Source: Halomonas sp. Bachu 37 (GTDB lineage: Bacteria; Pseudomonadota; Gammaproteobacteria; Pseudomonadales; Halomonadaceae). From it: DNA of 64,000 nt. Made by a program: the position numbers and the translations under genes. The notes beneath the pieces are model-generated. The model worked only from the letters and a program-made list of their open reading frames with translations. It did no database searches and had not been told where the DNA came from. Of this stretch, positions 1-64,000 are shown piece by piece (the first letter of the stretch is position 1; each line of letters opens with the position of its first letter). The stretch lies in the NCBI RefSeq assembly GCF_039691755.1, contig NZ_CP137552.1, positions 1,364,001-1,428,000 on the forward strand. Direction: 5' to 3'.

Positions 1-1
1 C

Positions 2-778
2 GAGGTGCACAACGCCTTCGACGACAGCCTGATTGCCGAATTGAATGCGCACCTTGCTGAATTGCACCAGCGCGCCGAACAGGGCGAGGTACGCGTGGTG
101 GTACTGGGCTCGGAAGGTAAGAGCTTCTCCGCCGGCGCGGATCTCAACTGGATGAAGCGCATGGTCGAGTACGATTTCGACGGCAATCTGGCCGACTCGC
201 GCAAGCTCTCCGACCTGATGCACGGTCTGGATACCCTGCCCTGCCCTACGCTATGTCGCGTGCAGGGTGCCGCTTTCGGCGGCGCGGTGGGCCTAGCCGC
301 CTGCTGCGATATCGTCATCGCCTCGCAAAAAGCCAAGTTCTGCCTTTCCGAAGTCCGGATCGGCCTGTCGCCGGCGGTCATCAGCCCTTACGTGCTGCGC
401 GCGCTGGGCGAGCGTCAGGCACGCCGCTATGCCCTCACCGCAGAAGTCATGAATGCCGCTACCGCCTGTGACCTCGGCCTGGCCCACCAGGTGGTGGAAC
501 CCGAATCACTGGATGAAGCGGTCGATGGCATGCTGGCGACCCTGCTGGCCACCTCACCACAAGCCAGCCGCACCACCAAGGCTTTGCTTGCCGTGGTGGC
601 TCGCGAACTCGATTCTGCGGCTACTCGCGAACACACCTGCCAGGTCATCAGCGAACTGCGCGTCAGTGCCGAAGGCCAAGAGGGACTGGCCAGCTTCCTC
701 GACAAGCGTCCTCCCGCCTGGACCCAAGACCCTGCCGACCGCGATAGCGACAAGAACACTACGGAGCCACGCTCATGA
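2..778 (+). CDS. liuC: Methylglutaconyl-CoA hydratase (crotonase family), 5' partial
   Basis: Hydrates 3-methylglutaconyl-CoA to HMG-CoA in leucine/isovalerate breakdown. The reading frame is open to the first base of the window, so the true start and the first few residues lie outside; the GTG at base 5 is an internal valine (EVHNAFDD matches the usual crotonase N-terminal motif). Crotonase features seen: the CoA-binding loop SFSAGADLNWM, the oxyanion-hole stretch AAFGGAVGLAACCDIV and SEVRIGLSPAV, which carries the conserved second glutamate. The first catalytic glutamate position is a glycine, as I recall for LiuC-type enzymes. The stop overlaps the ATG of the next gene (ATGA), so the two are translationally coupled. 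Assignment as LiuC rather than a generic enoyl-CoA hydratase rests on its liuD-liuE neighbours. Confidence 0.85.
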   Translation, partial: EVHNAFDDSLIAELNAHLAELHQRAEQGEVRVVVLGSEGKSFSAGADLNWMKRMVEYDFDGNLADSRKLSDLMHGLDTLPCPTLCRVQGAAFGGAVGLAACCDIVIASQKAKFCLSEVRIGLSPAVISPYVLRALGERQARRYALTAEVMNAATACDLGLAHQVVEPESLDEAVDGMLATLLATSPQASRTTKALLAVVARELDSAATREHTCQVISELRVSAEGQEGLASFLDKRPPAWTQDPADRDSDKNTTEPRS

Positions 779-2838
779 GCCCTGAGATGACGCAATTCAG
801 TACGTTACTGGTCGCCAATCGCGGCGAAATCGCCTGTCGCGTAATGCGCACGGCAAGGCGCATGGGCTTGAAGACCGTGGCGGTCTACTCCGATGCCGAC
901 GCCAACGCCCGCCATGTGCGGGAAGCCGACGAAGCCGTGCGCATCGGCCCGGCTTCCGCTCGGGAAAGCTATCTCGACATCGAAGCGGTGATCGGCGCCG
1001 CCAAGCGCACCGGCGCCGGTGCCATTCATCCCGGTTACGGCTTTTTGTCCGAAAACGGTGCTTTCGTCGAAGCACTGGACACGGCGGGCATCGTCTTCGT
1101 CGGCCCGCCCGCCTCGGCGATTGCGGCCATGGGCGACAAATCCGCGGCCAAGGCGCGCATGGCGGATGCCGGTGTGCCGCTGGTGCCGGGCTACCACGGC
1201 GCCGACCAGGACGACGCGTTGCTCAAGGCCGAGGCCGACAAGATCGGCTATCCGGTGCTGCTCAAGGCCAGCGCCGGTGGCGGTGGCAAGGGCATGCGCG
1301 TGGTCGAGTCGAGTGACAATTTCCAGGCCGCCCTCGATGGCTGCCGGCGGGAGTCCCAGGCCGCCTTCGGCGACCAGCGCATGTTGATCGAGAAGTACCT
1401 GACCCAGCCACGTCACGTCGAGGTCCAGGTGTTCTGCGACAGCCACGGCAACGGCGTCTACCTGTTCGAGCGCGACTGTTCCGTCCAGCGTCGCCACCAG
1501 AAGGTGCTCGAGGAAGCCCCGGCCCCGGGAATGAGCGAGGGCTTGCGCCGTGAAATGGGCGCGGCGGCGGTTCGCGCGGCCAAGGAGATCGGCTATGTCG
1601 GCGCCGGTACGGTGGAATTCCTGCTCGACGCCGATGGCTCGTTCTACTTCATGGAGATGAACACCCGCCTGCAGGTCGAGCACCCGGTCACGGAGATGAT
1701 CACCGGCCAGGATCTGGTCGAGTGGCAGCTGCGCGTGGCCATGGGCGAGGCACTGCCCTGCACCCAGGACGAACTGACCATTACCGGGCACAGCTTCGAG
1801 GCGCGCCTGTACGCCGAGGACCCGGAGCAGGATTTCCTGCCCGCGACCGGTCGCCTCGAGCGCTTCGCCATGGATCTGGAGGGTGCCGGCCTTGGCTCTT
1901 CACAAAAGGACCGCGCCAAGGTACGCCTGGACAGCGGCGTGGAAACCGGCGATGTGGTCTCGATGCACTACGACCCCATGCTCGCCAAGCTGATCGTTCA
2001 CGGCGACGACCGCGAACAGGCCCTGGCGACGCTCAACCGGGCCCTGGCCGCGCTGGATGTCCAAGGCGTGGTGACCAACCGCGCCTTCCTGCAGCGCCTA
2101 GCGACGCATCCGGCCTTCCGCAATGCTGAGCTGGATACCCGCTTCATCGAGAAGAACGAAGCCACGCTGTTCGCCCCCAGGCAGTACTCCACCGAGGAGT
2201 ACGCCGGCGCCGCGCTGATCGGCCTCAACCAGCTGGCCCGCGAATGCGAAAGCGATTCACCGTGGGATCGCCACGACGGTTTCCGCCTCAACGCTCCGCA
2301 CACCATTCGCATCGCCCTTTGCGACCCTTCGTTGGCCCAGTCGACGGATGCCGAGGACGTGGTAGTCGTGGAAGGCACTCGCGAGACCGAAGCCGACCCG
2401 TGGCACTTGACCATCGGCAACGAAACGCTCACCGCGAGCCTTGAGCATCTAGAAGGCGACGCCGTGGCGGTCACCCTCGATGGCCATCGCCGCCGGCTGC
2501 AGGCGCGGTTGGTGGGGGAAAACCAGCGTAATGTGGTGGTCATGGTCGATCCCACCGGTGAGACACGCCTGTATTGGCGGCGTATTGACGCCATCGACCA
2601 CGGTCACCACGAGGCGGAATCCACCCTCACCGCGCCCATGCACGGCACCGTGGTCGCCCTGCTGGTAGAGCCCGGCGTCAGCGTGGAAAAAGGCATGCCG
2701 CTGATGGTCATGGAAGCCATGAAAATGGAGCACACCATGACCGCTCCCGCCGATGGCCAGGTGGAAAGCTTCCACTTCCAGGCCGGCGATACCGTCGGCC
2801 AGGGCGACGTGCTGCTGGAATTCGCCGTCAACGAATAA
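775..2838 (+). CDS. liuD: Methylcrotonyl-CoA carboxylase, biotin-containing alpha subunit
   Basis: ATP-dependent carboxylation of biotin for conversion of 3-methylcrotonyl-CoA to 3-methylglutaconyl-CoA. The 687-residue protein has the biotin carboxylase N domain ([11 protein letters not shown] near residue 13), an ATP-grasp domain with the glycine loop GGGGKG at 168-173 and the substrate/metal segment [14 protein letters not shown], a biotin carboxylase C domain, and a C-terminal biotinyl domain with EAMKMEH (biotinylated lysine about 650). Length and domain order fit MCC/acetyl-propionyl carboxylase alpha subunits. The beta subunit (liuB) is not in the window and is expected upstream of liuC. 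Start chosen at the ATG overlapping the liuC stop; a second in-frame ATG lies four codons on. Confidence 0.93.
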
Positions 2839-2848
2839 GGAGAGAGCC

Positions 2849-3757
2849 ATGGCACTACCGCAACAGGTGCGCTTGTTCGAGATGGGCCCGCGCGACGGCC
2901 TGCAGAATGAGGCCGGGCCGATCATCGCCACCGCGACCAAGATCGAATTCATCCATCGCCTGGCCGCGGCGGGCTTGACCCATATCGAAGCGGCAAGCTT
3001 CGTCTCGCCGAAATGGGTACCGCAGATGGGCGATGCCAGCGAAGTCATGAATGGCATCACACGCCAACCCGGGGTGGTCTATTCCACCTTGACGCCCAAC
3101 CTGAAGGGGCTGGAAGGCGCCCTGGCCGCCGGCGTGGAAGAGGTCGCGGTATTCGGCGCGGCGTCGGAGTCCTTCTCGCAGAAGAACATCAATTGCTCGG
3201 TGGCGGAGTCGCTCGAGCGTTTCGAGCCGGTACTCGAGCGAGCCCGCGAGGCCAATGTCCGCGTACGCGGCTATGTCTCCTGTGTGCTCGGCTGCCCTTA
3301 CGAAGGCGAGATCGCCCCGGCCAAGGTGGCCGAGGTGGCCAAGGCGCTCTATGACATGGGCTGCTACGAAATTTCGCTCGGCGACACCATCGGCACGGGT
3401 ACGCCGCTTGCTGCCAAGCGCATGATCGAGGCGGTCGGCCGCGAGGTGCCGATAAACCGGCTCGCCGCTCATTTTCATGACACCTACGGCCAGGCCCTGG
3501 TCAATCTCTACGCGGTGATGGAAGAGGGGGTGGCGGTGATCGATGCCGCAACCGCGGGCCTCGGCGGTTGTCCTTACGCCAAGGGAGCCTCGGGCAACGT
3601 AGCCACCGAGGACGTGCTCTACTTGTTGCAGGGACTGGGTATCGACACCGGTATCGATCTTCAGGCGGTGATCGATACCGGCTACTGGATTACCGGCGAA
3701 CTGGGACGTAAACCCGGTTCTAAAGTCGCTCTGGCGAAAGGCTGCAAAATTGCGTAA
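2849..3757 (+). CDS. liuE: Hydroxymethylglutaryl-CoA lyase
   Basis: Cleaves HMG-CoA to acetyl-CoA and acetoacetate, the last step of the leucine pathway. 302 residues with the DRE-TIM motif GPRDGLQNE at residues 13-21, the metal-binding HFHDTYGQ and the family signature AGLGGCPYA with its catalytic cysteine. The ATG at 2849 is preceded by a clear AAGGAGAG ribosome-binding site immediately after the liuD stop, so an upstream in-frame ATG inside liuD is rejected. Third gene of the liuC-liuD-liuE run. Confidence 0.95.
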
Positions 3758-3862
3758 AAAAACCGTACGCAACAGACGACAGATCGCGCAAGTCAACTAC
3801 AAGCCAAACAAGCATCCTTTGCCTATCCGTTCGGATAATAAGAAATACCGGAGAGACTCAAC

Positions 3863-5560
3863 ATGGCTTCATCAGCACTCACCTTACCCAGCTACACCAG
3901 CAGCATGGCCGACAAGCCATTGATCGGCATGACCATCGGCGACAAGTTCGATGAGGTGGTAGCACGTTTCCCCGATAACGATGCCTTGATCGTACTGCAT
4001 CAGGGTATCCACTGGAGTTATCGTCAGCTGCAGGAAGAGGTCAACCGTTGCGCCCGCGCCCTGCTTTCCATCGGCGTGAAACGGGGCGATCGCGCCGCCA
4101 TCTGGGCGCCCAACTGCAGCGAGTGGACGCTTAGCCAGTTCGCCACGGCCAAGATCGGGGCGATACTGGTCAACATCAACCCGGCCTACCGCACCCATGA
4201 GCTGGAGTACGCCCTGAACCAGTCCGGCGCGCGCTTTCTGATCACCGCCGACAGTTTCAAGAGCTCCGACTATCGCGGCATGCTGTACGAGCTGGCCCCG
4301 GAATTGAAGGCCTCGGCCGTCGGCAAGCTCAAGTCACAGAAGCTGCCCGAGCTCGAGTGCGTCATCAATCTCAGCGCTGAAGCGCACGACGGCATGTGGC
4401 CCTGGGCCGACTTCATCCAGCAGGCCGATAACGTCAGTCAGACCGATGTCGATGATCTGCAAGCTACCCTGCAGTTCGACGATGCGATCAACATCCAGTA
4501 CACCTCGGGCACCACAGGCTTTCCCAAGGGCGCCACGCTTTCCCATCACAATATCCTCAACAACGGTTTCTTCGTTGCCGAAAGCATGGGCTTTACCAGC
4601 GATGACCGCTTGGTGATTCCGGTCCCGCTGTATCACTGCTTTGGCATGGTCATGGGCAACCTGGGCTGCGTTACCCACGGCGCCGCGATGATCTACCCGG
4701 ACGAAGGCTTCGACCCCGGCAAGGTGCTCAAGGCGGTCCACGAGCAGAAAGCTACCGCGCTGTACGGCGTGCCGACCATGTTCATCGCCGAGCTGGACCA
4801 TCCCGAATTCGACACATTCGATCTTTCCACCTTGCGTACCGGCATCATGGCCGGCTCCATCTGCCCCTCGGAGGTGATGAAGCAGGTCATCAACAGGATG
4901 AACATGAAGGGGGTGCAGATCGCCTACGGCATGACCGAAACCAGCCCGGTTTCCACCCAGACCGGTGCCGACGATAGCATCGAAAAGCGCGTTTCGACGG
5001 TCGGACGAACCCAACCGCACCTGGAAAGCAAGATTGTCGATCCGGGAAACGGCGGAATTCTGCCCCGCGGCGAAATTGGTGAACTCTGCACCCGCGGCTA
5101 CAGCGTGATGCTCAAGTACTGGAACAACGACAAGGCCACGGCCGAAGCCATCGATGAAGCCGGCTGGATGCATACCGGCGACCTGGCCACCATGGACGAC
5201 GAAGGCTATGTGCAGATCGTCGGGCGAATCAAGGACATGGTCATTCGTGGGGGCGAAAACGTCTACCCCAAGGAGATCGAGGAATTCCTCTATGCCCACC
5301 CGGCCATCTCGGAAGTTCAGGTTACCGGCGTACCCGACAAGAAGTACGGCGAGGAGCTGATCGCCTGGGTCAAACTCAACAGCAGCGCCGAAGATGTCAC
5401 TGCAGAAGACCTGCGTGAATACTGCAAGGGCAAGATCACTCATTTCAAGATCCCCCGCTACTTCAAGTTCGTCGATGAATTCCCCATGACGGTCACGGGC
5501 AAGATTCAGAAGTTCAAGATGCGAGAAATCTCCATCGAAGAGCTGGGCCTGGAAAAGTAA
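3863..5560 (+). CDS. AMP-binding acyl-CoA synthetase (FadD/AcsA-like)
   Basis: ATP-dependent activation of a carboxylic acid to its CoA ester through an acyl-adenylate. 565 residues with the ANL-superfamily motifs in order: the P-loop-like [11 protein letters not shown] near 213, YGMTETSP near 355, the hinge region [20 protein letters not shown] near 453, and the catalytic-lysine segment TGKIQKFK near the C-terminus. Such genes commonly sit beside liu/atu catabolic genes, so branched short- or medium-chain substrates (isovalerate, geranylate-type) are plausible, but the sequence does not reveal the substrate. It lies 105 bp after liuE with its own GGAGAG ribosome-binding site, so it may have its own promoter. 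The 3' end is involved in a short tandem duplication that runs into the next gene. Confidence 0.88.
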
Positions 5561-5621
5561 CGTGAAACTGGAAAGTACGTGGAACTGGAAAGTACGTGGA
5601 ACTAAAAAATAGTAACGTGAG
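5549..5621 (+). repeat. 17-bp tandem repeats spanning the synthetase stop codon and the next gene's start
   Basis: The unit CTGGAAAGTACGTGGAA occurs exactly at 5568-5584 and 5585-5601. A diverged 19-base copy (5549-5567) includes the acyl-CoA synthetase stop codon, and a further degenerate copy follows. The three GTG triplets at 5562, 5579 and 5596 fall in three different reading frames because the unit is not a multiple of three; only the last is in frame with the downstream methyltransferase. The array looks like a local duplication of the synthetase 3' end. Confidence 0.8.
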
Positions 5622-6444
5622 CCTGGCCGAACATTATCGCAGGAATCTCAGTGTGAACGAGGTGCTCGGTCGGGTGGCCGGGCACTTCGCCTCCCCTTCC
5701 TTGTATCAACTCGCCCCTCTGGATCAATTGCATATCGGTGGCATCAAGGCCAGCGAGCGGCTGCTCAAGCTGCTCGACCCCGAGCACCACCGGCGGGTCC
5801 TGGATATCGGCTCGGGAGCCGGCGGCTTGATGCGCCAGGCCACGCTTTCGGGTTTTACCTTGGTGGGAGTGGATATCACGCACGACCTGAATCGCTTGAA
5901 CCGAGGTCTCTCGGGCCTGGCGCAGCCAGGGCGAACACCGCCGCTGGTTACCGCCGATGCTAGCGCTCTCCCCTTCGCCGACGACTCCTTCGATGCGGTG
6001 CTGTTCCAGCATAGTTTTCTCAACATGCCAGATACCGTGAAGGTGCTCGGCGAATGCCGCCGTGTCTTGCATCGAGGCGGTGTCATCGTCATGCATGAGG
6101 TAGTCAGCGGGCCGCAGCACGAGCAATTGCGTTTCCCGGTGCCGTGGGCAAGCCATGGCGCTCATTCATGCCTGCAGAGTGCAGCGGCGCTGTCGTCGCT
6201 GCTGGAAGATAGCGGTTTTCACATCGTCCATTGGCGAGACTGGAGCGAGGAAGCCCTGGTCTGGCGTCAGCGCCAGCGAGTAAAAGAAGCGGCGGCAAAC
6301 GCCTCGGAGGATTCATCTAGACCGGCCCCAGCGCTCTCGCCCCAGTTGATCTTCGGGTCTCGCTTTATGGAGATGGGCAAAAACCTGCTGGTCAATCTCG
6401 AGACTGAGGCAATCAGGGTGGTAGAAATCAAGGCGAGTTGCTAG
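5596..6444 (+). CDS. Class I SAM-dependent methyltransferase (UbiE/Methyltransf_11-like)
   Basis: Transfers a methyl group from S-adenosylmethionine; the acceptor cannot be read from the sequence. About 282 residues with motif I VLDIGSGAGG near residue 69, an acidic motif II region (VGVDI), and the motif IV-like segment FDAVLFQHSFLNM near 131. The open frame starts at a GTG inside the upstream tandem repeat. A second in-frame GTG at 5617 (VSLAEHYRRN) is equally plausible; neither has a good Shine-Dalgarno sequence, so the N-terminus is uncertain. It lies just 35 bp after the acyl-CoA synthetase and may depend on its transcript. Confidence 0.75.
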   Translation: MELKNSNVSLAEHYRRNLSVNEVLGRVAGHFASPSLYQLAPLDQLHIGGIKASERLLKLLDPEHHRRVLDIGSGAGGLMRQATLSGFTLVGVDITHDLNRLNRGLSGLAQPGRTPPLVTADASALPFADDSFDAVLFQHSFLNMPDTVKVLGECRRVLHRGGVIVMHEVVSGPQHEQLRFPVPWASHGAHSCLQSAAALSSLLEDSGFHIVHWRDWSEEALVWRQRQRVKEAAANASEDSSRPAPALSPQLIFGSRFMEMGKNLLVNLETEAIRVVEIKASC

Positions 6445-6495
6445 TCTCAATGAAATGATCGCTTTCACCCTGCCGGGTTCGCTAGAGGGCAGCCA

Positions 6496-7056
6496 ATGAA
6501 ACGCTTGGCCTGGGCGGCGCTTTTAAGCTTTGCTCCTTTCCTGACCAGCCATGCCGATGACGACGAAGTGATCCTGGCGTATACCGCGCCGGAGACCGAG
6601 TTATTGCAGTTGGAAAATGGTATTGTCGTGGAAGGAAGTGATCTGAGCAACCGGGATGCCTATACCTCGGGTTTTCGCCTGTCGGCCGAGTTCACTCCCT
6701 GGCAATTACCCCTTCTGGATATCGGTGCGGAGCTTGCTTATCGGGCGAGCGAGGAGGTGCCTATCGGCAGCGGCGTCAATCACCTGCTACTCGATACCTT
6801 CAGTGTAGGTGGCGCCCTGGTGGCAGGAATCAGACTTGGCGGCTTCAGTATCTATGCCAAATCGGGCCTGGCGGAATGGCGGGGTGAAACCACCGGCATG
6901 CAGGATCAAGACGATGGAGGCACGGCTTCCGTTACCGGTTTCGGCGCCACCATGACCTTCCACCGTCTCGTCAGTCGTCTGGAATATGAGCGTATCGACG
7001 CGCCTACCCTGAGTCACCTGAACCAGTTCAGCGCGTCGGTACACCTTCCGTTTTAA
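6496..7056 (+). CDS. Small outer-membrane beta-barrel-like protein
   Basis: Function unknown. The 186-residue product starts with a clear signal peptide (MKRLAWAALLSFAPFLTSHA, cleavage probably before DDD) and the remainder alternates short amphipathic strands, including FRLSAEFTPW, VGGALVAGIRLGGFSIYAKSG and SVTGFGATMTF, ending in a terminal phenylalanine (SVHLPF), the typical outer-membrane insertion signal. The pattern resembles small 8-stranded OmpA/OmpX-like or 'outer membrane beta-barrel' domain proteins. It has its own spacing from the methyltransferase and is convergent with the next gene. Confidence 0.6.
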   Translation: MKRLAWAALLSFAPFLTSHADDDEVILAYTAPETELLQLENGIVVEGSDLSNRDAYTSGFRLSAEFTPWQLPLLDIGAELAYRASEEVPIGSGVNHLLLDTFSVGGALVAGIRLGGFSIYAKSGLAEWRGETTGMQDQDDGGTASVTGFGATMTFHRLVSRLEYERIDAPTLSHLNQFSASVHLPF

Positions 7057-7212
7057 CAATATGCTTCTAAACAAGCCCTTTCTAAAAAAACGTTCTAAAA
7101 CAACACCGCCGAAACGGTCACCGCCTTTTGTCCGAATGCTAGAAGAAAGCCGCAAGGCGTTTTGATTTAACTCCTGTTTCTTTCTTGGCTAACCACTTAA
7201 CCTCCATTACCT

Positions 7213-7524
7213 TCATCTCCCCTTGCCTTCATCTCCCATCGTGAACGAGGGCGGATCGCTGGCGGGGAAACTATCAGCGCTGGCCTTGTCCAGATCGCTT
7301 TCATCCTGGAAACCCTCCGCATCCGTCGAGGAGTATTCCGTGTAGTCGTCAGCGAGGGTCAACTTGCCGTTTTCAAACTGCAAGTCGTACCGCTCCACCC
7401 AAAAGCGCCTGCCGTCCGGTGCGTTAATTTCCACCTTGGTGTCGGCACTGTCATCGACTACTTTGCCTACCGAGCTGCCATCCTTGGTAAATACCGTGGC
7501 GTCAACAAGTTCTTCATGAGCCAT
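7213..7524 (-). CDS. Small acidic protein with SFPASDPPS tail
   Basis: Unknown function. 103 residues from the ATG at 7524, which has a GAAGGAG ribosome-binding site; a longer in-frame extension upstream is not supported. The N-terminal half (TVFTKDGSSVGKVVDD...) looks like a small beta-rich PRC-barrel/DUF2171-type fold, and the C-terminal half is acidic and probably disordered, ending in SFPASDPPSF, a short motif recurring in many small proteobacterial proteins of unknown role. It stands alone between convergent and divergent neighbours. Confidence 0.6.
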   Translation of the reverse strand: MAHEELVDATVFTKDGSSVGKVVDDSADTKVEINAPDGRRFWVERYDLQFENGKLTLADDYTEYSSTDAEGFQDESDLDKASADSFPASDPPSFTMGDEGKGR

Positions 7525-7657
7525 GACACACTCCTTCGTTGATGTATGCGTATCTCTAAAGTAGAAGGCTAGCCAACCAACTAGCAAGGCCTGATGGAAA
7601 TATTTACTACCGGCCCCGTAGCCTTATTGGCTGGGACAGACAAAAAATCGAGACGTT

Positions 7658-8746
7658 CTATTTTTTTGCCGATGCCCGGCGAGGCTTGCCGCTTGCACCC
7701 GCGGATTTTCGCGGCCGCCCACTCGGCGCAGCACTCTTTTTTGCCGCTCCCTTGCCTGGCGCCGTGCCTCTACCTTTCGGCGCCCCTTTACTCTTCAAGC
7801 CACCGCCGCCGCCTTTTTTCGTTGCCTTGCCTGGCGTTCCGGCCTTGCCCTTGGGGGGTCGCTTGCCCTCCGCCTTGGGTTTCGCCTCTTGCCCGCGTTT
7901 GGCTGTTCCCTTGACCTTGTCCCCACTCTTGTTACCGGTGGCGGATTTATTCTTTTCCCGAGAAGGAAATTCCGGCCGAGTCGGCTTGCGATTCTTCGTC
8001 TTCTTCCCCGCGCCTTCCCCTTGGGTATCCGACTGCTCGGTCAAGGCAATGATGGTATCGATCTCCTTCGGGGTCAGGTCGCGCCAATCCCCTAACGCCA
8101 GCCCTTGTAAGGAAACATTCATGATTCGGGTACGCACCAGTTGCGTCACTTCATAGCCGAAGTATTCGCACATGCGCCGAATCTGGCGGTTCAACCCTTG
8201 AACAAGAGTAATGGTGAAAACGAAGGTCGATTCCTTGGTCACCCGACACTTCTTGGTGACCTTACCGAGGATGGGCACTCCACCGCTCATGCCGTTGATG
8301 AATTCGTCGGTAATTGGTTTGTTGACCGTCACCAGGTACTCTTTTTCGTGGCGGTTGTTGGCCCGCAGGATCTTGTTCACCAGATCGCCGTTATTGGTCA
8401 GAAAGATCAAGCCCTGGGAATCCTTGTCCAGGCGGCCGATGGGAAATATGCGCGCCCCATGCTTGACGAACTCGACAATGTTGTCCTTCTCGCTGGATTC
8501 CGTGGTGCTGACGATTCCCACCGGCTTGTTCAAGGCGATGAGAATCAGATCCTCTTCTTCCTGCGGCTCGATCTCCTGACCGTTGACCTTGACCCTGTCC
8601 CCCGCCTTTACCTGATCGCCCGTGGTGGCTCGGCGGCCATTGATCCACACATTGCCCTGCTCCACAAAACGATCCGCCTCCCGGCGCGAGCAGAGGCCGC
8701 TTTCGCTGATGTACTTGTTGATGCGGGTAGAGCTTCGTAACGACAT
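7658..8746 (-). CDS. rluF: 23S rRNA pseudouridine(2604) synthase RluF with long basic tail
   Basis: Isomerises U2604 of 23S rRNA (and tRNA-Tyr U35 in E. coli RluF). The N-terminal S4 RNA-binding domain covers about residues 9-56 ([16 protein letters not shown]), and the catalytic domain carries GRLDKDSQG at 104-112 with the catalytic aspartate D107. The sequence follows E. coli RluF closely, including [17 protein letters not shown] and RTRIMNVSL. From about residue 240 to 362 the protein is a Lys/Gly/Pro/Ala-rich low-complexity tail, longer than that of E. coli RluF (about 290 residues in all), probably a disordered RNA-binding extension. Confidence 0.93.
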
Positions 8747-8782
8747 AGGACGCCAATAGTCAAAGATGGTGAATGGGGTGAC

Positions 8783-9328
8783 TTAAAAAGAGGAGCCGGG
8801 CTGCTTTAGAAAGTCGATTTCTTCGTCCGAGGAGGACCGCCCCATTAACGCATTGCGGTGGGGATAACGGCCGAAGCGGTCGATGATTGCCTTGTGGCGC
8901 ACTTCGTACCCCAGATTTTCCTCCAGCCCCGGCTGATCGAAGAGCTGTATCGCCTCCTCATGAATCACTGGCGACTCGCTATGCATGTAAGGCATGTAGA
9001 GAAAAACCCGCTCTTGTGCGGCAAGCTCGACGTCGACACCCAGTGCAACCGCTTCCTGGGCAAGGGTGAGAGCCAGCGCATCGCTGGCGAAGGCGCGGGG
9101 GTCTTCGCGGTACATGTTGCGCGAAAACTGGTCCAGCACGATGATCTCCGCCAACCGCCCGTGGGCGCTGCGCCGCCATCGATAGCATTCGCACCGTGTT
9201 GCCTGGACATGCACCGTAGCGAACCGCCGAGTGATGGCACGATCCATCTCGGCATCTTTCTTGAACCACTGCGCGGGCGTCAGCTCGGCAAACCAGAACT
9301 GAAGCACCGCTTGAGCATCTGCAGACAT
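8783..9328 (-). CDS. DUF924 family protein
   Basis: A 181-residue helical protein of the widespread DUF924 family, whose biochemical role is not established. Family hallmarks seen are VLQFWFAELTPAQWFKKD near the N-terminus, LAEIIVLDQFSRNMYR in the middle, and YPHRNALMGRSSSDEEIDFL near the end. It lies between rluF and ppc on the same strand; no operon-type overlap with either. Confidence 0.85.
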   Translation of the reverse strand: MSADAQAVLQFWFAELTPAQWFKKDAEMDRAITRRFATVHVQATRCECYRWRRSAHGRLAEIIVLDQFSRNMYREDPRAFASDALALTLAQEAVALGVDVELAAQERVFLYMPYMHSESPVIHEEAIQLFDQPGLEENLGYEVRHKAIIDRFGRYPHRNALMGRSSSDEEIDFLKQPGSSF

Positions 9329-9372
9329 CGATGGCTTCTCCTTTTATAGCTCCTCCCTTTGGCGGCAGCTGC

Positions 9373-12021
9373 CTAGCCTGTATTGCGCAGGCCCGCGGCG
9401 ATCCCCGCCATCGTTACCATCAATGCGCGGGAAAGATCGGCGCTGATGGCACCATCGGCATCGCGGTTACGCTGCAAAAGCTCAGCCTGCAGACCGTGGA
9501 GCGGGTCGATATAGGGGTTGCGCACCTCGATCGCCTGGCGAATCAATGGCGTGTTTTCCAGCAACTCGTCCTGCTGCAGTACTTCCAGCAGCACCTGTTC
9601 GAGACGTGTGAAGCGGTCGCGAAGCTGCTGCCCCAGTGCCTTGAGTGAAGGCTCGTCCACCAGGCGATGCTCATAGTAGGCGGCAATGCTCACGTCCGCC
9701 TTGGCCAGCAGCATTTCCAGCATGTCCAGATAAGTGCCGAAGAAAGGCCACTGGTTGCGCATCTGCTGAAGCACTTCACGGCCGCCTTCCTCTTCCAGGC
9801 GCCGGGCAAAGGCCTCGCCACTGCCCAGCCAGGCCGGCAGCATCAGGCGAATCTGCGTCCAGGCGAATATCCAGGGAATCGCTCGCAGGGTTTCCACTCC
9901 ACCATCCTGGCGCCGCTTGGTGGGACGCGACCCGAGCGGCAAGCGACCCAGCGCGCCTTCGGGGGTCACGGAGCGGAAATAGGGAACGAAGTCCGGATCT
10001 TTTCTCACCACACTGGTATAAGCCTGATGAGCCACCTCGGACAGACGGTCCATCTCATCGCGCCACTGCGGCTCGGGTGCCGGGGGTGGCAGCAGCGTGG
10101 CTTCGAGCACCGCACAGGCGTAGATTTCCATGGAGCGCAGGGCAATATCCGGCTGGCCGAACTTGAAACGAATCATCTCGCCCTGCTCGGTGACCCGCAG
10201 GCTGCCATTCACCGAGCCGGGAGGCTGGGAGAGAATCGCCGCATGCGCCGGGCCACCGCCGCGGCCGACCGTGCCACCCCGGCCATGGAACAGGGTCAGA
10301 TCGACACCATGACTGCGACATACCTCCACCAGTGACTCCTGGGCGCGATACTGCGCCCAGGCAGCCGCCAACTGGCCGGCATCCTTGGCCGAGTCGGAAT
10401 AGCCGATCATCACTTCCTGGCCCGTGCCCGCCACGGCGCGATAGCCGGGCAGCGACAATAACTGGTCCACGACGTCACCGGCATGGTTCAGGTCGGCCAG
10501 GGTCTCGAACAGTGGCGCGATGGGCAGCGAAACCCGCCCGCCGACTTCCTTCATCAACAGCGCCACGGTGAGCACATCGGATGGCTGCGCGGCCATGGAA
10601 ATAATATAGGTACCCAGCGCCTCGGGCTGCTCCTGAGCGATAACCTTGAAGGTATCCAGTACCTCACGGGACTCAGCCGAACACTCCCAACGCCGCGGAA
10701 TCAAGGGCCGCCGGGATTCAAGCTCGGCAAGCAGGAATTTCTGGCGCTGCGCTTCATCCCACTGCTGGTAGTTGCCGAGCTCGAGGGCGCTGGTCAGCTC
10801 CTCTATCACTTGCGCATGGCGGCTGGCTTCCTGGCGCAAGTCGAGCTTGGTCAGGGTGACGCCGAATACCGCGACCCGGCGCAACGTATCCAACAAGGCG
10901 CCATTGGCAATGGTATCCAAGCCGACATCGCACAGCGAGCGATAGCAGGTCAGCAGTGGCGCGTACAGTTGGTCGCGAGTCTCGATGATCGGCCCGCCTT
11001 CGAAACTACGCCCATCCAGGCGCGCCTTGGCCCAATCCCGAGTTGCCTCGATTCGAGTCAACAAACGCTTTAGCAGCTCCCGATAGGGCTCGGTGACTTC
11101 ACCGACTTCCGCCTTCAGGGCGCTATTGGCCTTCCACATGGAAAGCTCGGTCTTGAGCTGCTCAAGGTCACGCAGATACAGGTCGGCAGCCATCCAGCGG
11201 CCCAGCAGCAGGACTTCCCGAGTGACCCGCGAGGTGACATTGGGGTTGCCGTCGCGGTCACCGCCCATCCAGGAGGCATAACGAATGGGGGCGGCATCCA
11301 GCGGCAAGCGCTCCCCGGCGGTTTTCAGCAGCAGGTTATCCAGGTCACGGTGGAAATCGGGTACCGCTTGCCACAGCGAGTTCTCGATCACGGCGAATCC
11401 CCACTTGGCTTCATCCACCGGAGTCGGCCGCTCGTGGCGAATCTCGTCGGTATGCCAGGCCTGACTGATCAGCTCTTCCAGGCGACCCTTGGCACGAGTG
11501 CCGCGTTCGGGATAGTCATCGGAATTCTCGATCGCCGAAAGGCAGTCGTCGATGGCATCGTATTTCTGGATCAGGGTACGCCGGATGACTTCCGTGGGAT
11601 GCGCGGTCAGCACCAGTTCCACCCGCATGTTGGCCAGCGTCTCGACTAACGTCCGTGGCGAATTTCCCGCCTGGCGGGCGCGCTCGAGCAACTCGCCCAG
11701 AACCGGCTGGGAGCCGGGCTTGTAGTCCTCGACCCGGCGAAAGCGGGCACGATAATGCTGTTCGGCGATGTTAGCCAGGTTGAGAAACTGATTGAAGGCA
11801 CGGGTGACGGGCAATAGATCGCCTTCGGGTAACTGGCGCAGATACTCGATCAACGCCCGCTGCTCCAAGGCATCGCCCTGGCGCCCCTGCTTGGCATGCG
11901 CGCGGATGGTCTCGATCTTGTCGACGAAGCCCTGGCCTAGATCATCGGCGATGGTGCGCCCCAGGCTGTCTCCCAGGATACGGACGTTATCGCGCAGCGA
12001 TTCATGTAGATCATGACTCAT
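9373..12021 (-). CDS. ppc: Phosphoenolpyruvate carboxylase
   Basis: Carboxylates phosphoenolpyruvate to oxaloacetate to refill the TCA cycle. 882 residues, matching the E. coli enzyme (883). Catalytic His141 lies in VLTAHPTEV; further conserved loops are FHGRGGTVGRGGGP and GYSDSAKDAG. The C-terminus (GIAAGLRNTG) has the near-invariant end of the family. Start chosen at the ATG at 12021 because it has an AAGGAGG ribosome-binding site and gives the canonical length; an upstream extension of 33 codons is rejected. Confidence 0.97.
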   Translation of the reverse strand: MSHDLHESLRDNVRILGDSLGRTIADDLGQGFVDKIETIRAHAKQGRQGDALEQRALIEYLRQLPEGDLLPVTRAFNQFLNLANIAEQHYRARFRRVEDYKPGSQPVLGELLERARQAGNSPRTLVETLANMRVELVLTAHPTEVIRRTLIQKYDAIDDCLSAIENSDDYPERGTRAKGRLEELISQAWHTDEIRHERPTPVDEAKWGFAVIENSLWQAVPDFHRDLDNLLLKTAGERLPLDAAPIRYASWMGGDRDGNPNVTSRVTREVLLLGRWMAADLYLRDLEQLKTELSMWKANSALKAEVGEVTEPYRELLKRLLTRIEATRDWAKARLDGRSFEGGPIIETRDQLYAPLLTCYRSLCDVGLDTIANGALLDTLRRVAVFGVTLTKLDLRQEASRHAQVIEELTSALELGNYQQWDEAQRQKFLLAELESRRPLIPRRWECSAESREVLDTFKVIAQEQPEALGTYIISMAAQPSDVLTVALLMKEVGGRVSLPIAPLFETLADLNHAGDVVDQLLSLPGYRAVAGTGQEVMIGYSDSAKDAGQLAAAWAQYRAQESLVEVCRSHGVDLTLFHGRGGTVGRGGGPAHAAILSQPPGSVNGSLRVTEQGEMIRFKFGQPDIALRSMEIYACAVLEATLLPPPAPEPQWRDEMDRLSEVAHQAYTSVVRKDPDFVPYFRSVTPEGALGRLPLGSRPTKRRQDGGVETLRAIPWIFAWTQIRLMLPAWLGSGEAFARRLEEEGGREVLQQMRNQWPFFGTYLDMLEMLLAKADVSIAAYYEHRLVDEPSLKALGQQLRDRFTRLEQVLLEVLQQDELLENTPLIRQAIEVRNPYIDPLHGLQAELLQRNRDADGAISADLSRALMVTMAGIAAGLRNTG

Positions 12022-12058
12022 GGCCGTAGGCCTCCTTGCAAGGGTCAAATACGGTCGA

Positions 12059-12925
12059 TCAATTAGGTTCGGCTTTAGCCGCTTGCCAGTGACGCTCCAG
12101 GGTGGCGAGGTCGATTTCATTCAGGGCCATACCCTGCTCATGCACCCGGGCTTCGACAAAACGAAAACGGCGTTCGAACTTGCTGTTGGTGGCCCGCAGG
12201 CACTGTTCCGGATCTGCCTTAAGCGTACGCGCAAGATTGGTCACGGCAAATAGCAGATCACCGATTTCTTCGCGGGCATGCTCCTGGTCGTTCTCCGCCA
12301 GCGCCTCCTCCACTTCCGCCAGCTCCTCGCGTATCTTGGCGATCACACCTTCCACGTCAGGCCAGTCGAACCCCACGCGGGCGGCGCGCTTGGAGAGCTT
12401 GGTCGCCCGCGACAGTGACGGCAGGTTGCGCGGCACATCATCGAGGATGGAGTGCGCCTCGCGCTGGGCCCGCTCGGAAGCCTTGAGGCTTTCCCAGCGG
12501 CGATTGACCTGCTGCTCCTGTACCTTGTCGGCATCGGTGCCGGGCGGACGGCGCGATTCGAGTGTGCCTTGCGGAAAGACGTGCGGATGGCGGCGCAGCA
12601 TCTTGGCGGTCAGGGTATGTACCACGTCGTGGAAGTCGAAGCGCTGCTCCTCGGCGCCGAACTGGCTGTAATAGACCACCTGAAACAGCAGGTCGCCGAG
12701 CTCACCGGGAAGCTCATCGAAGGCCCGCCGCTCGATGGCATCGGCGACTTCATAGGCTTCTTCCAGCGTGTGCGGCACTATCGAATCCCAATCCTGCTTT
12801 ATATCCCAAGGGCAGCCCTGCTGGGGATCGCGCAGCACGGCCATGAGCTCCAGAAGATCCTGAAGTTCGAAACGGGTCTCGGACAAACCGGCGCGCCCTG
12901 CCCCAGCCTCTAGATCTTCTCTCAT
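12059..12925 (-). CDS. mazG: Nucleoside triphosphate pyrophosphohydrolase MazG
   Basis: Hydrolyses (d)NTPs to NMP and pyrophosphate; in E. coli it modulates stringent-response output. 288 residues with two MazG repeats: the N-terminal one with CPWDIKQ, LEEAYEVADAIE and GELGDLLFQVVYYSQ, the C-terminal one with EELAEVEEAL and EEIGDLLFAVTNLAR, giving the acidic EExxE/ExxD metal sites. Its ATG overlaps the relA stop by four bases (ATGA), the same relA-mazG coupling seen in E. coli and Pseudomonas. About 25 residues longer than E. coli MazG, mostly at the N-terminus. Confidence 0.95.
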   Translation of the reverse strand: MREDLEAGAGRAGLSETRFELQDLLELMAVLRDPQQGCPWDIKQDWDSIVPHTLEEAYEVADAIERRAFDELPGELGDLLFQVVYYSQFGAEEQRFDFHDVVHTLTAKMLRRHPHVFPQGTLESRRPPGTDADKVQEQQVNRRWESLKASERAQREAHSILDDVPRNLPSLSRATKLSKRAARVGFDWPDVEGVIAKIREELAEVEEALAENDQEHAREEIGDLLFAVTNLARTLKADPEQCLRATNSKFERRFRFVEARVHEQGMALNEIDLATLERHWQAAKAEPN

Positions 12926-15174
12926 CGCTTACCACCACTGCGCAGTCTTCTGACTTCGGTTACGTTGGGTAACTGCTGGATACGCGAGAACAGACGTCCC
13001 AGGGTTTCCAGGCCGTCTACTTCCAGGGTGATGCTCAACCGTGCAATGCCTTCGTCGGTATCGGTCAGGGTATTCACCGCCAGCACGTTGACCTTGTCGT
13101 GACTGAGGACGGCGGTCACGTCGCGCAGCAGGCCGGAGCGGTCCCAGGCCTGGACTTCGATATTGACCGGATAGCGCGTCAGAGCGCGTTCGCCCCACTC
13201 CACTTCGATGATGCGCTGGGGCTCCTCCATGCGCAGTTGCAGAATATTGGGACAATCCTGGCGGTGCACGGTCACGCCTCGGCCCTGGGTGATGAAGCCG
13301 ACGATGGGTTCGCCCGGCACCGGATTGCAGCAATTGGCCATGCTGGTCTTGAGGTTGCCCACCCCGAGCACGGTGATATCGCTCTTGCCGGCCTTGCTGG
13401 ATTGGCGTCTGGGCTTGGCCAGCAGACGATCGAGCTGCTCCTGGTCATCGGTCTCGCCGAACAGTTGCTGAGCTTGGTTGAGTACCTGCCCGATACGCAG
13501 GTCGCCGGCTCCGAGTGCGGCGTACATATCGTCGGCGTTGGTGTAGTTGACCGCCTTGGCCAGGCGCACCAGATCCAGCCCTTCCACATCCAGGCGCTGC
13601 ATTTCGCGCTCGAACAGGGCCTTGCCCTCGTCCAGGTTCTGATCGCGGGCCTGGTGCTTGAACCATGACTGGATCTTGGCGCGAGCCCGCGAGGTACGCA
13701 CGTAACCCAGGCTCGGGTTGAGCCAGTCGCGGCTGGGGCCGCCCTTGGTGGAGTTGAGTATCTCCACCTGCTGGCCCGTCTTGAGCTTGTAGGTCAACGG
13801 CACGATGCGGCCGTTGACCTTGGCGCCCCGGCAGCGATGGCCGATCTCGGTGTGGACTCGATAGGCGAAATCGATCGGGGTGGCAATGCGCGGCAGATCG
13901 ATGACGTGACCGTCGGGAGTGAAGACGTAGATACGGTCGGGCGCAACGTCGCTGGATAGCCCCTCCCGCAGGTCGCCGAAGTCGCCAATTTCTTCCTGCC
14001 ACTCGAGTACCTGACGCAACCAGGCGATCTTCTCTTCGTAGCTGCGGCTCTTGGCGTTGGTGTCGTGACCCTTGTAGCGCCAGTGCGCGCACACGCCCAA
14101 CTCGGCTTCGTCGTGCATGGCGAAGGTACGGATCTGAATCTCCAGCACCTTGTTTTCCGGTCCCATGACCGCCGTGTGCAGCGACTGATAACCGTTCTTC
14201 TTGGGGTTGGCGATATAATCGTCGAATTCGTTGGGCACGTGATGCCACTGAGAGTGGACGATACCCAGCACGGTATAACAGTCCGCCACTTCCGGAACGA
14301 GAATACGTACCGCGCGCACATCATGGACCTGGGAGAAATCGATGCGCTTGCGCTTCATCTTGCGCCAGATGGAGTAGATATGCTTCGCCCGGCCGTTCAC
14401 ATCGTACTGGTGGATGTTCTGGGCTTCCATCAAGGCCTTGAGCGTTTCCATCACATCGTGGATATAGCGGTCACGATTGACTCGCTTCTCCGCCAGCAAC
14501 TTGGCGATGGCCTTGTACTCGTCTTCGTGCAGGTAACGAAACGAAAGATCCTCGAGTTCCCATTTGATTTGCCCGATACCCAGGCGGTGTGCCAGCGGCG
14601 CGTAGATATCGAACACCTCCCGCGCCACCTGCAGGCTCTTTTCCCGGGGCGCATCCTTTACCTGACGCAAGGCGCAGGTACGCTCGGCGATCTTGATCAA
14701 CGCCACCCGCACATCGTCGACCAGATTGATCAGCATCTTGCGCAGGTTTTCCTGCTGGTTGTGCTGGGTCATTCCATGGCTGGGCGCGTGGGGATAGTTG
14801 ATGGCGGCCATCTGCAGCACACCATCGATCAAGCTCGACACTTCGCTGTCGAATTGCTTGCTCACGTCTTCGAGACTGATCAAGCCCTCCCGCACGGCGC
14901 GGTAAAGCACGGCGGCTTCGAGTGCGGCCTGATCCAGCTTGAGCTCCCCCAGGATATCGGCCATTTCCAGGCCCATGCGAAAACTGGACCCCGGCGCCAG
15001 CCAGGCGCGATGGGGTTTGGGCGCATCCAGCTCCAGCTGCTCGGCCAGTTCGCAGGCCCGGGCCAGCCTGGCGGGATCGCGTAGCCGGACATCTTCCTGC
15101 AGGCGTGTCAACCACTGCTGTATGTCGACTTTTCCGCTTGGCGTAAGCGGTTGGTCTTCCCGCACTTTAACCAT
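12922..15174 (-). CDS. relA: GTP pyrophosphokinase RelA (stringent response)
   Basis: Ribosome-associated (p)ppGpp synthetase activated by uncharged tRNA. 750 residues: a degenerate N-terminal HD hydrolase region (YRAVREGLISLEDV replaces the HD motif, so hydrolysis is not expected), the synthetase domain with HIYSIWRKMKRK and EFDDYIANPKKNGYQSLHT, a TGS domain (DRIYVFTPDGHVIDLP), a helical/zinc-finger region (MANCCNPVPG) and a C-terminal ACT domain. It heads the relA-mazG pair. Confidence 0.96.
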   Translation of the reverse strand: MVKVREDQPLTPSGKVDIQQWLTRLQEDVRLRDPARLARACELAEQLELDAPKPHRAWLAPGSSFRMGLEMADILGELKLDQAALEAAVLYRAVREGLISLEDVSKQFDSEVSSLIDGVLQMAAINYPHAPSHGMTQHNQQENLRKMLINLVDDVRVALIKIAERTCALRQVKDAPREKSLQVAREVFDIYAPLAHRLGIGQIKWELEDLSFRYLHEDEYKAIAKLLAEKRVNRDRYIHDVMETLKALMEAQNIHQYDVNGRAKHIYSIWRKMKRKRIDFSQVHDVRAVRILVPEVADCYTVLGIVHSQWHHVPNEFDDYIANPKKNGYQSLHTAVMGPENKVLEIQIRTFAMHDEAELGVCAHWRYKGHDTNAKSRSYEEKIAWLRQVLEWQEEIGDFGDLREGLSSDVAPDRIYVFTPDGHVIDLPRIATPIDFAYRVHTEIGHRCRGAKVNGRIVPLTYKLKTGQQVEILNSTKGGPSRDWLNPSLGYVRTSRARAKIQSWFKHQARDQNLDEGKALFEREMQRLDVEGLDLVRLAKAVNYTNADDMYAALGAGDLRIGQVLNQAQQLFGETDDQEQLDRLLAKPRRQSSKAGKSDITVLGVGNLKTSMANCCNPVPGEPIVGFITQGRGVTVHRQDCPNILQLRMEEPQRIIEVEWGERALTRYPVNIEVQAWDRSGLLRDVTAVLSHDKVNVLAVNTLTDTDEGIARLSITLEVDGLETLGRLFSRIQQLPNVTEVRRLRSGGKR

Positions 15175-15254
15175 GTGTCTTACCCATCCTGTTGGACCTC
15201 CTCCGGAACCGCGAGGCCGCGCGACCCCGCCTCTCCCGGTTGCCGTTCACTTGG

Positions 15255-16751
15255 TCATCCCGAGTGTTCGAACAGCACCAGCGTTTCCATATGAGCGGTG
15301 TGGACGAACATGTCCGCCACGGCCATTCTGGCGATGCGGTAGCCTGCATGCACAAGTTGTGCCGCATCCCGCGCCAGGGTCGCTGGATCGCATGAAACGT
15401 AGACTACCCGAGGCGGCGGCCTACGCGACAAGGCTCGACAGACACTTTCCGCCCCGCTGCGCGGCGGGTCCACCACGACGCTGTTCCAGGCCCTGTTCCA
15501 GCTACTGTTCCAACTACCGTTCCAGGCTCCATGACTCCCCCCATCCCGCTCTACCACCGGACGGGCACCCGGTGCCGAATTCGCTTCGCCACTGTGACAC
15601 AGTAGCGCTTCCACCGCCTGGAGCTGGCTGAGATCTACCTGTTCGGCACTGACATCAAGCCGATTGGCACTGGCATTGGCCTGCAGGCGCTCTACCATGG
15701 CGGCACTGCCCTCCACCGCGTGAACGTGGGCGCCCTGCGCGGCCAAGGGCAAGCTGAAATTGCCGATACCAGCGAACAGATCCAACACACACTGACCCGG
15801 TTCCCCCGCCAGCCATTCGCTCACCGTGGCCACCATCTGTCGATTGACCTCGGCATTGACCTGGAGAAAATCTCCCGGCTGGAAGGACAACGCCACCTCG
15901 CCCAGCCTGTCGACCAGATGCGGTGGCGCACCATGCCAGTGCAACTCAGGCGTTTCACGACCCAGCCAGGTACCCAGAACGACACCGTGTTCTGCAGCGA
16001 AACGCTCCCAGCAAGCCTTGTCATGGAGATGCTCGCGCAATTGCCGCACCACGACCATGCTGGTCTCGGCGGTGGCGATGAGTTCGATATGGCCGATATA
16101 GCGCGGCGCTTGCAGCCGTTCAAGATGTTCTCGTAGCGGAGCCAGCAGCGCCTGAAGTGGCGGCACCAGCACCGGGCAGCCTTTTATATCCACCAGGCGA
16201 TGACTATGGCGGGCGCGGAACCCCAGCAGTACGCGACCGTCGCCATCCACCTTCACGCCCAACCGGGCGCGGCGTCGATAAGCATCACTCTCTCCGGCCA
16301 GCAGCTCGATGGGCACGTCCACGGTAATACCTTGGCGGGCGAATAGCTCCTTGATCACTTGTCGCTTGTGATCACGCTGGGCGGTCACGGCAAGGTGCTG
16401 AAGATCGCACCCGCCGCAATGACCGAAATGTTCACAAATCGGCGTTGTGCGCTGCGTCGATGCGTGGGTCACGGACTTGAGATGAGCCTCGTCATAGCGC
16501 TTGCGGTTACGGTGAACCGCAATGACACCCTGCTCTCCCGGCAGCGCATGATCGACGAATACGGTCTTGCCCGAGGCCAGATGCGCCACACCGCGACCAT
16601 CGTGGGCCAGGCGCTCGATGGTGACGCTATCGGCGCCGACGGCTTCATCAAGCACTGACGGCTTGGACGCTGGCACAGCGGGAGCGGAGCGCGCCAAGCC
16701 CGAGTGGCCCGAATGCTGCCGCGGCGGGCGGCGCTTGCCGAGCATGGCCAT
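15255..16751 (-). CDS. rlmD: 23S rRNA (uracil-1939-C5)-methyltransferase RlmD, with internal WN repeats
   Basis: Methylates U1939 of 23S rRNA. 498 residues: N-terminal TRAM domain (about 35-95), the 4Fe-4S cysteines CEHFGHCGGC, the SAM-binding VLDLFAGIGNFSLPLA, and the C-terminal catalytic YVSCDPATLARD. Between the SAM-binding core and motif VVVDPPRSG there is an insertion of about 30 residues absent from E. coli RlmD; it includes a four-fold Trp-Asn repeat encoded by a 12-bp tandem repeat. The ATG directly abuts the cysM stop codon, so the two genes are co-translated. Confidence 0.93.
   Translation of the reverse strand: MAMLGKRRPPRQHSGHSGLARSAPAVPASKPSVLDEAVGADSVTIERLAHDGRGVAHLASGKTVFVDHALPGEQGVIAVHRNRKRYDEAHLKSVTHASTQRTTPICEHFGHCGGCDLQHLAVTAQRDHKRQVIKELFARQGITVDVPIELLAGESDAYRRRARLGVKVDGDGRVLLGFRARHSHRLVDIKGCPVLVPPLQALLAPLREHLERLQAPRYIGHIELIATAETSMVVVRQLREHLHDKACWERFAAEHGVVLGTWLGRETPELHWHGAPPHLVDRLGEVALSFQPGDFLQVNAEVNRQMVATVSEWLAGEPGQCVLDLFAGIGNFSLPLAAQGAHVHAVEGSAAMVERLQANASANRLDVSAEQVDLSQLQAVEALLCHSGEANSAPGARPVVERDGGSHGAWNGSWNSSWNRAWNSVVVDPPRSGAESVCRALSRRPPPRVVYVSCDPATLARDAAQLVHAGYRIARMAVADMFVHTAHMETLVLFEHSG
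15481..15528 (+). repeat. Four 12-bp tandem repeats inside rlmD
   Basis: Four adjacent 12-base units of the type CTGTTCCAGGCC, differing at one to four positions, fill 15481-15528. On the coding (minus) strand each unit encodes xxWN, giving a Trp-Asn repeat around residues 408-424 of RlmD. Because the unit is a multiple of three, copy number could change without breaking the frame. Confidence 0.85.
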
Positions 16752-17648
16752 TTATACCTCCGGGGCAAAAAGGCCGGTGGACAGGTAGCGGTCGCCGCGA
16801 TCGCAGACGACGAACACGATAGTGGCATTTTCCGTCTGCTCGGCGATGCGCAAGGCTCCCGCCAGGCTTCCACCCGAGGAGACGCCCGCCAGAATGCCTT
16901 CTTCGCGTGCCAGGCGGCGCATATGCTCTTCGGCTTCCCGCTGACCGATATCCAGCGTGACATCGACCCGAGGAGCTTCGAAAATCGCCGGCAGGTACTC
17001 CTTTGGCCAACGCCGAATTCCGGCGATGCTGGCGCCGTCCGCTGGCTGCAAGCCGACGATCTGGATGGCGGAGTTGCGTTCCTTGAGATAACGCGATACG
17101 CCCATGATGGTGCCGGTAGTGCCCATGGAACTAACGAAATGCGTCACCTTACCCTGGGTTTGCTCCCAGATTTCGGGGCCGGTGGTTCGATAATGCGCCA
17201 ATGGATTATCGGGGTTCGCGAACTGGTCCAACGGCTTGCCTTCACCACGCGCGATCATGGCGTTCGCCACATCCCGCGCCTCTTCCATGCCGCCCTCCTT
17301 GCTCACCGAGATCAGCTTGGCACCGTAAGCGGCCATGGCTTGCTTACGCTCGCTGGATGCATTCTCGGGCATGACAAGCACCATCTTGTAGCCTTTAATT
17401 GCCGCCGCCATGGCCAGGGCGATGCCGGTATTCCCCGAAGTGGCTTCGATCAGGGTGTCACCGGGGGCAATCTCGCCGCGCGCCTGGGCTTCGGCCAGCA
17501 TGGAAAGCGCGGGGCGATCCTTCACCGAGCCGGCCGGGTTGTTGCCCTCCAGTTTCGCCAGCAAGGTATTGTTGCGTCCGGCGCCGATTCGCTTCAGTTG
17601 CACCAGCGGCGTGTTGCCAACGATATCCTCGAGAGTGGGAAATTCCAT
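16752..17648 (-). CDS. cysM: Cysteine synthase B
   Basis: PLP-dependent synthesis of cysteine (or S-sulfocysteine from thiosulfate) from O-acetylserine. 298 residues; the PLP lysine lies in NPAGSVKDRPA, the substrate loop is EATSGNTGIA, and the phosphate-binding loop SSMGTTGTIMG. The CysM-specific stretch GIRRWPKEYLP and the C-terminus CDRGDRYLSTGLF separate it from CysK. First gene of a cysM-rlmD pair, divergent from the sensor kinase 100 bp away. Confidence 0.95.
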   Translation of the reverse strand: MEFPTLEDIVGNTPLVQLKRIGAGRNNTLLAKLEGNNPAGSVKDRPALSMLAEAQARGEIAPGDTLIEATSGNTGIALAMAAAIKGYKMVLVMPENASSERKQAMAAYGAKLISVSKEGGMEEARDVANAMIARGEGKPLDQFANPDNPLAHYRTTGPEIWEQTQGKVTHFVSSMGTTGTIMGVSRYLKERNSAIQIVGLQPADGASIAGIRRWPKEYLPAIFEAPRVDVTLDIGQREAEEHMRRLAREEGILAGVSSGGSLAGALRIAEQTENATIVFVVCDRGDRYLSTGLFAPEV

Positions 17649-17748
17649 GTCTCATTCCTTATAGTGGCGGTTGTGCTGCATTATATCGGTGCTGTCGCAG
17701 AGTGGACAGGCACCCCATCCGCCACGTTCGAATTTTCAGGCCCATTTA

Positions 17749-20445
17749 ATGTCACTTTCCAATCGTCTTCTTTTCGCCTTGCTGGGCATCCCGTTGCTGG
17801 TTTATGTCCTCATGGCCACGACGTTGGCCGTCAACGACCAGGACATGTCACGCACGGCTCTGGAGCAGCGCTTGATCAATGCCGGCCAACTACTCGCTCC
17901 CGCACTCGGCGACGCCTTGCAGGAGGCCGACGCCCAACGCCTGGAGGCGCTGGCCCGGCAACTGCTCGAACGCGAGGATTTACGCTCCGTCACGATCTAC
18001 GATGCCCAGGGCAATCGACTGTTGGCCCTGGGCCACCCGACCCAGGCGCCCCCCGCGTCAACGACGCCCCGCTTCACCCAGCTCGACACCCAGGACGTCA
18101 TCTGGCGCTTAAAAACGCCGCTCATGCCCTCGACGATGCAGCTTTCCGCGGTGGCCGATACCTCCTCGTTCACGCTGCCGGGATGGCTCGAAGCGGAGGC
18201 GGACACCCGGTCACTCACCCTGGGACACTACCGCCTGCTGGCCGGTCTCGGTCTCGGCGGGCTGTTGCTGGGGCTGGTACTTTTTCTCGTCGCCTTCGGC
18301 ATCAGCCGTTACGCCACCCGCCCCCTGGAACAGGCGCGCGAGGTGCTGGTGCGCCTCGACAAGGGCGACTATCGTCCGCGCATGGCACCGTACCGCCCCC
18401 GTGAGCACCGTGCGCTGGCCAGCGCCATCAATGCCCTGGCCGAGCATCTGCATCATGCCAAGCAGGACATGCAGACACAGATAGAGCAGACCACCAGCGA
18501 ACTCCAGGAGTCGATGGAAACCATCGAGGAGCAGAATATCAAGCTGGACCTGGCCCACCGCTCGGCGGTCAAGGCCAATGCGGTGAAGTCGGAATTTTTG
18601 GCCAACATGAGCCACGAAATCCGCACTCCCCTCAACGGAATCATCGGATTCTGTCGCTTGCTCGGCCGCTCCTCGCTGGATACGCGGCAGAAAGAGTGGC
18701 TGCATCACGTGCATCGAGCCTGCGACAACCTGCTGATGCTGGTCAACGATGTGCTGGATTTTTCCAAACTCGAGGCCGAGCGACTCACCCTGGAGCAGGT
18801 GGATCTGGATCTCGTCTCGCTGGTCGATGAGGTGCTGGGATTGCAGGCTCCCGAAGCCCAGCGCAAGCATCTCCATCTGGTCGGGTTGGTATACGACGAT
18901 GTGCCCGCTTCATTGAAAGGCGACCCGCTGCGTATCCACCAGGTACTCAACAATCTGGTCAGCAATGCCATCAAGTTCACCCAACAGGGTGAGGTCATCA
19001 TCCGGGTGATGCTGGAAGCGCGGGATGGGCAGCGCGTTCTGTTGAAGGTAAGTGTCAGCGACAGCGGCATCGGCCTGAGTGAAACGCACCAGAAGCAACT
19101 CTTCGAAGCATTTTCCCAGGCCACTCCCGGCCACCCCCGGCAATTCGGCGGCAGCGGACTCGGCCTGACCATCAGCCGCCAGTTGATCCAGCGAATGGGC
19201 GGGGAAATCAGTGTCGAAAGTCAGCCGGATAAAGGCGCGACGTTCTCTTTCACACTGCCGTTGCAAGCCGGAAACGCCACCGAGCCCCTGCCTGAACTCT
19301 CCCTGCATGGCGAACGTGTCTGCCTGCTCGAAGCCCACATGCCCACGCGTCATCTTTTCCATCACCTGCTGACACGCTGGGGAGCGAAGGTGACCACCCT
19401 TGCCGAAATGGACAGTTCCCGCTTGTTGATCATCGGCGTGGAGACACAAGCCGACGGGGCTGCAGACGCGAAGCGCTGGCAGCAGGCAATCGATTCCGCC
19501 CCGTGCCCGGTATTGCTGCTGGTGAATGCCTCGCCCTTCGAGCTGCCCACGTATCGCCTACCCCATGGCGGTGAAATCCTCTGCAAGCCCTTGTCACGCA
19601 TGCAGTTGGCCAATGCCGTGCAGAATCAACTGACCGCGCCAACGGCGCCCGTCGATGGTGAGTGTGCGAACCGGCAAAGCGAAACGCTGCAATTACTCGT
19701 GGTGGACGACAACACGCCCAACCGGCTGCTTTTGAAGGCCTTGCTGGAAAGTGAAAGTGTACAGATCACTCTCGCCGAGAGCGGTGAACAGGCGTTGTCG
19801 CTGGCCCAGCACACCTTGTACGACATGGTATTGATGGATATCCGCATGCCGGGCATGGACGGCCTGGAAACCACACGGGCGCTGCGCCGGCTGGGCAATG
19901 GCTGGGCGACTTGCCCCATCGTGGCGGTGACCGCCCATGTGGTCGGAAGCGAACGTCAGCAGTGGCTGGCGTCAGGGTTGGATGAGGTATTGCTGAAGCC
20001 TATCGATGAGAAACAGTTGGAATTACTGCTCAAGCGCTTTCTGGGCGTCTCACCCCGCGAATCCAACCAGTACGGCAACCAGCCCAGCCGGGAAAGCGCA
20101 TCCTCGTTCACTTCGCTAGCGGTAATCGATCTGGAAATGGGCAGGCGCCTGGCTGGCGGCAGCGAGAATCTCGCCCGTGAGCAGTTGCGACGCCTGATCG
20201 ATAGCCTGGAAGCGAGTGGCACCGCTATTCGGGCCGCCTATGAAGCTAGCGACAGCACCGCGCTACTGGACGAAGTGCATGCGCTGAATGGCGCCAGCCG
20301 CTACTGCGGCGTCCCCGAACTGGCACTACTGGCGGAGACACTCGAAACGCGCTTGCGAGCCGGGGGAATCGAAAGTGCCGGCACGCTGCTCGATGACCTG
20401 TATGACGCCATTGAGCGTTTACGTGCCGAGCGGCACAATCTGTAG
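17749..20445 (+). CDS. gacS: Hybrid sensor histidine kinase GacS/BarA
   Basis: Membrane sensor kinase that would phosphorylate the response regulator GacA/UvrY and so control csr small RNAs. 898 residues from the ATG at 17749: TM1 about 8-30, a periplasmic sensor region, TM2 about 162-186, HAMP, HisKA with phospho-accepting His289 in SHEIRTPLNG, HATPase_c (NNLVSNAIKF and GSGLGLTIS), a degenerate receiver-like stretch, a true receiver domain (LLVVDDNTPN; phospho-acceptor Asp697 in LMDIRMPGMDG) and a C-terminal HPt domain (His844 in VHALNGASRYCG). This order is that of GacS/BarA, and the cysM-rlmD-relA-mazG neighbourhood is the same as around gacS in Pseudomonas. The longer upstream frame lacks a plausible start. 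Confidence 0.92.
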   Translation: MSLSNRLLFALLGIPLLVYVLMATTLAVNDQDMSRTALEQRLINAGQLLAPALGDALQEADAQRLEALARQLLEREDLRSVTIYDAQGNRLLALGHPTQAPPASTTPRFTQLDTQDVIWRLKTPLMPSTMQLSAVADTSSFTLPGWLEAEADTRSLTLGHYRLLAGLGLGGLLLGLVLFLVAFGISRYATRPLEQAREVLVRLDKGDYRPRMAPYRPREHRALASAINALAEHLHHAKQDMQTQIEQTTSELQESMETIEEQNIKLDLAHRSAVKANAVKSEFLANMSHEIRTPLNGIIGFCRLLGRSSLDTRQKEWLHHVHRACDNLLMLVNDVLDFSKLEAERLTLEQVDLDLVSLVDEVLGLQAPEAQRKHLHLVGLVYDDVPASLKGDPLRIHQVLNNLVSNAIKFTQQGEVIIRVMLEARDGQRVLLKVSVSDSGIGLSETHQKQLFEAFSQATPGHPRQFGGSGLGLTISRQLIQRMGGEISVESQPDKGATFSFTLPLQAGNATEPLPELSLHGERVCLLEAHMPTRHLFHHLLTRWGAKVTTLAEMDSSRLLIIGVETQADGAADAKRWQQAIDSAPCPVLLLVNASPFELPTYRLPHGGEILCKPLSRMQLANAVQNQLTAPTAPVDGECANRQSETLQLLVVDDNTPNRLLLKALLESESVQITLAESGEQALSLAQHTLYDMVLMDIRMPGMDGLETTRALRRLGNGWATCPIVAVTAHVVGSERQQWLASGLDEVLLKPIDEKQLELLLKRFLGVSPRESNQYGNQPSRESASSFTSLAVIDLEMGRRLAGGSENLAREQLRRLIDSLEASGTAIRAAYEASDSTALLDEVHALNGASRYCGVPELALLAETLETRLRAGGIESAGTLLDDLYDAIERLRAERHNL

Positions 20446-20484
20446 CGTATCGTTGTCTCAACTAGACGGAGATTCGGATAGAGA

Positions 20485-20862
20485 CTAACGCTCAAGGATG
20501 ACGAAAGCGATCGCATACGCCTTTTCATCGCTGAGCGAAACATGACAGCGGCTCACGCCGACGGAAGCGTAGAACTGCCGTGCGGCCCCGGACAGGTGCA
20601 GTTCCGGCTTGCCCTGGGCATCATTGAGTATCTCTATCTCGCCCCAGCGCATGCCGTGTCGCAGCCCGGTGCCCAAGGCCTTGAGAAAGGCCTCCTTGGC
20701 GGCAAAGCGCTTGGCCAGGTAGGCGACGGGCTGGGCATGTGCTGAGTAGCGTGCTTGCTCGCGGGGGCCGAGCACACGCCGCATGAATCGCAGGCCATGG
20801 CGAGCCAGGGCCCGCTCGAAGCGTTCGATACGGGCTATGTCAGTACCGATTCCGACGATCAT
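20485..20862 (-). CDS. acpS: Holo-[acyl-carrier-protein] synthase
   Basis: Transfers phosphopantetheine from CoA to acyl-carrier protein. 125 residues, the family's normal size, with the metal-binding GIGTDIARIERF at the N-terminus and the second motif KRFAAKEAFLKALG. Lies 12 bp after pdxJ, with which it forms the usual pdxJ-acpS pair. Confidence 0.96.
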   Translation of the reverse strand: MIVGIGTDIARIERFERALARHGLRFMRRVLGPREQARYSAHAQPVAYLAKRFAAKEAFLKALGTGLRHGMRWGEIEILNDAQGKPELHLSGAARQFYASVGVSRCHVSLSDEKAYAIAFVILER

Positions 20863-20874
20863 GGCCGACCCGCC

Positions 20875-21693
20875 TCAATGCAGGTGACGATGCTGACAGT
20901 CGGGCCCATGTTCGTGTTCATGGTCATGCTCTTCCAGGGCCGCTACCAATCCCGCTTCCTGACCCGAGATGATGAGACGCTTCATTTCCGCCACCGCTTC
21001 CTTGAAACCGACGAATAGCGCCCGGGCCACGATGGCATGGCCGATATTGAGTTCATTGACGCCGGGTATCGCAGCGATCGCTTCCACATTGTGATAGTTC
21101 AAGCCGTGTCCGGCATTGACCACCAGCCCATGCTCCAGCGCCAGCAAGGCAGCGCGGGTGAGGCGCTGATGCTCCTGCTGCGCGGCCTGGCTGCCTACGG
21201 GCGCCTCGGCATACGCGCCGGTATGCAGTTCGATGGTGGGGACCTGAAGCTTGACCGCCGCTTCGATCTGCTCGGGTTCGGGGTCGATGAACAGCGACAC
21301 GTTGCAGCCGGCCGCCGCCAACCGGGAACAGGCGCCAACCAAGGCATCAAAACCACCCACGACATCCAGTCCACCCTCGGTGGTCAATTCCTCGCGTTTC
21401 TCCGGTACCAGGCACACATGGGCCGGGCGTATCTCTTCCGCCAGGGCCAGCATCTCTTCGCTGACCGCCATTTCCAGGTTCATGCGCGTATTCAGCACCT
21501 CGGCAAGCAGGCGCACATCGCGCGGCTGGATATGACGCCGATCTTCGCGCAAATGCACCGTGATACCGTCGGCACCAGCCTCTTCGGCGACCAGCGCTGC
21601 CTGAAGCGGGTCCGGGTAGCGGGTACCGCGGGCCTGGCGCAGCGTTGCGACGTGGTCGATATTGACGCCCAGTAGAATACGGGGGGGATGCAT
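20875..21693 (-). CDS. pdxJ: Pyridoxine 5'-phosphate synthase PdxJ, with His-rich tail
   Basis: Condenses 1-deoxyxylulose 5-phosphate with aminoacetone 3-phosphate in vitamin B6 synthesis. 272 residues from the ATG at 21693; the N-terminal [16 protein letters not shown] and the catalytic [12 protein letters not shown] and GHGLNY motifs are clear. After the normal end of the enzyme ([10 protein letters not shown]) there is a 20-odd-residue extension rich in His, Asp and Glu ([17 protein letters not shown]), absent from the 243-residue E. coli enzyme and resembling a metal-binding tail. An upstream in-frame ATG at 21753 is rejected because the family begins close to LLGVNIDH. Confidence 0.94.
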
Positions 21694-21763
21694 AAAGCCT
21701 CCAGCAGCAGAAAAAGACGAGATCAGGTTCGTGGCTTCACACAGTAGGGTCACGTCGCATGGT

Positions 21764-22477
21764 TCACGTGGCGTGGCGATGCCGGCGTTGGACCAGTGCA
21801 GTCATCAATTCGCGGGACCGCAAGGGTCGCGCCCCCAACAGCGGCGTCAGTGCCGCCCGCAATACCACCTTGAGGGGGCCGGCCAAGCCCGGCGCCCGCC
21901 AGTCGCCATTGTCGATCAAGCGCAAGGTGCGCCCTTCGATACCGCGGGGCGCCTCGACGAACCCGCGGCTCGCCGGCTCGAATCGATAGCGGCGCTGGGG
22001 ATCGAGGGCTTCTCCTTGCGGGGTACAGAAACGCGGCGACGCATCGAGCGCTTCCAGCAAGGCGAATTCATAGTTGCGTAGCGCCGGAGCGCGCCCCACC
22101 GGGGTGGGCAAGGCGTCAAGCAGGGCGCCATAGAAAGCGAATACATCCGCTACACGCAGGGCGTTGGGCAACAAGCGGGTAGCCAGCTCATTGGCATACA
22201 ACCCACAGAGTAACGCTTCACCCACCAATAGCGCCGTGCTGCCGTGAGACTCCATGACGACCAGCCGCTTGAGCTCGCCCTTGCCTTGCCAGGTGACATG
22301 CAACGGCGTGAATGGCTGCAACCGACTGCGTGCCCGCGAGCCCGGGCGTTGAACGCCGCGAGCCACCGCGCTGATACGCCCTTCATTCAGTGTCAGCAGA
22401 TCCACCAGCGCACTGGTTTCACGATACGCCCGGCGATGCAGTAAAAACGCGGGTTCCGGCTGCATCGCTGACATCAA
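21764..22477 (-). CDS. recO: DNA repair protein RecO
   Basis: RecFOR-pathway recombination mediator that loads RecA on SSB-coated DNA. 237 residues: an N-terminal OB fold ([20 protein letters not shown], with [20 protein letters not shown]) and a helical C-terminal region without an obvious complete zinc-finger cysteine set. Its ATG overlaps the era stop by four bases. Confidence 0.92.
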
Positions 22478-23373
22478 TCAAGATTGTAGCCGAGACTCTT
22501 CAAGGCACGCTCGTCATCGGACCAGCCACGTTTCACCTTGACCCATAGGTTGAGCATCACTTTGGTATCCAGGGCTCGCTCCATGTCCAGGCGTGCTTCG
22601 CGGCCGATACTCTTGATACGATCGCCGCCATCTCCGATGAGGATCACCTTCTGTCCCTGACGCTCCACCAGAATCAGGGCGCTGATGTGGGTAACTCGCT
22701 CGGTCTCGCGGAACTCCTCGATCTCCACCGTCATCTGGTACGGCAACTCATCGCCCAACTGGCGCATGACCTTTTCCCGCACCAGCTCGGCGGCAAGAAA
22801 GCGCAGGCTCTTGTCGGTGATCTGGTCCTCGGGAAAGAAATGCGGACTCTCGGGGAGATGCTTGGCCACCTCCGCTTCCAGCGCATCCACCTGGGTGCCG
22901 TGCTTGGCCGAGATGGGGATGATCGCGGCGAAATCGCGCCGTGCGCCGACCTCGGCGAGCCAGGGCAGCAGGTCGCCCTTTTCATTCAAACGGTCAACCT
23001 TGTTGACCGCCAGAATCACCGGCGCCTTGACGTGCTCGAGCCGCTTGAGCACCGCCTGGTCCTCATCCGACCAGCGCGTGCGGTCAATGATGAACACCAC
23101 GCAATTGACGTCACGCAGGGCCTGGGTAGCCGCCTGGTTCATGAACCGATTGATCGCCTTGTTGCGATCCTTGGACATGATGTGCATGCCGGGAGTATCG
23201 ACATAGACGAACTGGGTGTCGTCCAGGGTCTTGATTCCCATCACCTGATGCCGTGTCGTCTGGGGACGACGCGAGGTGATGGATACCTTCTGCCCCAGGA
23301 TGCGGTTCATCAAGGTGGATTTGCCCACATTGGGCCGTCCGACGATAGCAACGAAACCACAGGTCTGGGTCAT
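22474..23373 (-). CDS. era: GTPase Era
   Basis: Essential 16S rRNA-binding GTPase in 30S subunit maturation. 299 residues: G1 GRPNVGKST at 12-20, G3 VDTPGMH, G4 NKVDR and the C-terminal KH domain ([25 protein letters not shown]). Coupled by four-base overlaps to rnc upstream and recO downstream, the standard rnc-era-recO operon. Confidence 0.97.
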
Positions 23374-24062
23374 GACGCTTTCCCCTTGCTGCTTTCCAGG
23401 CGGGTTAGAGCTTCTTCAGCAGCTTGTTGTTCGGCATGGCGGCGACTCGGCCCCTTGCCTGTCGTGTGTTCGTCCAGCAGGTCGATATGGCATTCCACCG
23501 TAAACAGTTGCGCATGCGCCTCACCCTTTACCAGCACTACTTCGTAGCGGGGCAAGGCGACCTGACGCGATTGCAGAAATTCCTGCAGGCGCGTCTTGGG
23601 ATCTTTCTGAGTATCCTGCAACGAGATTCCGGCCAGGCGCTCCGCGTACCACGCCAGGACTCGGTCGCGTACCACCTCCATCCCGGCATCGAGATAGATC
23701 GCGCCGATCACCGCTTCCACCGCATCCGCCAAGATCGATTCGCGGCGGTGCCCGCCGCTTTTCATTTCCCCCGAGCCCAGGCGCAGGCATTCGCCGAATG
23801 TCATTTCCCTGGCCAGTTCCGCCAGGGTCTGGCCTTTTACCAGGCGCGCGCGCAAGCGCGACAGTTGTCCTTCTCGCGCCTGGGGGAAGCGCTCGAAAAG
23901 CGCTTCGGCAATGACGAAATTGACGATCGAATCGCCCAGGAACTCCAGACGCTCATTGTTGCGACCACCATAGCTACGGTGGGTCACGGCCAGCTCCAGC
24001 AGCGTCTCGTCCTGGAAAGTATGGCCGATTCGTCGGCAAAAAGCGGGTAAAGGATTACTCAC
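23370..24062 (-). CDS. rnc: Ribonuclease III
   Basis: Double-strand-specific RNase for rRNA and mRNA processing. 230 residues with the signature [14 protein letters not shown] and its catalytic acidic residues, the second metal site region [13 protein letters not shown], and a C-terminal dsRNA-binding domain ([12 protein letters not shown] ... [16 protein letters not shown]). Starts at GTG preceded by CAGGAGC. Confidence 0.96.
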
Positions 24063-24116
24063 GGTGCTCCTGGGTCATTCTCGACTTTAAAGGTTGTAAT
24101 GGGGCGTGTACCGGCA

Positions 24117-24920
24117 TCAATGAATCCCTCGTACACTCGTGAAGCTGGGCAAACCACCATCCCAATGCATCCACACGGCAAAGGCACGACCGACGATATT
24201 CTCCTGGGGCACGAACCCCCAGTAGCGACTATCGTTGGAGTGATCGCGATTATCGCCCATGGTGAAATAATAGCCCTCTGGAACTTCGATTTCGCGCATT
24301 TGCGGACCGGGATCCCGAGGGTTGTTGTAGATGAAGTGAGTCGCTTCGCTCAATTGTTCTTCAAACAACAGCTCGCGAGGATTTTCCTGCGGCCCCTCTT
24401 CGATCAACTGCTTCGGCACGGCTTCGTCGTTGACATAAAGCTGCTTGCCTTCGTAGCGAATACGATCACCAGGCAGGCCGATGACCCGCTTGATGAAATT
24501 CACCGATGGCTCTTCGGGAAAACGAAACACCATGACGTCGCCACGTTCGGGGTCGTCGACTTCCAGTATCCGGGTATGGACCACCGGCAAGCGCAATCCG
24601 TAGGCATACTTGTTGACGAGGATGAAATCCCCTACATCAAGCGTCGGGCGCATCGACCCCGAGGGAATCTGAAAGGGCTCGATGATAAAGCTGCGTACCA
24701 CCAGTACTACCAGCAATACCGGAAAGAACGACCGCGCATAATCGACCGGCCACGGCTCCTTGAGCAACTTCTCGCGCGTTTTGGCATCTAGCCCTTCCAT
24801 GGTGGAAGCTTCCGCGCTCGCGATACGCTGGTGCCGCTTGGGACGCCACCAGACGACATCCAACAGATAGATAACGCCGGAGACGGCAACCGCCAGCACC
24901 AGCAGAAGCGAAAAATCCAT
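24117..24920 (-). CDS. lepB: Signal peptidase I
   Basis: Inner-membrane serine/lysine protease that removes signal peptides from exported proteins. 267 residues: TM1 about 3-22, TM2 about 65-80, catalytic Ser89 in IPSGSMRPTL, general-base Lys144 in FIKRVIGLPGD, and the box E GDNRDHSNDSRYWGFV. Lies 15 bp after lepA, the usual lepA-lepB order. Confidence 0.96.
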   Translation of the reverse strand: MDFSLLLVLAVAVSGVIYLLDVVWWRPKRHQRIASAEASTMEGLDAKTREKLLKEPWPVDYARSFFPVLLVVLVVRSFIIEPFQIPSGSMRPTLDVGDFILVNKYAYGLRLPVVHTRILEVDDPERGDVMVFRFPEEPSVNFIKRVIGLPGDRIRYEGKQLYVNDEAVPKQLIEEGPQENPRELLFEEQLSEATHFIYNNPRDPGPQMREIEVPEGYYFTMGDNRDHSNDSRYWGFVPQENIVGRAFAVWMHWDGGLPSFTSVRGIH

Positions 24921-24935
24921 GATGAGCGAAAATCC

Positions 24936-26753
24936 CTAGTCGTTGACCTTGAGCACGGCAAGGAAGGCGTCCTGGGGGATTTCCACTCGGCCGACCTGTT
25001 TCATGCGTTTTTTACCTGCCTTCTGTTTTTCCAGCAGTTTCTTCTTGCGCGAGACATCGCCACCATAACACTTGGCGGTCACGTTCTTGCGCAGTGCTTT
25101 CACCGTCGACCGGGCAACAACCTGACCACCGATAGCGGCCTGAATCGCCACATCGAACATCTGGCGGGGGATCAATTCCTTCATTTTCTCGACCAGTAAC
25201 CGGCCACGACCGTGGGCATGATCACGGTGGATGATCACCGCCAGTGCATCGACCTTGTCGCCGTTGATCAAGACATCCAGGCGGACCAGTTTGGCCGCTT
25301 CGAATCGCTCGAAATTGTACTCCAGGGAAGCATAGCCACGGGATATGGACTTGAGACGGTCGAAGAAGTCCATTACCACCTCTGACATGGGCAGCTCGTA
25401 GCTGAGCTGAATCTGGTTACCCAGGAACTGCATGTCCAGCTGCGTACCACGACGTTGCTCGCACTCCATGATCACATTGCCGACATACTCTTGCGGCACC
25501 AGGATGCTGGCCCGCACGATGGGCTCGCGCATCTCGTCCACATCGGCCATGTCCGGCAGCTTCGAGGGGTTGGAGACATAACTGATATCGCCATTCTTCA
25601 TGGCCAGCTCGTACACCACGGTGGGTGCCGTAGTCAGCAGGTCGAGATCGTATTCCCGCTCCAGCCGCTCCTGGATGATCTCCATGTGCAGCGTGCCGAG
25701 AAACCCCACCCGGAAGCCGAAGCCCAGGGCATCCGAATTCTCCGGCTCGTACTCCAGCGAGGCATCGTTGAGCGCAAGCTTTTCCAGCGCGTCGCGGAAG
25801 TCCTCGTAATCATCGGCACTGACCGGGAACATGCCGGCGTAGACCTGAGGCTTGACCTTCTGGAAACCGGGCAGCCGCGGCACATCCGGCGTCTTGGTGT
25901 GAGTGATGGTATCCCCCACCGGAGCCCCCTGGATCTCCTTGATACCGGCAACGATGAAACCCACCTCCCCGGCACGCAGAATATCGGTCTGCTTGCGCAG
26001 CGGCGTGAAGATACCCACCTCGGTGGCTCCCCAATCCCGCCCGGTGGACTTGATACGGATCTTGTCGCCCTTGCGCAGCGTACCGTCGAACAGCCGCACC
26101 AACGACACCACGCCCAGGTAGTTATCGAACCAGGAGTCGATGATCAGGGCCTGCAGCGGAGCGTCAGGGTCGCCCTTGGGTGGTGGAATATCACGCACCA
26201 GCCGTTCCAGCAGGGCGTCGATGCCGATGCCGCTCTTGGCCGAGACCTGACACGCATCGGTGGCATCCAGACCGATGATCTCCTCCACTTCCTGAGCGAC
26301 CCTGTCCGGGTCGGCCTGAGGCAGATCGATCTTGTTGAGCACCGGCAGAACTTCAAGCCCCTGCTCGACAGCGGTATAACAATTGGCCACCGATTGCGCC
26401 TCGACTCCCTGAGCGGCATCCACCACCAGCAGAGCGCCCTCGCAAGCGTACAGCGAGCGCGAGACCTCGTAGGAGAAATCCACATGCCCCGGGGTGTCGA
26501 TAAAGTTCAGCTGGTAGGTCTGGCCATCCTGTGCCGTATAGTCCAGGGTCACCGACTGGGCCTTGATGGTAATCCCACGTTCGCGCTCGATATCCATGGA
26601 ATCAAGCACCTGCTCTTTGAGCTCTCGCTCTGTCAGCCCACCGCACGTCTGAATCAGGCGATCCGACAGGGTCGATTTCCCGTGGTCGATATGAGCGATG
26701 ATGGAGAAGTTGCGGATATGCTTGAGCTTGCCGTTGGACACGTCGTGGGACAT
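24936..26753 (-). CDS. lepA: Elongation factor 4 (LepA)
   Basis: Ribosome-associated GTPase linked to 30S biogenesis and back-translocation. 605 residues (E. coli 599): G1 AHIDHGKST at 19-27, switch [12 protein letters not shown]3 DTPGHVDF, G4 NKIDLP, and the LepA-specific C-terminal domain ending near [19 protein letters not shown]. Upstream of it lies a 233-bp gap containing a hairpin. Confidence 0.97.
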
Positions 26754-26907
26754 CGAATCTGTTCTACCTTTTGGTTCGAGCCGGCCTGCAACATGGCCGG
26801 ATCGGAAACGGTGTGGTGGGTGAATGGATGAAGAAATGGTGCGCCTTCACCTTCACCAAAAAGAGAATGGCCGCCATTGTAGCGAGATGCGAGGGCTAGG
26901 AACAGCA

Positions 26908-26932
26908 ATCCGGCGGCACAAGGCCGCCGGAT
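26908..26932. terminator. GC-rich hairpin between mucD and lepA
   Basis: A perfect 10-bp stem (ATCCGGCGGC/GCCGCCGGAT) with a five-base loop lies 55 bp after the mucD stop on the minus strand. The bases following it on that strand (TGCTGTTCC) are not a good U-tract, so it may be a weak terminator or an mRNA-stabilising hairpin. Confidence 0.4.
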
Positions 26933-26986
26933 GGAACTACTCAAGTGTGTGATTTTCTATCGATCAGCACACCGGATGGCATCAGC

Positions 26987-28408
26987 CTAGTCGCTGCCCA
27001 GACGCAACGCGACGAACAGGGAGCGCCCATCCCGATACAAACGTACCGGCACGGCCCGGTCGCCAGGTAGCTCTTCAGCCACTTCTCGCAACTCTTGCGC
27101 CGAAGAAACCGAGCGATTATCGAGACTGACCAAAATATCACCGGAACGAATACCTGCCTGAGCAGCCGCACTCTGCGACTCCACCTGGCGCACCAGGACA
27201 CCGCCGGAAATATCCAGACGCTCCCGCATGGCCTCATCCAGTTCATCCACCACGATACCTAGCCGGGCCTGATTGTCGGCCTCATTCTCGGCAACTCGCG
27301 TCTCGCTATCCGGCCAGTGCCCCAGCTCGACCTCTTCGGTCATTTGCTCTCCGTCACGCAGCAGCGTCAGCGTGACTTCGCTTCCGGGGCTGGTACGACC
27401 GATCAGGCGCGGCAGCGTACTGGAGCGCTCGACCTCCTCGCCGTTCACTTCCAGAATGATATCTCCTGCCTGCAGCCCGCCGTTTGCCGCCGGCCCTTCG
27501 GGGTCAAGATCGGCTATCAAGGCACCGCTGGCCTGCTCCATGCCGAAGGATTCCGCCAGATCGCGCGATACCGGCTGGATCATGACGCCCAGCCAACCGC
27601 GGTCGACCCGGCCACCTTCGCGAAGCTGCTCGGCTACGTCCATGGCCACATTGATGGGAATGGCGAACGAAACCCCCATGAAGCCGCCGCTGCGGGTAAA
27701 GATTTGCGAATTGATCCCGACCACTTCACCGGCCAGGTTGAACAAGGGCCCACCGGAATTGCCCGGATTGATCGCCACGTCCGTCTGAATGAACGGGACA
27801 TAGGCGTCGCGCGGCAAGGTGCGGTTGATGGCGCTGACGATTCCCGCCGTCACGGAATGATCGAAACCGAAGGGGGAGCCGATCGCCGCTACCCACTCCC
27901 CGACTTTCAACACATCGGAATCACCCAGGCTCAAGGTCGGCAAGTCCTCGGCATCGATCTTGAGTACCGCCACATCGGTTTGCACGTCACTCCCCACCAC
28001 CGTGGCCTCGAGTTCGCGACGGTCATTCAGGCGCACCAGTATCTCGTCCGCTTCCGCCACCACATGGGCATTGGTCATGATATAGCCATCTTCACTGATG
28101 ACGAATCCCGACCCCAGCGACTGGCGCTCCTGACCACGCCCTGGAGCACCACTTCCCGGCGGAGTGGGAAAACGATCGCCGAAGAAGTGACGGAATATTT
28201 CAGGGACTTCCTGATCGAAACCATGCAAGGATGGCCCGCTGGGGCTCTGCACTACCCGACTGGTGGAGATGTTGACTACCCCGGGCGCTGCCTCTTCGAC
28301 CAGTTGCGTGAAATCCGGCAGGTCTTGCTGCGCCTGGGCATGGCTACTCAACAGCAGTAGCGCCGCCAGACAAAGCCACAGGGTGGAGGGAAGAATCAAA
28401 CGCTTCAT
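26987..28408 (-). CDS. mucD: Periplasmic serine protease DegP/MucD
   Basis: Periplasmic HtrA-type protease/chaperone for misfolded envelope proteins. 473 residues: signal peptide ending SSHAQA, trypsin-like domain with catalytic His115 (TNAHVV), Asp145 (TDVAVL) and Ser218 (PGNSGGP), then two PDZ domains (about 265-355 and 375-470). Preceded by AGGAG seven bases from the ATG. As last gene of the rpoE-rseABC run it corresponds to mucD, the negative arm of AlgU control in Pseudomonas. Confidence 0.94.
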   Translation of the reverse strand: MKRLILPSTLWLCLAALLLLSSHAQAQQDLPDFTQLVEEAAPGVVNISTSRVVQSPSGPSLHGFDQEVPEIFRHFFGDRFPTPPGSGAPGRGQERQSLGSGFVISEDGYIMTNAHVVAEADEILVRLNDRRELEATVVGSDVQTDVAVLKIDAEDLPTLSLGDSDVLKVGEWVAAIGSPFGFDHSVTAGIVSAINRTLPRDAYVPFIQTDVAINPGNSGGPLFNLAGEVVGINSQIFTRSGGFMGVSFAIPINVAMDVAEQLREGGRVDRGWLGVMIQPVSRDLAESFGMEQASGALIADLDPEGPAANGGLQAGDIILEVNGEEVERSSTLPRLIGRTSPGSEVTLTLLRDGEQMTEEVELGHWPDSETRVAENEADNQARLGIVVDELDEAMRERLDISGGVLVRQVESQSAAAQAGIRSGDILVSLDNRSVSSAQELREVAEELPGDRAVPVRLYRDGRSLFVALRLGSD

Positions 28409-28521
28409 GCAAGGCTCCTACTACGCTAGTGATACTCGAACCAGAGTGCTCGAACCAAAGGATAGTGCCACCTGCTGACACCGGAGAACCAATTACAGCT
28501 CGGCTGTCTGTTACGGAAAGT

Positions 28522-28983
28522 TTAACAGACCAACCGTGGCCGAAAGCGTTCCATTTTTCTGGATAGAAAATAGCGCAGGCCGCAAGCTGCGCAGGCCAAG
28601 GCGAAGAAGAACGCCACCGGCGGAGCCCATGCAGGCAATTGTAGCGCCTGCACAAGACCGGCCGACACCAGCGCCAGTAGCAGTGGTACGCCGTAGGTGA
28701 ATAATGCTAACCAAGTAACAATTCTCGCCGGAATCGCCACGCTGACGGTATCGCCGATTTGCGGTGAAGGTGACGAGCCCAGCGCGACGGAGATACGCCT
28801 TTTTTCCTGCCTGGCCAACAACCCCAGGCCACAGCCACGGCCTTGCGCACATCGGCTGCAACCTTGTCGCGGTGACACTTCCACCAAAGCATGGTGCTCA
28901 TCGCAGGCCAATACGACACCGGTTTCCAGCACTACACAGCCATAAGACGATTGGCATAAGCTGGTGTCGGATGTATCAGCCAT
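28522..28983 (-). CDS. rseC: SoxR-reducing system protein RseC/MucC
   Basis: Inner-membrane protein of the RseC/MucC family, associated with the sigma-E operon and with reduction of SoxR. 153 residues from the ATG at 28983; a cysteine cluster CSRCAQGRGCG near residue 40 followed by two transmembrane helices (IVTWLALFTYGVPLLLALVSAG and AWAPPVAFFFALACAACG). Overlaps the rseB stop by eight bases, so translation is coupled. Confidence 0.88.
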   Translation of the reverse strand: MADTSDTSLCQSSYGCVVLETGVVLACDEHHALVEVSPRQGCSRCAQGRGCGLGLLARQEKRRISVALGSSPSPQIGDTVSVAIPARIVTWLALFTYGVPLLLALVSAGLVQALQLPAWAPPVAFFFALACAACGLRYFLSRKMERFRPRLVC

Positions 28984-29998
28984 CTTGTGAACCGTCGTCG
29001 AAGGTGGGATCAGAAGTGAATTCAACCGAATGCGCGATGCGTTCCAGCACGCTGGGGGGAACCTCCCCTAGCACCACGACCTGCCAGTCGCGCTGCTGAT
29101 GTCGGAATGAAAGGATGGTGGCGCTGGTGACACCCAATCGGTGCACCCCTGAAGGCAGCCGGGACTCGACACCCGTGTCCGGCTCGACGAAGATGCTGAC
29201 CGAGGCGAGCCCGTCGCTGAAGACCTGGTGTCGGCGTGCGGTACCTCGACTTGAGTGGGTCAAGACGGGTTGGGCGATGAATCCAGGCGGCAACCAGGCC
29301 GCTTCCCAGTCTCGCTTGGGTGCCATGCGCGTCTGATCGAATTCGACATACCCTGAATACCGTTCCGGCGCCTGGAGCTGGGTAAGCAGAAATGTTTCCA
29401 GTATGCCCTTCCCAGCATCCAGCACCACCTGCTTCAGAACCAGCCCGCTAGCGCGGTCGAGCCACCAGTGATGCTGGTAGCGTTGATCATCGCGAGGCAG
29501 GATTTCCAGACGCAAGGCCGGGCGCCCGGCAACGCGCTCCTCCTCACCCAACCGAAACTCGTAATAGTTGGCCAGGTGCTCGGCAATTGCGCCGGGAGAA
29601 GCCGCGACGTCATCATCAAGGCCCTGGGCCCAGCGAACACGCCCGACACGTGCCTGGCGCTCGAAACTGACCGGAGGTCCGTCCAGAAATTGCACCACTT
29701 GCTGCTGAACCCCATCATTGACGCGATGTGACAATGCGAGGGTTCTCGCCCCACCGTCACCTACCGTGACGGCGCGCGCCTGGAAAATATAACACTGGCT
29801 TGCCCAAAGGCTTCGTTCCAGCCAGCGCTGTGCCGAGGCAGGATTATTCCACTCTTCCAGGCGGGCGCAATCGAACCGGCTGTCGGTTGAGGCCGCACGC
29901 TCTTCCTCGGCATGAACCACATTCGTCACGGCTAACCCGACCAGGCAGGCCATCGCCAAGGTACGAAATCGGGACTGCCCATATTGGCCTAAAGACAT
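28976..29998 (-). CDS. rseB: Sigma-E regulatory protein RseB/MucB
   Basis: Periplasmic protein that binds anti-sigma factor RseA/MucA and shields it from DegS/AlgW cleavage. 340 residues with a signal peptide (ending NVVHA), the LolA-like N-terminal domain (SLWASQCYIFQARAV, then RVNDGVQQQVVQFLDG) and the smaller C-terminal domain (FSDGLASVSIFVEP ... GVTSATILSFRHQQRDWQVVVLGEVP). Position between rseA and rseC supports the call. Confidence 0.9.
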   Translation of the reverse strand: MSLGQYGQSRFRTLAMACLVGLAVTNVVHAEEERAASTDSRFDCARLEEWNNPASAQRWLERSLWASQCYIFQARAVTVGDGGARTLALSHRVNDGVQQQVVQFLDGPPVSFERQARVGRVRWAQGLDDDVAASPGAIAEHLANYYEFRLGEEERVAGRPALRLEILPRDDQRYQHHWWLDRASGLVLKQVVLDAGKGILETFLLTQLQAPERYSGYVEFDQTRMAPKRDWEAAWLPPGFIAQPVLTHSSRGTARRHQVFSDGLASVSIFVEPDTGVESRLPSGVHRLGVTSATILSFRHQQRDWQVVVLGEVPPSVLERIAHSVEFTSDPTFDDGSQDG

Positions 29999-30095
29999 GG
30001 CTCGCCTCGAGACATCACTTTCCTAGAGCACTCTTTACAACCGTTTTGTTCACCTTGAGCGCCACGATCAGTGTGGCGTTCATCGTCCAGATCGC

Positions 30096-30842
30096 TCAGC
30101 GCTGACCCAAGGGCTCGCTACCACTGGATGCACGCAGAAGCGGCAACCAACCTTCGCCACTACCGTAGGCAGCACCTTCTGCATGGCGATCAAGATAGGA
30201 TTGCAACAGACGAACTTGTTCGCCATCCAACTGGAGTGCGCCCTGGTTCGGCGTGGTCGGGTTCGCCATGGAACTGCCGACATTCATCAGCTGGCTCTGG
30301 CTGGCGCGGTTGTTCATGCGAAAAGGTGTCTGTTCGAAGACGGGCATCTCGGCGGAGACGCTTGCTGTCTGGGCACCGGAGGTGGCATTTGAGGCCACGC
30401 TCGGCATGCTTGCGGTAGAACTGCCCAGATTTACCGGCTGAACCTGACGCTGTTCGGGCGAACTCGCCATATCGCTGCTGCCCGCTCCCTCACCGGAAAA
30501 ACCACTGTAGAACTGGACACCGGTGATCACCATCAGCGAGACGGCAGCCGCCACTCCGGCGCCACGGGCGAAGGAAATGCCATGACGAGCCGGTACTGCG
30601 TCGTCGCGCTCCACACCCGGCGCCGGCTCATCCTGCAGTCGCGCCATGATGCCCGCCGAAAGATCGGTCGTGAGGTCGACGTCATGGTCGCGCTGCATGA
30701 CACTACGAGCCAAGTGATATCTTCGCCATGTATCCGCCGCATCGGCGTCCCCCGGCAGGGACTTGAGAATCCGACGCAATTCAAGTTCATCGCTCTCACT
30801 ATCCATCAATGCGGAAAGCGACTCTCGTGCGTTATGACTCAT
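30096..30842 (-). CDS. rseA: Anti-sigma factor RseA/MucA
   Basis: Membrane-spanning anti-sigma factor that sequesters RpoE/AlgU. 248 residues: cytoplasmic RseA N domain (NARESLSALMDSESDELELRRIL), one transmembrane helix near 95-115 (GAGVAAAVSLMVITGVQFYSG) and a periplasmic tail. Longer than MucA (about 194) because of a Ser/Ala/Gln-rich periplasmic stretch. Lies 175 bp after rpoE, a larger gap than usual for this pair. Confidence 0.9.
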   Translation of the reverse strand: MSHNARESLSALMDSESDELELRRILKSLPGDADAADTWRRYHLARSVMQRDHDVDLTTDLSAGIMARLQDEPAPGVERDDAVPARHGISFARGAGVAAAVSLMVITGVQFYSGFSGEGAGSSDMASSPEQRQVQPVNLGSSTASMPSVASNATSGAQTASVSAEMPVFEQTPFRMNNRASQSQLMNVGSSMANPTTPNQGALQLDGEQVRLLQSYLDRHAEGAAYGSGEGWLPLLRASSGSEPLGQR

Positions 30843-31017
30843 ATTTCACACCCTCACTGACAAGGTCATCACCCTGTACCGTCAACAACAACCCGTCTAG
30901 CGGGCCGGCTCAGGTTCTTATGACGTCATCATCGCCGGACAGTTCAGCGACAATAACAAAACAGTTGGTTTATGTGGCGCAGCTCAACTTCGCTGCCTTC
31001 CCGCTCACGATTCGCGG

Positions 31018-31617
31018 CTATGGTTCGCGACTATTGCGCGATGTCGTTACCAATGGCCGAATATGCTCATCCACCGCTTCACGGGCACGGAAGATGCGCG
31101 ATCTCACCGTCCCCACAGGGCACTGCATGATCTGAGCAATATCCTCGTAGGCCAGCCCGTCGAACTCACGCAGCGTTATGGCGGTACGCAAGTCTTCAGG
31201 CAGGTTCTCGATCGCCTCGAATACCGCAACCTCGAGTTGGTCGCGGGAGATTGCCGCTTCGGGCGATTCTGGATCGGCCAGGCGTCCGCTGTGATCGAGT
31301 ATTTCCGCATCGACGATATCCAGATCGCTGCCCGGCGGCCTGCGCCCCTTCGACACCAGGTGATTCTTGGCCGTGTTGATAGCAATACGGTACATCCAGG
31401 TATAAAACGCACTCTCTGCACGAAATTTGCCCAATGCGCGGTACGCCTTGATAAAGGCCTCTTGAGCGACATCCTGTACTTCGGCGTGATCGTGGACATA
31501 ACGGCCTATCAGGCCAAGAATCTTGTGCTGGTATTTCTTCACTAATAAATCGAAAGCGCGTGTATCACCTTGCTGGGCTCGTTCCACTAGCTGCTGATCT
31601 GTCTCCCGTGTGCCCAT
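31018..31617 (-). CDS. rpoE: Extracytoplasmic sigma factor RpoE/AlgU
   Basis: ECF sigma factor for envelope stress. 199 residues: sigma region 2 (LVKKYQHKILGLIGRYV, EVQDVAQEAFIKAYRALGKF, FYTWMYRIAINTAKNHL) and region 4 (LPEDLRTAITLREFDGLAYEDIAQIMQCPVGTVRSRIFRAREAVDE in outline). Very close to E. coli RpoE/P. aeruginosa AlgU, and heads the rpoE-rseA-rseB-rseC-mucD run. Confidence 0.96.
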   Translation of the reverse strand: MGTRETDQQLVERAQQGDTRAFDLLVKKYQHKILGLIGRYVHDHAEVQDVAQEAFIKAYRALGKFRAESAFYTWMYRIAINTAKNHLVSKGRRPPGSDLDIVDAEILDHSGRLADPESPEAAISRDQLEVAVFEAIENLPEDLRTAITLREFDGLAYEDIAQIMQCPVGTVRSRIFRAREAVDEHIRPLVTTSRNSREP

Positions 31618-31975
31618 TCAAACACTCCCCTTGGCCCGTTGCGTCACGCCAGACACTGTTCCTTTTCGCCACGGATGGTGGGCTTTCACGACATGCAGCA
31701 TAGTGTCCCTTGAGCAATCGAAAATGATGACCAGAAATCGACGACAATATAATGATGCGAAGCCCGACTTGATGATGATTGAATGGCTTCGGCGAAATTT
31801 TACTGACAAGTGTTACGCGTTGGCGACAGAGCATCAAGCCTTTCGTCGATAGCGACAAACCCAGCGGCTGACCACACCTCTCATCCTATAGTTCCGCAAC
31901 AATTGATTTTTACCGCCAACGCGAGCGATAGTAGGTGGCATTCCACGCCACTCGCGCAAGCTTACAGGTAGCAAG
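31618..31975. promoter_or_regulatory. Divergent intergenic region rpoE / DAHP synthase
   Basis: About 360 bp with no convincing gene. It must hold promoters for both flanking genes. On the minus strand a GGAACT at 31895-31890 followed 18 bases later by TCAG is a weak match to a sigma-E promoter (GGAACTT-N16-gTCTAA) and could be an autoregulated rpoE promoter, with a long 5' leader. The rest is AT-richer than the surrounding genes; I see no riboswitch or strong hairpin. Confidence 0.3.
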
Positions 31976-33052
31976 ATGTCACAACAGCAGGTCAACAACC
32001 TCAACGTTCTCGCCCAGGACGTCCTGATCACTCCCGAGTCGCTCAAGGATGCCGTTCCGCTTACCGCCACCGCCGAGCGCTCGGTAATCGAAGGCCGTCG
32101 CACCATCCAGAATATTCTCGAAGGCAAGGACCCGCGCTTGCTAGTAGTGGTCGGCCCTTGCTCGATCCATGATGTCGAGGCAGCGCTCGATTATGCCCGT
32201 CGCTTGAAGCAACTGGCCGAGGAGGTCAAGGAGAGCCTATATATCGTGATGCGTGTCTATTTCGAGAAACCACGCACCACGGTGGGTTGGAAAGGCCTGA
32301 TCAACGACCCGCACCTCAACGACTCGTTCGAGATCGAGGAGGGCTTGCACATCGCCCGCAAACTGCTGGTCGATCTGGCCGAACTGGGCCTCCCGCTGGC
32401 GACTGAAGCGCTCGATCCGATCTCCCCCCAGTACATGCAGGATTGTATCAGCTGGTCGGCGGTCGGTGCCCGTACCACGGAATCCCAGACACACCGAGAA
32501 ATGGCGTCAGGCCTTTCCTGCCCGGTCGGCTTCAAGAACGGCACCGACGGCAGCCTCGACGTGGCGATCAATGCCTTGCAATCCGTTGCTCACCCACACA
32601 ATTTCCTCGGCATCAACCAGGCGGGCCAGGTTGCCATAATTCGCACTCGCGGCAACGCGTACGGCCACGTAGTTCTGCGCGGCGGCAACGGCAAGCCCAA
32701 TTACGATAGTGTCAGTGTCGCGCTGGCCGAGCAGGAACTGAAGAAAGCCGGCCTCTCCCCCAACATCATGATCGACTGCTCCCATGCCAACTCCAACAAG
32801 GATGCGGCACTTCAGCCACTGGTGCTTGACAACGTCACCAACCAGATTCTGGAAGGCAATCATTCCATCATCGGCCTGATGGTGGAATCCAACATCGGCT
32901 GGGGCAACCAGAAGATGACCGAGGATCTCAGCCAACTGACCTACGGCGTCTCGATCACCGATGCCTGCATCGATTGGGATACCACCGTGACTGCGTTCAA
33001 GCGCATGAACGAGAAACTGGCTCCGGTACTGATCAAGCGTACCGCCGCCTGA
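31976..33052 (+). CDS. 3-Deoxy-7-phosphoheptulonate (DAHP) synthase, class I AroF/G/H type
   Basis: First step of the shikimate pathway: phosphoenolpyruvate plus erythrose 4-phosphate. 358 residues with VVVGPCSIHD, MRVYFEKPRTTVGWKG, the metal-site cysteine in GPCS, IMIDCSHANSNKD and GLMVESNIGWGNQ. Clearly the E. coli AroG/AroF/AroH family; which aromatic amino acid inhibits it cannot be read with confidence, so no symbol is given. Monocistronic, ending in a strong terminator. Confidence 0.93.
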   Translation: MSQQQVNNLNVLAQDVLITPESLKDAVPLTATAERSVIEGRRTIQNILEGKDPRLLVVVGPCSIHDVEAALDYARRLKQLAEEVKESLYIVMRVYFEKPRTTVGWKGLINDPHLNDSFEIEEGLHIARKLLVDLAELGLPLATEALDPISPQYMQDCISWSAVGARTTESQTHREMASGLSCPVGFKNGTDGSLDVAINALQSVAHPHNFLGINQAGQVAIIRTRGNAYGHVVLRGGNGKPNYDSVSVALAEQELKKAGLSPNIMIDCSHANSNKDAALQPLVLDNVTNQILEGNHSIIGLMVESNIGWGNQKMTEDLSQLTYGVSITDACIDWDTTVTAFKRMNEKLAPVLIKRTAA

Positions 33053-33072
33053 ACTAACCTCAACGGTCTGTC

Positions 33073-33105
33073 AATAGCGCCCTTTGGGGCGCTATTTTTG
33101 TTTTT
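33073..33105 (+). terminator. Rho-independent terminator of the DAHP synthase gene
   Basis: A perfect 10-bp stem (AATAGCGCCC/GGGCGCTATT, 33073-33082 and 33087-33096) with a TTTG loop is followed by TTTGTTTTT, 20 bases after the stop codon. Confidence 0.92.
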
Positions 33106-33121
33106 GCTCCCCGTCCAGAAC

Positions 33122-35248
33122 TCAGGCGATCTCGCGTCGAAACGGCGGCAAAGCTTCCAGCAGTGCCTGGCCGTAACGGCGTGTCAGGACACGCCGATCC
33201 AGCAAGGTGATGCGCCCGCTATCACTCTCCTTTCGAATCAGGCGGCCACAGGCCTGAACCAGCTTGATCGAGGCGTCGGGCACACTGATTCGCATGAACG
33301 GGTTGCCGCCCTGGCTTTCGATCCACTCCGCCAGGGTGGCGCCGACCGGATCATCCGGCACGGCGAACGGCAAGCGGGTTATCACCACATGAGTCAGATA
33401 ACGGCCCGGCAAGTCGATTCCCTCGGCAAAACTCGCCAATCCGAAGATGACGCTGCCGGCATTGCGGTCCACTGCTGCCCGATGGCGCTCGATCAACTCA
33501 CGCTTGGGTAGCGCATCCTGCGCCAGTACCCGCTCTCTGATTGTCGCAGGCAACGCCTTCTCCACGGCACGCAGCTGGGCGCGAGAGGAAAACAGCACCA
33601 GAACCGCCTCATTCTTATCGAGGGACGCAACGAACTTGACGATGGCGCGCTCATGCCCCTCGCGGTCGCTGGGGTCCATCGCTTCCGCCGGAATGCTGAG
33701 CAGCGCCTTGGAATAATCGAACGGGCTGGGCAGCGATTGGTAGCGATAGCGATTGGCCAGGCCCGCCCGCTCCTGAATACGCTCGAAACGCCCCAGTGCC
33801 GTGAGGGTGGCCGAGGTGACCACCGCTCCATGGCAGCGCCCCCACAAGTTCTTGGCCAGCGTGTGGGCGGCGGAAACGGGGCTTGCCGAGAACACCAGTT
33901 CCGCCTCGCCGGCCGGTCGTGTCAGATCCAGCCAGCGCGCCCGCGGCGGGGCGTCAACGGGGTCCGTTTCACTGAAGGCTTGCCATAGCGCATGCGCATC
34001 GAGGGCACGGCCATGAACCAGGGCGACCAGGGGCAACCAGCTTTCCGCCTGCTCCCGGTCCAGCCCTGTGGCTTTGTCGGGGTCAAGACTTTCGCGCAGG
34101 ATATCGCTGATGGTTTCCAGATTGCGCGAAAGCTCGGCGAACATGACCAGTAATTGCCCCGCCTGCTCGCGCAATGCCTCGGGGATACGCCCGTTCTCGA
34201 AACGCTGCTGCCAGCGGGTCTCGCCTTCGTGAAGCCCATTCGGGCGCTCGGCAATTTCATGCCCTACCCGAAATACATCCCCCAACAAAGGCTCCAATCC
34301 ATTGATCAGTTCCGGCAGCGTGGCCAGCAGGCGCGCCACGGTGGGCTGAACCGCTAATGCCTGGTTCAGGTCGGTGAGGCTTCCCTTGAGCATCTGCAAC
34401 CAGCGCAAGCCCGCCGTTACCGCAAAGCGGTAGGCAAAGTGGGACAGCGCCTTGTCCGGCAGATGATGGCCTTCATCGAAGATATAGATACAGTCGGCGG
34501 GATCGGGAAGTATCGCCCCTCCGCCCAGCGCCAGGTCCGCCAGCACCAGGTCGTGGTTGGCCACGATCACATCGGCGCTCTCCATCTCGCGCCGGGCGCG
34601 AAAGAAGGCACAGGCGCCGAAATGGCCGCACCGCCGGCCGGTACACTGACGATGGTCCACGGTCAAACGGCGCCACTGATGATCCTCGATGGTCTGCGGC
34701 CAGGTATCGCGATCCCCTTCCCATTCACCGCTGCCATAGGCTTCCCCCAGTTGCGTGGCGAGCTCGCCGACATCGCCGCCCTTTTCCTGTAGCGACTGCT
34801 CGAATAGCGACAGAGTGGGATTGACCTCGGTCCCTTCCAGAGCCTGATCCAGACGCGCCACGCATACGTAACGTCCTCGCCCCTTGGCCAGGGCATAGCG
34901 AAAGGCGATGCCGCTATGCTTGGCTAGGGCGGGAAGATCCTGGTTCAGCACCTGCTCCTGAAGCGCTACGGTAGCGGTCGACACGACCAGGCGCTTGCCG
35001 CGAGCCTTGGCAATGGGCAAAGCCGCCAGCAGGTAGGCCAGTGTCTTGCCGGTACCCGTGCCGGCCTCCAGCACGCAGACATGGGTATCATTGACTCGCT
35101 TGCCGTCATCATCGCTTTGAATGTCGCCCAGGGTGCGAGCGATTTCGGCGATCATCAGTCGCTGGCTGTAACGGGGGGTGAGATCCAGCCCTTCCACCAC
35201 GTTGCGGTAGGCGGTCTGGATCTCTTCCTTGAGGGTGCTATCCAGCAT
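33122..35248 (-). CDS. dinG: ATP-dependent DNA helicase DinG (4Fe-4S)
   Basis: 5'-3' XPD-like SF2 helicase that unwinds D-loops, R-loops and forked DNA. 708 residues (E. coli 716): Walker A EAGTGTGKT at 61-69, DEGH box at 258-261, motif VI-like QACGRLIRKESD near the end. Four cysteines at C129, C202, C207 and C213 have nearly the same spacing as the FeS ligands of E. coli DinG. Lies five bases after rhlB on the same strand, so probably co-transcribed; no LexA-type box is visible there. Confidence 0.93.
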   Translation of the reverse strand: MLDSTLKEEIQTAYRNVVEGLDLTPRYSQRLMIAEIARTLGDIQSDDDGKRVNDTHVCVLEAGTGTGKTLAYLLAALPIAKARGKRLVVSTATVALQEQVLNQDLPALAKHSGIAFRYALAKGRGRYVCVARLDQALEGTEVNPTLSLFEQSLQEKGGDVGELATQLGEAYGSGEWEGDRDTWPQTIEDHQWRRLTVDHRQCTGRRCGHFGACAFFRARREMESADVIVANHDLVLADLALGGGAILPDPADCIYIFDEGHHLPDKALSHFAYRFAVTAGLRWLQMLKGSLTDLNQALAVQPTVARLLATLPELINGLEPLLGDVFRVGHEIAERPNGLHEGETRWQQRFENGRIPEALREQAGQLLVMFAELSRNLETISDILRESLDPDKATGLDREQAESWLPLVALVHGRALDAHALWQAFSETDPVDAPPRARWLDLTRPAGEAELVFSASPVSAAHTLAKNLWGRCHGAVVTSATLTALGRFERIQERAGLANRYRYQSLPSPFDYSKALLSIPAEAMDPSDREGHERAIVKFVASLDKNEAVLVLFSSRAQLRAVEKALPATIRERVLAQDALPKRELIERHRAAVDRNAGSVIFGLASFAEGIDLPGRYLTHVVITRLPFAVPDDPVGATLAEWIESQGGNPFMRISVPDASIKLVQACGRLIRKESDSGRITLLDRRVLTRRYGQALLEALPPFRREIA

Positions 35249-35253
35249 GGGGC

Positions 35254-36528
35254 TTAAAGCAATCCTTCCGGAGGATGCTCGCAGGGCAGCTTTTCGTTGA
35301 TATAGCGCTCGATCTCCGGCAGCGAGAAGGCGTCTTCTTCGCCCACGAAACTGATGGAGACGCCCTTGGCACCGGCACGACCGGTACGCCCGATACGGTG
35401 GACATAGTCCTCAGGATCTTCGGGCAAGGTGTAGTTGATCACGTGGCTGACATCCTCGATATGGATGCCTCGGCCGGCAACATCGGTGGCCACCAGCACC
35501 TGGATCTCGCCTTCGCGGAAGCTCTCCAGGGTCTTGATACGCTGGTTCTGCGGCACATCACCGGACAGCATGGCGGCGTTAATACCCGCTTTCTTCAGCA
35601 GGTCGTCGAGCTTGCGCACCAGGTCGCGGCGGTTACCGAACACCATGACGCGCTCGAAGTTCTCCTGTTCAAGCAACCTGACCAGCAGGCGCTGCTTGTC
35701 GTCATCCGCCACCACGTAGACACGCTGCTCGATATTGGCCTGGTTTTCGACGGTGACCTCGATTTCGACGTGCGCCGGGTCCAGAGTCCATTGGCTTGCC
35801 AGCTCCAGAATGTCAGGGGTAAAAGTGGCGGAAAACAGGAAGGTCTGACGCTCTTCCTTCGTCGGCGTGTAGCGAATGATGCGCTTCACATCGGGGATGA
35901 ATCCCATGGAAAGCATACGATCCGCCTCATCCAGTACCAGTACCTCGACTTCCGATAGGTCGATATCGCGCTTCTGGTGGAAGTCCAGCAGGCGTCCCGG
36001 CGTGGCCACGAGAATATCGACCTTCTTGGTCACGCTTTCGCGCTGCTTCTGGTAGTCCATGCCGCCGACGACACTGGCTACATTCAACTGAGTGAAACGC
36101 GCGAGGGCCTTGGCGTCTTTCTCGATCTGCAGGGCGAGTTCTCGCGTCGGAGCAATGATCAGGGCGCGGGGTGCGCCCGGCTTCTGTCCATCCGGCGCGT
36201 CTTCCTCGAGAAAGTAGGCCAACATGGAGATAAGAAACGCGGCCGTCTTGCCGGTGCCGGTCTGCGCCTTACCGACCACGTCGCCACCCAGCAGGGTCTG
36301 GCGTAACGCTTCGGCTTGAATCGGCGTGCAGTATTCAAAGCCCTGGGCGTGAATGGCACGCATCAGCGGCAGCGGCAGATTGAAGTCATGAAAGCGCCAC
36401 TTGCCGGCCACGGCCGGTACCTGAAACTGGCGTAGATCCCAGTTGGACTGACGGCGGCGCGGCTTGCGACGGCGGCGCTTGGGTTTACGGTTCTGGGCCG
36501 GTGCTGTGGTCTGTTCCGACTCGCTCAT
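35254..36528 (-). CDS. rhlB: DEAD-box ATP-dependent RNA helicase RhlB
   Basis: RNA helicase, a component of the RNA degradosome in gammaproteobacteria. 424 residues: a basic N-terminal extension ([12 protein letters not shown]), Q motif ([14 protein letters not shown] ... YCTPIQ), Walker [13 protein letters not shown] (VLDEADRM), SAT (FSATF), and C-terminal [10 protein letters not shown]. Best match by memory is RhlB, though other RhlE-like helicases cannot be excluded without a search. Confidence 0.85.
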
Positions 36529-36670
36529 AGGCTGTGTATCTATCCGTTGCAGTGGATGTTAGGCATCGAGAAGGCCATATTGTACCAGTCCTTTGCGCCA
36601 AGGGCGCGTCCTGCTGTCGAAGCTACCCTCAGGCCTGTTAGAATGGGGCCTTACTCGAGAGGAGCCCGCC

Positions 36671-36922
36671 ATGACACGTAAAAAGAAGACCCGCTCGCTG
36701 GCGGATAAGGTGACGATTCGCACCGGAAGGCGCAAGGATTTCAAGAAATGGCGCCACGATAATCCCGACCAGGTCGCGCCTTCTCGGCGTTTCGTTGCCA
36801 AGAAACAGCAACAACGCAAGCTGCAGGCGGCACGCAAGCTCGAACGTCAGCAATCCGGCCCATCGATCTCGATTCATTCCCCTCGCGACACTTCGTCTTC
36901 CGAGCGTGGGGATAGCGAGTAA
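36671..36922 (+). CDS. Small basic protein of unknown function
   Basis: 83 residues, rich in Arg and Lys in the first two thirds (MTRKKKTRSLADKVTIRTGR, then DFKKWRHDNPDQV) and Ser-rich at the end. Start at the ATG at 36671, ten bases after GAGAGGAG; upstream in-frame codons are not needed. Its TAA overlaps the ATG of the exonuclease III gene (TAATG), so the two are translationally coupled and probably one operon. No recognised domain; the charge suggests nucleic-acid or ribosome binding, which is inference. Confidence 0.7.
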   Translation: MTRKKKTRSLADKVTIRTGRRKDFKKWRHDNPDQVAPSRRFVAKKQQQRKLQAARKLERQQSGPSISIHSPRDTSSSERGDSE

Positions 36923-37746
36923 TGAAGCTGGTATCGTTCAATATCAATGGGATTCGGGCGCGTCTGCACCAGTTGCAGGCGCTTATCGACACCCACCAGC
37001 CCGATGTCATCGGCCTGCAGGAGACCAAGGTTCAGGATAGCGAGTTTCCTCGCGAAGCCGTCGAGGCCATGGGCTACCAGGTGTTTTTCCATGGTCAGAA
37101 AGGCCATTACGGGGTCGCCCTGCTGTGTCGGACGCTTCCCGAACAGGTCTACTACGGTTTTCCCGATGACGGCGAGGAAGCTCAACGGCGCATGATCGGA
37201 ATTCGCCTGGCCTGTACCGACGGTCAGCCCTTGACGGTATGGAACGGCTATTTCCCTCAGGGCGAAAGCATCCACCACCCCGTCAAGTTCCCGCACAAGC
37301 AACGCTTCTATGCACAGCTGTCGCAACTGCTGCACGAAAAACACTCTCCGGCAGAACGCCTGGCCGTCATGGGAGATTTCAATATCTCGCCTGAAGACCA
37401 GGACATTGGTATTGGCGAACCCAATCGTAAGCGCTGGCTAAGCGAAGGCAAGACCAGTTTCCAGCCGATCGAGCGCGAGTGGCTGAACGGCATCAAGCAG
37501 TGGGGATTGGGCGACAGCTACCGTCTCTGCCATCCCCACAACGACGACTGCTTCAGCTGGTTCGATTACCGCTCGAAAGGCTTCGCCCGCGAACCCAAAC
37601 GTGGGCTGCGAATCGACTACATTCTGGTGACTTCCAGCCTCGGGGAGACGATTCAGGACGCCGGTGTCGATTACGAACTGCGCGCCATGCCCAGGCCTTC
37701 CGACCACGCACCCACCTGGAGCCGGTTCGATCTCGATATCCGTTGA
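36922..37746 (+). CDS. xthA: Exodeoxyribonuclease III
   Basis: AP endonuclease and 3'-5' exonuclease of base-excision repair. 274 residues of the EEP fold: N-terminal MKLVSFNINGIRAR, the metal-site QETKVQD, GDFNISPEDQDIG and the C-terminal SDHAPTW. The family member matches XthA (268 residues in E. coli). Confidence 0.95.
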   Translation: MKLVSFNINGIRARLHQLQALIDTHQPDVIGLQETKVQDSEFPREAVEAMGYQVFFHGQKGHYGVALLCRTLPEQVYYGFPDDGEEAQRRMIGIRLACTDGQPLTVWNGYFPQGESIHHPVKFPHKQRFYAQLSQLLHEKHSPAERLAVMGDFNISPEDQDIGIGEPNRKRWLSEGKTSFQPIEREWLNGIKQWGLGDSYRLCHPHNDDCFSWFDYRSKGFAREPKRGLRIDYILVTSSLGETIQDAGVDYELRAMPRPSDHAPTWSRFDLDIR

Positions 37747-37764
37747 AGCTGCCCCCGACGATAT

Positions 37765-38901
37765 TTAGCGCCCTTCGCCAGGAGCTGAATGCAGGCTCGT
37801 TAACCATTGATCCTTCACCTCCGCCCCCAGCTCCCGGGCACGCTCCAGTGCCGACAAGGCCAACTCGGGGCGGTCCCACAAGTAGGCCAATTGTCCCAAT
37901 TGCAGCCAATCAGCCGCTTCATCGCCATCATCGGCGAGGCGCTGCCACGCATCCAGGGCACGGTCCCGATCCTTCGCGGCCTGCCAGGCCTGGGCGAGCA
38001 GGCGACGATGGTCCCGCGTATCATCAAGTTCATTGCGCGCCAGGGCTCGTTCGAGAAATTCAGCCGCTCGCGCGGGAGTACCCGCCTGCAAATGAAGCTG
38101 TACCAGGGTGAGCAGATCCTCCGGCTCCGCCAGCGCCCCGAGACGCCAGCCTGCCTCCCATAACGCTGCAGCCAGGGCATTCTGCTCCAGACGTTGCGCC
38201 ATGGCGGCGGCGCGGCGCCACTCGTCAGCGGACGCCTGCTCATCCAACGACTCGGTCAGGACCGATAGGGAACGATCGATCTGGCCGGCCCGCTGATACA
38301 CCGTAACGGCGAGCGTGCGCTGCCGACGATCCGTCGATGGATCTGCCTCAAGCGCTCGAGACACCCATTCGGCGGCTTCATTCCATTTTTCCTGTCGCGC
38401 CTGAAGCCTGGCCATCTGCCACAACTCCTCGACTTCCTGCGGGTGGCGCTCGAGCCATTGACCCAGGCGTTCGATGGCAAGCTCGACCTGACCCGCCGAG
38501 AGTCGTAAACCGGCTTCCTGGTGCAACCAGCGATCTTGCTGTTGCGGTTCGAGCCCGGAGGTTTGGCGAGCCTGGTAAAGCAGATCGGCAGCAGTCTCGT
38601 GACGCTCGAGCCTGGCTTGAGCCCCCGCCGCCAATTGTAGATACAGCGCTCGCGCCCAGCGGTCGGCGGCGTTTCCCCCAGCGAGGCGCTCAGCCTGAGC
38701 CTGGCCGTGGCGGCTGACTTGCTCGTAGTCACCCTGCTCCAGCTGCTCTTGCAACGAACCAAGATCGGAGATGATATCCGCGGGCAGTGCGGGAGATGCA
38801 GCCATCACGGGCGTTATCCACCCTGTGAGTGGCAGCCACGCCGCCAGCAATCCTGCCAGTAGCCAACCCATGATCCCCCGCCTTGCGTCCATCTTTTTCA
38901 C
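37765..38901 (-). CDS. TPR-repeat protein of the TonB2 cluster
   Basis: 378 residues: an N-terminal signal/anchor (GWLLAGLLAAWLPLTGW) followed by tetratricopeptide-like helical repeats (for example RLGQWLERHPQEVEELWQMARLQ, then LARNELDDTRDHRRLLAQAWQAA). It is the last gene of the TonB operon, overlapping the tonB stop (GTGA or an ATG nine bases later). Vibrio TonB2 clusters also end with a TPR gene; a role in assembling or regulating the energy-transducing complex is inferred from that. Confidence 0.78.
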   Translation of the reverse strand: MKKMDARRGIMGWLLAGLLAAWLPLTGWITPVMAASPALPADIISDLGSLQEQLEQGDYEQVSRHGQAQAERLAGGNAADRWARALYLQLAAGAQARLERHETAADLLYQARQTSGLEPQQQDRWLHQEAGLRLSAGQVELAIERLGQWLERHPQEVEELWQMARLQARQEKWNEAAEWVSRALEADPSTDRRQRTLAVTVYQRAGQIDRSLSVLTESLDEQASADEWRRAAAMAQRLEQNALAAALWEAGWRLGALAEPEDLLTLVQLHLQAGTPARAAEFLERALARNELDDTRDHRRLLAQAWQAAKDRDRALDAWQRLADDGDEAADWLQLGQLAYLWDRPELALSALERARELGAEVKDQWLTSLHSAPGEGR

Positions 38902-39725
38902 CTCAGCTTAAATTCAACTCGCTGGCGAGCACGCCGCATCTGCCCGGCTGCTTCGAACTGCCAGCGTGACACAGCAGTGCGTGCCGCTTTATCGAACACA
39001 TTACGCGGCTGAGCGCTCACCACTTGGATCGAGGAAGAATCGACACTGCCATCCTGACGGATCAGGAACTGCAGCTCGACATACCCCTCCAGGCCACGGC
39101 GTTGGGCGCGAGATGGATACTCCGGTGGCACCTGGTTGGTCGGGGTGGGAGAGCCCACATCGACCGGCTCCTGAGTTGCGGGCTGAGCATTTTCCGCGAC
39201 ATTCTCGTTGGTGAAATCGCTGCTCGACGGTGCCGTGTCGCTCGGCGCGGCAGCGGGTTCGCTTGCTTCAGGTTCCGGCTGTGGCTCCGCTACCGGCCGT
39301 GGCTCAGGTTCGGGCTGTGGTTCGGATTCAGGCTGTGGTTCGGGTTCAGGCTGCGGCTCCGGACGTGGTTCAGGCTCGGGCTGAATTTCAGACAGCTCGG
39401 GCAAGCTGCTGTCCAACTCGGCAAGCGAAACCTCCTCCGGCGGAAGCTCGGGTTCCGGCATGGCAATAGGGCTTTCCATGGTGGGTAGCGGCTCGGGCGC
39501 AGGGGGAGGCTGACTGGGTGGCGGTGGCGCAACGTCGGGTACCGACTCGACGACCTCTTCCTGCACTTCCTCGACTACCTCGGGTGCCTCCACCATGGTC
39601 ATGCTCAAGTGGACCTCCGGCTCCTCAAGGGGGGCTTCCGGGGGCGTGACCAACAACGCCAGCAACCAGAACAGAACCAGCGCCAGCCCCGCCCCACCGA
39701 GCAAGGAAAAAGGCACTCGTGTCAT
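38898..39725 (-). CDS. tonB: TonB energy transducer (TonB2 type)
   Basis: Transduces proton-motive force to outer-membrane receptors. 275 residues: one N-terminal membrane anchor (GGAGLALVLFWLLALLV), a long periplasmic Pro/Glu-rich spacer with repeated PEPQPE-like units, and a C-terminal TonB domain (PPEYPSRAQRRGLEGYVELQF ... SRWQFEAA). Overlaps exbD by four bases. Encoded within a DUF3450-ttpC-exbB-exbD-tonB-TPR operon. Confidence 0.9.
   Translation of the reverse strand: MTRVPFSLLGGAGLALVLFWLLALLVTPPEAPLEEPEVHLSMTMVEAPEVVEEVQEEVVESVPDVAPPPPSQPPPAPEPLPTMESPIAMPEPELPPEEVSLAELDSSLPELSEIQPEPEPRPEPQPEPEPQPESEPQPEPEPRPVAEPQPEPEASEPAAAPSDTAPSSSDFTNENVAENAQPATQEPVDVGSPTPTNQVPPEYPSRAQRRGLEGYVELQFLIRQDGSVDSSSIQVVSAQPRNVFDKAARTAVSRWQFEAAGQMRRARQRVEFKLR
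39285..39385 (-). repeat. Degenerate 18-bp tandem repeats encoding the TonB Pro-Glu spacer
   Basis: Imperfect repeats of the form CAGGTTCGGGCTGTGGTT on the plus strand encode about five PEPxPE units on the minus strand. The spacer length could vary by repeat slippage without a frame change when whole units are lost. Confidence 0.7.
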
Positions 39726-40129
39726 GAAGCGCTCCTGGTGGCCGCCACGGCCACCTGGTCCACTCCCGCCTCGCGCAACCGATCCATTACCTCGATCAAG
39801 ATACCAGTGGTGGCATCCCGATCCGCCTGGATGACCACGGCCCCTTCATCGCTGACCATATCGGCGACAGTATCTCCCAATCGATGCATATCCACCGCCT
39901 GGCCATCCACCCAAACAGCCCCCTCGGGGGTGATAGCGACCATCACCTGGGCGTCCGGACGCGGTGTGGCGGCACTCGATTCCGGCCGCTCGATCTCGAT
40001 ACCACTCTCCTTGATGAAACTGGTGGTGACGATAAAGAAGATCAACATGATGAACACCACATCCAGCATCGGTGTCAGGTTGATTTCGGTATTCTCGGCG
40101 TTATCGGCACCGATACGGCGTCTACGCAT
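39722..40129 (-). CDS. exbD: Biopolymer transport protein ExbD (ExbD2)
   Basis: Proton-channel partner of ExbB that energises TonB. 135 residues from the ATG at 40129 (MRRRRIGADNAENTEINLTP); single transmembrane helix LDVVFIMLIFFIVTTSF carrying the conserved aspartate, then a periplasmic domain. A longer in-frame start upstream is rejected because the family begins with the short basic/acidic N-tail. Overlaps exbB by eight bases and tonB by four. Confidence 0.92.
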   Translation of the reverse strand: MRRRRIGADNAENTEINLTPMLDVVFIMLIFFIVTTSFIKESGIEIERPESSAATPRPDAQVMVAITPEGAVWVDGQAVDMHRLGDTVADMVSDEGAVVIQADRDATTGILIEVMDRLREAGVDQVAVAATRSAS

Positions 40130-40661
40130 GCGTATCCTCCACGGCACGTGCCAAGCGATCATGCAGGCGCTGGTCTTCGCGGCGAATGACATGTTCCAGC
40201 CGGCTGATGAACAGCAAGCCAACCACTGCCACCGCCATGCCGGTCAAGGTCGGCAGCGTGGCACGAGCCACGCCGTCGGCCATGGCGCGCGCCTGATGGG
40301 TTTCACTCAAGGTAAGGCTGTCGAACACCGTGATCATCCCGGTTACCGTGCCCAGCAGGCCGAACAGCGGACACAGCGCGACCAGCAACTTCAACCAGGG
40401 CAAGGGCCGGCGCAGGCGCATGATCAACTCGTCCGCCCATACCTGGCGCAAGGTGCGGGCACTCCAGCTGCGGTGGTCTTCCCGCGCCGCCCACCGCTTG
40501 ACCAGCGAACGGCGGGCCATGCGCCAGGTCACGCGGTAGTACCACCAGCGCTCCAGAGCCATGCTGAACAGCACTACCGCCAGCACCGCCAGCACCACGA
40601 GTACCGAACCGCCCGCCTCGAGCAGGCGCTGTAGAGGTTCAAGCCATTGCTCGATCAGCAT
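40122..40661 (-). CDS. exbB: MotA/TolQ/ExbB proton channel protein (ExbB2)
   Basis: 179 residues with three transmembrane segments: one near the N-terminus (GGSVLVVLAVLAVVLFSMAL) and two in the conserved block (LKLLVALCPLFGLLGTVTGMITVF and ATLPTLTGMAVAVVGLLFI). The GLLGTVTGM motif is the family signature. The small size fits ExbB2 of TonB2 clusters. Its start lies 23 bases inside the 3' end of the upstream ttpC-like gene. Confidence 0.9.
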   Translation of the reverse strand: MLIEQWLEPLQRLLEAGGSVLVVLAVLAVVLFSMALERWWYYRVTWRMARRSLVKRWAAREDHRSWSARTLRQVWADELIMRLRRPLPWLKLLVALCPLFGLLGTVTGMITVFDSLTLSETHQARAMADGVARATLPTLTGMAVAVVGLLFISRLEHVIRREDQRLHDRLARAVEDTHA

Positions 40662-42027
40662 CTCGGTTCACCGTGTGGGGTTGGTATGGCGAGCGCGATT
40701 CCAGGTGCTCGGCCAGGGTGGCACTCGCCTGGCCTTCGACGATATTGCTCAATTGGCGACTTCTGCCCGCAAGCGCGGTCTGGGCGAACAATAGCGGTAC
40801 GGCCGTGACCAGACCCAGCACCGTGGTTACCAGCGCCTGACTGATGCCGCCCGCCATCAGTTGCGGATCTCCCGTGCCGAATACCGTGATGGATTGAAAT
40901 GTCACAATCATCCCCGTCACCGTGCCCAGCAGGCCCAGCAGCGGTGCCACGGCGGCCAGCAATTTGACGATCGGCTGGCCACGCTCCAGGCGCGGAAGTT
41001 CCGCCAGCACCGCTTCATCGAGGCGTGCCTCCAGGGCTTCCGGCGCCTGATGATTATCCAGTGAATAAAAACGCAACAGGACACGCCCCAACGGGTTATC
41101 TTCCTGCAACTTGTCCAACTGGCGCCGTTGACGCCGCACCTTGAGCGTTACTCCCAGTAGATAGATGTACTGCAACAAGGCAACCAGCAGTCCGAACAGC
41201 CCCAACGCGACCACGACATACCCCACGGCACCGCCCTGATGGAAGCGCTCCAGCAAGCTTGGCTGCTGAGCCAAGGCGGCCAGCACCTGCCCTTGGGTCG
41301 GGTCGATTGCCACTTGGCGGGTTTCGCCCTGGAAAAACGCCGACAAGATATCGGCGACCTCCGGCGGGGTGCGAGGCGCCACGGTCAGGGTAGAGTCACC
41401 TTCGTCCCGCTCCAGCAGATCGCGTTGGGTAAACGCGGCAAAGTCACCCAGGCGAATAACATCTCGGGTTTCGATTACCCCATCGGCATCGGCTACCGGC
41501 GCTTGCTGCTTTTCAATGGTGGCGGTTTTTGCCGTCAGGGCCATTAGTCTGTCGAACAGTTGCTCTATATGACGCCCCTCCAGCACGTCGACGCCGTCTA
41601 GCCGGGGCGGCAGCTCGGTCTCGCCAAGATTGATCCAGCTTCCGCTCAAGCTCTCGCGCAGCTCCGTACTGTGGCGGGCCAAAGCGTCGAGAATACGATC
41701 GAAGTCCTCACCCTGCTCCGCCTGGCGGGCATCCAGCTCTTGCTGCAGCGCTTGCTGCTCATTGCGTTGTGCTGCCAGGGCTTCCTGCTCCTGCTGCGCC
41801 TGCTGGTTGGCCTCACGCGCGTCCTCCAGTGCCGTTTCCAGAGCCTGACGATCATCCAGTAGCTCGCTCAGGCGGGTCTGGTCGCGCATTTCCGCCGCTT
41901 CTCGCGCTTCCCGCAATGAGGTCAATGGTTCATCCTGAGCAGAGGCCGTCGCCACCGACAGCGCTGCACCCGAAATGCCAACCAGGCAGCTCAGCGCCAT
42001 GGCGTTTAGTCGTTGGCGCAGCGTCAT
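40639..42027 (-). CDS. ttpC: TtpC-like MotA/TolQ/ExbB protein with periplasmic coiled coil
   Basis: 462 residues: cleavable signal peptide (ending SVATASA), a long Glu/Gln/Ala-rich coiled-coil (about 40-130), then a C-terminal proton-channel domain with GYVVVALGLFGLLVALLQYIYL, the signature APLLGLLGTVTGMIVTF and ALVTTVLGLVTAVPLLF. This is the architecture of TtpC, which in Vibrio bridges the TonB2 complex. Overlaps the DUF3450 gene by four bases. Confidence 0.86.
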   Translation of the reverse strand: MTLRQRLNAMALSCLVGISGAALSVATASAQDEPLTSLREAREAAEMRDQTRLSELLDDRQALETALEDAREANQQAQQEQEALAAQRNEQQALQQELDARQAEQGEDFDRILDALARHSTELRESLSGSWINLGETELPPRLDGVDVLEGRHIEQLFDRLMALTAKTATIEKQQAPVADADGVIETRDVIRLGDFAAFTQRDLLERDEGDSTLTVAPRTPPEVADILSAFFQGETRQVAIDPTQGQVLAALAQQPSLLERFHQGGAVGYVVVALGLFGLLVALLQYIYLLGVTLKVRRQRRQLDKLQEDNPLGRVLLRFYSLDNHQAPEALEARLDEAVLAELPRLERGQPIVKLLAAVAPLLGLLGTVTGMIVTFQSITVFGTGDPQLMAGGISQALVTTVLGLVTAVPLLFAQTALAGRSRQLSNIVEGQASATLAEHLESRSPYQPHTVNRDADRAMA

Positions 42028-42836
42028 AAGTCAGCCTCTGATTGAGTCAAGGATGATTGCGTCGAGGATGATTGAGTCAGCGGCTGTGAAACCGGAAGCG
42101 TCAACAGGGTGGGAGCACGCTGGTCACGCGCCAGACGCAACCCTTCCCGCACTTGATTGCGTTCGGAGCCATTCAGCGCTTGCCAGGTTTGCTCCTGCGA
42201 CCGCCAGACGCCGCCTTGGCGGCCATTGGGAGAGAGGTAGTAAAGCCCCACCCGACCGACTCGCAGGTAGTCCACTTCGCGTACCTGTCCCTCGTCGTCT
42301 TCCAGCCGGCCACGCCAGGCATCCATCTCGCGCCCGTACTCGAGCTCGGCTCGCCACGCCTCCAACAGAAGCTCGAAGCGCTCGGCGCTCGAGAGGGAAG
42401 CCGCGTCGCCTACCGTTTGCAGACTTGCAGCCCGCGCCAGACGCTCTTCTTGCAGGAACGGCAAGTCCTGCTCGATCCACTGCTTCAATTGTGTCGCTAT
42501 CTGTTGTTCGAACCGGGGCAGCGCCTGGCGGGTCTGGTCGAGCGTGGCCAGCGCCGTCTCGCGCTGCTGTTGTTTTTGCGCCTGTTCGGCCAGGCGAGCC
42601 GCCGTTTGCGCGTTTTGCTGCTCTAGATGCCGGGTCTCGCGTTCGAGGCTACGCAGTTCTTCGAGGGCATCGCGGGTTTGCTGATCAGCGGTGTCAATCT
42701 GTTCCTGCAGTGCAGCCTGGGCTTGCTGGGCGTCATACGCCTCGCGGGTCAGCGACTCCTGGGCTGTTAGCGGCGAAAACCACATCACGCCGACTAGCAA
42801 CAACCAGCCGGAACGCGCCAATAACTTGGGCTTCAC
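42024..42836 (-). CDS. DUF3450 periplasmic protein of the TonB2 cluster
   Basis: 270 residues from a GTG at 42836 that has GGAG ten bases upstream and gives a normal signal peptide (KPKLLARSGWLLLVGVMWFSPLTAQE); longer in-frame starts to 42962 exist but give no better N-terminus. After the signal peptide comes a coiled coil (about 30-130) and a helical domain with MDAWRGRLEDDEGQVREVDYL. DUF3450 proteins are found upstream of TtpC in TonB2 operons; their job is not established. Confidence 0.8.
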   Translation of the reverse strand: MKPKLLARSGWLLLVGVMWFSPLTAQESLTREAYDAQQAQAALQEQIDTADQQTRDALEELRSLERETRHLEQQNAQTAARLAEQAQKQQQRETALATLDQTRQALPRFEQQIATQLKQWIEQDLPFLQEERLARAASLQTVGDAASLSSAERFELLLEAWRAELEYGREMDAWRGRLEDDEGQVREVDYLRVGRVGLYYLSPNGRQGGVWRSQEQTWQALNGSERNQVREGLRLARDQRAPTLLTLPVSQPLTQSSSTQSSLTQSEADL

Positions 42837-42956
42837 GTCATTTCTCCAATAACTCATGGGCCAGACGTTTCCATTGAAATAGGGTAGAAACAGGATCGAA
42901 TAAGAACGATTGGTATTCATGCTACGGGTATACAAGGGTACCAGTAAAATAATAAA

Positions 42957-42971
42957 TGACAATATTTATCA
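42957..42971. promoter_or_regulatory. Candidate Fur box upstream of the TonB2 operon
   Basis: On the minus strand, TGATAAATATTGTCA matches the Fur 7-1-7 consensus TGATAATnATTATCA at 12 of 14 informative positions, 120 bp upstream of the first gene of the TonB operon, in an AT-rich stretch. Fur control of TonB systems is established in many gammaproteobacteria; here it is inferred. Confidence 0.7.
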
Positions 42972-43097
42972 TTAACGCCCACAGTGTGCTCCGCCCTGCC
43001 AGTGTCACGGTTTGGGTGCATAAACAGTGGCCATTTGCTGGTGCATCTAGAAAGCGTAAGCTGAACTGAACCCAAATTTTTATTCTGGAGGCCAACA

Positions 43098-44769
43098 ATG
43101 AGCACAACTTACCCTCTAGCTGACAAGTTCCTGGCCAACACCCATGAGGTGGAGAACCAGCCGCCGCCGTTGCATGACTACAATAGCTATCTTAGCGATA
43201 CCGCCCTGCGGGAAGCGGTGGCACGTGAAGAGGCCTCCTGGGCCGAGGACGACCTGGAGGCCTTCGGCGCACTGGCAGGCTCCGCCGACAGTATCGAGCT
43301 CGGATTCCAGGCCAACGCCTTCAAGCCCCAGCTCACTACCCACGACCGCCATGGCCATCGCATCGACCAGGTGGAGTTTCATCCGGCCTATCATCAGCTC
43401 ATGCAGACCGCCATCCGCCATGGCCTGCACTCGAGCCCTTGGCGCGACCCCAAGCCGGGTGCGCATGTGGCCCGCGCGGCCAAATACTACCTGCATACCC
43501 AAGTGGAAGCGGCCCATGGCTGCCCTATCACCATGACCTTCGCCGCCCTCCCCGCGCTAAAGCATCAACCGGATTTGTACCAGGCGTGGGGAGACAAGGT
43601 GACCGCCCTCCATTACGACCCGCGTAACGTGCCGCATACGCAAAAACAGGGGTTGACCCTCGGCATGGCGATGACCGAGAAACAGGGCGGCTCTGATGTT
43701 CGCTTGAACAGCACCCGCGCCTACCCCGTGGGTACACCCGGATCGGGCCAACCCTATGAACTGGTGGGACATAAGTGGTTCGTCTCGGCCCCCATGTGCG
43801 ATGCTTTTCTCGTTCTGGCCCAGACAGAACATGGCCTAAGCTGTTTCCTGCTCCCGCGCTGGCGCCCCGACGGCAGCAAGAATCCGCTGCAGATACAGCA
43901 ACTTAAGAACAAGATGGGAAACGTAGCCAACGCCTCCAGCGAAACCGAACTGCGTGGCGCCTACGCCTGGATGGTGGGCGAGGAAGGTCGCGGTGTGCCC
44001 ACCATCATCGACATGGTGGCCATGACCCGCTACGACTGCATGATCGGATCCTCCGCTGGTATGCGCCAAGCTGTGGCGCAAGCGATACATCACGCCGACC
44101 ACCGTCACGCGTTCGGTGCCGTATTGAGCGATCAACTTGATGCGCAACGTACTGGCCGACCTGGCATTGGAGAGCGAAGCGGCTCTCGCCCTCACCATGC
44201 GTGTTGCCCGCGCCATGGATAACCAGGACGATGAGCACGAAAAACTGCTGTCGCGCCTGGCGACCCCGGTCGGCAAGTACTGGGTCTGCAAGCGCACACC
44301 GAATCACGCCTACGAAGCCATGGAGGTGATCGGCGGAAGCGGCGTGATGGAAAATCACATCATGCCGCGCCTGTTCCGCGAGTCCCCCATCAACGCCATC
44401 TGGGAAGGGAGCGGTAACGTTCAGTGCCTGGATATCCTGCGCGCGATCGGCAAGCAGCCGGAAGTGCTACAAGCGTATCTCAGCGAAGTGAACAAGGCTC
44501 GTGGAGGCGACCCGCGGTTGGACCGTTTCGTCGATCAGCTGCAAGAAAGCGTTACCCGTACCGATGAACTGCAATATCGCGCGCGCAACTTGGCCGACCG
44601 CCTGGCCCTGGCGCTTCAGGGCAGCCTGCTGGTCCGCCACGCCCCGAACCATGTAGCGGACGCCTTCTGTGCCAGCCGGTTGGAAGCCACTGGCGGGCTG
44701 AACTACGGCACTCTGTCCACGGGGCTAGATTGCGCTGCCATCCTTGACCGCGCCAGGGCCCGAGCATGA
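43098..44769 (+). pseudogene. aidB: AidB-like acyl-CoA dehydrogenase, frameshifted near codon 346
   Basis: Flavin-dependent acyl-CoA dehydrogenase of the AidB/isovaleryl type. The first frame (43098-44222) encodes the N-terminal and FAD-binding core (MTEKQGGSDVRLNSTRA, LSCFLLPRW), then the frame is lost after SDQ at 44133-44135. The second frame resumes at 44137 with LMRNVLADLALESEAA and runs to the normal end (44769), including VIGGSGVMENHIMPRLFRESP. The total of 1672 nt is not a multiple of three; comparison with E. coli AidB (LxEQPLMRxVL) suggests loss of two bases of the proline codon at about 44136. Preceded by a TGGAGG ribosome-binding site. Either a pseudogene or an assembly error. Confidence 0.88.
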
Positions 44770-44832
44770 GGCTACTTCGGCGAAAGCGGCAACGAAGATA
44801 GCGTGGGAATTCTGGGGCTATGCACGAAATGG

Positions 44833-45795
44833 CTATTCGCCTGCCACTTCATAGAAGCGGCCCGTTTTATCCAGGCTGTATTCGCTAAAATCCCGCGCTA
44901 GATAAAGCGAACCCGAATAGACGCTTTGGGCTTCCTTGCGGATGTCCTCAATGGATGGCGACGCATGAGGGCTTAGCTGGTAACGGGGGCTAAAGTGCGT
45001 CAGCACCAGGTTGGGGAGCGCTACCGATTCGGTAAATGCAGCGACCAGCTTGGCGTAGCTATGCCCCACGTCACCGGCCTTCTCGGCCATTGCTTCGGTG
45101 TAGGTGGCTTCATGTACCAGCACCTGCGCCCCCGCGCACGCCTCATACAACAAGTCGGGCCGGTCGTTGTCCCCGGCAATCACGACTTTTCTCGGCTTGT
45201 GTTTGAAGATCAAGAACTCATGGCTTTTTAACCGCTCGCCCCCAAACTCAACATCAAAGCCTTGCTTCAACTGCCCCCACAACGGCCCTCTGGGAATCCC
45301 CTTCTGCGCTAGCTTATCCACGTCCAAGGCAGCATCCATCTTTGTCTCCGTAAACCCATAAGCATAGGACGGCGCCCTGTGTGAAAGTCCGAACGTGGCC
45401 ACCGCCATGTTCTCAAACTCGAGGCTGGGCAGGTTATCCGAGGCGATAAATTCCAGGGCGAAGGGCAAGCAAAGCTGTGTAGCATCAAAAGTAGCGTCCA
45501 GCCATGCCTTGATGCCTGCGGGCGCGACAATGGTCAGCGGTGCTGTCCGGCCACCCATTCCCGCACTCGCCAGTAGGCCCGGCAGCCCATAGCAGTGGTC
45601 GCCGTGTACGTGGGTAATAAAGATGGCTTTCAGAGAATGGAATGACAGCTTCGTGTGCAAGACCTGATGCTGGGTGCCCTCCCCGCAATCGATCAGGTAC
45701 CAGCCCTTCCCCTTGCTCTCTCGCAACGCAACCCCAGAGACGTTTCTCTGCTTGGTGGGGACACCGGCGGAGGTGCCGAGGAATATCAGCTTCAT
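44833..45795 (-). CDS. rnz: Ribonuclease Z
   Basis: tRNA 3'-processing endonuclease of the metallo-beta-lactamase fold. 320 residues: MKLIFLGTSAGVPTKQRN at the N-terminus, the zinc motif THVHGDH at 61-67, the RNase Z exosite-type insertion, GDNDRPDLLYEA with a further metal-binding aspartate, HEATY and LTHFSPRY. Convergent with the acyl-CoA dehydrogenase gene; on its other side the accessory region begins. Confidence 0.92.
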   Translation of the reverse strand: MKLIFLGTSAGVPTKQRNVSGVALRESKGKGWYLIDCGEGTQHQVLHTKLSFHSLKAIFITHVHGDHCYGLPGLLASAGMGGRTAPLTIVAPAGIKAWLDATFDATQLCLPFALEFIASDNLPSLEFENMAVATFGLSHRAPSYAYGFTETKMDAALDVDKLAQKGIPRGPLWGQLKQGFDVEFGGERLKSHEFLIFKHKPRKVVIAGDNDRPDLLYEACAGAQVLVHEATYTEAMAEKAGDVGHSYAKLVAAFTESVALPNLVLTHFSPRYQLSPHASPSIEDIRKEAQSVYSGSLYLARDFSEYSLDKTGRFYEVAGE

Positions 45796-45917
45796 AGCGC
45801 GTCCGTGATCTCACTTCAAGACCAAGGTAATGAAGGCTACCACCCTAGGAATTAGAGTTTGGGAAGTAAAAGGACACAACCAACGTTACCAAAGGCAATG
45901 CGCCTATTTTTATTAAT

Positions 45918-46103
45918 TCAAAAATTGAAGATAGCGCTTGGTTCGTTGGAAAAAAATCCATAGGCAACAAAAACGCCTATGCAAACAATCCCGAGCCAGC
46001 AAAGAACTTGCTTTGCAAACTTGAGCCTATCGCTTTCATCTATTGTTACCTTGCTGTCTTGGGTAAAGACAGAATTGATATCTACATTGCCTTCATCAGC
46101 CAT
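45918..46103 (-). CDS. Small single-span membrane protein paired with an RHH regulator
   Basis: Unrecognised 61-residue protein: an acidic N-terminus (MADEGNVDINSVFTQDS), a charged linker and one hydrophobic helix (VLCWLGIVCIGVFVAYGFF). Its ATG overlaps the stop of the ribbon-helix-helix gene by one base (TAATG), so the two are coupled. The arrangement (small DNA-binding protein, then small membrane protein) resembles antitoxin-toxin modules, but no toxin family is recognised. AT-richer than the surrounding chromosome. Confidence 0.6.
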   Translation of the reverse strand: MADEGNVDINSVFTQDSKVTIDESDRLKFAKQVLCWLGIVCIGVFVAYGFFSNEPSAIFNF

Positions 46104-46321
46104 TAGATACCAACCACTCGCCCGATTGCCTGGAGTTGGTGGCTCTGCGGATCTTCGCGGACGATACCGAGAGAATTCCCCTTAGCCTTTTCCTGTTCAG
46201 CAACTGACAATAGAGCAAAGGCCCTTCTCATTGCTTCAGCCTTCGTGATTCCCTCTTTACGGGCAATTTCCGTGAGCCTATCGCTAATTTCTTTAGATAA
46301 ATCAACGGTCAACCTAGACAT
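46103..46321 (-). CDS. Ribbon-helix-helix (CopG-like) DNA-binding protein
   Basis: 72 residues with a typical RHH N-terminus: SRLTVDLSKEISDRLTEIA, then KEGITKAEAMRRAFALL (strand, helix, helix). Start chosen at the ATG at 46321 with AGAGGAAA upstream. Such proteins usually bind as dimers to short repeats in their own promoter. A good promoter and two 9-bp direct repeats lie immediately upstream, and a small membrane-protein gene is coupled downstream. No transposase or integrase is nearby in the window. Confidence 0.75.
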   Translation of the reverse strand: MSRLTVDLSKEISDRLTEIARKEGITKAEAMRRAFALLSVAEQEKAKGNSLGIVREDPQSHQLQAIGRVVGI

Positions 46322-46351
46322 ACTGCTTTCCTCTGCAAGTCGTATTCCCAA

Positions 46352-46404
46352 AGGATAGCACTACATTAAAATTACTGCAAATGTACTGAAATTCCGCACT
46401 ACAT
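46352..46404 (-). promoter_or_regulatory. Promoter and direct-repeat operator of the RHH/membrane-protein pair
   Basis: On the minus strand TTGCAG (46380-46375) and TATCCT (46357-46352) are separated by 17 bases, a good sigma-70 pair 30 bp upstream of the RHH start. Two identical 9-mers GCACTACAT (plus strand 46358-46366 and 46396-46404) flank the -35 and spacer region 38 bp apart, fitting an operator for the RHH protein. Confidence 0.55.
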
Positions 46405-46411
46405 GAAAGAC

Positions 46412-46516
46412 TCATAACGCTTTTGTTCAGCGGCGACCTTTTTGTAGCGAAGCGGAGAAAAGGGCGTCCGGTGGAGGGCCGTTAGGCCCGGAGCGAACTG
46501 CAACTACTTGTTAACA
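46412..46516 (-). other. Integron-type attC recombination site
   Basis: Read on the minus strand: R'' box TGTTAAC (46516-46510), five-base spacer, L'' box GTTGCAG (46504-46498), a 67-base imperfectly self-complementary centre, L' box CTGAAC (46430-46425), six-base spacer, and R' box GTTATGA (46418-46412). L'' and L' are complementary apart from one extra base in L'', the extrahelical-base asymmetry that orients real attC sites. The stop codon of the membrane-protein gene to the right (TAA, 46513-46511) overlaps the R'' box, as in gene cassettes. The 105-bp length is within the attC range. No integrase gene is in the window. Confidence 0.8.
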
Positions 46517-47035
46517 AGCATCTGACTTACACGCATTTTCCTGACCCCACGAGTAAATATCTCTTCCAAATCTCAAGGTAGCGAAAAACGGCAATGAAAC
46601 GATGAAATAAAGAGAACGTTCCCAAACACTGTCGAAAACAAAAATTGATGATAGCAACAGGTATCCGATTCCTAGCAACGCCCCAGCAAGTAGAGAGCTG
46701 AACCAAATATTAGAAACGACTAAGCAGGGATATTTTGAGGCAGCCATTGCAGTTTCCGAGTCATCAATATCACCCAGTACCTGCAGGGCTCTACTCGTCG
46801 AAAACCAAGCTGTCATGCCCGAACCAATATACAAAACCAGGAGTACGATCTGGAGAGACTCCGCAGAGGTGAACTCGACATTCAAAAATGGAACAGTGGG
46901 AAGCGGCTTACCCTCATCCAGATGCCCCAAGTAATGCACTATCCCCGCTATCAAAAGTCCCAAATAAATAGATCGTTGGGTAAGCTTTAGAGACTCCCGA
47001 AAATTCTCTACCTGAATAGTCAGAATTGGACTCAA
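46511..47035 (-). CDS. Four-helix membrane protein, probable integron gene cassette
   Basis: Unrecognised 174-residue protein with about four predicted membrane helices (SIYLGLLIAGIVHYLG, SLQIVLLVLYIGSGMTAWF, WFSSLLAGALLGIGYLLLSS and LYFIVSLPFFATL) and little soluble sequence. Start is a TTG at 47035 with a strong GAGGAGGG six bases upstream; a TATAAT-like -10 lies at 47070-47065. Codon use is clearly AT-richer than in the flanking chromosomal genes. Its stop codon lies inside an attC site, the normal structure of a mobile gene cassette. Confidence 0.65.
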   Translation of the reverse strand: MSPILTIQVENFRESLKLTQRSIYLGLLIAGIVHYLGHLDEGKPLPTVPFLNVEFTSAESLQIVLLVLYIGSGMTAWFSTSRALQVLGDIDDSETAMAASKYPCLVVSNIWFSSLLAGALLGIGYLLLSSIFVFDSVWERSLYFIVSLPFFATLRFGRDIYSWGQENACKSDAC

Positions 47036-47076
47036 TATTCCCTCCTCGGGGGTTGTTAACAGTGATTATACGTCCC

Positions 47077-47126
47077 GCTATATAACCCTAATGAACGTGA
47101 AGGCAAATTGATTGGTGTTATATAGC
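47077..47126. repeat. 50-bp element with perfect 10-bp inverted ends
   Basis: GCTATATAAC (47077-47086) and GTTATATAGC (47117-47126) are exact inverted repeats separated by 30 bases; the inner flanks are also partly complementary. With AAC and GTT at the inner edges it resembles a short or degenerate attC site at the upstream end of the membrane-protein cassette, though the spacers are shorter than usual. Alternatively it could be an operator. The remaining bases between it and the jetD-like gene (47127-47280) hold nothing recognisable. Confidence 0.6.
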
Positions 47127-47280
47127 CACAAAAATGACTCCACCCCACTGATTCTGCTGAAAGAAAAGTCAATTTTGGCAACATAGCCAGAATTCGCGTG
47201 ACTTCGCGTTTTGCCCGCTTCAATCATACTGAACGCAAACACACAACGCGGCAATGCGCATTATGTCGACGGGGGTTGCC

Positions 47281-48162
47281 TCACACCAACGCCACGCGCT
47301 CCAGTTTTTCACCCAACCACTGCTGCCTTAGCCCGCGCTGCTGGTCGAGTAGCAGCGTTAGATACGGCTGTAGCGGATGTGCAGCGGGTAGTTGGTCGCG
47401 GTGGCGTTGCAGGCGTGGGCGGTATTCGAGCTGTTTCGCGGGGTCGTGGAACGGGGTGGCCTGCTCGGTGAGCCATCCCAGCGGCGAGAGTAATAAGTGC
47501 GAGGCGCCGCCGGAAAGTGCGATGCTGACGCCTTTGATATCGAAATCGCCTGCATAAAAGTGTGGCTTTTGGGTCGCGTTCCAGGCGCTGGCGAATTGCT
47601 TGAAGCCGCCACCATAGTGGCTATCGCCTCGGTAAACGATCAGTGGATTAGCGTAGCCGCTTAACGCTGGTAGTTCCGGCGAGAATTCATAAAAGCTGTC
47701 TAGGTTTTCAACCTGCACCAGTACATCGCACTCTTCGAGGTCGATGTCGCGCCAGCCGACGTCGTGCATCGAGCGCGGCTGGGCCGACAGCCAAGCGGGT
47801 GTGCTGGCAGGCGTGTTCACCAGCACCCGCTGGGCGCGCGGGCCTTCGCGGTTGGTTTTATCTTCGTTGACGCCCTGCTCCGCTTGCGCTGCGCTGGTCA
47901 AGCCGCTCTGCCATTGCCCGATGGTGGTCAGTCGTTGGCTTTCGAGCGCGGCGTTCACCTGCTGGATAAGGGCGCGATCAAAGCGCAGGGTTTGATGACG
48001 TAGCCCGGGGCCAAGCTCAATGTGTTGCTCATCACACCAGTGAATGAAGTCCGCTACCCACTGCTGGCTGCGTTTCTTGTCGACCCACGTCTGCTTGCGC
48101 AGCTGGCGATCCACGTCGCCAAGCTTGCTGTAGACCTTGGCCGTGAGTGTCTGATCATTCAT
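47281..48162 (-). CDS. jetD: Wadjet nuclease subunit JetD-like (TOPRIM, DUF2220/MksG)
   Basis: Predicted DNA-cleaving subunit that cuts plasmid DNA after the SMC complex has extruded it. 293 residues. The TOPRIM-like C-terminal half has the metal glutamate motif VQVENLDSFYEF (about 150-161), a following VYRGDSHYGGGFKQ and the acidic pair in AGDFDIKG (about 215-222). The N-terminal helical part (QLRKQTWVDKKRSQQWVADF) would be the DUF3322-like DNA-binding arm. Shorter than the roughly 380-400 residues I know for JetD of canonical systems. Starts two bases after the jetA-like stop. Confidence 0.75.
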   Translation of the reverse strand: MNDQTLTAKVYSKLGDVDRQLRKQTWVDKKRSQQWVADFIHWCDEQHIELGPGLRHQTLRFDRALIQQVNAALESQRLTTIGQWQSGLTSAAQAEQGVNEDKTNREGPRAQRVLVNTPASTPAWLSAQPRSMHDVGWRDIDLEECDVLVQVENLDSFYEFSPELPALSGYANPLIVYRGDSHYGGGFKQFASAWNATQKPHFYAGDFDIKGVSIALSGGASHLLLSPLGWLTEQATPFHDPAKQLEYRPRLQRHRDQLPAAHPLQPYLTLLLDQQRGLRQQWLGEKLERVALV

Positions 48163-48164
48163 CG

Positions 48165-49409
48165 TTACACCGCCAGGCCTAACGAAACGTCACGAATCAA
48201 TTTCACATCGTTGTAGGCGCTCGTCCGCTCTTCCTGCTGATAAAGGTGAAACGCGCGCTGCTCGCTGTGCGGCAGGCCTTGGTGCTCGGCAATAACCTGG
48301 AACAGCCAGATTTCGGCAGGCCATTCAAGGCCGCTTTGGTGCAGGTAATCCAGGGCGCTGATAGGGGCGTGCTCGGCGCGGTCTACCACGTTGAGGTAGA
48401 AGGTTTCGACGTCATCCTTGAGGGCCTGCTGGCGAGCGGCGACGAGCGTGTCTTCGACGTGTTCCGCCGGGCGTGCCGCGGTGACCGGCTGGGCGGCACG
48501 TGACGGGGTGGGCACATTTTTCAGCAGCGCGCTGAGGGTGGGCATGTCCTGGGCGCGGTCCAGCGCCACGGCCCCGGCGGCGGTAAGGGGTGCTGCGTGA
48601 TTGAACAGCACGGGCACCTCGCTACGGCGGGCGTAATTGCCGGGGGTGAAGTTGGGATGCTCGCGCAGGAAGGCGGCCATGCCTGCGACCAGGCGGCTGC
48701 GTGCCTGCATGCGGCGAAAACGCGCCATCAACTCGATCAGGCGGTGCTGCACCTCACGCAAGCTGGTGTAGTGCTGGCTGAGCTGCTGTTGCAGCTGGCT
48801 AATCAACACCTTGCGCAGCGTGCCGTCGCTGCCCACCAGTTCGATCAACTCGTCAAAGTCGATCAGCTCCAGCCCATCGAGCAGGCGGACCACCTGCTTT
48901 TGCGCGCGGTCGTTTTCGCGCACCTTGTCGTTGAGCTGGCTGACAAAGCCGAAATCGCTGTTGAGCCGCTGCCACAGGCTGTCGATGGCGTCGGCAAAGC
49001 GACCGTTCATGTCATCCACCGCCTGGCGCAGGCGCAACAGTTGCTGCTCCTGCTGCCAGTAGTCGCCGCGGCTGCTGGAATCGCGATAGCTCTCGATCAG
49101 GCTGCGGATCAGCTCCAGCGCCTCGGCCACATCCGCGTTGACGTGGCGCCGGGCTTCATCGGCGACCATTTCGGCGATTAGTTCGCGCACCTTGGGGGTG
49201 AGTTTGATGCCGCCCTGCTCGTCGGGCCGCCAGACAATCCGCGCGCTCAGCAGCTTGCGCAACGCGGTGTGGCTCAGCCCATCCAGGGGGACGTGATCGT
49301 TGGCGTAGCCCTGCATCAGCGCCTCGGCGTGGCGGCCCAACAGAGCCAGGCGCTCTACCCCAGTGGTGATCAGGCGGCTTTCCAGTCCTGGCGTTTCCGC
49401 GTCGTTCAC
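48165..49409 (-). CDS. jetA: Wadjet kleisin subunit JetA/MksF-like
   Basis: Predicted kleisin that bridges the SMC heads. 414 residues, entirely helical: an N-terminal winged-helix-like region (MQGYANDHVPLDGLSHTALRKLL, with TPKVRELIAEMVADEA), a long central helix bundle (YWQQEQQLLRLRQAVDDMNGRF and LQQQLSQHYTSLREVQHRLIEL) and a C-terminal domain (DYLHQSGLEWPAEIWLFQVIAEH). No enzymatic motif. GTG start overlapping the jetB-like stop (GTGA). The assignment rests mainly on size, helical architecture and operon position. Confidence 0.65.
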   Translation of the reverse strand: MNDAETPGLESRLITTGVERLALLGRHAEALMQGYANDHVPLDGLSHTALRKLLSARIVWRPDEQGGIKLTPKVRELIAEMVADEARRHVNADVAEALELIRSLIESYRDSSSRGDYWQQEQQLLRLRQAVDDMNGRFADAIDSLWQRLNSDFGFVSQLNDKVRENDRAQKQVVRLLDGLELIDFDELIELVGSDGTLRKVLISQLQQQLSQHYTSLREVQHRLIELMARFRRMQARSRLVAGMAAFLREHPNFTPGNYARRSEVPVLFNHAAPLTAAGAVALDRAQDMPTLSALLKNVPTPSRAAQPVTAARPAEHVEDTLVAARQQALKDDVETFYLNVVDRAEHAPISALDYLHQSGLEWPAEIWLFQVIAEHQGLPHSEQRAFHLYQQEERTSAYNDVKLIRDVSLGLAV

Positions 49410-50047
49410 AGTAGCGACTCCTGCGTATCCTCGCCCTCGGCCTCCACTGGCAGATGCTCTTCATCGCGAATAAAGCGCACCAGTTCGAGCAGGTAGTCGA
49501 CCTTGCCGGTGACCAGGAATACCTGGCGATCGGCGTGAGGCTGCAGCAGGTAGCCGTGCTCCCTTAATCGCTTGAACACCTGCTTGACCTGGGCATCCAA
49601 CTGGTCGCTTTGGGAACCGAAGAAGCTGTCGGTAGCGAGGCGCTCGATGCGCTCGCGCAGGCTGGGGTTATCCTCGCTTTTGGCCTGCAGCTCGCCGGGT
49701 TTGAGCACATCGCCGGGGGACAGCACGCTGTCGCGGCCCAGGGCTTCCTGCACGAGCTGCAGCCATTCCAGCAGCGGCAACAGGCTGTTGACGGTGTCGC
49801 CCAGTTGGCGGGCGAGCTGGTCCCGCGCGCTGTCATCCAACTGACGCCACGCAAGGAAATACACGCCTTCCTCCAGGCTGCTGGCCACGCGGCGGTTGAG
49901 CGGGCGCAGATAGCTGTCGATAGCCTCGCGCGTGGCGTCATCCTGCAGGCGCTTGAAGGCACTTTCATCGCTCACGGCGCAGATAAACTCGCCCGCCAGC
50001 AGCCGTTCCAGCAGCGGGCCATGGGGTAACAGACTCATATCGCTCAT
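49406..50047 (-). CDS. jetB: Wadjet KITE subunit JetB/MksE-like
   Basis: 213-residue helical protein with a winged-helix-like C-terminal part (QLDAQVKQVFKRLREHGYLLQ and DRQVFLVTGKVDYLLELVRFI), consistent with the MksE/DUF4194-type accessory subunit that binds the kleisin. It sits between the SMC and kleisin genes with four-base overlaps on both sides, so all three subunits are translationally coupled. No catalytic residues are expected or seen. Confidence 0.65.
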   Translation of the reverse strand: MSDMSLLPHGPLLERLLAGEFICAVSDESAFKRLQDDATREAIDSYLRPLNRRVASSLEEGVYFLAWRQLDDSARDQLARQLGDTVNSLLPLLEWLQLVQEALGRDSVLSPGDVLKPGELQAKSEDNPSLRERIERLATDSFFGSQSDQLDAQVKQVFKRLREHGYLLQPHADRQVFLVTGKVDYLLELVRFIRDEEHLPVEAEGEDTQESLL

Positions 50048-53000
50048 ACCGGCACCTCCTCATGGCGGGCTCTGAGCCGCTCGGCCAGGCGGCTTTGCCG
50101 GGGCTCGATGCGTTTTAGCCGCCGTTTGGCGGGGGCGTCGGCGTCGCGGTCGATCAGGTAGCGGTTGGCGAACAGTAGCAGCACGTCGGATTCCGGGTTG
50201 GGGAAGGCGCCGACAATATGAATCTGGTTGCTGTCGCAGGCCTCGAACAGCTTTTCAACGTTGTGGTAGGCCAGCGTGCCGATCTCGTCGATGGGCCAGT
50301 GGATGGCGATCGCCGCCCGCCCGCGCAGCAGCCGGGTAAACGCCAGCAGGAACTTGCACAGAATCAGATACGCCATGCCGTGGCTGGACGATTCCAGCAA
50401 CTGGCGGTCGTTCTTGATGATCAGGTCGGTGCCGCCTTCGTTGAGGTGCAGCTCCAGGCGCAGCAGGCTTTCGAAGCTGTACTGCTGGTCGCTGCGCAGC
50501 AAATCGACCACGTCCGCCAGGGCGTTGAGGTAGTCGTCGCTGGGCAGGGTCTGCTCGGAGTCGCGCCACACCTTGTAGCGCTGGGCGAACAGCTTGAGCG
50601 GGTCCCAGAAGCCGAGTTCGTCGATGGTCGACTGGATGCGCACCTCCGCCTTGCTGATACCTTCCAGGCGCAGGTCGTCGGCCACTTCATCCGAGAGGCG
50701 CTTGCTCTGGGCGCTGATGCGCCGGTTCAAATCGCGGAACACGGTGAAGAACTTATCCAAGTCGTCGCTTAAGTTGCGCCCCTGCTGAATCAGCTGTTGC
50801 TGCTGGTCTTCGAGCAGTTTGAGCATACCGCCCAGCAGTGGCAGCAGCGCCCGCGGGTCGTCGGGGTCGGCAAGCTGAGCGCGCTCGCTTTCCAGCACAT
50901 CGACAAAGCTGGTGCTGGCCCCCTTTATCAGCTGGCTCTCCGCATCCTGGCAGCCCTTGCGCAGCGTGTCGCGCTCCTGGGCCCGGCGCGAGAGTGCCTG
51001 GCGGGTGCGCGACAACCGCTCGGCGACATCGCCGGGGGCCTCCTGCTGGGGCGTGGCGTCCGAGGTCAGCGTGAGTTCATCGAGCTGCTTGAGCAGCGGC
51101 TTGAGGTCGTTGAGCATCTCGTGACTTTCGCGGCGCCTGGTTTCAAACGCGGCGACGTGCTGCTGGTGGGCCGCCTTGGTGGCTTTGAACGCCTTTTGAT
51201 GCTGCTCGCGTTGTCGCTGGGCAGCGTCTATCTCACGGCTTAAACGCCCTTCCTGCTCGACCAGTTCCGGTTTGCGCTGCCCCCAGCTCACCCGCATAAA
51301 GCGCTTGTAGGCGTCCAGCTCATCCTGACGGGCGGCGGTGTGGCGGATGTGTTCGTCCAATTGCTGCAGCCGGGCGCGGGTATCCCGCAGTTTTTCCGGG
51401 TCGACGCCCTGGGCCTTCAATTCCTGGTCGAACGCCTCTTCCAGCTCAGCGCACTGGCGCTTGTGCTCGGCTTTTTGCTCAATGAGCTGGGTCTTGTGCT
51501 GCTGAATCTGCCGGTCGATGGTAGTCAGCTGGCTTTGCGCATCGGCTTTTAACTCCAGCAGTTCCGCCTGATAGGCGGCGTTTAGCTTGTCCAGCGCGGT
51601 CTGGCGTTCGTCGCGCAGGGCTTGCTGCTGAGCTTGTTGTTCGGCCAGGGCGGCTTCGTGCCCGGCCTTGCGCTGGCGTTGCGCCTGGGCATGGCGCGCC
51701 TGGCACTGGCGGCGGGCCTCCTGGGCGTATTCGACTTCCTCATCGGCGCGCTTCACCGCCAACTGAGCCTGGCTTAGCGCTTCATCGGCGGCCTGGACAC
51801 GCTCGTTATGCCGCTTGAGCTGCCTTTCGCTGTTGCCGAGCTCGGCTTCGGCGCGCGCCACGGCGTCGTCCGCCGCTTCAATGGCGGCGAGCAGGCTGGC
51901 TTCATCCTGGGCGTAGTCCGGCGGCTCGATCAGCTGGGTATCCAGCTCCAGGCCGTAAAGGTCGTCACTGGGTGACTCCGTCAAGGTCGGCGAAAGGTCC
52001 CGGCGCTCCAGCAGCTCCGGGGCAATCACCTTACCCAGCCGCTGTTCCCATCCGGGCAGGTGGTAGCGCAGAAAATGCCGCAGCGATCCTTGCGCGGGGT
52101 CGCGCTGGCGGTGCAGCGCCTGGCTGGTTTGCTGGGCGCGGGTAAGCGTTCGGCGGGCATCCGCGTGGGCCTGTTCGGCGCTATCGCGTTCGCGCTTCAG
52201 GCCATCCAGCTCGCGGCGCTGGCTTTCCCGCTGGCTGCTGGCAGCGTTGTGGTCGCTTTGCGCCTGGTCGATTCGCGCTTGAACCAGGGCGGCCTCTTCG
52301 CTTTCCTCCGCCGTCAGACCGCTGTGGCTAAGCGCGGCTTTCAGCGCCGCCAAGCGCTCAACTCCTTGGTTGAGGCGTGCCTGAAAGTCGGCTTCTGCCT
52401 CTTCACGCTGGGCCTGGTTGCGGGCGTCCAGATGGCGCTGGGCCTCCCAGTGGGCTTCCTGATGCGCGGCCTTTTCTTCGTTGAGGCCATCGACCAGCCC
52501 TTGTATTTCTTCACCCTGGCGGGCCAGCGCTTCGCCCAGCTCACGCAGCCGCTCTTCCTTGAGGATTTGACTTGCCTGGTTGGCCTCTTGTAAGTCGGCC
52601 AGATGGCGTTTTAGCTGCTCGAACTGCTCGCGTTTTTGGGGCAGCGCGTTGAGGTCACGCTCAAGGGCGGGCATGTCCGCTGCCTCATAAGCTTCAAATT
52701 GCGTCTGAAGGTCGCTCAGGTCACGCTGGGTTTGCTTGAGGCCGCTTTCCAGCTCGCTAAGCTGTTCATTCAGGTCATCGCGGGCCGCCTCGTAGGCGTT
52801 CTTCTCGTCGTCGAATGCCTCTTGTCGTGCGCCCATTTCGGCTTCGGCATCGGCCAGGGTGCGCTCGATGTGGTGGCGGTCGGCTTCCAACTGCGGTTTC
52901 AGCTGCCAGAGTGCGGCCTCCACATCCGCCAGCTCACGGTCAACGTCGTGCAGCTTGGCAAGCGAGCGTTGCAGCGGCTCCAGACGCATGGATTGGCGCA

Positions 53001-53727
53001 TCTGGTCGATCCACTCCCGAGCCTTGGCGCTGCGGATGCGGGTCACGGGCAGCTCGACGCCGTCCTCTTCAAAGATCGCCGCCAGCATGGTCTTGAGGGT
53101 ATCCATCTTGCCCTCTTTGGCATGCACCGCCGAGACCAGCTTTTCGATATGGCGGATACGGTGATCGGGCTTGACCAGGCTGAACTGCGCGGCCAGCTGG
53201 CGCAGCTTGAGGGCGTCCTTACGATTGCCGTAGGGCATGATGCCTGGCGTGGGGGTAAAGTCGTTCTGGATTACCGCGCGATATTCCGAGGTGGCCGTGA
53301 GCTTGAACGAGACGTTGAGGTTCTCCCGGCGCAGGCCGTTGGCCCACTGGGCGTACTCCAGCGCCACCGCACCACTTTCGCTCTCCACCAGATAATCCTC
53401 TGGCCGGTAAGGCGCGCCGACGAAGCGGTACTCCACCCCGCCTTCGGCTTTGCGGGTCAGCACCGCCTGGCAGATATTGCCCGCTTCGCGGCGATATTCG
53501 TACACCAGGTAGCTGTTGCGATGAGGCAGGTAAAACGCATCGAACTTCATGCGGGTTTTAGGCACTACCTTATTGGGTAGCTCGCCGTAGAACACCGGCA
53601 CCAGGCGCTGTAGCGTGGTCTTGCCGGAGGCGTTGGTGCCGCAGATATTGGTGTGGCCATCCACACTCAGTTCCACCACCCCTTCCAGGTGGCCGTGAAT
53701 CATCACGATGCGTAGCAGGTGGGCCAT
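50044..53727 (-). CDS. jetC: SMC/MukB-like ATPase, Wadjet JetC-like
   Basis: Predicted loop-extruding SMC ATPase. 1227 residues: Walker A GTNASGKTT at 30-38 inside a characteristic N-terminal head (VDGHTNICGTNASGKT, then FYGELPNKVVPKTR), long coiled coils from about 240 to 1010 with a hinge-like interruption near 530-620 (LRHFLRYHLPGWEQRLGKVI, SDDLYGLELD), and the C-terminal head with ABC signature-like ESSSHGMAYLI and Walker B WPIDEIGTL. ATG preceded by AAGGAC. First gene of the operon, whereas canonical Wadjet operons start with jetA. Confidence 0.8.
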   Translation of the reverse strand: MAHLLRIVMIHGHLEGVVELSVDGHTNICGTNASGKTTLQRLVPVFYGELPNKVVPKTRMKFDAFYLPHRNSYLVYEYRREAGNICQAVLTRKAEGGVEYRFVGAPYRPEDYLVESESGAVALEYAQWANGLRRENLNVSFKLTATSEYRAVIQNDFTPTPGIMPYGNRKDALKLRQLAAQFSLVKPDHRIRHIEKLVSAVHAKEGKMDTLKTMLAAIFEEDGVELPVTRIRSAKAREWIDQMRQSMRLEPLQRSLAKLHDVDRELADVEAALWQLKPQLEADRHHIERTLADAEAEMGARQEAFDDEKNAYEAARDDLNEQLSELESGLKQTQRDLSDLQTQFEAYEAADMPALERDLNALPQKREQFEQLKRHLADLQEANQASQILKEERLRELGEALARQGEEIQGLVDGLNEEKAAHQEAHWEAQRHLDARNQAQREEAEADFQARLNQGVERLAALKAALSHSGLTAEESEEAALVQARIDQAQSDHNAASSQRESQRRELDGLKRERDSAEQAHADARRTLTRAQQTSQALHRQRDPAQGSLRHFLRYHLPGWEQRLGKVIAPELLERRDLSPTLTESPSDDLYGLELDTQLIEPPDYAQDEASLLAAIEAADDAVARAEAELGNSERQLKRHNERVQAADEALSQAQLAVKRADEEVEYAQEARRQCQARHAQAQRQRKAGHEAALAEQQAQQQALRDERQTALDKLNAAYQAELLELKADAQSQLTTIDRQIQQHKTQLIEQKAEHKRQCAELEEAFDQELKAQGVDPEKLRDTRARLQQLDEHIRHTAARQDELDAYKRFMRVSWGQRKPELVEQEGRLSREIDAAQRQREQHQKAFKATKAAHQQHVAAFETRRRESHEMLNDLKPLLKQLDELTLTSDATPQQEAPGDVAERLSRTRQALSRRAQERDTLRKGCQDAESQLIKGASTSFVDVLESERAQLADPDDPRALLPLLGGMLKLLEDQQQQLIQQGRNLSDDLDKFFTVFRDLNRRISAQSKRLSDEVADDLRLEGISKAEVRIQSTIDELGFWDPLKLFAQRYKVWRDSEQTLPSDDYLNALADVVDLLRSDQQYSFESLLRLELHLNEGGTDLIIKNDRQLLESSSHGMAYLILCKFLLAFTRLLRGRAAIAIHWPIDEIGTLAYHNVEKLFEACDSNQIHIVGAFPNPESDVLLLFANRYLIDRDADAPAKRRLKRIEPRQSRLAERLRARHEEVPV

Positions 53728-53806
53728 GCCGTGTCCTTGATCGTCAAACGCTCGAAAACGCTATCTTGCCAGTTGGCCCCAAGACACACCAGACACGACA
53801 CTTGGG

Positions 53807-53839
53807 ACGTGATGTCGCGTCTTCAAAGCGACATCACGT
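53807..53839. repeat. 12-bp perfect palindrome between the Wadjet-like operon and nrdF
   Basis: ACGTGATGTCGC (53807-53818) and GCGACATCACGT (53828-53839) are exact inverted repeats around a nine-base loop. There is no U-tract on either side. It lies 26 bases after the nrdF stop and 80 bases upstream of the SMC gene, so it could be a nrd terminator of unusual type or an operator for the SMC operon. Confidence 0.7.
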
Positions 53840-53864
53840 TCACTTGCCTCCCGAAGTATCCGCC

Positions 53865-54887
<1,023 letters not shown>

Positions 54888-55030
54888 TTAAGGGAAACCT
54901 AGATTTGTGTCGCGAGCGACGAGAGGCTGGTCGCTGCCGGAGCAGAGCTGCCGGAGTGTAGCCTGCTACATGAGGACAGCGAGCACCGCCAGCGGCCAGG
55001 ATATCGAGCACAGCAACAAATCGAGCTTTC

Positions 55031-57196
55031 CTAGAGGGTGCAGGAGACGCAGCCCTCGACTTCCGTTCCTTCCAGCGCGGTCTGACGCAGGCGAATGTAA
55101 TAGAGGGTCTTGATGCCCTTGCGCCAGGCGTAGATCTGCGCCTTGTTGATATCGCGGGTGGTCGCGGTATCGGGGAAGAACAAGGTCAACGACAGCCCCT
55201 GATCGACATGCTTGGAAGCCTCGGCGTAGGTATCGATGATCTTCTCGGGACCGATTTCGTAGGCGTCCTGGTAATATTCGAAATTGTCGTCGCTGAGGTA
55301 AGGCGCGGGGTAGTAGACGCGCCCCAACTTGCCCTCCTTGCGTATCTCGATCTTGGCCGCGACCGGGTGGATACTCGAGGTGGAGTGGTTGATATAGGAG
55401 ATCGACCCCGTGGGCGGCACCGCCTGCAGATTGCGGTTGTACAAGCCATGGGCCATCACCGATGCCTTGAGCGCTTCCCAGTCCTGCTGGTCGGGGATGG
55501 CGATCCCGGCTGTCTCGAACAAATCGCGCACCTTGTCGGTACGGGGCAGACAAGGCTGCTCGGTATATTGGTCGAAGAACTCGCCACTGGCGTATTTCGA
55601 TTCGGCAAAACCAAAAAAGCTCTCGCCCTTTTCGATGGCCATGCGGTTCGAGGCCCGAATGGCATGATAAGCCACGCAGTAGAAATAGAGGTTGGTGAAA
55701 TCGAGCCCTTCGTCGGAACCGTAGAAGATGCGCTCGCGCGCCAGGAAGCCATGCAGGTTCATCTGCCCCAGGCCGATGGCGCGCGACTGGGCATTGCCCT
55801 GGGCGATCGAAGGCACCGAACTCAGGTTGCTCATCTCCGAGACCGCAGTGAGCCCGCGCACGGCGATCTCGACACTGGTACCGATATCACCACTATCCAT
55901 TACCTTGGCTATGTTCATCGAGCCCAGGTTGCAGGAGATATCCTGGCCGACATGGCGATAGCCCAGGTCTTCGTCGTACTCGGTCGGAGTATTGACCTGC
56001 AGGATTTCCGAACACAGGTTGCTCATGTTGATACGTCCGGCGATGGGATTCGCGCGGTTGACCGTATCTTCGAACATCAGGTAGGGATAACCGGACTCGA
56101 ACTGCAGTTCGGCCAGGGTCTGGAAGAATTCACGCGCCTTGATCTTGCTCTTGCGGATGCGACCGTCGGCGACCATTTCGTGGTACTTCTCGGTAACGCT
56201 GATATCGCCGAACGGTACGCCGTAGATACGTTCCACATCGTAGGGCGAGAACAGGTACATGTCCTCGTTGCGCTTGGCCAGCTCGAACGTTATGTCGGGA
56301 ATCGTCACACCCAGCGAGAGCGTCTTGATGCGGATCTTCTCGTCGGCATTCTCACGCTTGGTGTCGAGAAAGCGCAGGATGTCCGGATGGTGGGCATTGA
56401 GGTAGACCGCCCCCGCACCCTGGCGCGCGCCCAACTGGTTGGCGTAGGAGAATGCGTCTTCCAGCAGTTTCATGATCGGAATGATGCCCGACGACTGGCT
56501 CTCGATGCGCTTGATCGGCGCGCCGAATTCGCGGATGTTGCTGAGCAGGAAAGCAACTCCACCGCCGCGCTTGGAGAGTTGCAAGGCCGAATTGATGGAA
56601 CGACCGATGGACTCCATGTTGTCCTCGATCCGCAGCAGGAAACACGACACCAGCTCACCGCGCTGGCGCTTGCCGCAGTTGAGGAAGGTAGGAGTAGCGG
56701 GTTGGAAGCGGCCGCTGATGATCTCGTCGACCAGTGCGCGTGCCAGGGTCTCGTCGCCACGCGCCAGCGAGAGTGCCACCATGCAGACGCGATCCTCGTA
56801 ACGTTCAAGGTAACGCTTGCCATCGAAGGTCTTCAGCGTATAGCTGGTGTAGTACTTGAAGGCACCGAGGAAGCTGGGGAAGCGAAACTTGTAGGCATAA
56901 GCCTGCTCGAACAGCGACTTGATGAAGGCGGGTTCGTATTGCTCGAGCACCTGCGCCTCGTAGTACTCCTCCTCCATCAGATAGTCGAGTTTCTCTTCCA
57001 GCGAGTGAAAGAATACCGTGTTCTGGTTGACGTGCTGGAGAAAGTACTGACGCGCCGCCTCGCGGTCGCGTTCAAGCTGCAACTCACCGTTCGGCCCATA
57101 GAGGTTGAGCATGGCGTTGAATGCATGGTAATCCAGGGCACGTCCCCCTGAAGTTCCGGCATCGTGGCGTGGCGTGGCTAGGCTTGTCGTTTCCAA
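55031..57196 (-). CDS. nrdE: Class Ib ribonucleotide reductase, alpha subunit NrdE
   Basis: Catalytic subunit reducing ribonucleoside diphosphates. 721 residues: [17 protein letters not shown] region, radical-chemistry segment ([10 protein letters not shown]), [22 protein letters not shown] and the C-terminal redox pair CVSC next to the end. It lacks the N-terminal ATP cone of class Ia enzymes, as usual for class Ib. Starts 19 bases inside the nrdI 3' end. Confidence 0.95.
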
Positions 57197-57621
57197 AACT
57201 CTTCTACTCCCTGGCGAACCTTGGCGACATCTTCACTGGTGCCAAGCAGTTCGAAATTGTAAAGGACCGGAACCTGGCATTTTTCGGCAATGATCCGCCC
57301 GGCCAGGCAGTAGGCTTCGCCGAAATTGGTATTGCCGGCGGCAATCACACCCCGAATCAGGCTGCGGTTATGTTCATTGTTGAGAAAGCGAATCACCTGG
57401 CCGGGCACGGCTCCCTTCAGGCTTCCGCCGCCATAGGTGGGCACGACCAGGATGTAAGGTATCTCGACACGCAGCATGGGCGCTTCGCGATCCAGAGGAA
57501 TGCGCCTGGCCGGCAACCCCACCTTTTCGACAAACCGATGGGTATTGCCTGAGCGTGTCGAGAAATAAACGATCTCGCCGAGAGCTGGCGGCTCGCTGGC
57601 AAGAAGCTGGGCCCGATTCAT
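57178..57621 (-). CDS. nrdI: NrdI flavodoxin-like protein
   Basis: Flavoprotein that supplies the oxidant for assembly of the Mn2-tyrosyl cofactor of NrdF. 147 residues with the FMN loops [26 protein letters not shown] and [18 protein letters not shown] overlaps the nrdH stop (ATGA). Confidence 0.94.
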
Positions 57622-57839
57622 GCCAGTGCCTGGATCCGATCGGGACGAAACCCCGCCCAGTGCTCCTCTCCCGCCACGACCACCGGCAGTTGGCGGTACC
57701 CCAGTGCTTCCACCGTGGTCTGGGCGGTCGGGTCTTCCATCAGATCGACCACGGTGTAGTCGAGTCCCTGCTTATCAAGCGCTCGATAGGTAGCGGTGCA
57801 TTGGACACAGGCGGGCTTGCTGTAAATCTTAATCTTCAT
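57618..57839 (-). CDS. nrdH: Glutaredoxin-like protein NrdH
   Basis: Electron donor to NrdE with thioredoxin-like activity. 73 residues from the ATG at 57839; redox motif C11-V-Q-C14 and the C-terminal [11 protein letters not shown] and WAGFRPDRI stretches of the NrdH family. Upstream in-frame extensions are rejected because NrdH begins right at this strand. First gene of nrdHIEF. Confidence 0.94.
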
Positions 57840-57948
57840 GATGTGCATTCTCCTTCCAAAGCAGGTAAAAAAGCCCGCCATGACCCGAATCACGGCCATG
57901 AAGCGGCAGTCGCCACTTGGCGCTAAAAGCTCATGCATTTCGCTCCAG

Positions 57949-57995
57949 GCACTATATACGCTACCAAGATCCTTTTCAAATACCACATCTAGTGT
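57949..57995. promoter_or_regulatory. Tandem NrdR boxes upstream of nrdHIEF
   Basis: Two 16-bp sites resembling the NrdR consensus acaCwAtATaTwGtgt: 57980-57995 matches 12 of 16 including all the strongly conserved positions, and 57949-57964 (GCACTATATACGCTAC) matches mainly in its left half. Their starts are 31 bp apart, the usual NrdR spacing of about three helical turns. They lie 110-156 bp upstream of nrdH. Confidence 0.7.
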
Positions 57996-58118
57996 TAAAT
58001 CTAGTTTAAAATCCTTTACTCCACCAACCCATTTGTTGTAGAGACCGGGACATAAACCGCTAGCCAATTGGCCATGCCACTAAGGATTTGGGAGTCACGA
58101 TTTTTCTTTCAGGCAGAA

Positions 58119-58142
58119 AAAAACCGCGCCCCGAGGGGCGCG
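58119..58142 (-). terminator. Rho-independent terminator of the superoxide dismutase gene
   Basis: On the minus strand a GC-rich hairpin (CCGCCCC ... GGGGCGCGG with a small bulge) about 25 bases after the sod stop codon is followed by a run of seven T. Confidence 0.75.
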
Positions 58143-58166
58143 GCCTGGTGTTTCGTCGCTGCTAAA

Positions 58167-58778
58167 TCAGGCGATGGCGGCCTGGTAACGACGCTCCACG
58201 TCGTCCCAGTTGATCACCTCGAAGAAGGCAGAAATGTAATCGGGACGCTTGTTCTGGTACTTGAGGTAGTAGGCGTGCTCCCACACATCCAGTCCGAGGA
58301 TCGGCGTATTGCCGTGCATCAGCGGGCTGTCCTGGTTGAGCGTATTTTCCACTACCAGCTTCTTCTCGGGTGTGACGCTGAGCCATGCCCAGCCGCTACC
58401 GAAGCGTCCGAGGGCCGCTTTCTTGAACGCCTCCTTGAAATCTTCATAACCGCCCAGCTCGGAGTCGATGGCCTTGGCCACGTCGCCTTTAGGCGCACCG
58501 CCACCCTGAGGAGACATCATCTGCCAGAACATGGAGTGGTTAGCGTGGCCACCACCATTGTTGATCACGGGCTGACGCTTGTCTTCCGGCACACGGTCCA
58601 GATTCGCGACGAGCTCTTCCACCGGCATGTCTTCCAGGCCAGTGCCTTCCAGAGCGCCATTCAGATTATTGACGTACGTCTGATGGTGACGGGAATGGTG
58701 AATTTCCATGGTCATCGCATCGATATGCGGTTCCAGGGCGTCGTATGCGTACGGCAATTCAGGAAGTGTATGCGCCAT
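58167..58778 (-). CDS. sodA: Superoxide dismutase, Mn-type
   Basis: Dismutates superoxide. 203 residues; metal ligands H27, H81, D164 and H168 are present ([32 protein letters not shown]). The second-sphere glutamine sits in the C-terminal domain (LNQDSPLM, Q149) rather than in the N-terminal domain, which is the Mn-SodA pattern, though cambialistic use of Fe is possible. Its own promoter region carries an imperfect palindrome; a terminator follows. Confidence 0.88.
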
Positions 58779-58877
58779 GTCGTCGTCTCCTTGATTGGCT
58801 TGATTTTCACTGCATCAAATTAGATGCGGGCACTCGTCGGTCTTTTCAACCATCCCGTCCCGGCATCTTTTGCTATC

Positions 58878-58900
58878 GTTGACCTAGTAGCCTAGTCAAC
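58878..58900. promoter_or_regulatory. Imperfect palindrome upstream of sodA
   Basis: GTTGACCTAG ... CTAGTCAAC forms a near-perfect dyad with one bulged base, 100 bp upstream of the sodA start in an AT-rich stretch. Operator-like, but I cannot name a regulator. Confidence 0.35.
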
Positions 58901-58950
58901 TAAGCGCCTCTTATCTAATGGACAAACGTCTTCTGGCCTGCATAAAACAA

Positions 58951-58980
58951 AAAAGCCGGCTTCTGCTGAAGCCGGCTTTT
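58951..58980. terminator. Bidirectional terminator downstream of etfA
   Basis: Perfect 13-bp stem (AAAAGCCGGCTTC/GAAGCCGGCTTTT) with a TGCT loop, with A-rich and T-rich flanks on either side, 22 bases after the etfA stop. Confidence 0.93.
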
Positions 58981-59002
58981 CATTCATTGCGGAAGCAACC
59001 AC

Positions 59003-59941
59003 TTACAGCTTGCTCTCGAGCTCCGGCAGGATCTCGAACAGGTCTCCCACCAGGCCGTAATCCGCCACCTGGAAGATCGGCGCTTCCTCGTCCTTGTTGA
59101 TGGCGACGATCACCTTGGAGTCCTTCATCCCCGCCAGGTGCTGGATGGCACCGCTGATGCCCACGGCGATGTAGAGTTCGGGGGCGACGATCTTGCCGGT
59201 CTGACCCACCTGCATGTCGTTGGGCACAAAGCCCGCGTCCACCGCCGCTCTTGATGCGCCGATGGCGGCCCCGAGCTTGTCGGCGATGCCGTCGAGCAGC
59301 TTGAAGTTGTCGCCGTTGCCCATGCCGCGGCCACCGGAGATGACGACCTTGGCTCCGGCCAGTTCGGGTCGGTCGGATTGGGCCAGTTCCTGCTTGATGA
59401 AGGTGGACTGGGTGTTCTCGACCACGACGTCGACCGTTTCGACAGTGGCGTCGTTGCCTTCGCCCACGGCGTCGAAGCCGGTGCTGCGCACGGTGATGAC
59501 CTTGAGCGGGTCGGCGCTCTGCACGGTGGCGATGGCGTTACCGGCGTAGATCGGGCGCTTGAAGGTGTCGGCGCTGTCGACTTCGACGATCTCGGAGATC
59601 TGCGAGACGTCCTTGAGCGCGGCGAGACGCGGCAGGACGTTCTTGCCGGTGGTGGAGGCGCTGGTGAGGACGTGGCTGTAGTCGTCGGCCAGGGCGACCA
59701 GCAGTGCCCCGAGGGGCTCGGCGAGCTGGTGGGCGTAGACGGCGTTGTCGGCAAGGCGGACCTTGGCGACGCCGTCGAGCTTGGCGGCGGCGTCGGCGGC
59801 GGCTTGCACGCCGTCACCGGCGACGAGGACGTGGATGTCGGCGCCGTTGTCGGCGGCGATGCGTTGGGCGGCGGCGACCACGTGGGCGGTGGCGCCGGCC
59901 AGCTGGCCGTCGTGGAGATCGGCGAGTACCAGTATGCTCAT
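59003..59941 (-). CDS. etfA: Electron transfer flavoprotein alpha subunit
   Basis: FAD-binding subunit of ETF, which takes electrons from acyl-CoA dehydrogenases. 312 residues from the ATG at 59941 ([18 protein letters not shown]), preceded by AGGAGC. The C-terminal FAD motif is clear (SGRGMG... [39 protein letters not shown] in part, [10 protein letters not shown]). Overlaps nothing; lies 14 bases after etfB. The same frame is open much further upstream through etfB, but that is a coding shadow. Confidence 0.95.
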
Positions 59942-59955
59942 GCAATTAGCTCCTA

Positions 59956-60705
59956 TCAAAGCACCTTGGCTTCGTTCTTGAGTTTGTCCACGAGCTCGTC
60001 GACGGAGCCCACCTTGACGCCGCCCTTGCGTTCGGCGGGGGATTCGACCTTGAGCAGGGTGACCTGGGAACCGGTGGCGACGCCCAGGTCCTCGGGGGTC
60101 TTGCTGTCCAGCGGCTTCTTCTTGGCTTTCATGATGTCGGGAAGCTTGGCGTAGCGCGGCTCGTTCAAGCGCAGGTCGGTGGTGACGATGGCGGGCAGCG
60201 TCAGTTCCACGGTCTGCAGGCCGCCGTCGATCTCGCGGGTGACAGCGACCTTGTCGCCGTCGACCGTGACCTCGGAGGCGAAGGTGCCCTGGGGCAGGTC
60301 GGTCAGCGCGGCGAGCATCTGACCGGTCTGGTTGTTGTCGGTGTCGATGGCTTGCTTGCCGAGGATCACCAGGTTGGGTTGCTCGTCTTCCACCACCTTG
60401 GCCAGCAGCTTGGCCACGGCCAGGGATTCGACCTTGTCGTCGGTGGCGACGTGGATGGCGCGGTCGGCGCCCAGCGCCAGGGCGGTGCGCAGTTGTTCCT
60501 GGGCGGCCTTGGGGCCGATGGTCACCGCCACCACTTCCGTGGCCACGCCCTTCTCCTTCAGGCGTACCGCTTCTTCCACGGCGATCTCGCAGAAGGGGTT
60601 CATGGCCATCTTGACGTTGGTCAGTTCCACATCGGAGTGGTCGGGCTTGACCCGGATCTTGACGTTGTAGTCGATGACGCGTTTGACCGCGACGAGTACC
60701 TTCAT
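59956..60705 (-). CDS. etfB: Electron transfer flavoprotein beta subunit
   Basis: AMP-binding subunit of ETF. 249 residues: [18 protein letters not shown] at the start, the ETF-beta signature region [31 protein letters not shown] in outline, and [12 protein letters not shown] near the end. First gene of etfBA; divergent from the ETF-QO gene, so both electron carriers could be expressed together. Confidence 0.95.
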
Positions 60706-61145
60706 ACATTCCTCGCTTGGCTCATGGAAAAGCCGCTAAGCTGATTCGAAACCGGACAGTGCCCGGCCACCGGATGAATATAACGCCAAGGCGCTGAGTC
60801 TTGCTCTAGTCACGGAGCGGCCCTTTCGCACCAGGCCGCGATAATTCATGCAAGCGTTTGATAGGCAATCAAGTGAAAAAACCCTTTTAATGTGCCATAA
60901 GCATTACCTCGGCAACAATACCGGATGTGTACGGCGTTGGTCTTAGCCATGACCTTCCTGGCCCCCCTACCCCGCTTGCACGACAGTACTAAATGATGAC
61001 ACTGCGAAATTGCGTTTTGCCATCGTAGGGATGACCTGAGCCAGGTATTATGCCTATCATGGAGAATAATCAGAAGCAAACGACCGTTTAAATTGCTGGG
61101 CTCCATGCGAGGATCGCTTGGCGCGCATGATGAGGAGAAACCAAG
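60706..61145. promoter_or_regulatory. Divergent intergenic region etfB / etfD
   Basis: About 440 bp without a supported gene. It must hold promoters for etfBA and for the ETF-ubiquinone oxidoreductase gene. A TATTAT at about 61047 is a possible -10 for the latter, without a convincing -35. Small frames in it (for example opposite etfD) are shadows. Confidence 0.4.
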
Positions 61146-62810
61146 GTGGAACAAGTCGAACGCGATGTAATGGACTTTGACGTAGTCGTGGTAGGTGCCG
61201 GCCCATCGGGCCTGTCGGCAGCTTGTCGCTTGATGCAGCAAGCCAATGAAGCCGAACAGGAGCTGAGCGTATGCGTGGTGGAGAAAGGGTCCGAAGTCGG
61301 CGCCCATATTCTCTCTGGCGCCGTTTTCGAGCCACGCGCCCTGGCGGAACTGTTCCCCGACTGGGAGAAGCGTGGCGCCCCTCTGACCACTCCGGCCATC
61401 CGTGACGACGTGTATCTGCTGAAGGATGCGGAAAAGGCGCAGAAAGTGCCTAACGCCGTGGTGCCCAAGAGCATGCACAATACCGGCGAACAGAAGCGCT
61501 ACGTCATCAGCGCCGGCAACCTGTGCCGCTGGCTAGCCGAACAAGCCGAAGAGCTGGGCGTGGAGATCTTCCCCGGTTTTGCAGCCCAGGAAGTGATCCT
61601 CGACGAGGACGAAATCGTACGCGGAATCGTGATCGGCGACATGGGCGTAGCGGCCGATGGCACACCCAAGGACGGCCACATGCCGGGAATGGAACTCCGC
61701 GCCAAGTACACCCTGTTCGCCGAAGGGTCGCGCGGCCACCTGGGCAAGCGGCTGATCGAGCAATTCGACTTGAATGCGGGCAAGGACCCTCAGCACTACG
61801 GCATCGGTCTGAAAGAGCTCTGGGATGTACCCGCCGAGCAGCACGAGCCGGGCCTGGTGGTACATGGTTCAGGCTGGCCGTTGGACAAGAATACCCACGG
61901 CGGCTGGTTTCTCTATCATGCCGAGGACCAGCAGGTTGTCGTGGGGTTGATCATGGATCTCTCCTACCAGAACCCCTGGCTTTCGCCGTTCGATGAATTC
62001 CAGCGTATGAAGCATCACCCGGTGCTCCGCCAGTACCTAGAAGGAGGCAAGCGCGTTGCCTATGGCGCTCGCGCGATCACCAAAGGCGGTCTGAACTGTC
62101 TGCCGAAGATGACCTTTCCCGGCGGTTTGCTGATCGGCTGCGATGCCGGCACGCTGAACTTCTCCAAGATCAAGGGCCTGCACACCGCCATGAAATCCGG
62201 CCTGGTGGCGGCGGAAAGCGTCTTCGATGCCCTGAAGTCAGGCGATGAAGGCGGCACCGAGCTCACCCAGTTCAGCCAGCGTTGGGAACAGAGCTGGGCA
62301 TACGAGGAGCTCAAGGAGAGCGCCAGCTTTGGCCCGGCCCTGCACAAATACGGCACGGTAGGCGGGGGTGCCTTCAACTTCGTCAATCAGCTATTGGGCG
62401 GCAAGCTCCCCAACCTGCACGATACGACCACCGATCACGGAGCGCTGAAACCAGCAGCGGAATTCGACAAGATCGATTATCCCAAACCGGACGGCAAACT
62501 CTCCTTCGACAAGCCCTCCTCGGTCTTTCTTTCCAATACCAATCATGAAGAAGACCAGCCGTGTCATCTACGCCTCGACGATCCGGCAATTCCGATCGAG
62601 GTCAACCTGCCCAAGTACGCCGAACCGGCTCAGCGCTACTGTCCCGCCGGTGTATACGAGGTAGTCGAGGATGAGCAGGGCAAGCCGCGCTTTCAGATCA
62701 ACTTCCAGAACTGCGTCCACTGCAAGACTTGCGATATCAAGGACCCGGCCCAGAACATTACCTGGGTAGCCCCGGAAGGCGGCGGCGGCCCCAACTATCC
62801 CAATATGTAG
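61146..62810 (+). CDS. etfD: Electron transfer flavoprotein-ubiquinone oxidoreductase
   Basis: Passes electrons from ETF to the ubiquinone pool. 554 residues: FAD motif DVVVVGAGPSGLSAACRL near residue 14, GLNCLPKMTFPGGLLIGCDAG, and a C-terminal 4Fe-4S domain with CPAGVYEV ... NCVHCKTCDIKDP. Starts at GTG with GAGGAG ten bases upstream; an ATG eight codons later is possible. Works with etfBA encoded divergently. Confidence 0.94.
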   Translation: MEQVERDVMDFDVVVVGAGPSGLSAACRLMQQANEAEQELSVCVVEKGSEVGAHILSGAVFEPRALAELFPDWEKRGAPLTTPAIRDDVYLLKDAEKAQKVPNAVVPKSMHNTGEQKRYVISAGNLCRWLAEQAEELGVEIFPGFAAQEVILDEDEIVRGIVIGDMGVAADGTPKDGHMPGMELRAKYTLFAEGSRGHLGKRLIEQFDLNAGKDPQHYGIGLKELWDVPAEQHEPGLVVHGSGWPLDKNTHGGWFLYHAEDQQVVVGLIMDLSYQNPWLSPFDEFQRMKHHPVLRQYLEGGKRVAYGARAITKGGLNCLPKMTFPGGLLIGCDAGTLNFSKIKGLHTAMKSGLVAAESVFDALKSGDEGGTELTQFSQRWEQSWAYEELKESASFGPALHKYGTVGGGAFNFVNQLLGGKLPNLHDTTTDHGALKPAAEFDKIDYPKPDGKLSFDKPSSVFLSNTNHEEDQPCHLRLDDPAIPIEVNLPKYAEPAQRYCPAGVYEVVEDEQGKPRFQINFQNCVHCKTCDIKDPAQNITWVAPEGGGGPNYPNM

Positions 62811-62836
62811 GCCCGCTTTTCGTTAGGCAGTATCCC

Positions 62837-62876
62837 ATGGCCGCTCCCGACAGAGGCGTATGTCGGGAGCGGCCAT
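62837..62876. terminator. Bidirectional terminator between etfD and the helicase gene
   Basis: A perfect 16-bp stem (ATGGCCGCTCCCGACA and its complement) with an eight-base loop, followed on the plus strand by CTATTTTT. It ends one base before the helicase stop codon, so it serves both converging genes. Confidence 0.9.
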
Positions 62877-64000
62877 CTATTTTTCCGCAGTGGCCGCCAG
62901 AAGCTCGATCGGCGCCCGCCGGGCAATGAGACGGCGCCGGCCGGCCTGGTCGAAACGCACCTCGATGACCGGATCGGCGGGATTGCCCTCCACCGTAGCC
63001 ACATCGCCCTCCCCGAACACGGCATGGCGCAGCCGTTGGCCAGGGTAGAACTCACTCTTGCCGTGGTAGCTCGGCCGCCCTTCGTTGACGCTATTCGTTT
63101 CATTTCCGCGCAGAGGCTCGACGGCGATATCATCAAGGCCCAATTGCGCCAGGTAGCGTTTCGTCAGGCTCGGTACCGCCACCTGCAACGATGCATTGTG
63201 CCGGCTATCATCGGTCAATACCGAAGCGACACGCATGCCGTCCTGCCAATTACTTTCTCCGATGAAACGGCTGGGGCGATGTTCGCCCCCATCATGCAGC
63301 AGCATCAGTCGCTCCCGCGCTCGGGTGATTGCCACGTAGAACAGCCGGCGCTCCTCCTCGAGACGCTCTTCACTCAGCGGGTTTTCACGACTGTAATGGG
63401 GAAAATCCTCTTCATTTACGCCAACCACGGCCACAAGCGGCCATTCCAGGCCCTTGGCCCCATGTACGGTGGTGATCAGAACGCCATCGGCATGGTTTTC
63501 CACAGGGCGTTCGAGCAGCTCGATAAAGGCATCGGCATCCTGAACCTCCTGGGCCTGTTCGATAAGCACGTCGAGCAGACGGACATCCTCCTCGCCCTTG
63601 TCGCGCCTGGCGGCGGCTCGCTTGAGAATCTTCTCGGCATCGATGGCGTCCACGACATGCGACAGCAGCTTGGCCGGGGGCCACGCCGCCAAGCGCGGAA
63701 GCTCGCACAGCAGTATCCAGCGCTTCTTGAGGTTACGCCGTTGCTGCGGTTTCAATTCGGTCAGCACCGGGTCGTGCCGCTCGGGCCAGCTCTGGGTTCG
63801 TGCCAGTTGGTTGGCCAGCTGGATCAACCGCTCTCGCGCCACGAAGGGCGTCGGCTGGGAGAGCAGCAGCAGCAAGTGAGCCGGGTCCTGCAGCAAGGCC
63901 GGGCGGCGCGACAGTTTCAGATAGCCCGCCAGCGCCTGCACCAGCGGCAGGCGAAAGACGAAACGATCGTCACGGGAGAGACGAAAGGGAAAACCCGCCT
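62877..64000 (-). CDS. UvrD/PcrA-like ATP-dependent DNA helicase, partial (C-terminal part)
   Basis: The frame is open to the right edge, so the N-terminal ATPase half lies outside the window. The visible 374 residues carry SF1A motifs V (ITTVHGAKGLEWPLVAVVG) and VI (EEERRLFYVAITRARERL), and a C-terminal Tudor-like domain (YPGQRLRHAVFGEGDVATVEG) as in UvrD/PcrA. It could be UvrD, Rep-like or a related helicase; the missing half is needed to choose. Confidence 0.85.
   Translation of the reverse strand, partial: AGFPFRLSRDDRFVFRLPLVQALAGYLKLSRRPALLQDPAHLLLLLSQPTPFVARERLIQLANQLARTQSWPERHDPVLTELKPQQRRNLKKRWILLCELPRLAAWPPAKLLSHVVDAIDAEKILKRAAARRDKGEEDVRLLDVLIEQAQEVQDADAFIELLERPVENHADGVLITTVHGAKGLEWPLVAVVGVNEEDFPHYSRENPLSEERLEEERRLFYVAITRARERLMLLHDGGEHRPSRFIGESNWQDGMRVASVLTDDSRHNASLQVAVPSLTKRYLAQLGLDDIAVEPLRGNETNSVNEGRPSYHGKSEFYPGQRLRHAVFGEGDVATVEGNPADPVIEVRFDQAGRRRLIARRAPIELLAATAEK

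Follow-up and report, generated by a model that had tools for sequence, protein, structure and literature searches.

Complexes of the MukBEF type and Wadjet complexes move on DNA in an ATP-dependent manner, and TOPRIM dimers of the JetD type cleave bent DNA. The MksBEF genes of Pseudomonas aeruginosa run in the order F-E-B. The MksBEFG operon of Corynebacterium glutamicum is ordered mksFEBG, and E349 and E351 of its MksG correspond to two JetD glutamates for which a role as alternative nucleophiles has been proposed (both from the accessible part of PMC10123090); the P. aeruginosa MksBEF is described as a likely product of JetD loss (accessible part of PMC10586767). Here, we report an operon of the salt-loving bacterium Halomonas sp. 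Bachu 37, contained in a 64,000-nucleotide stretch of DNA analyzed as a whole (the window), whose sequence marks it as an SMC-first relative of JetABCD/MksBEFG. We favor, with a little more belief than doubt, reading it as a Wadjet-like complex whose SMC-KITE-kleisin core works independently of the nuclease, probably in the manner of a condensin, and whose altered nuclease is a dispensable accessory. No description of an SMC-first family combining DUF3584 and DUF7281 was found among the open-licence papers listed, and no type I-III profile fits. The less-studied subtype suspected in an earlier note on this DNA is probably undescribed.

That note had placed four overlapping minus-strand genes here, and ORFs for an SMC, a KITE-size, a kleisin-size and a TOPRIM protein, all open, do occupy the minus strand at 47281-53727 (Table 1). 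Overlap held for two junctions (SMC/KITE and KITE/kleisin, 4 bp each), whereas the kleisin and TOPRIM genes are separated by a 2-bp gap. SMC, KITE, kleisin and TOPRIM nuclease thus stand together in one operon in the window, with the KITE and kleisin calls made through sub-cut-off Pfam matches and a predicted fold, and the order SMC-KITE-kleisin-nuclease makes it a DUF3584 + DUF7281 SMC-first cassette. The SMC-first order recurs with all four genes at 29 of the 31 genus loci fetched (SMC full-length in 28, partial in 1), so the gene set is not a chance association; the remaining two are a locus with a nuclease fragment alone and a contig beginning past the SMC. Three distant chromosomal loci share the order.

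Table 1. Features of the SMC-first operon and its neighboring interval (window positions)
Feature	Position	Strand	Basis
SMC ATPase, MksB/JetC-like, 1227 aa, first gene	50044..53727	-	Pfam DUF3584
KITE-size subunit, MksE/JetB-like, 213 aa	49406..50047	-	Sub-cut-off Pfam matches
Kleisin, MksF/JetA/MukF-like, 414 aa, GTG start	48165..49409	-	Predicted fold
TOPRIM nuclease-like subunit, MksG/JetD-like, 293 aa	47281..48162	-	Pfam DUF7281
TOPRIM metal-binding acids, E152 (VENL) to D206/D208 (GDFD)	47539..47709	-	Invariance in DUF7281 alignments
Q280-Q281 codons, QQW motif of nuclease	47320..47325	-	Motif counts and profile alignment to JetD
Interval, operon to RNase Z-like gene	45796..47280		Variable, partly defence-type cargo in relatives

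The SMC matched PF12128 (DUF3584) with 762 bits over residues 8-1193 (Pfam), and the Walker A, signature and Walker B motifs described earlier were located (Walker A GTNASGKT at residue 30, SHGM at 1115, WPIDE at 1144). On the SMC tree it is placed among Halomonas/Vreelandella, with 95% identity to H. llamarensis. The KITE-size protein stayed below cut-off with both PF21980 MksE (25.4 bits; cut-off, 27) and PF13835 DUF4194 (21.7 bits; cut-off, 32.7); its counterpart in relative L226 passed the MksE cut-off of 27 with 28.6 bits. Profile searches gave no credible family match for the kleisin-size protein, and neither did PDB sequence searches with the SMC and with the kleisin profile. Fold claims for nuclease and kleisin are based on VIA-align 2 (Foldseek alone returned no E-value of ≤0.001 for either model); by its predicted structure, the kleisin is MukF-like, in keeping with the kleisin part of the first reading. 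ScpA, the sole Smc-ScpAB component searched, was found in the window's genome, from which we infer a normal Smc-ScpAB condensin.

The fourth protein matched DUF7281 with 52.5 bits (Pfam cut-off, 27). Both motifs seen in the first reading, VENLDSF (E152) and GDFDIKG (D206, D208), are present, and the TOPRIM acids E and DxD are retained; the three residues are invariant in 24/24 and 20/20 aligned DUF7281 proteins (overlapping sets) and retained in all 64 intact nucleases among the best 80 of 226 SMC relatives. The predicted structure, in a VIA-align 2 comparison in which residues 1-105 were barely tested, groups the fold with MksG, JetD and topoisomerase VI-A, so the TOPRIM fold that the earlier note had staked its claim on is supported. 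As that note also said, the protein is short: at 293 aa, it lacks about 100 residues relative to canonical JetD (390-408 aa). PDB searches with the nuclease sequence gave nothing credible.

The further claim, that this gene set by itself defines an anti-plasmid Wadjet system, found no support. In Pfam searches, the nuclease matched neither JetD_C nor DUF3322, and no JetD_C was found genome-wide; two canonical JetDs carry both domains. Three canonical JetDs matched the PADLOC JetD1 models at 1e-138 or better, while the window proteins gave only JetC and JetD traces: the best, JetC1 to the SMC (E, 6.7e-5), is weak and covers the 42 residues 1-42, and the others are JetC3 (0.0056), JetC1 (0.01) and JetD3 (0.0025). 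Wadjet types I, II and III were ruled out by gene order and profiles. A link to JetD appears at the profile level, where DUF7281 (20 rows) matched canonical JetD (14 rows) over the ENL...GDxDxxG stretch with Prob 91.7 and E 7.7e-7; the link drops to Prob 5-24 when only the six rows with a C-terminal QE motif (below) are used. Two QQ-type relatives, L230 (24.6 bits) and L232 (35.2 bits), exceed the JetD_C cut-off of 22.

The C terminus separates two kinds of DUF7281 protein. The window nuclease carries R279-Q280-Q281, and QQ occurs in 31/31 readable genus rows (one a remnant) and in 64/64 intact nucleases among the best 80 of 226 SMC relatives, counts that are not additive because the two sets share organisms. 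QQ is also found in the three DUF7281 proteins of a further family (the G404 family); QE is found in 9/9 DUF7281 proteins outside the window's clade and in 6/6 DUF7281 nucleases from plasmid records. When the ends were forced into alignment, JetD RLEQE paired with DUF7281 QE and with window Q280-Q281 (low-confidence columns), and the RLEQE-QE pairing is backed by a similar spacing from the DxD motif. In the profile alignment, the Q281 column corresponds to the second Glu of JetD EQE (again low-confidence columns); Top6A E342, judged by the Top6A motifs, may instead align with the first Glu of JetD. EQE is present in all three solved JetD/MksG sequences and in each of the 25 JetD_C loci, out of 30, whose JetD frame was read out. 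In Top6A, E342Q gives more DNA breakage (accessible part of PMC13040014). In the window's clade, the Gln-type nuclease would be an optional accessory with altered chemistry.

Within the genus, DUF7281 was found in 32 of 37 genomes, the window's included. One of the five genomes without it (G017) retains an SMC fragment at a contig edge; the other four, plus G029, where a 192-residue nuclease fragment is all that remains, gave no SMC match, so the SMC core can be lost too (5/37 genomes), a point that counts against our preferred reading. Among 369 genomes drawn from the class, DUF7281 occurred in 13 (11 exceeding the cut-off), DUF3584 in 17 (10 exceeding the cut-off) and JetD_C in 54. A scan of named relatives gave 226 SMC relatives among 360 stretches, of which the best 80 were retained; these include Halomonas, Vreelandella, Chromohalobacter, Onishia, Billgrantia, Modicisalibacter and Halovibrio, as well as Ectothiorhodospira (62%), Marinospirillum (53-54%) and Rheinheimera (48%). 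The window's clade is mainly chromosomal, in Halomonadaceae, Marinospirillum, Ectothiorhodospira and others. Some transfer has occurred, since Ectothiorhodospira is nested in the Halomonas SMC clade on the SMC tree. SMC-core distances correlated moderately with those of rnz (r, 0.57-0.61), so vertical descent is not demonstrated by distance correlation; for nuclease versus rnz, r was 0.27, a value reached by 119 of 2,000 permutations. SMC, KITE and kleisin distances intercorrelated at r 0.97-0.99, and the nuclease correlated with them at 0.83-0.85 (19 rows).

Nuclease status varies on this shared core. Among the best 80 of 226 loci, the nuclease is intact in 64, absent in 9 and broken in 3 (L154, L196, and L199), and four contigs that end before it (L131, L151, L177, and L183) were excluded from the loss count. 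On a quick maximum-likelihood SMC tree (80 rows scored), nuclease state changed at least 10 times, 7 times without metagenome-assembled and uncultured rows (70 rows) and 6 times with the broken ones also removed; parsimony on this tree gives no direction, loss versus gain. Eight of the nine genomes scored as absent yielded no nuclease; the ninth (L152) has, immediately behind the kleisin gene, a 40-codon relic of the beginning of the nuclease gene, which shows loss. Inserts of about 6 kb in L154 and about 5 kb in L199 interrupt the gene. Direct proof of nuclease loss comes only from the L152 relic and the interrupted genes. The losses could reflect plasmid acquisition or self-damage instead of a change of role, which would weaken the reading that we prefer. 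ATPase motifs were intact in 20/20 complexes whose nuclease is absent or broken. A window-type SMC occurs in 27 of the 59 G404-family genomes, 3 of which have DUF7281 at the operon; of the 24 loci that lack it, nine were read, and each consists of SMC, KITE-size and kleisin-size genes alone. A nuclease-free condensin was ruled out for the window itself, where the TOPRIM gene is open and conserved (absent in 9 of the best 80 of 226).

Selection was compared across six clades, using only pairs with dS 0.02-1.5. Clade medians of dN/dS ranged over 0.036-0.187 in the SMC, 0.023-0.102 in the KITE, 0.041-0.142 in the kleisin and 0.092-0.375 in the nuclease; in the three clades where the neighboring rnz gene could be measured, its medians were 0.184, 0.226, and 0.111, and those of the nuclease 0.189, 0.092, and 0.130. 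Constraint on the nuclease is that of an ordinary neighbor gene, and the unusually constrained part is the SMC core. Core dN/dS was 0.017-0.09 in nuclease-less Chromohalobacter (6 pairs) and Onishia (1 pair), similar to an Onishia pair with the nuclease (0.034-0.085); in the three-gene clade of the G404 family, divergence was too high for nearly all such comparisons. SMC-KITE-kleisin is under strong purifying selection, nuclease-less relatives included. The rnz-like dN/dS and the strictly kept QQ motif indicate that the nuclease is not decaying in most lineages, and the same pair of observations counts against our preferred reading. A dead nuclease was ruled out by the retained metal acids and QQ motif.

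These data bear on whether the operon is a plain MksBEF-type condensin beside which the TOPRIM gene survives as an inert remnant of evolution. That the nuclease is repeatedly lost or broken, that its C-terminal Glu is replaced and that the kleisin has a MukF-like predicted fold would all suit this view, but E152, D206, D208 and Q280-Q281 persist in 64/64 intact relatives at SMC identities down to 53% and nuclease median dN/dS is 0.09-0.38, so the nuclease is selected for in most lineages; we consider this explanation improbable.

The window SMC matched 37 plasmid records, all at <60% identity (23-28% among the 15 matches listed) and one covering at least 80% of the SMC; 15 of the 37 are predicted conjugative. 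All six plasmid records read carry SMC, KITE-size, kleisin-size and DUF7281 genes in the window order, with DUF7281 above cut-off in each, and the cassette genes are annotated as ATP-binding or hypothetical proteins. Six plasmid-cassette proteins from four of these records gave only traces in PADLOC. One of the six records (L243) is 939 kb and could be a mislabelled chromosome piece. The window nuclease itself had no match among plasmid records.

Across 24 genus loci, the content of the interval separating the nuclease from the RNase Z-like gene varies. PADLOC was run on 15 chosen of the 22 listed interval ORFs of ≥279 aa, giving nine strong matches (a HEC-04-like ATPase, an OLD/AAA-type ATPase, a TIR effector, a type IIG R-M enzyme, DRT, AbiEii, LmuA, LmuB and PDC-S06), one weak match and five without a match; a sixteenth protein, from the L154 insert, matched weakly. 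The nine strong matches are spread over 7 of the 24 loci. No defence-type gene was recognized in the window's own interval, of which two proteins were scanned; with one interval scanned, a defence hotspot is thus only suggested. Defence genes beside several relatives fit ordinary defence, which tells against our preferred reading.

The adjoining cargo of relatives, which includes Lamassu, DRT, type IIG R-M, AbiEii and TIR genes, could suit a system that acts against phages, or another abortive system, that has nothing to do with plasmids and uses the SMC complex as its sensor. We regard this as highly improbable, since the window nuclease had no match in 50,697 phage records and the nearest studied relatives target plasmids (accessible part of PMC10123090). 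A stronger candidate is a working Wadjet-like anti-plasmid system, in which Gln281 is tolerated and the losses are the normal turnover of a costly defence gene. The metal acids kept in 64/64 intact relatives (best 80 of 226), a nuclease median dN/dS of <0.4 comparable to that of rnz, the defence-type neighbors at 7/24 loci and the related cassettes on plasmid records all fit; an intact and constrained core without the nuclease is nonetheless unexpected if its sole job is to feed that nuclease, 24 of the 27 SMC-bearing G404-family genomes have no DUF7281 at the operon, and near-fixation in the genus (DUF7281 in 32/37) is unusual for a defence system. We hold it to be possible, if on the unlikely side.

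A Wadjet-like complex with a nuclease-independent core is thus our preferred reading, and the near-fixed chromosomal locus, the changed motif and the recurrent nuclease loss together point to such a role of the SMC core. By family and fold, an SMC dimer, kleisin and KITE would form a MukBEF-type, ATP-driven, loop-extruding motor, and the fourth protein would be a TOPRIM dimer of the JetD/MksG/Top6A type cutting the bent DNA that the motor hands to it. Where the nuclease bears the Glu, as it does on plasmids and in scattered genomes, the system most likely works in the manner of Wadjet against rival circular DNA. In the window's clade, the core would most likely be a second, MksBEF-like condensin beside Smc-ScpAB, and the nuclease, with its metal acids kept and Gln in place of the C-terminal Glu, would be dispensable and repeatedly lost.

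A more speculative version, which we think rather unlikely, is a defence-to-housekeeping transition in progress, from mobile SMC-first plasmid cutter to fixed chromosomal condensin through a stage, represented by the window, at which the nuclease has a Glu-to-Gln change in its active site and serves the chromosome, before being dropped repeatedly; at the Gln stage, the nuclease might sense DNA bends or topology, for example, or be a nickase or a topoisomerase-like subunit of the SMC motor. With Glu-type, Gln-type, broken and absent nucleases on one SMC core, the idea that MksBEF arose by JetD loss becomes testable here. The family may show how a defence machine becomes a chromosome-organizing one, and it adds a four-gene cassette on predicted-conjugative plasmids for which the PADLOC 2023 models give only traces.

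Among known systems, topoisomerase VI-A/Spo11 resembles the window nuclease in predicted fold, E342 and Q281 being perhaps different sites. MukBEF resembles the operon in kleisin fold only, with no Pfam match to MukB, MukE or MukF in the window proteins, and differs in that the window genome also has ScpA. P. aeruginosa MksBEF consists of SMC, KITE and kleisin with no nuclease (accessible part of PMC10586767), which is also the makeup of the nuclease-less relatives, and the three-gene form may already have been described under the name MksBEF; the window, unlike it, retains the nuclease gene. E349 and E351 of C. glutamicum MksG have no acidic counterpart in the window nuclease by sequence alignment (MksG residues from the accessible part of PMC10123090). 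Wadjet (JetABCD/EptABCD) I-III shares with the window an SMC, KITE, kleisin and JetD-fold TOPRIM nuclease with the acids kept, but is ordered kleisin-KITE-SMC-nuclease, whereas the window operon is SMC first, has a DUF3584 SMC with only trace JetC matches and a DUF7281 nuclease about 100 aa shorter and without DUF3322, carries RQQ in place of JetD EQE and, unlike Wadjet I-III, belongs to a type that is near-fixed on the chromosome.

The interval between the operon's nuclease gene and rnz, an RNase Z-like gene, carries variable cargo, and defence-type genes were seen within it in seven loci of the host's genus (L055, L057, L059, L060, L062, L076, and L078). Cargo families found at this one site across different strains were LmuA/LmuB, DRT, type IIG restriction-modification, AbiEii, a TIR effector, AAA-type ATPases, and PDC-S06 (PADLOC family names where applicable). 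In the window, the interval holds small genes, and no credible match was found for the 174-aa open reading frame (ORF) among them. On the other side of the operon lie genes resembling those for ribonucleotide reductase subunits. A search of the 80 named loci (the best 80 of 226 SMC relatives found in the scan of named organisms) did not find the one resembling the small subunit.

Coordinates of features in the window and in the fetched loci of relatives
Feature	Coordinates	Remark
Ribonucleotide reductase subunit-like genes	window 53865-57196	directly upstream of operon; named by eye
RHH (CopG-type) protein gene, 61-aa ORF, 174-aa ORF	window 45918-47035	operon-rnz interval
SMC gene, genome G015	L051:6395-8869	
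Split nuclease gene	L154:12539-17344	
Nuclease piece, genome G029	L067:11316-11894	
Shorter SMC then DUF7281	L040:9269-14758	
Shorter SMC then DUF7281	L044:1174-6567	
Further DUF7281-like arrangement	L045:5119-10656	
Further DUF7281-like arrangement	L240:9255-13005	

Several relatives carry interrupted or fragmentary genes. An insert of ~6 kb splits the nuclease gene of L154, and a 1,324-aa ORF inside it weakly matched PDC-S73; the nuclease gene of L199 is split by ~5 kb. In G029, the nuclease is reduced to a 192-residue piece, with neither a KITE nor a kleisin match at the locus (L067) and no SMC match genome-wide. The SMC match of G015 begins only at residue 398, which may reflect a disrupted or misassembled 5' part of the gene.

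DUF7281, the family of the operon's nuclease, also occurs in other gene arrangements. In L045 and L240, a DUF7281-like protein (terminal residues LEQEA in L240) seemingly lies upstream of an SMC-like protein of 956-978 aa. L040 and L044 hold operons of the classic kleisin-KITE-SMC order, with shorter SMCs (917 and 936 aa) whose downstream neighbour is DUF7281, an arrangement that L041 and L042 may share; the nuclease family therefore seems to serve a second type of SMC complex as well.
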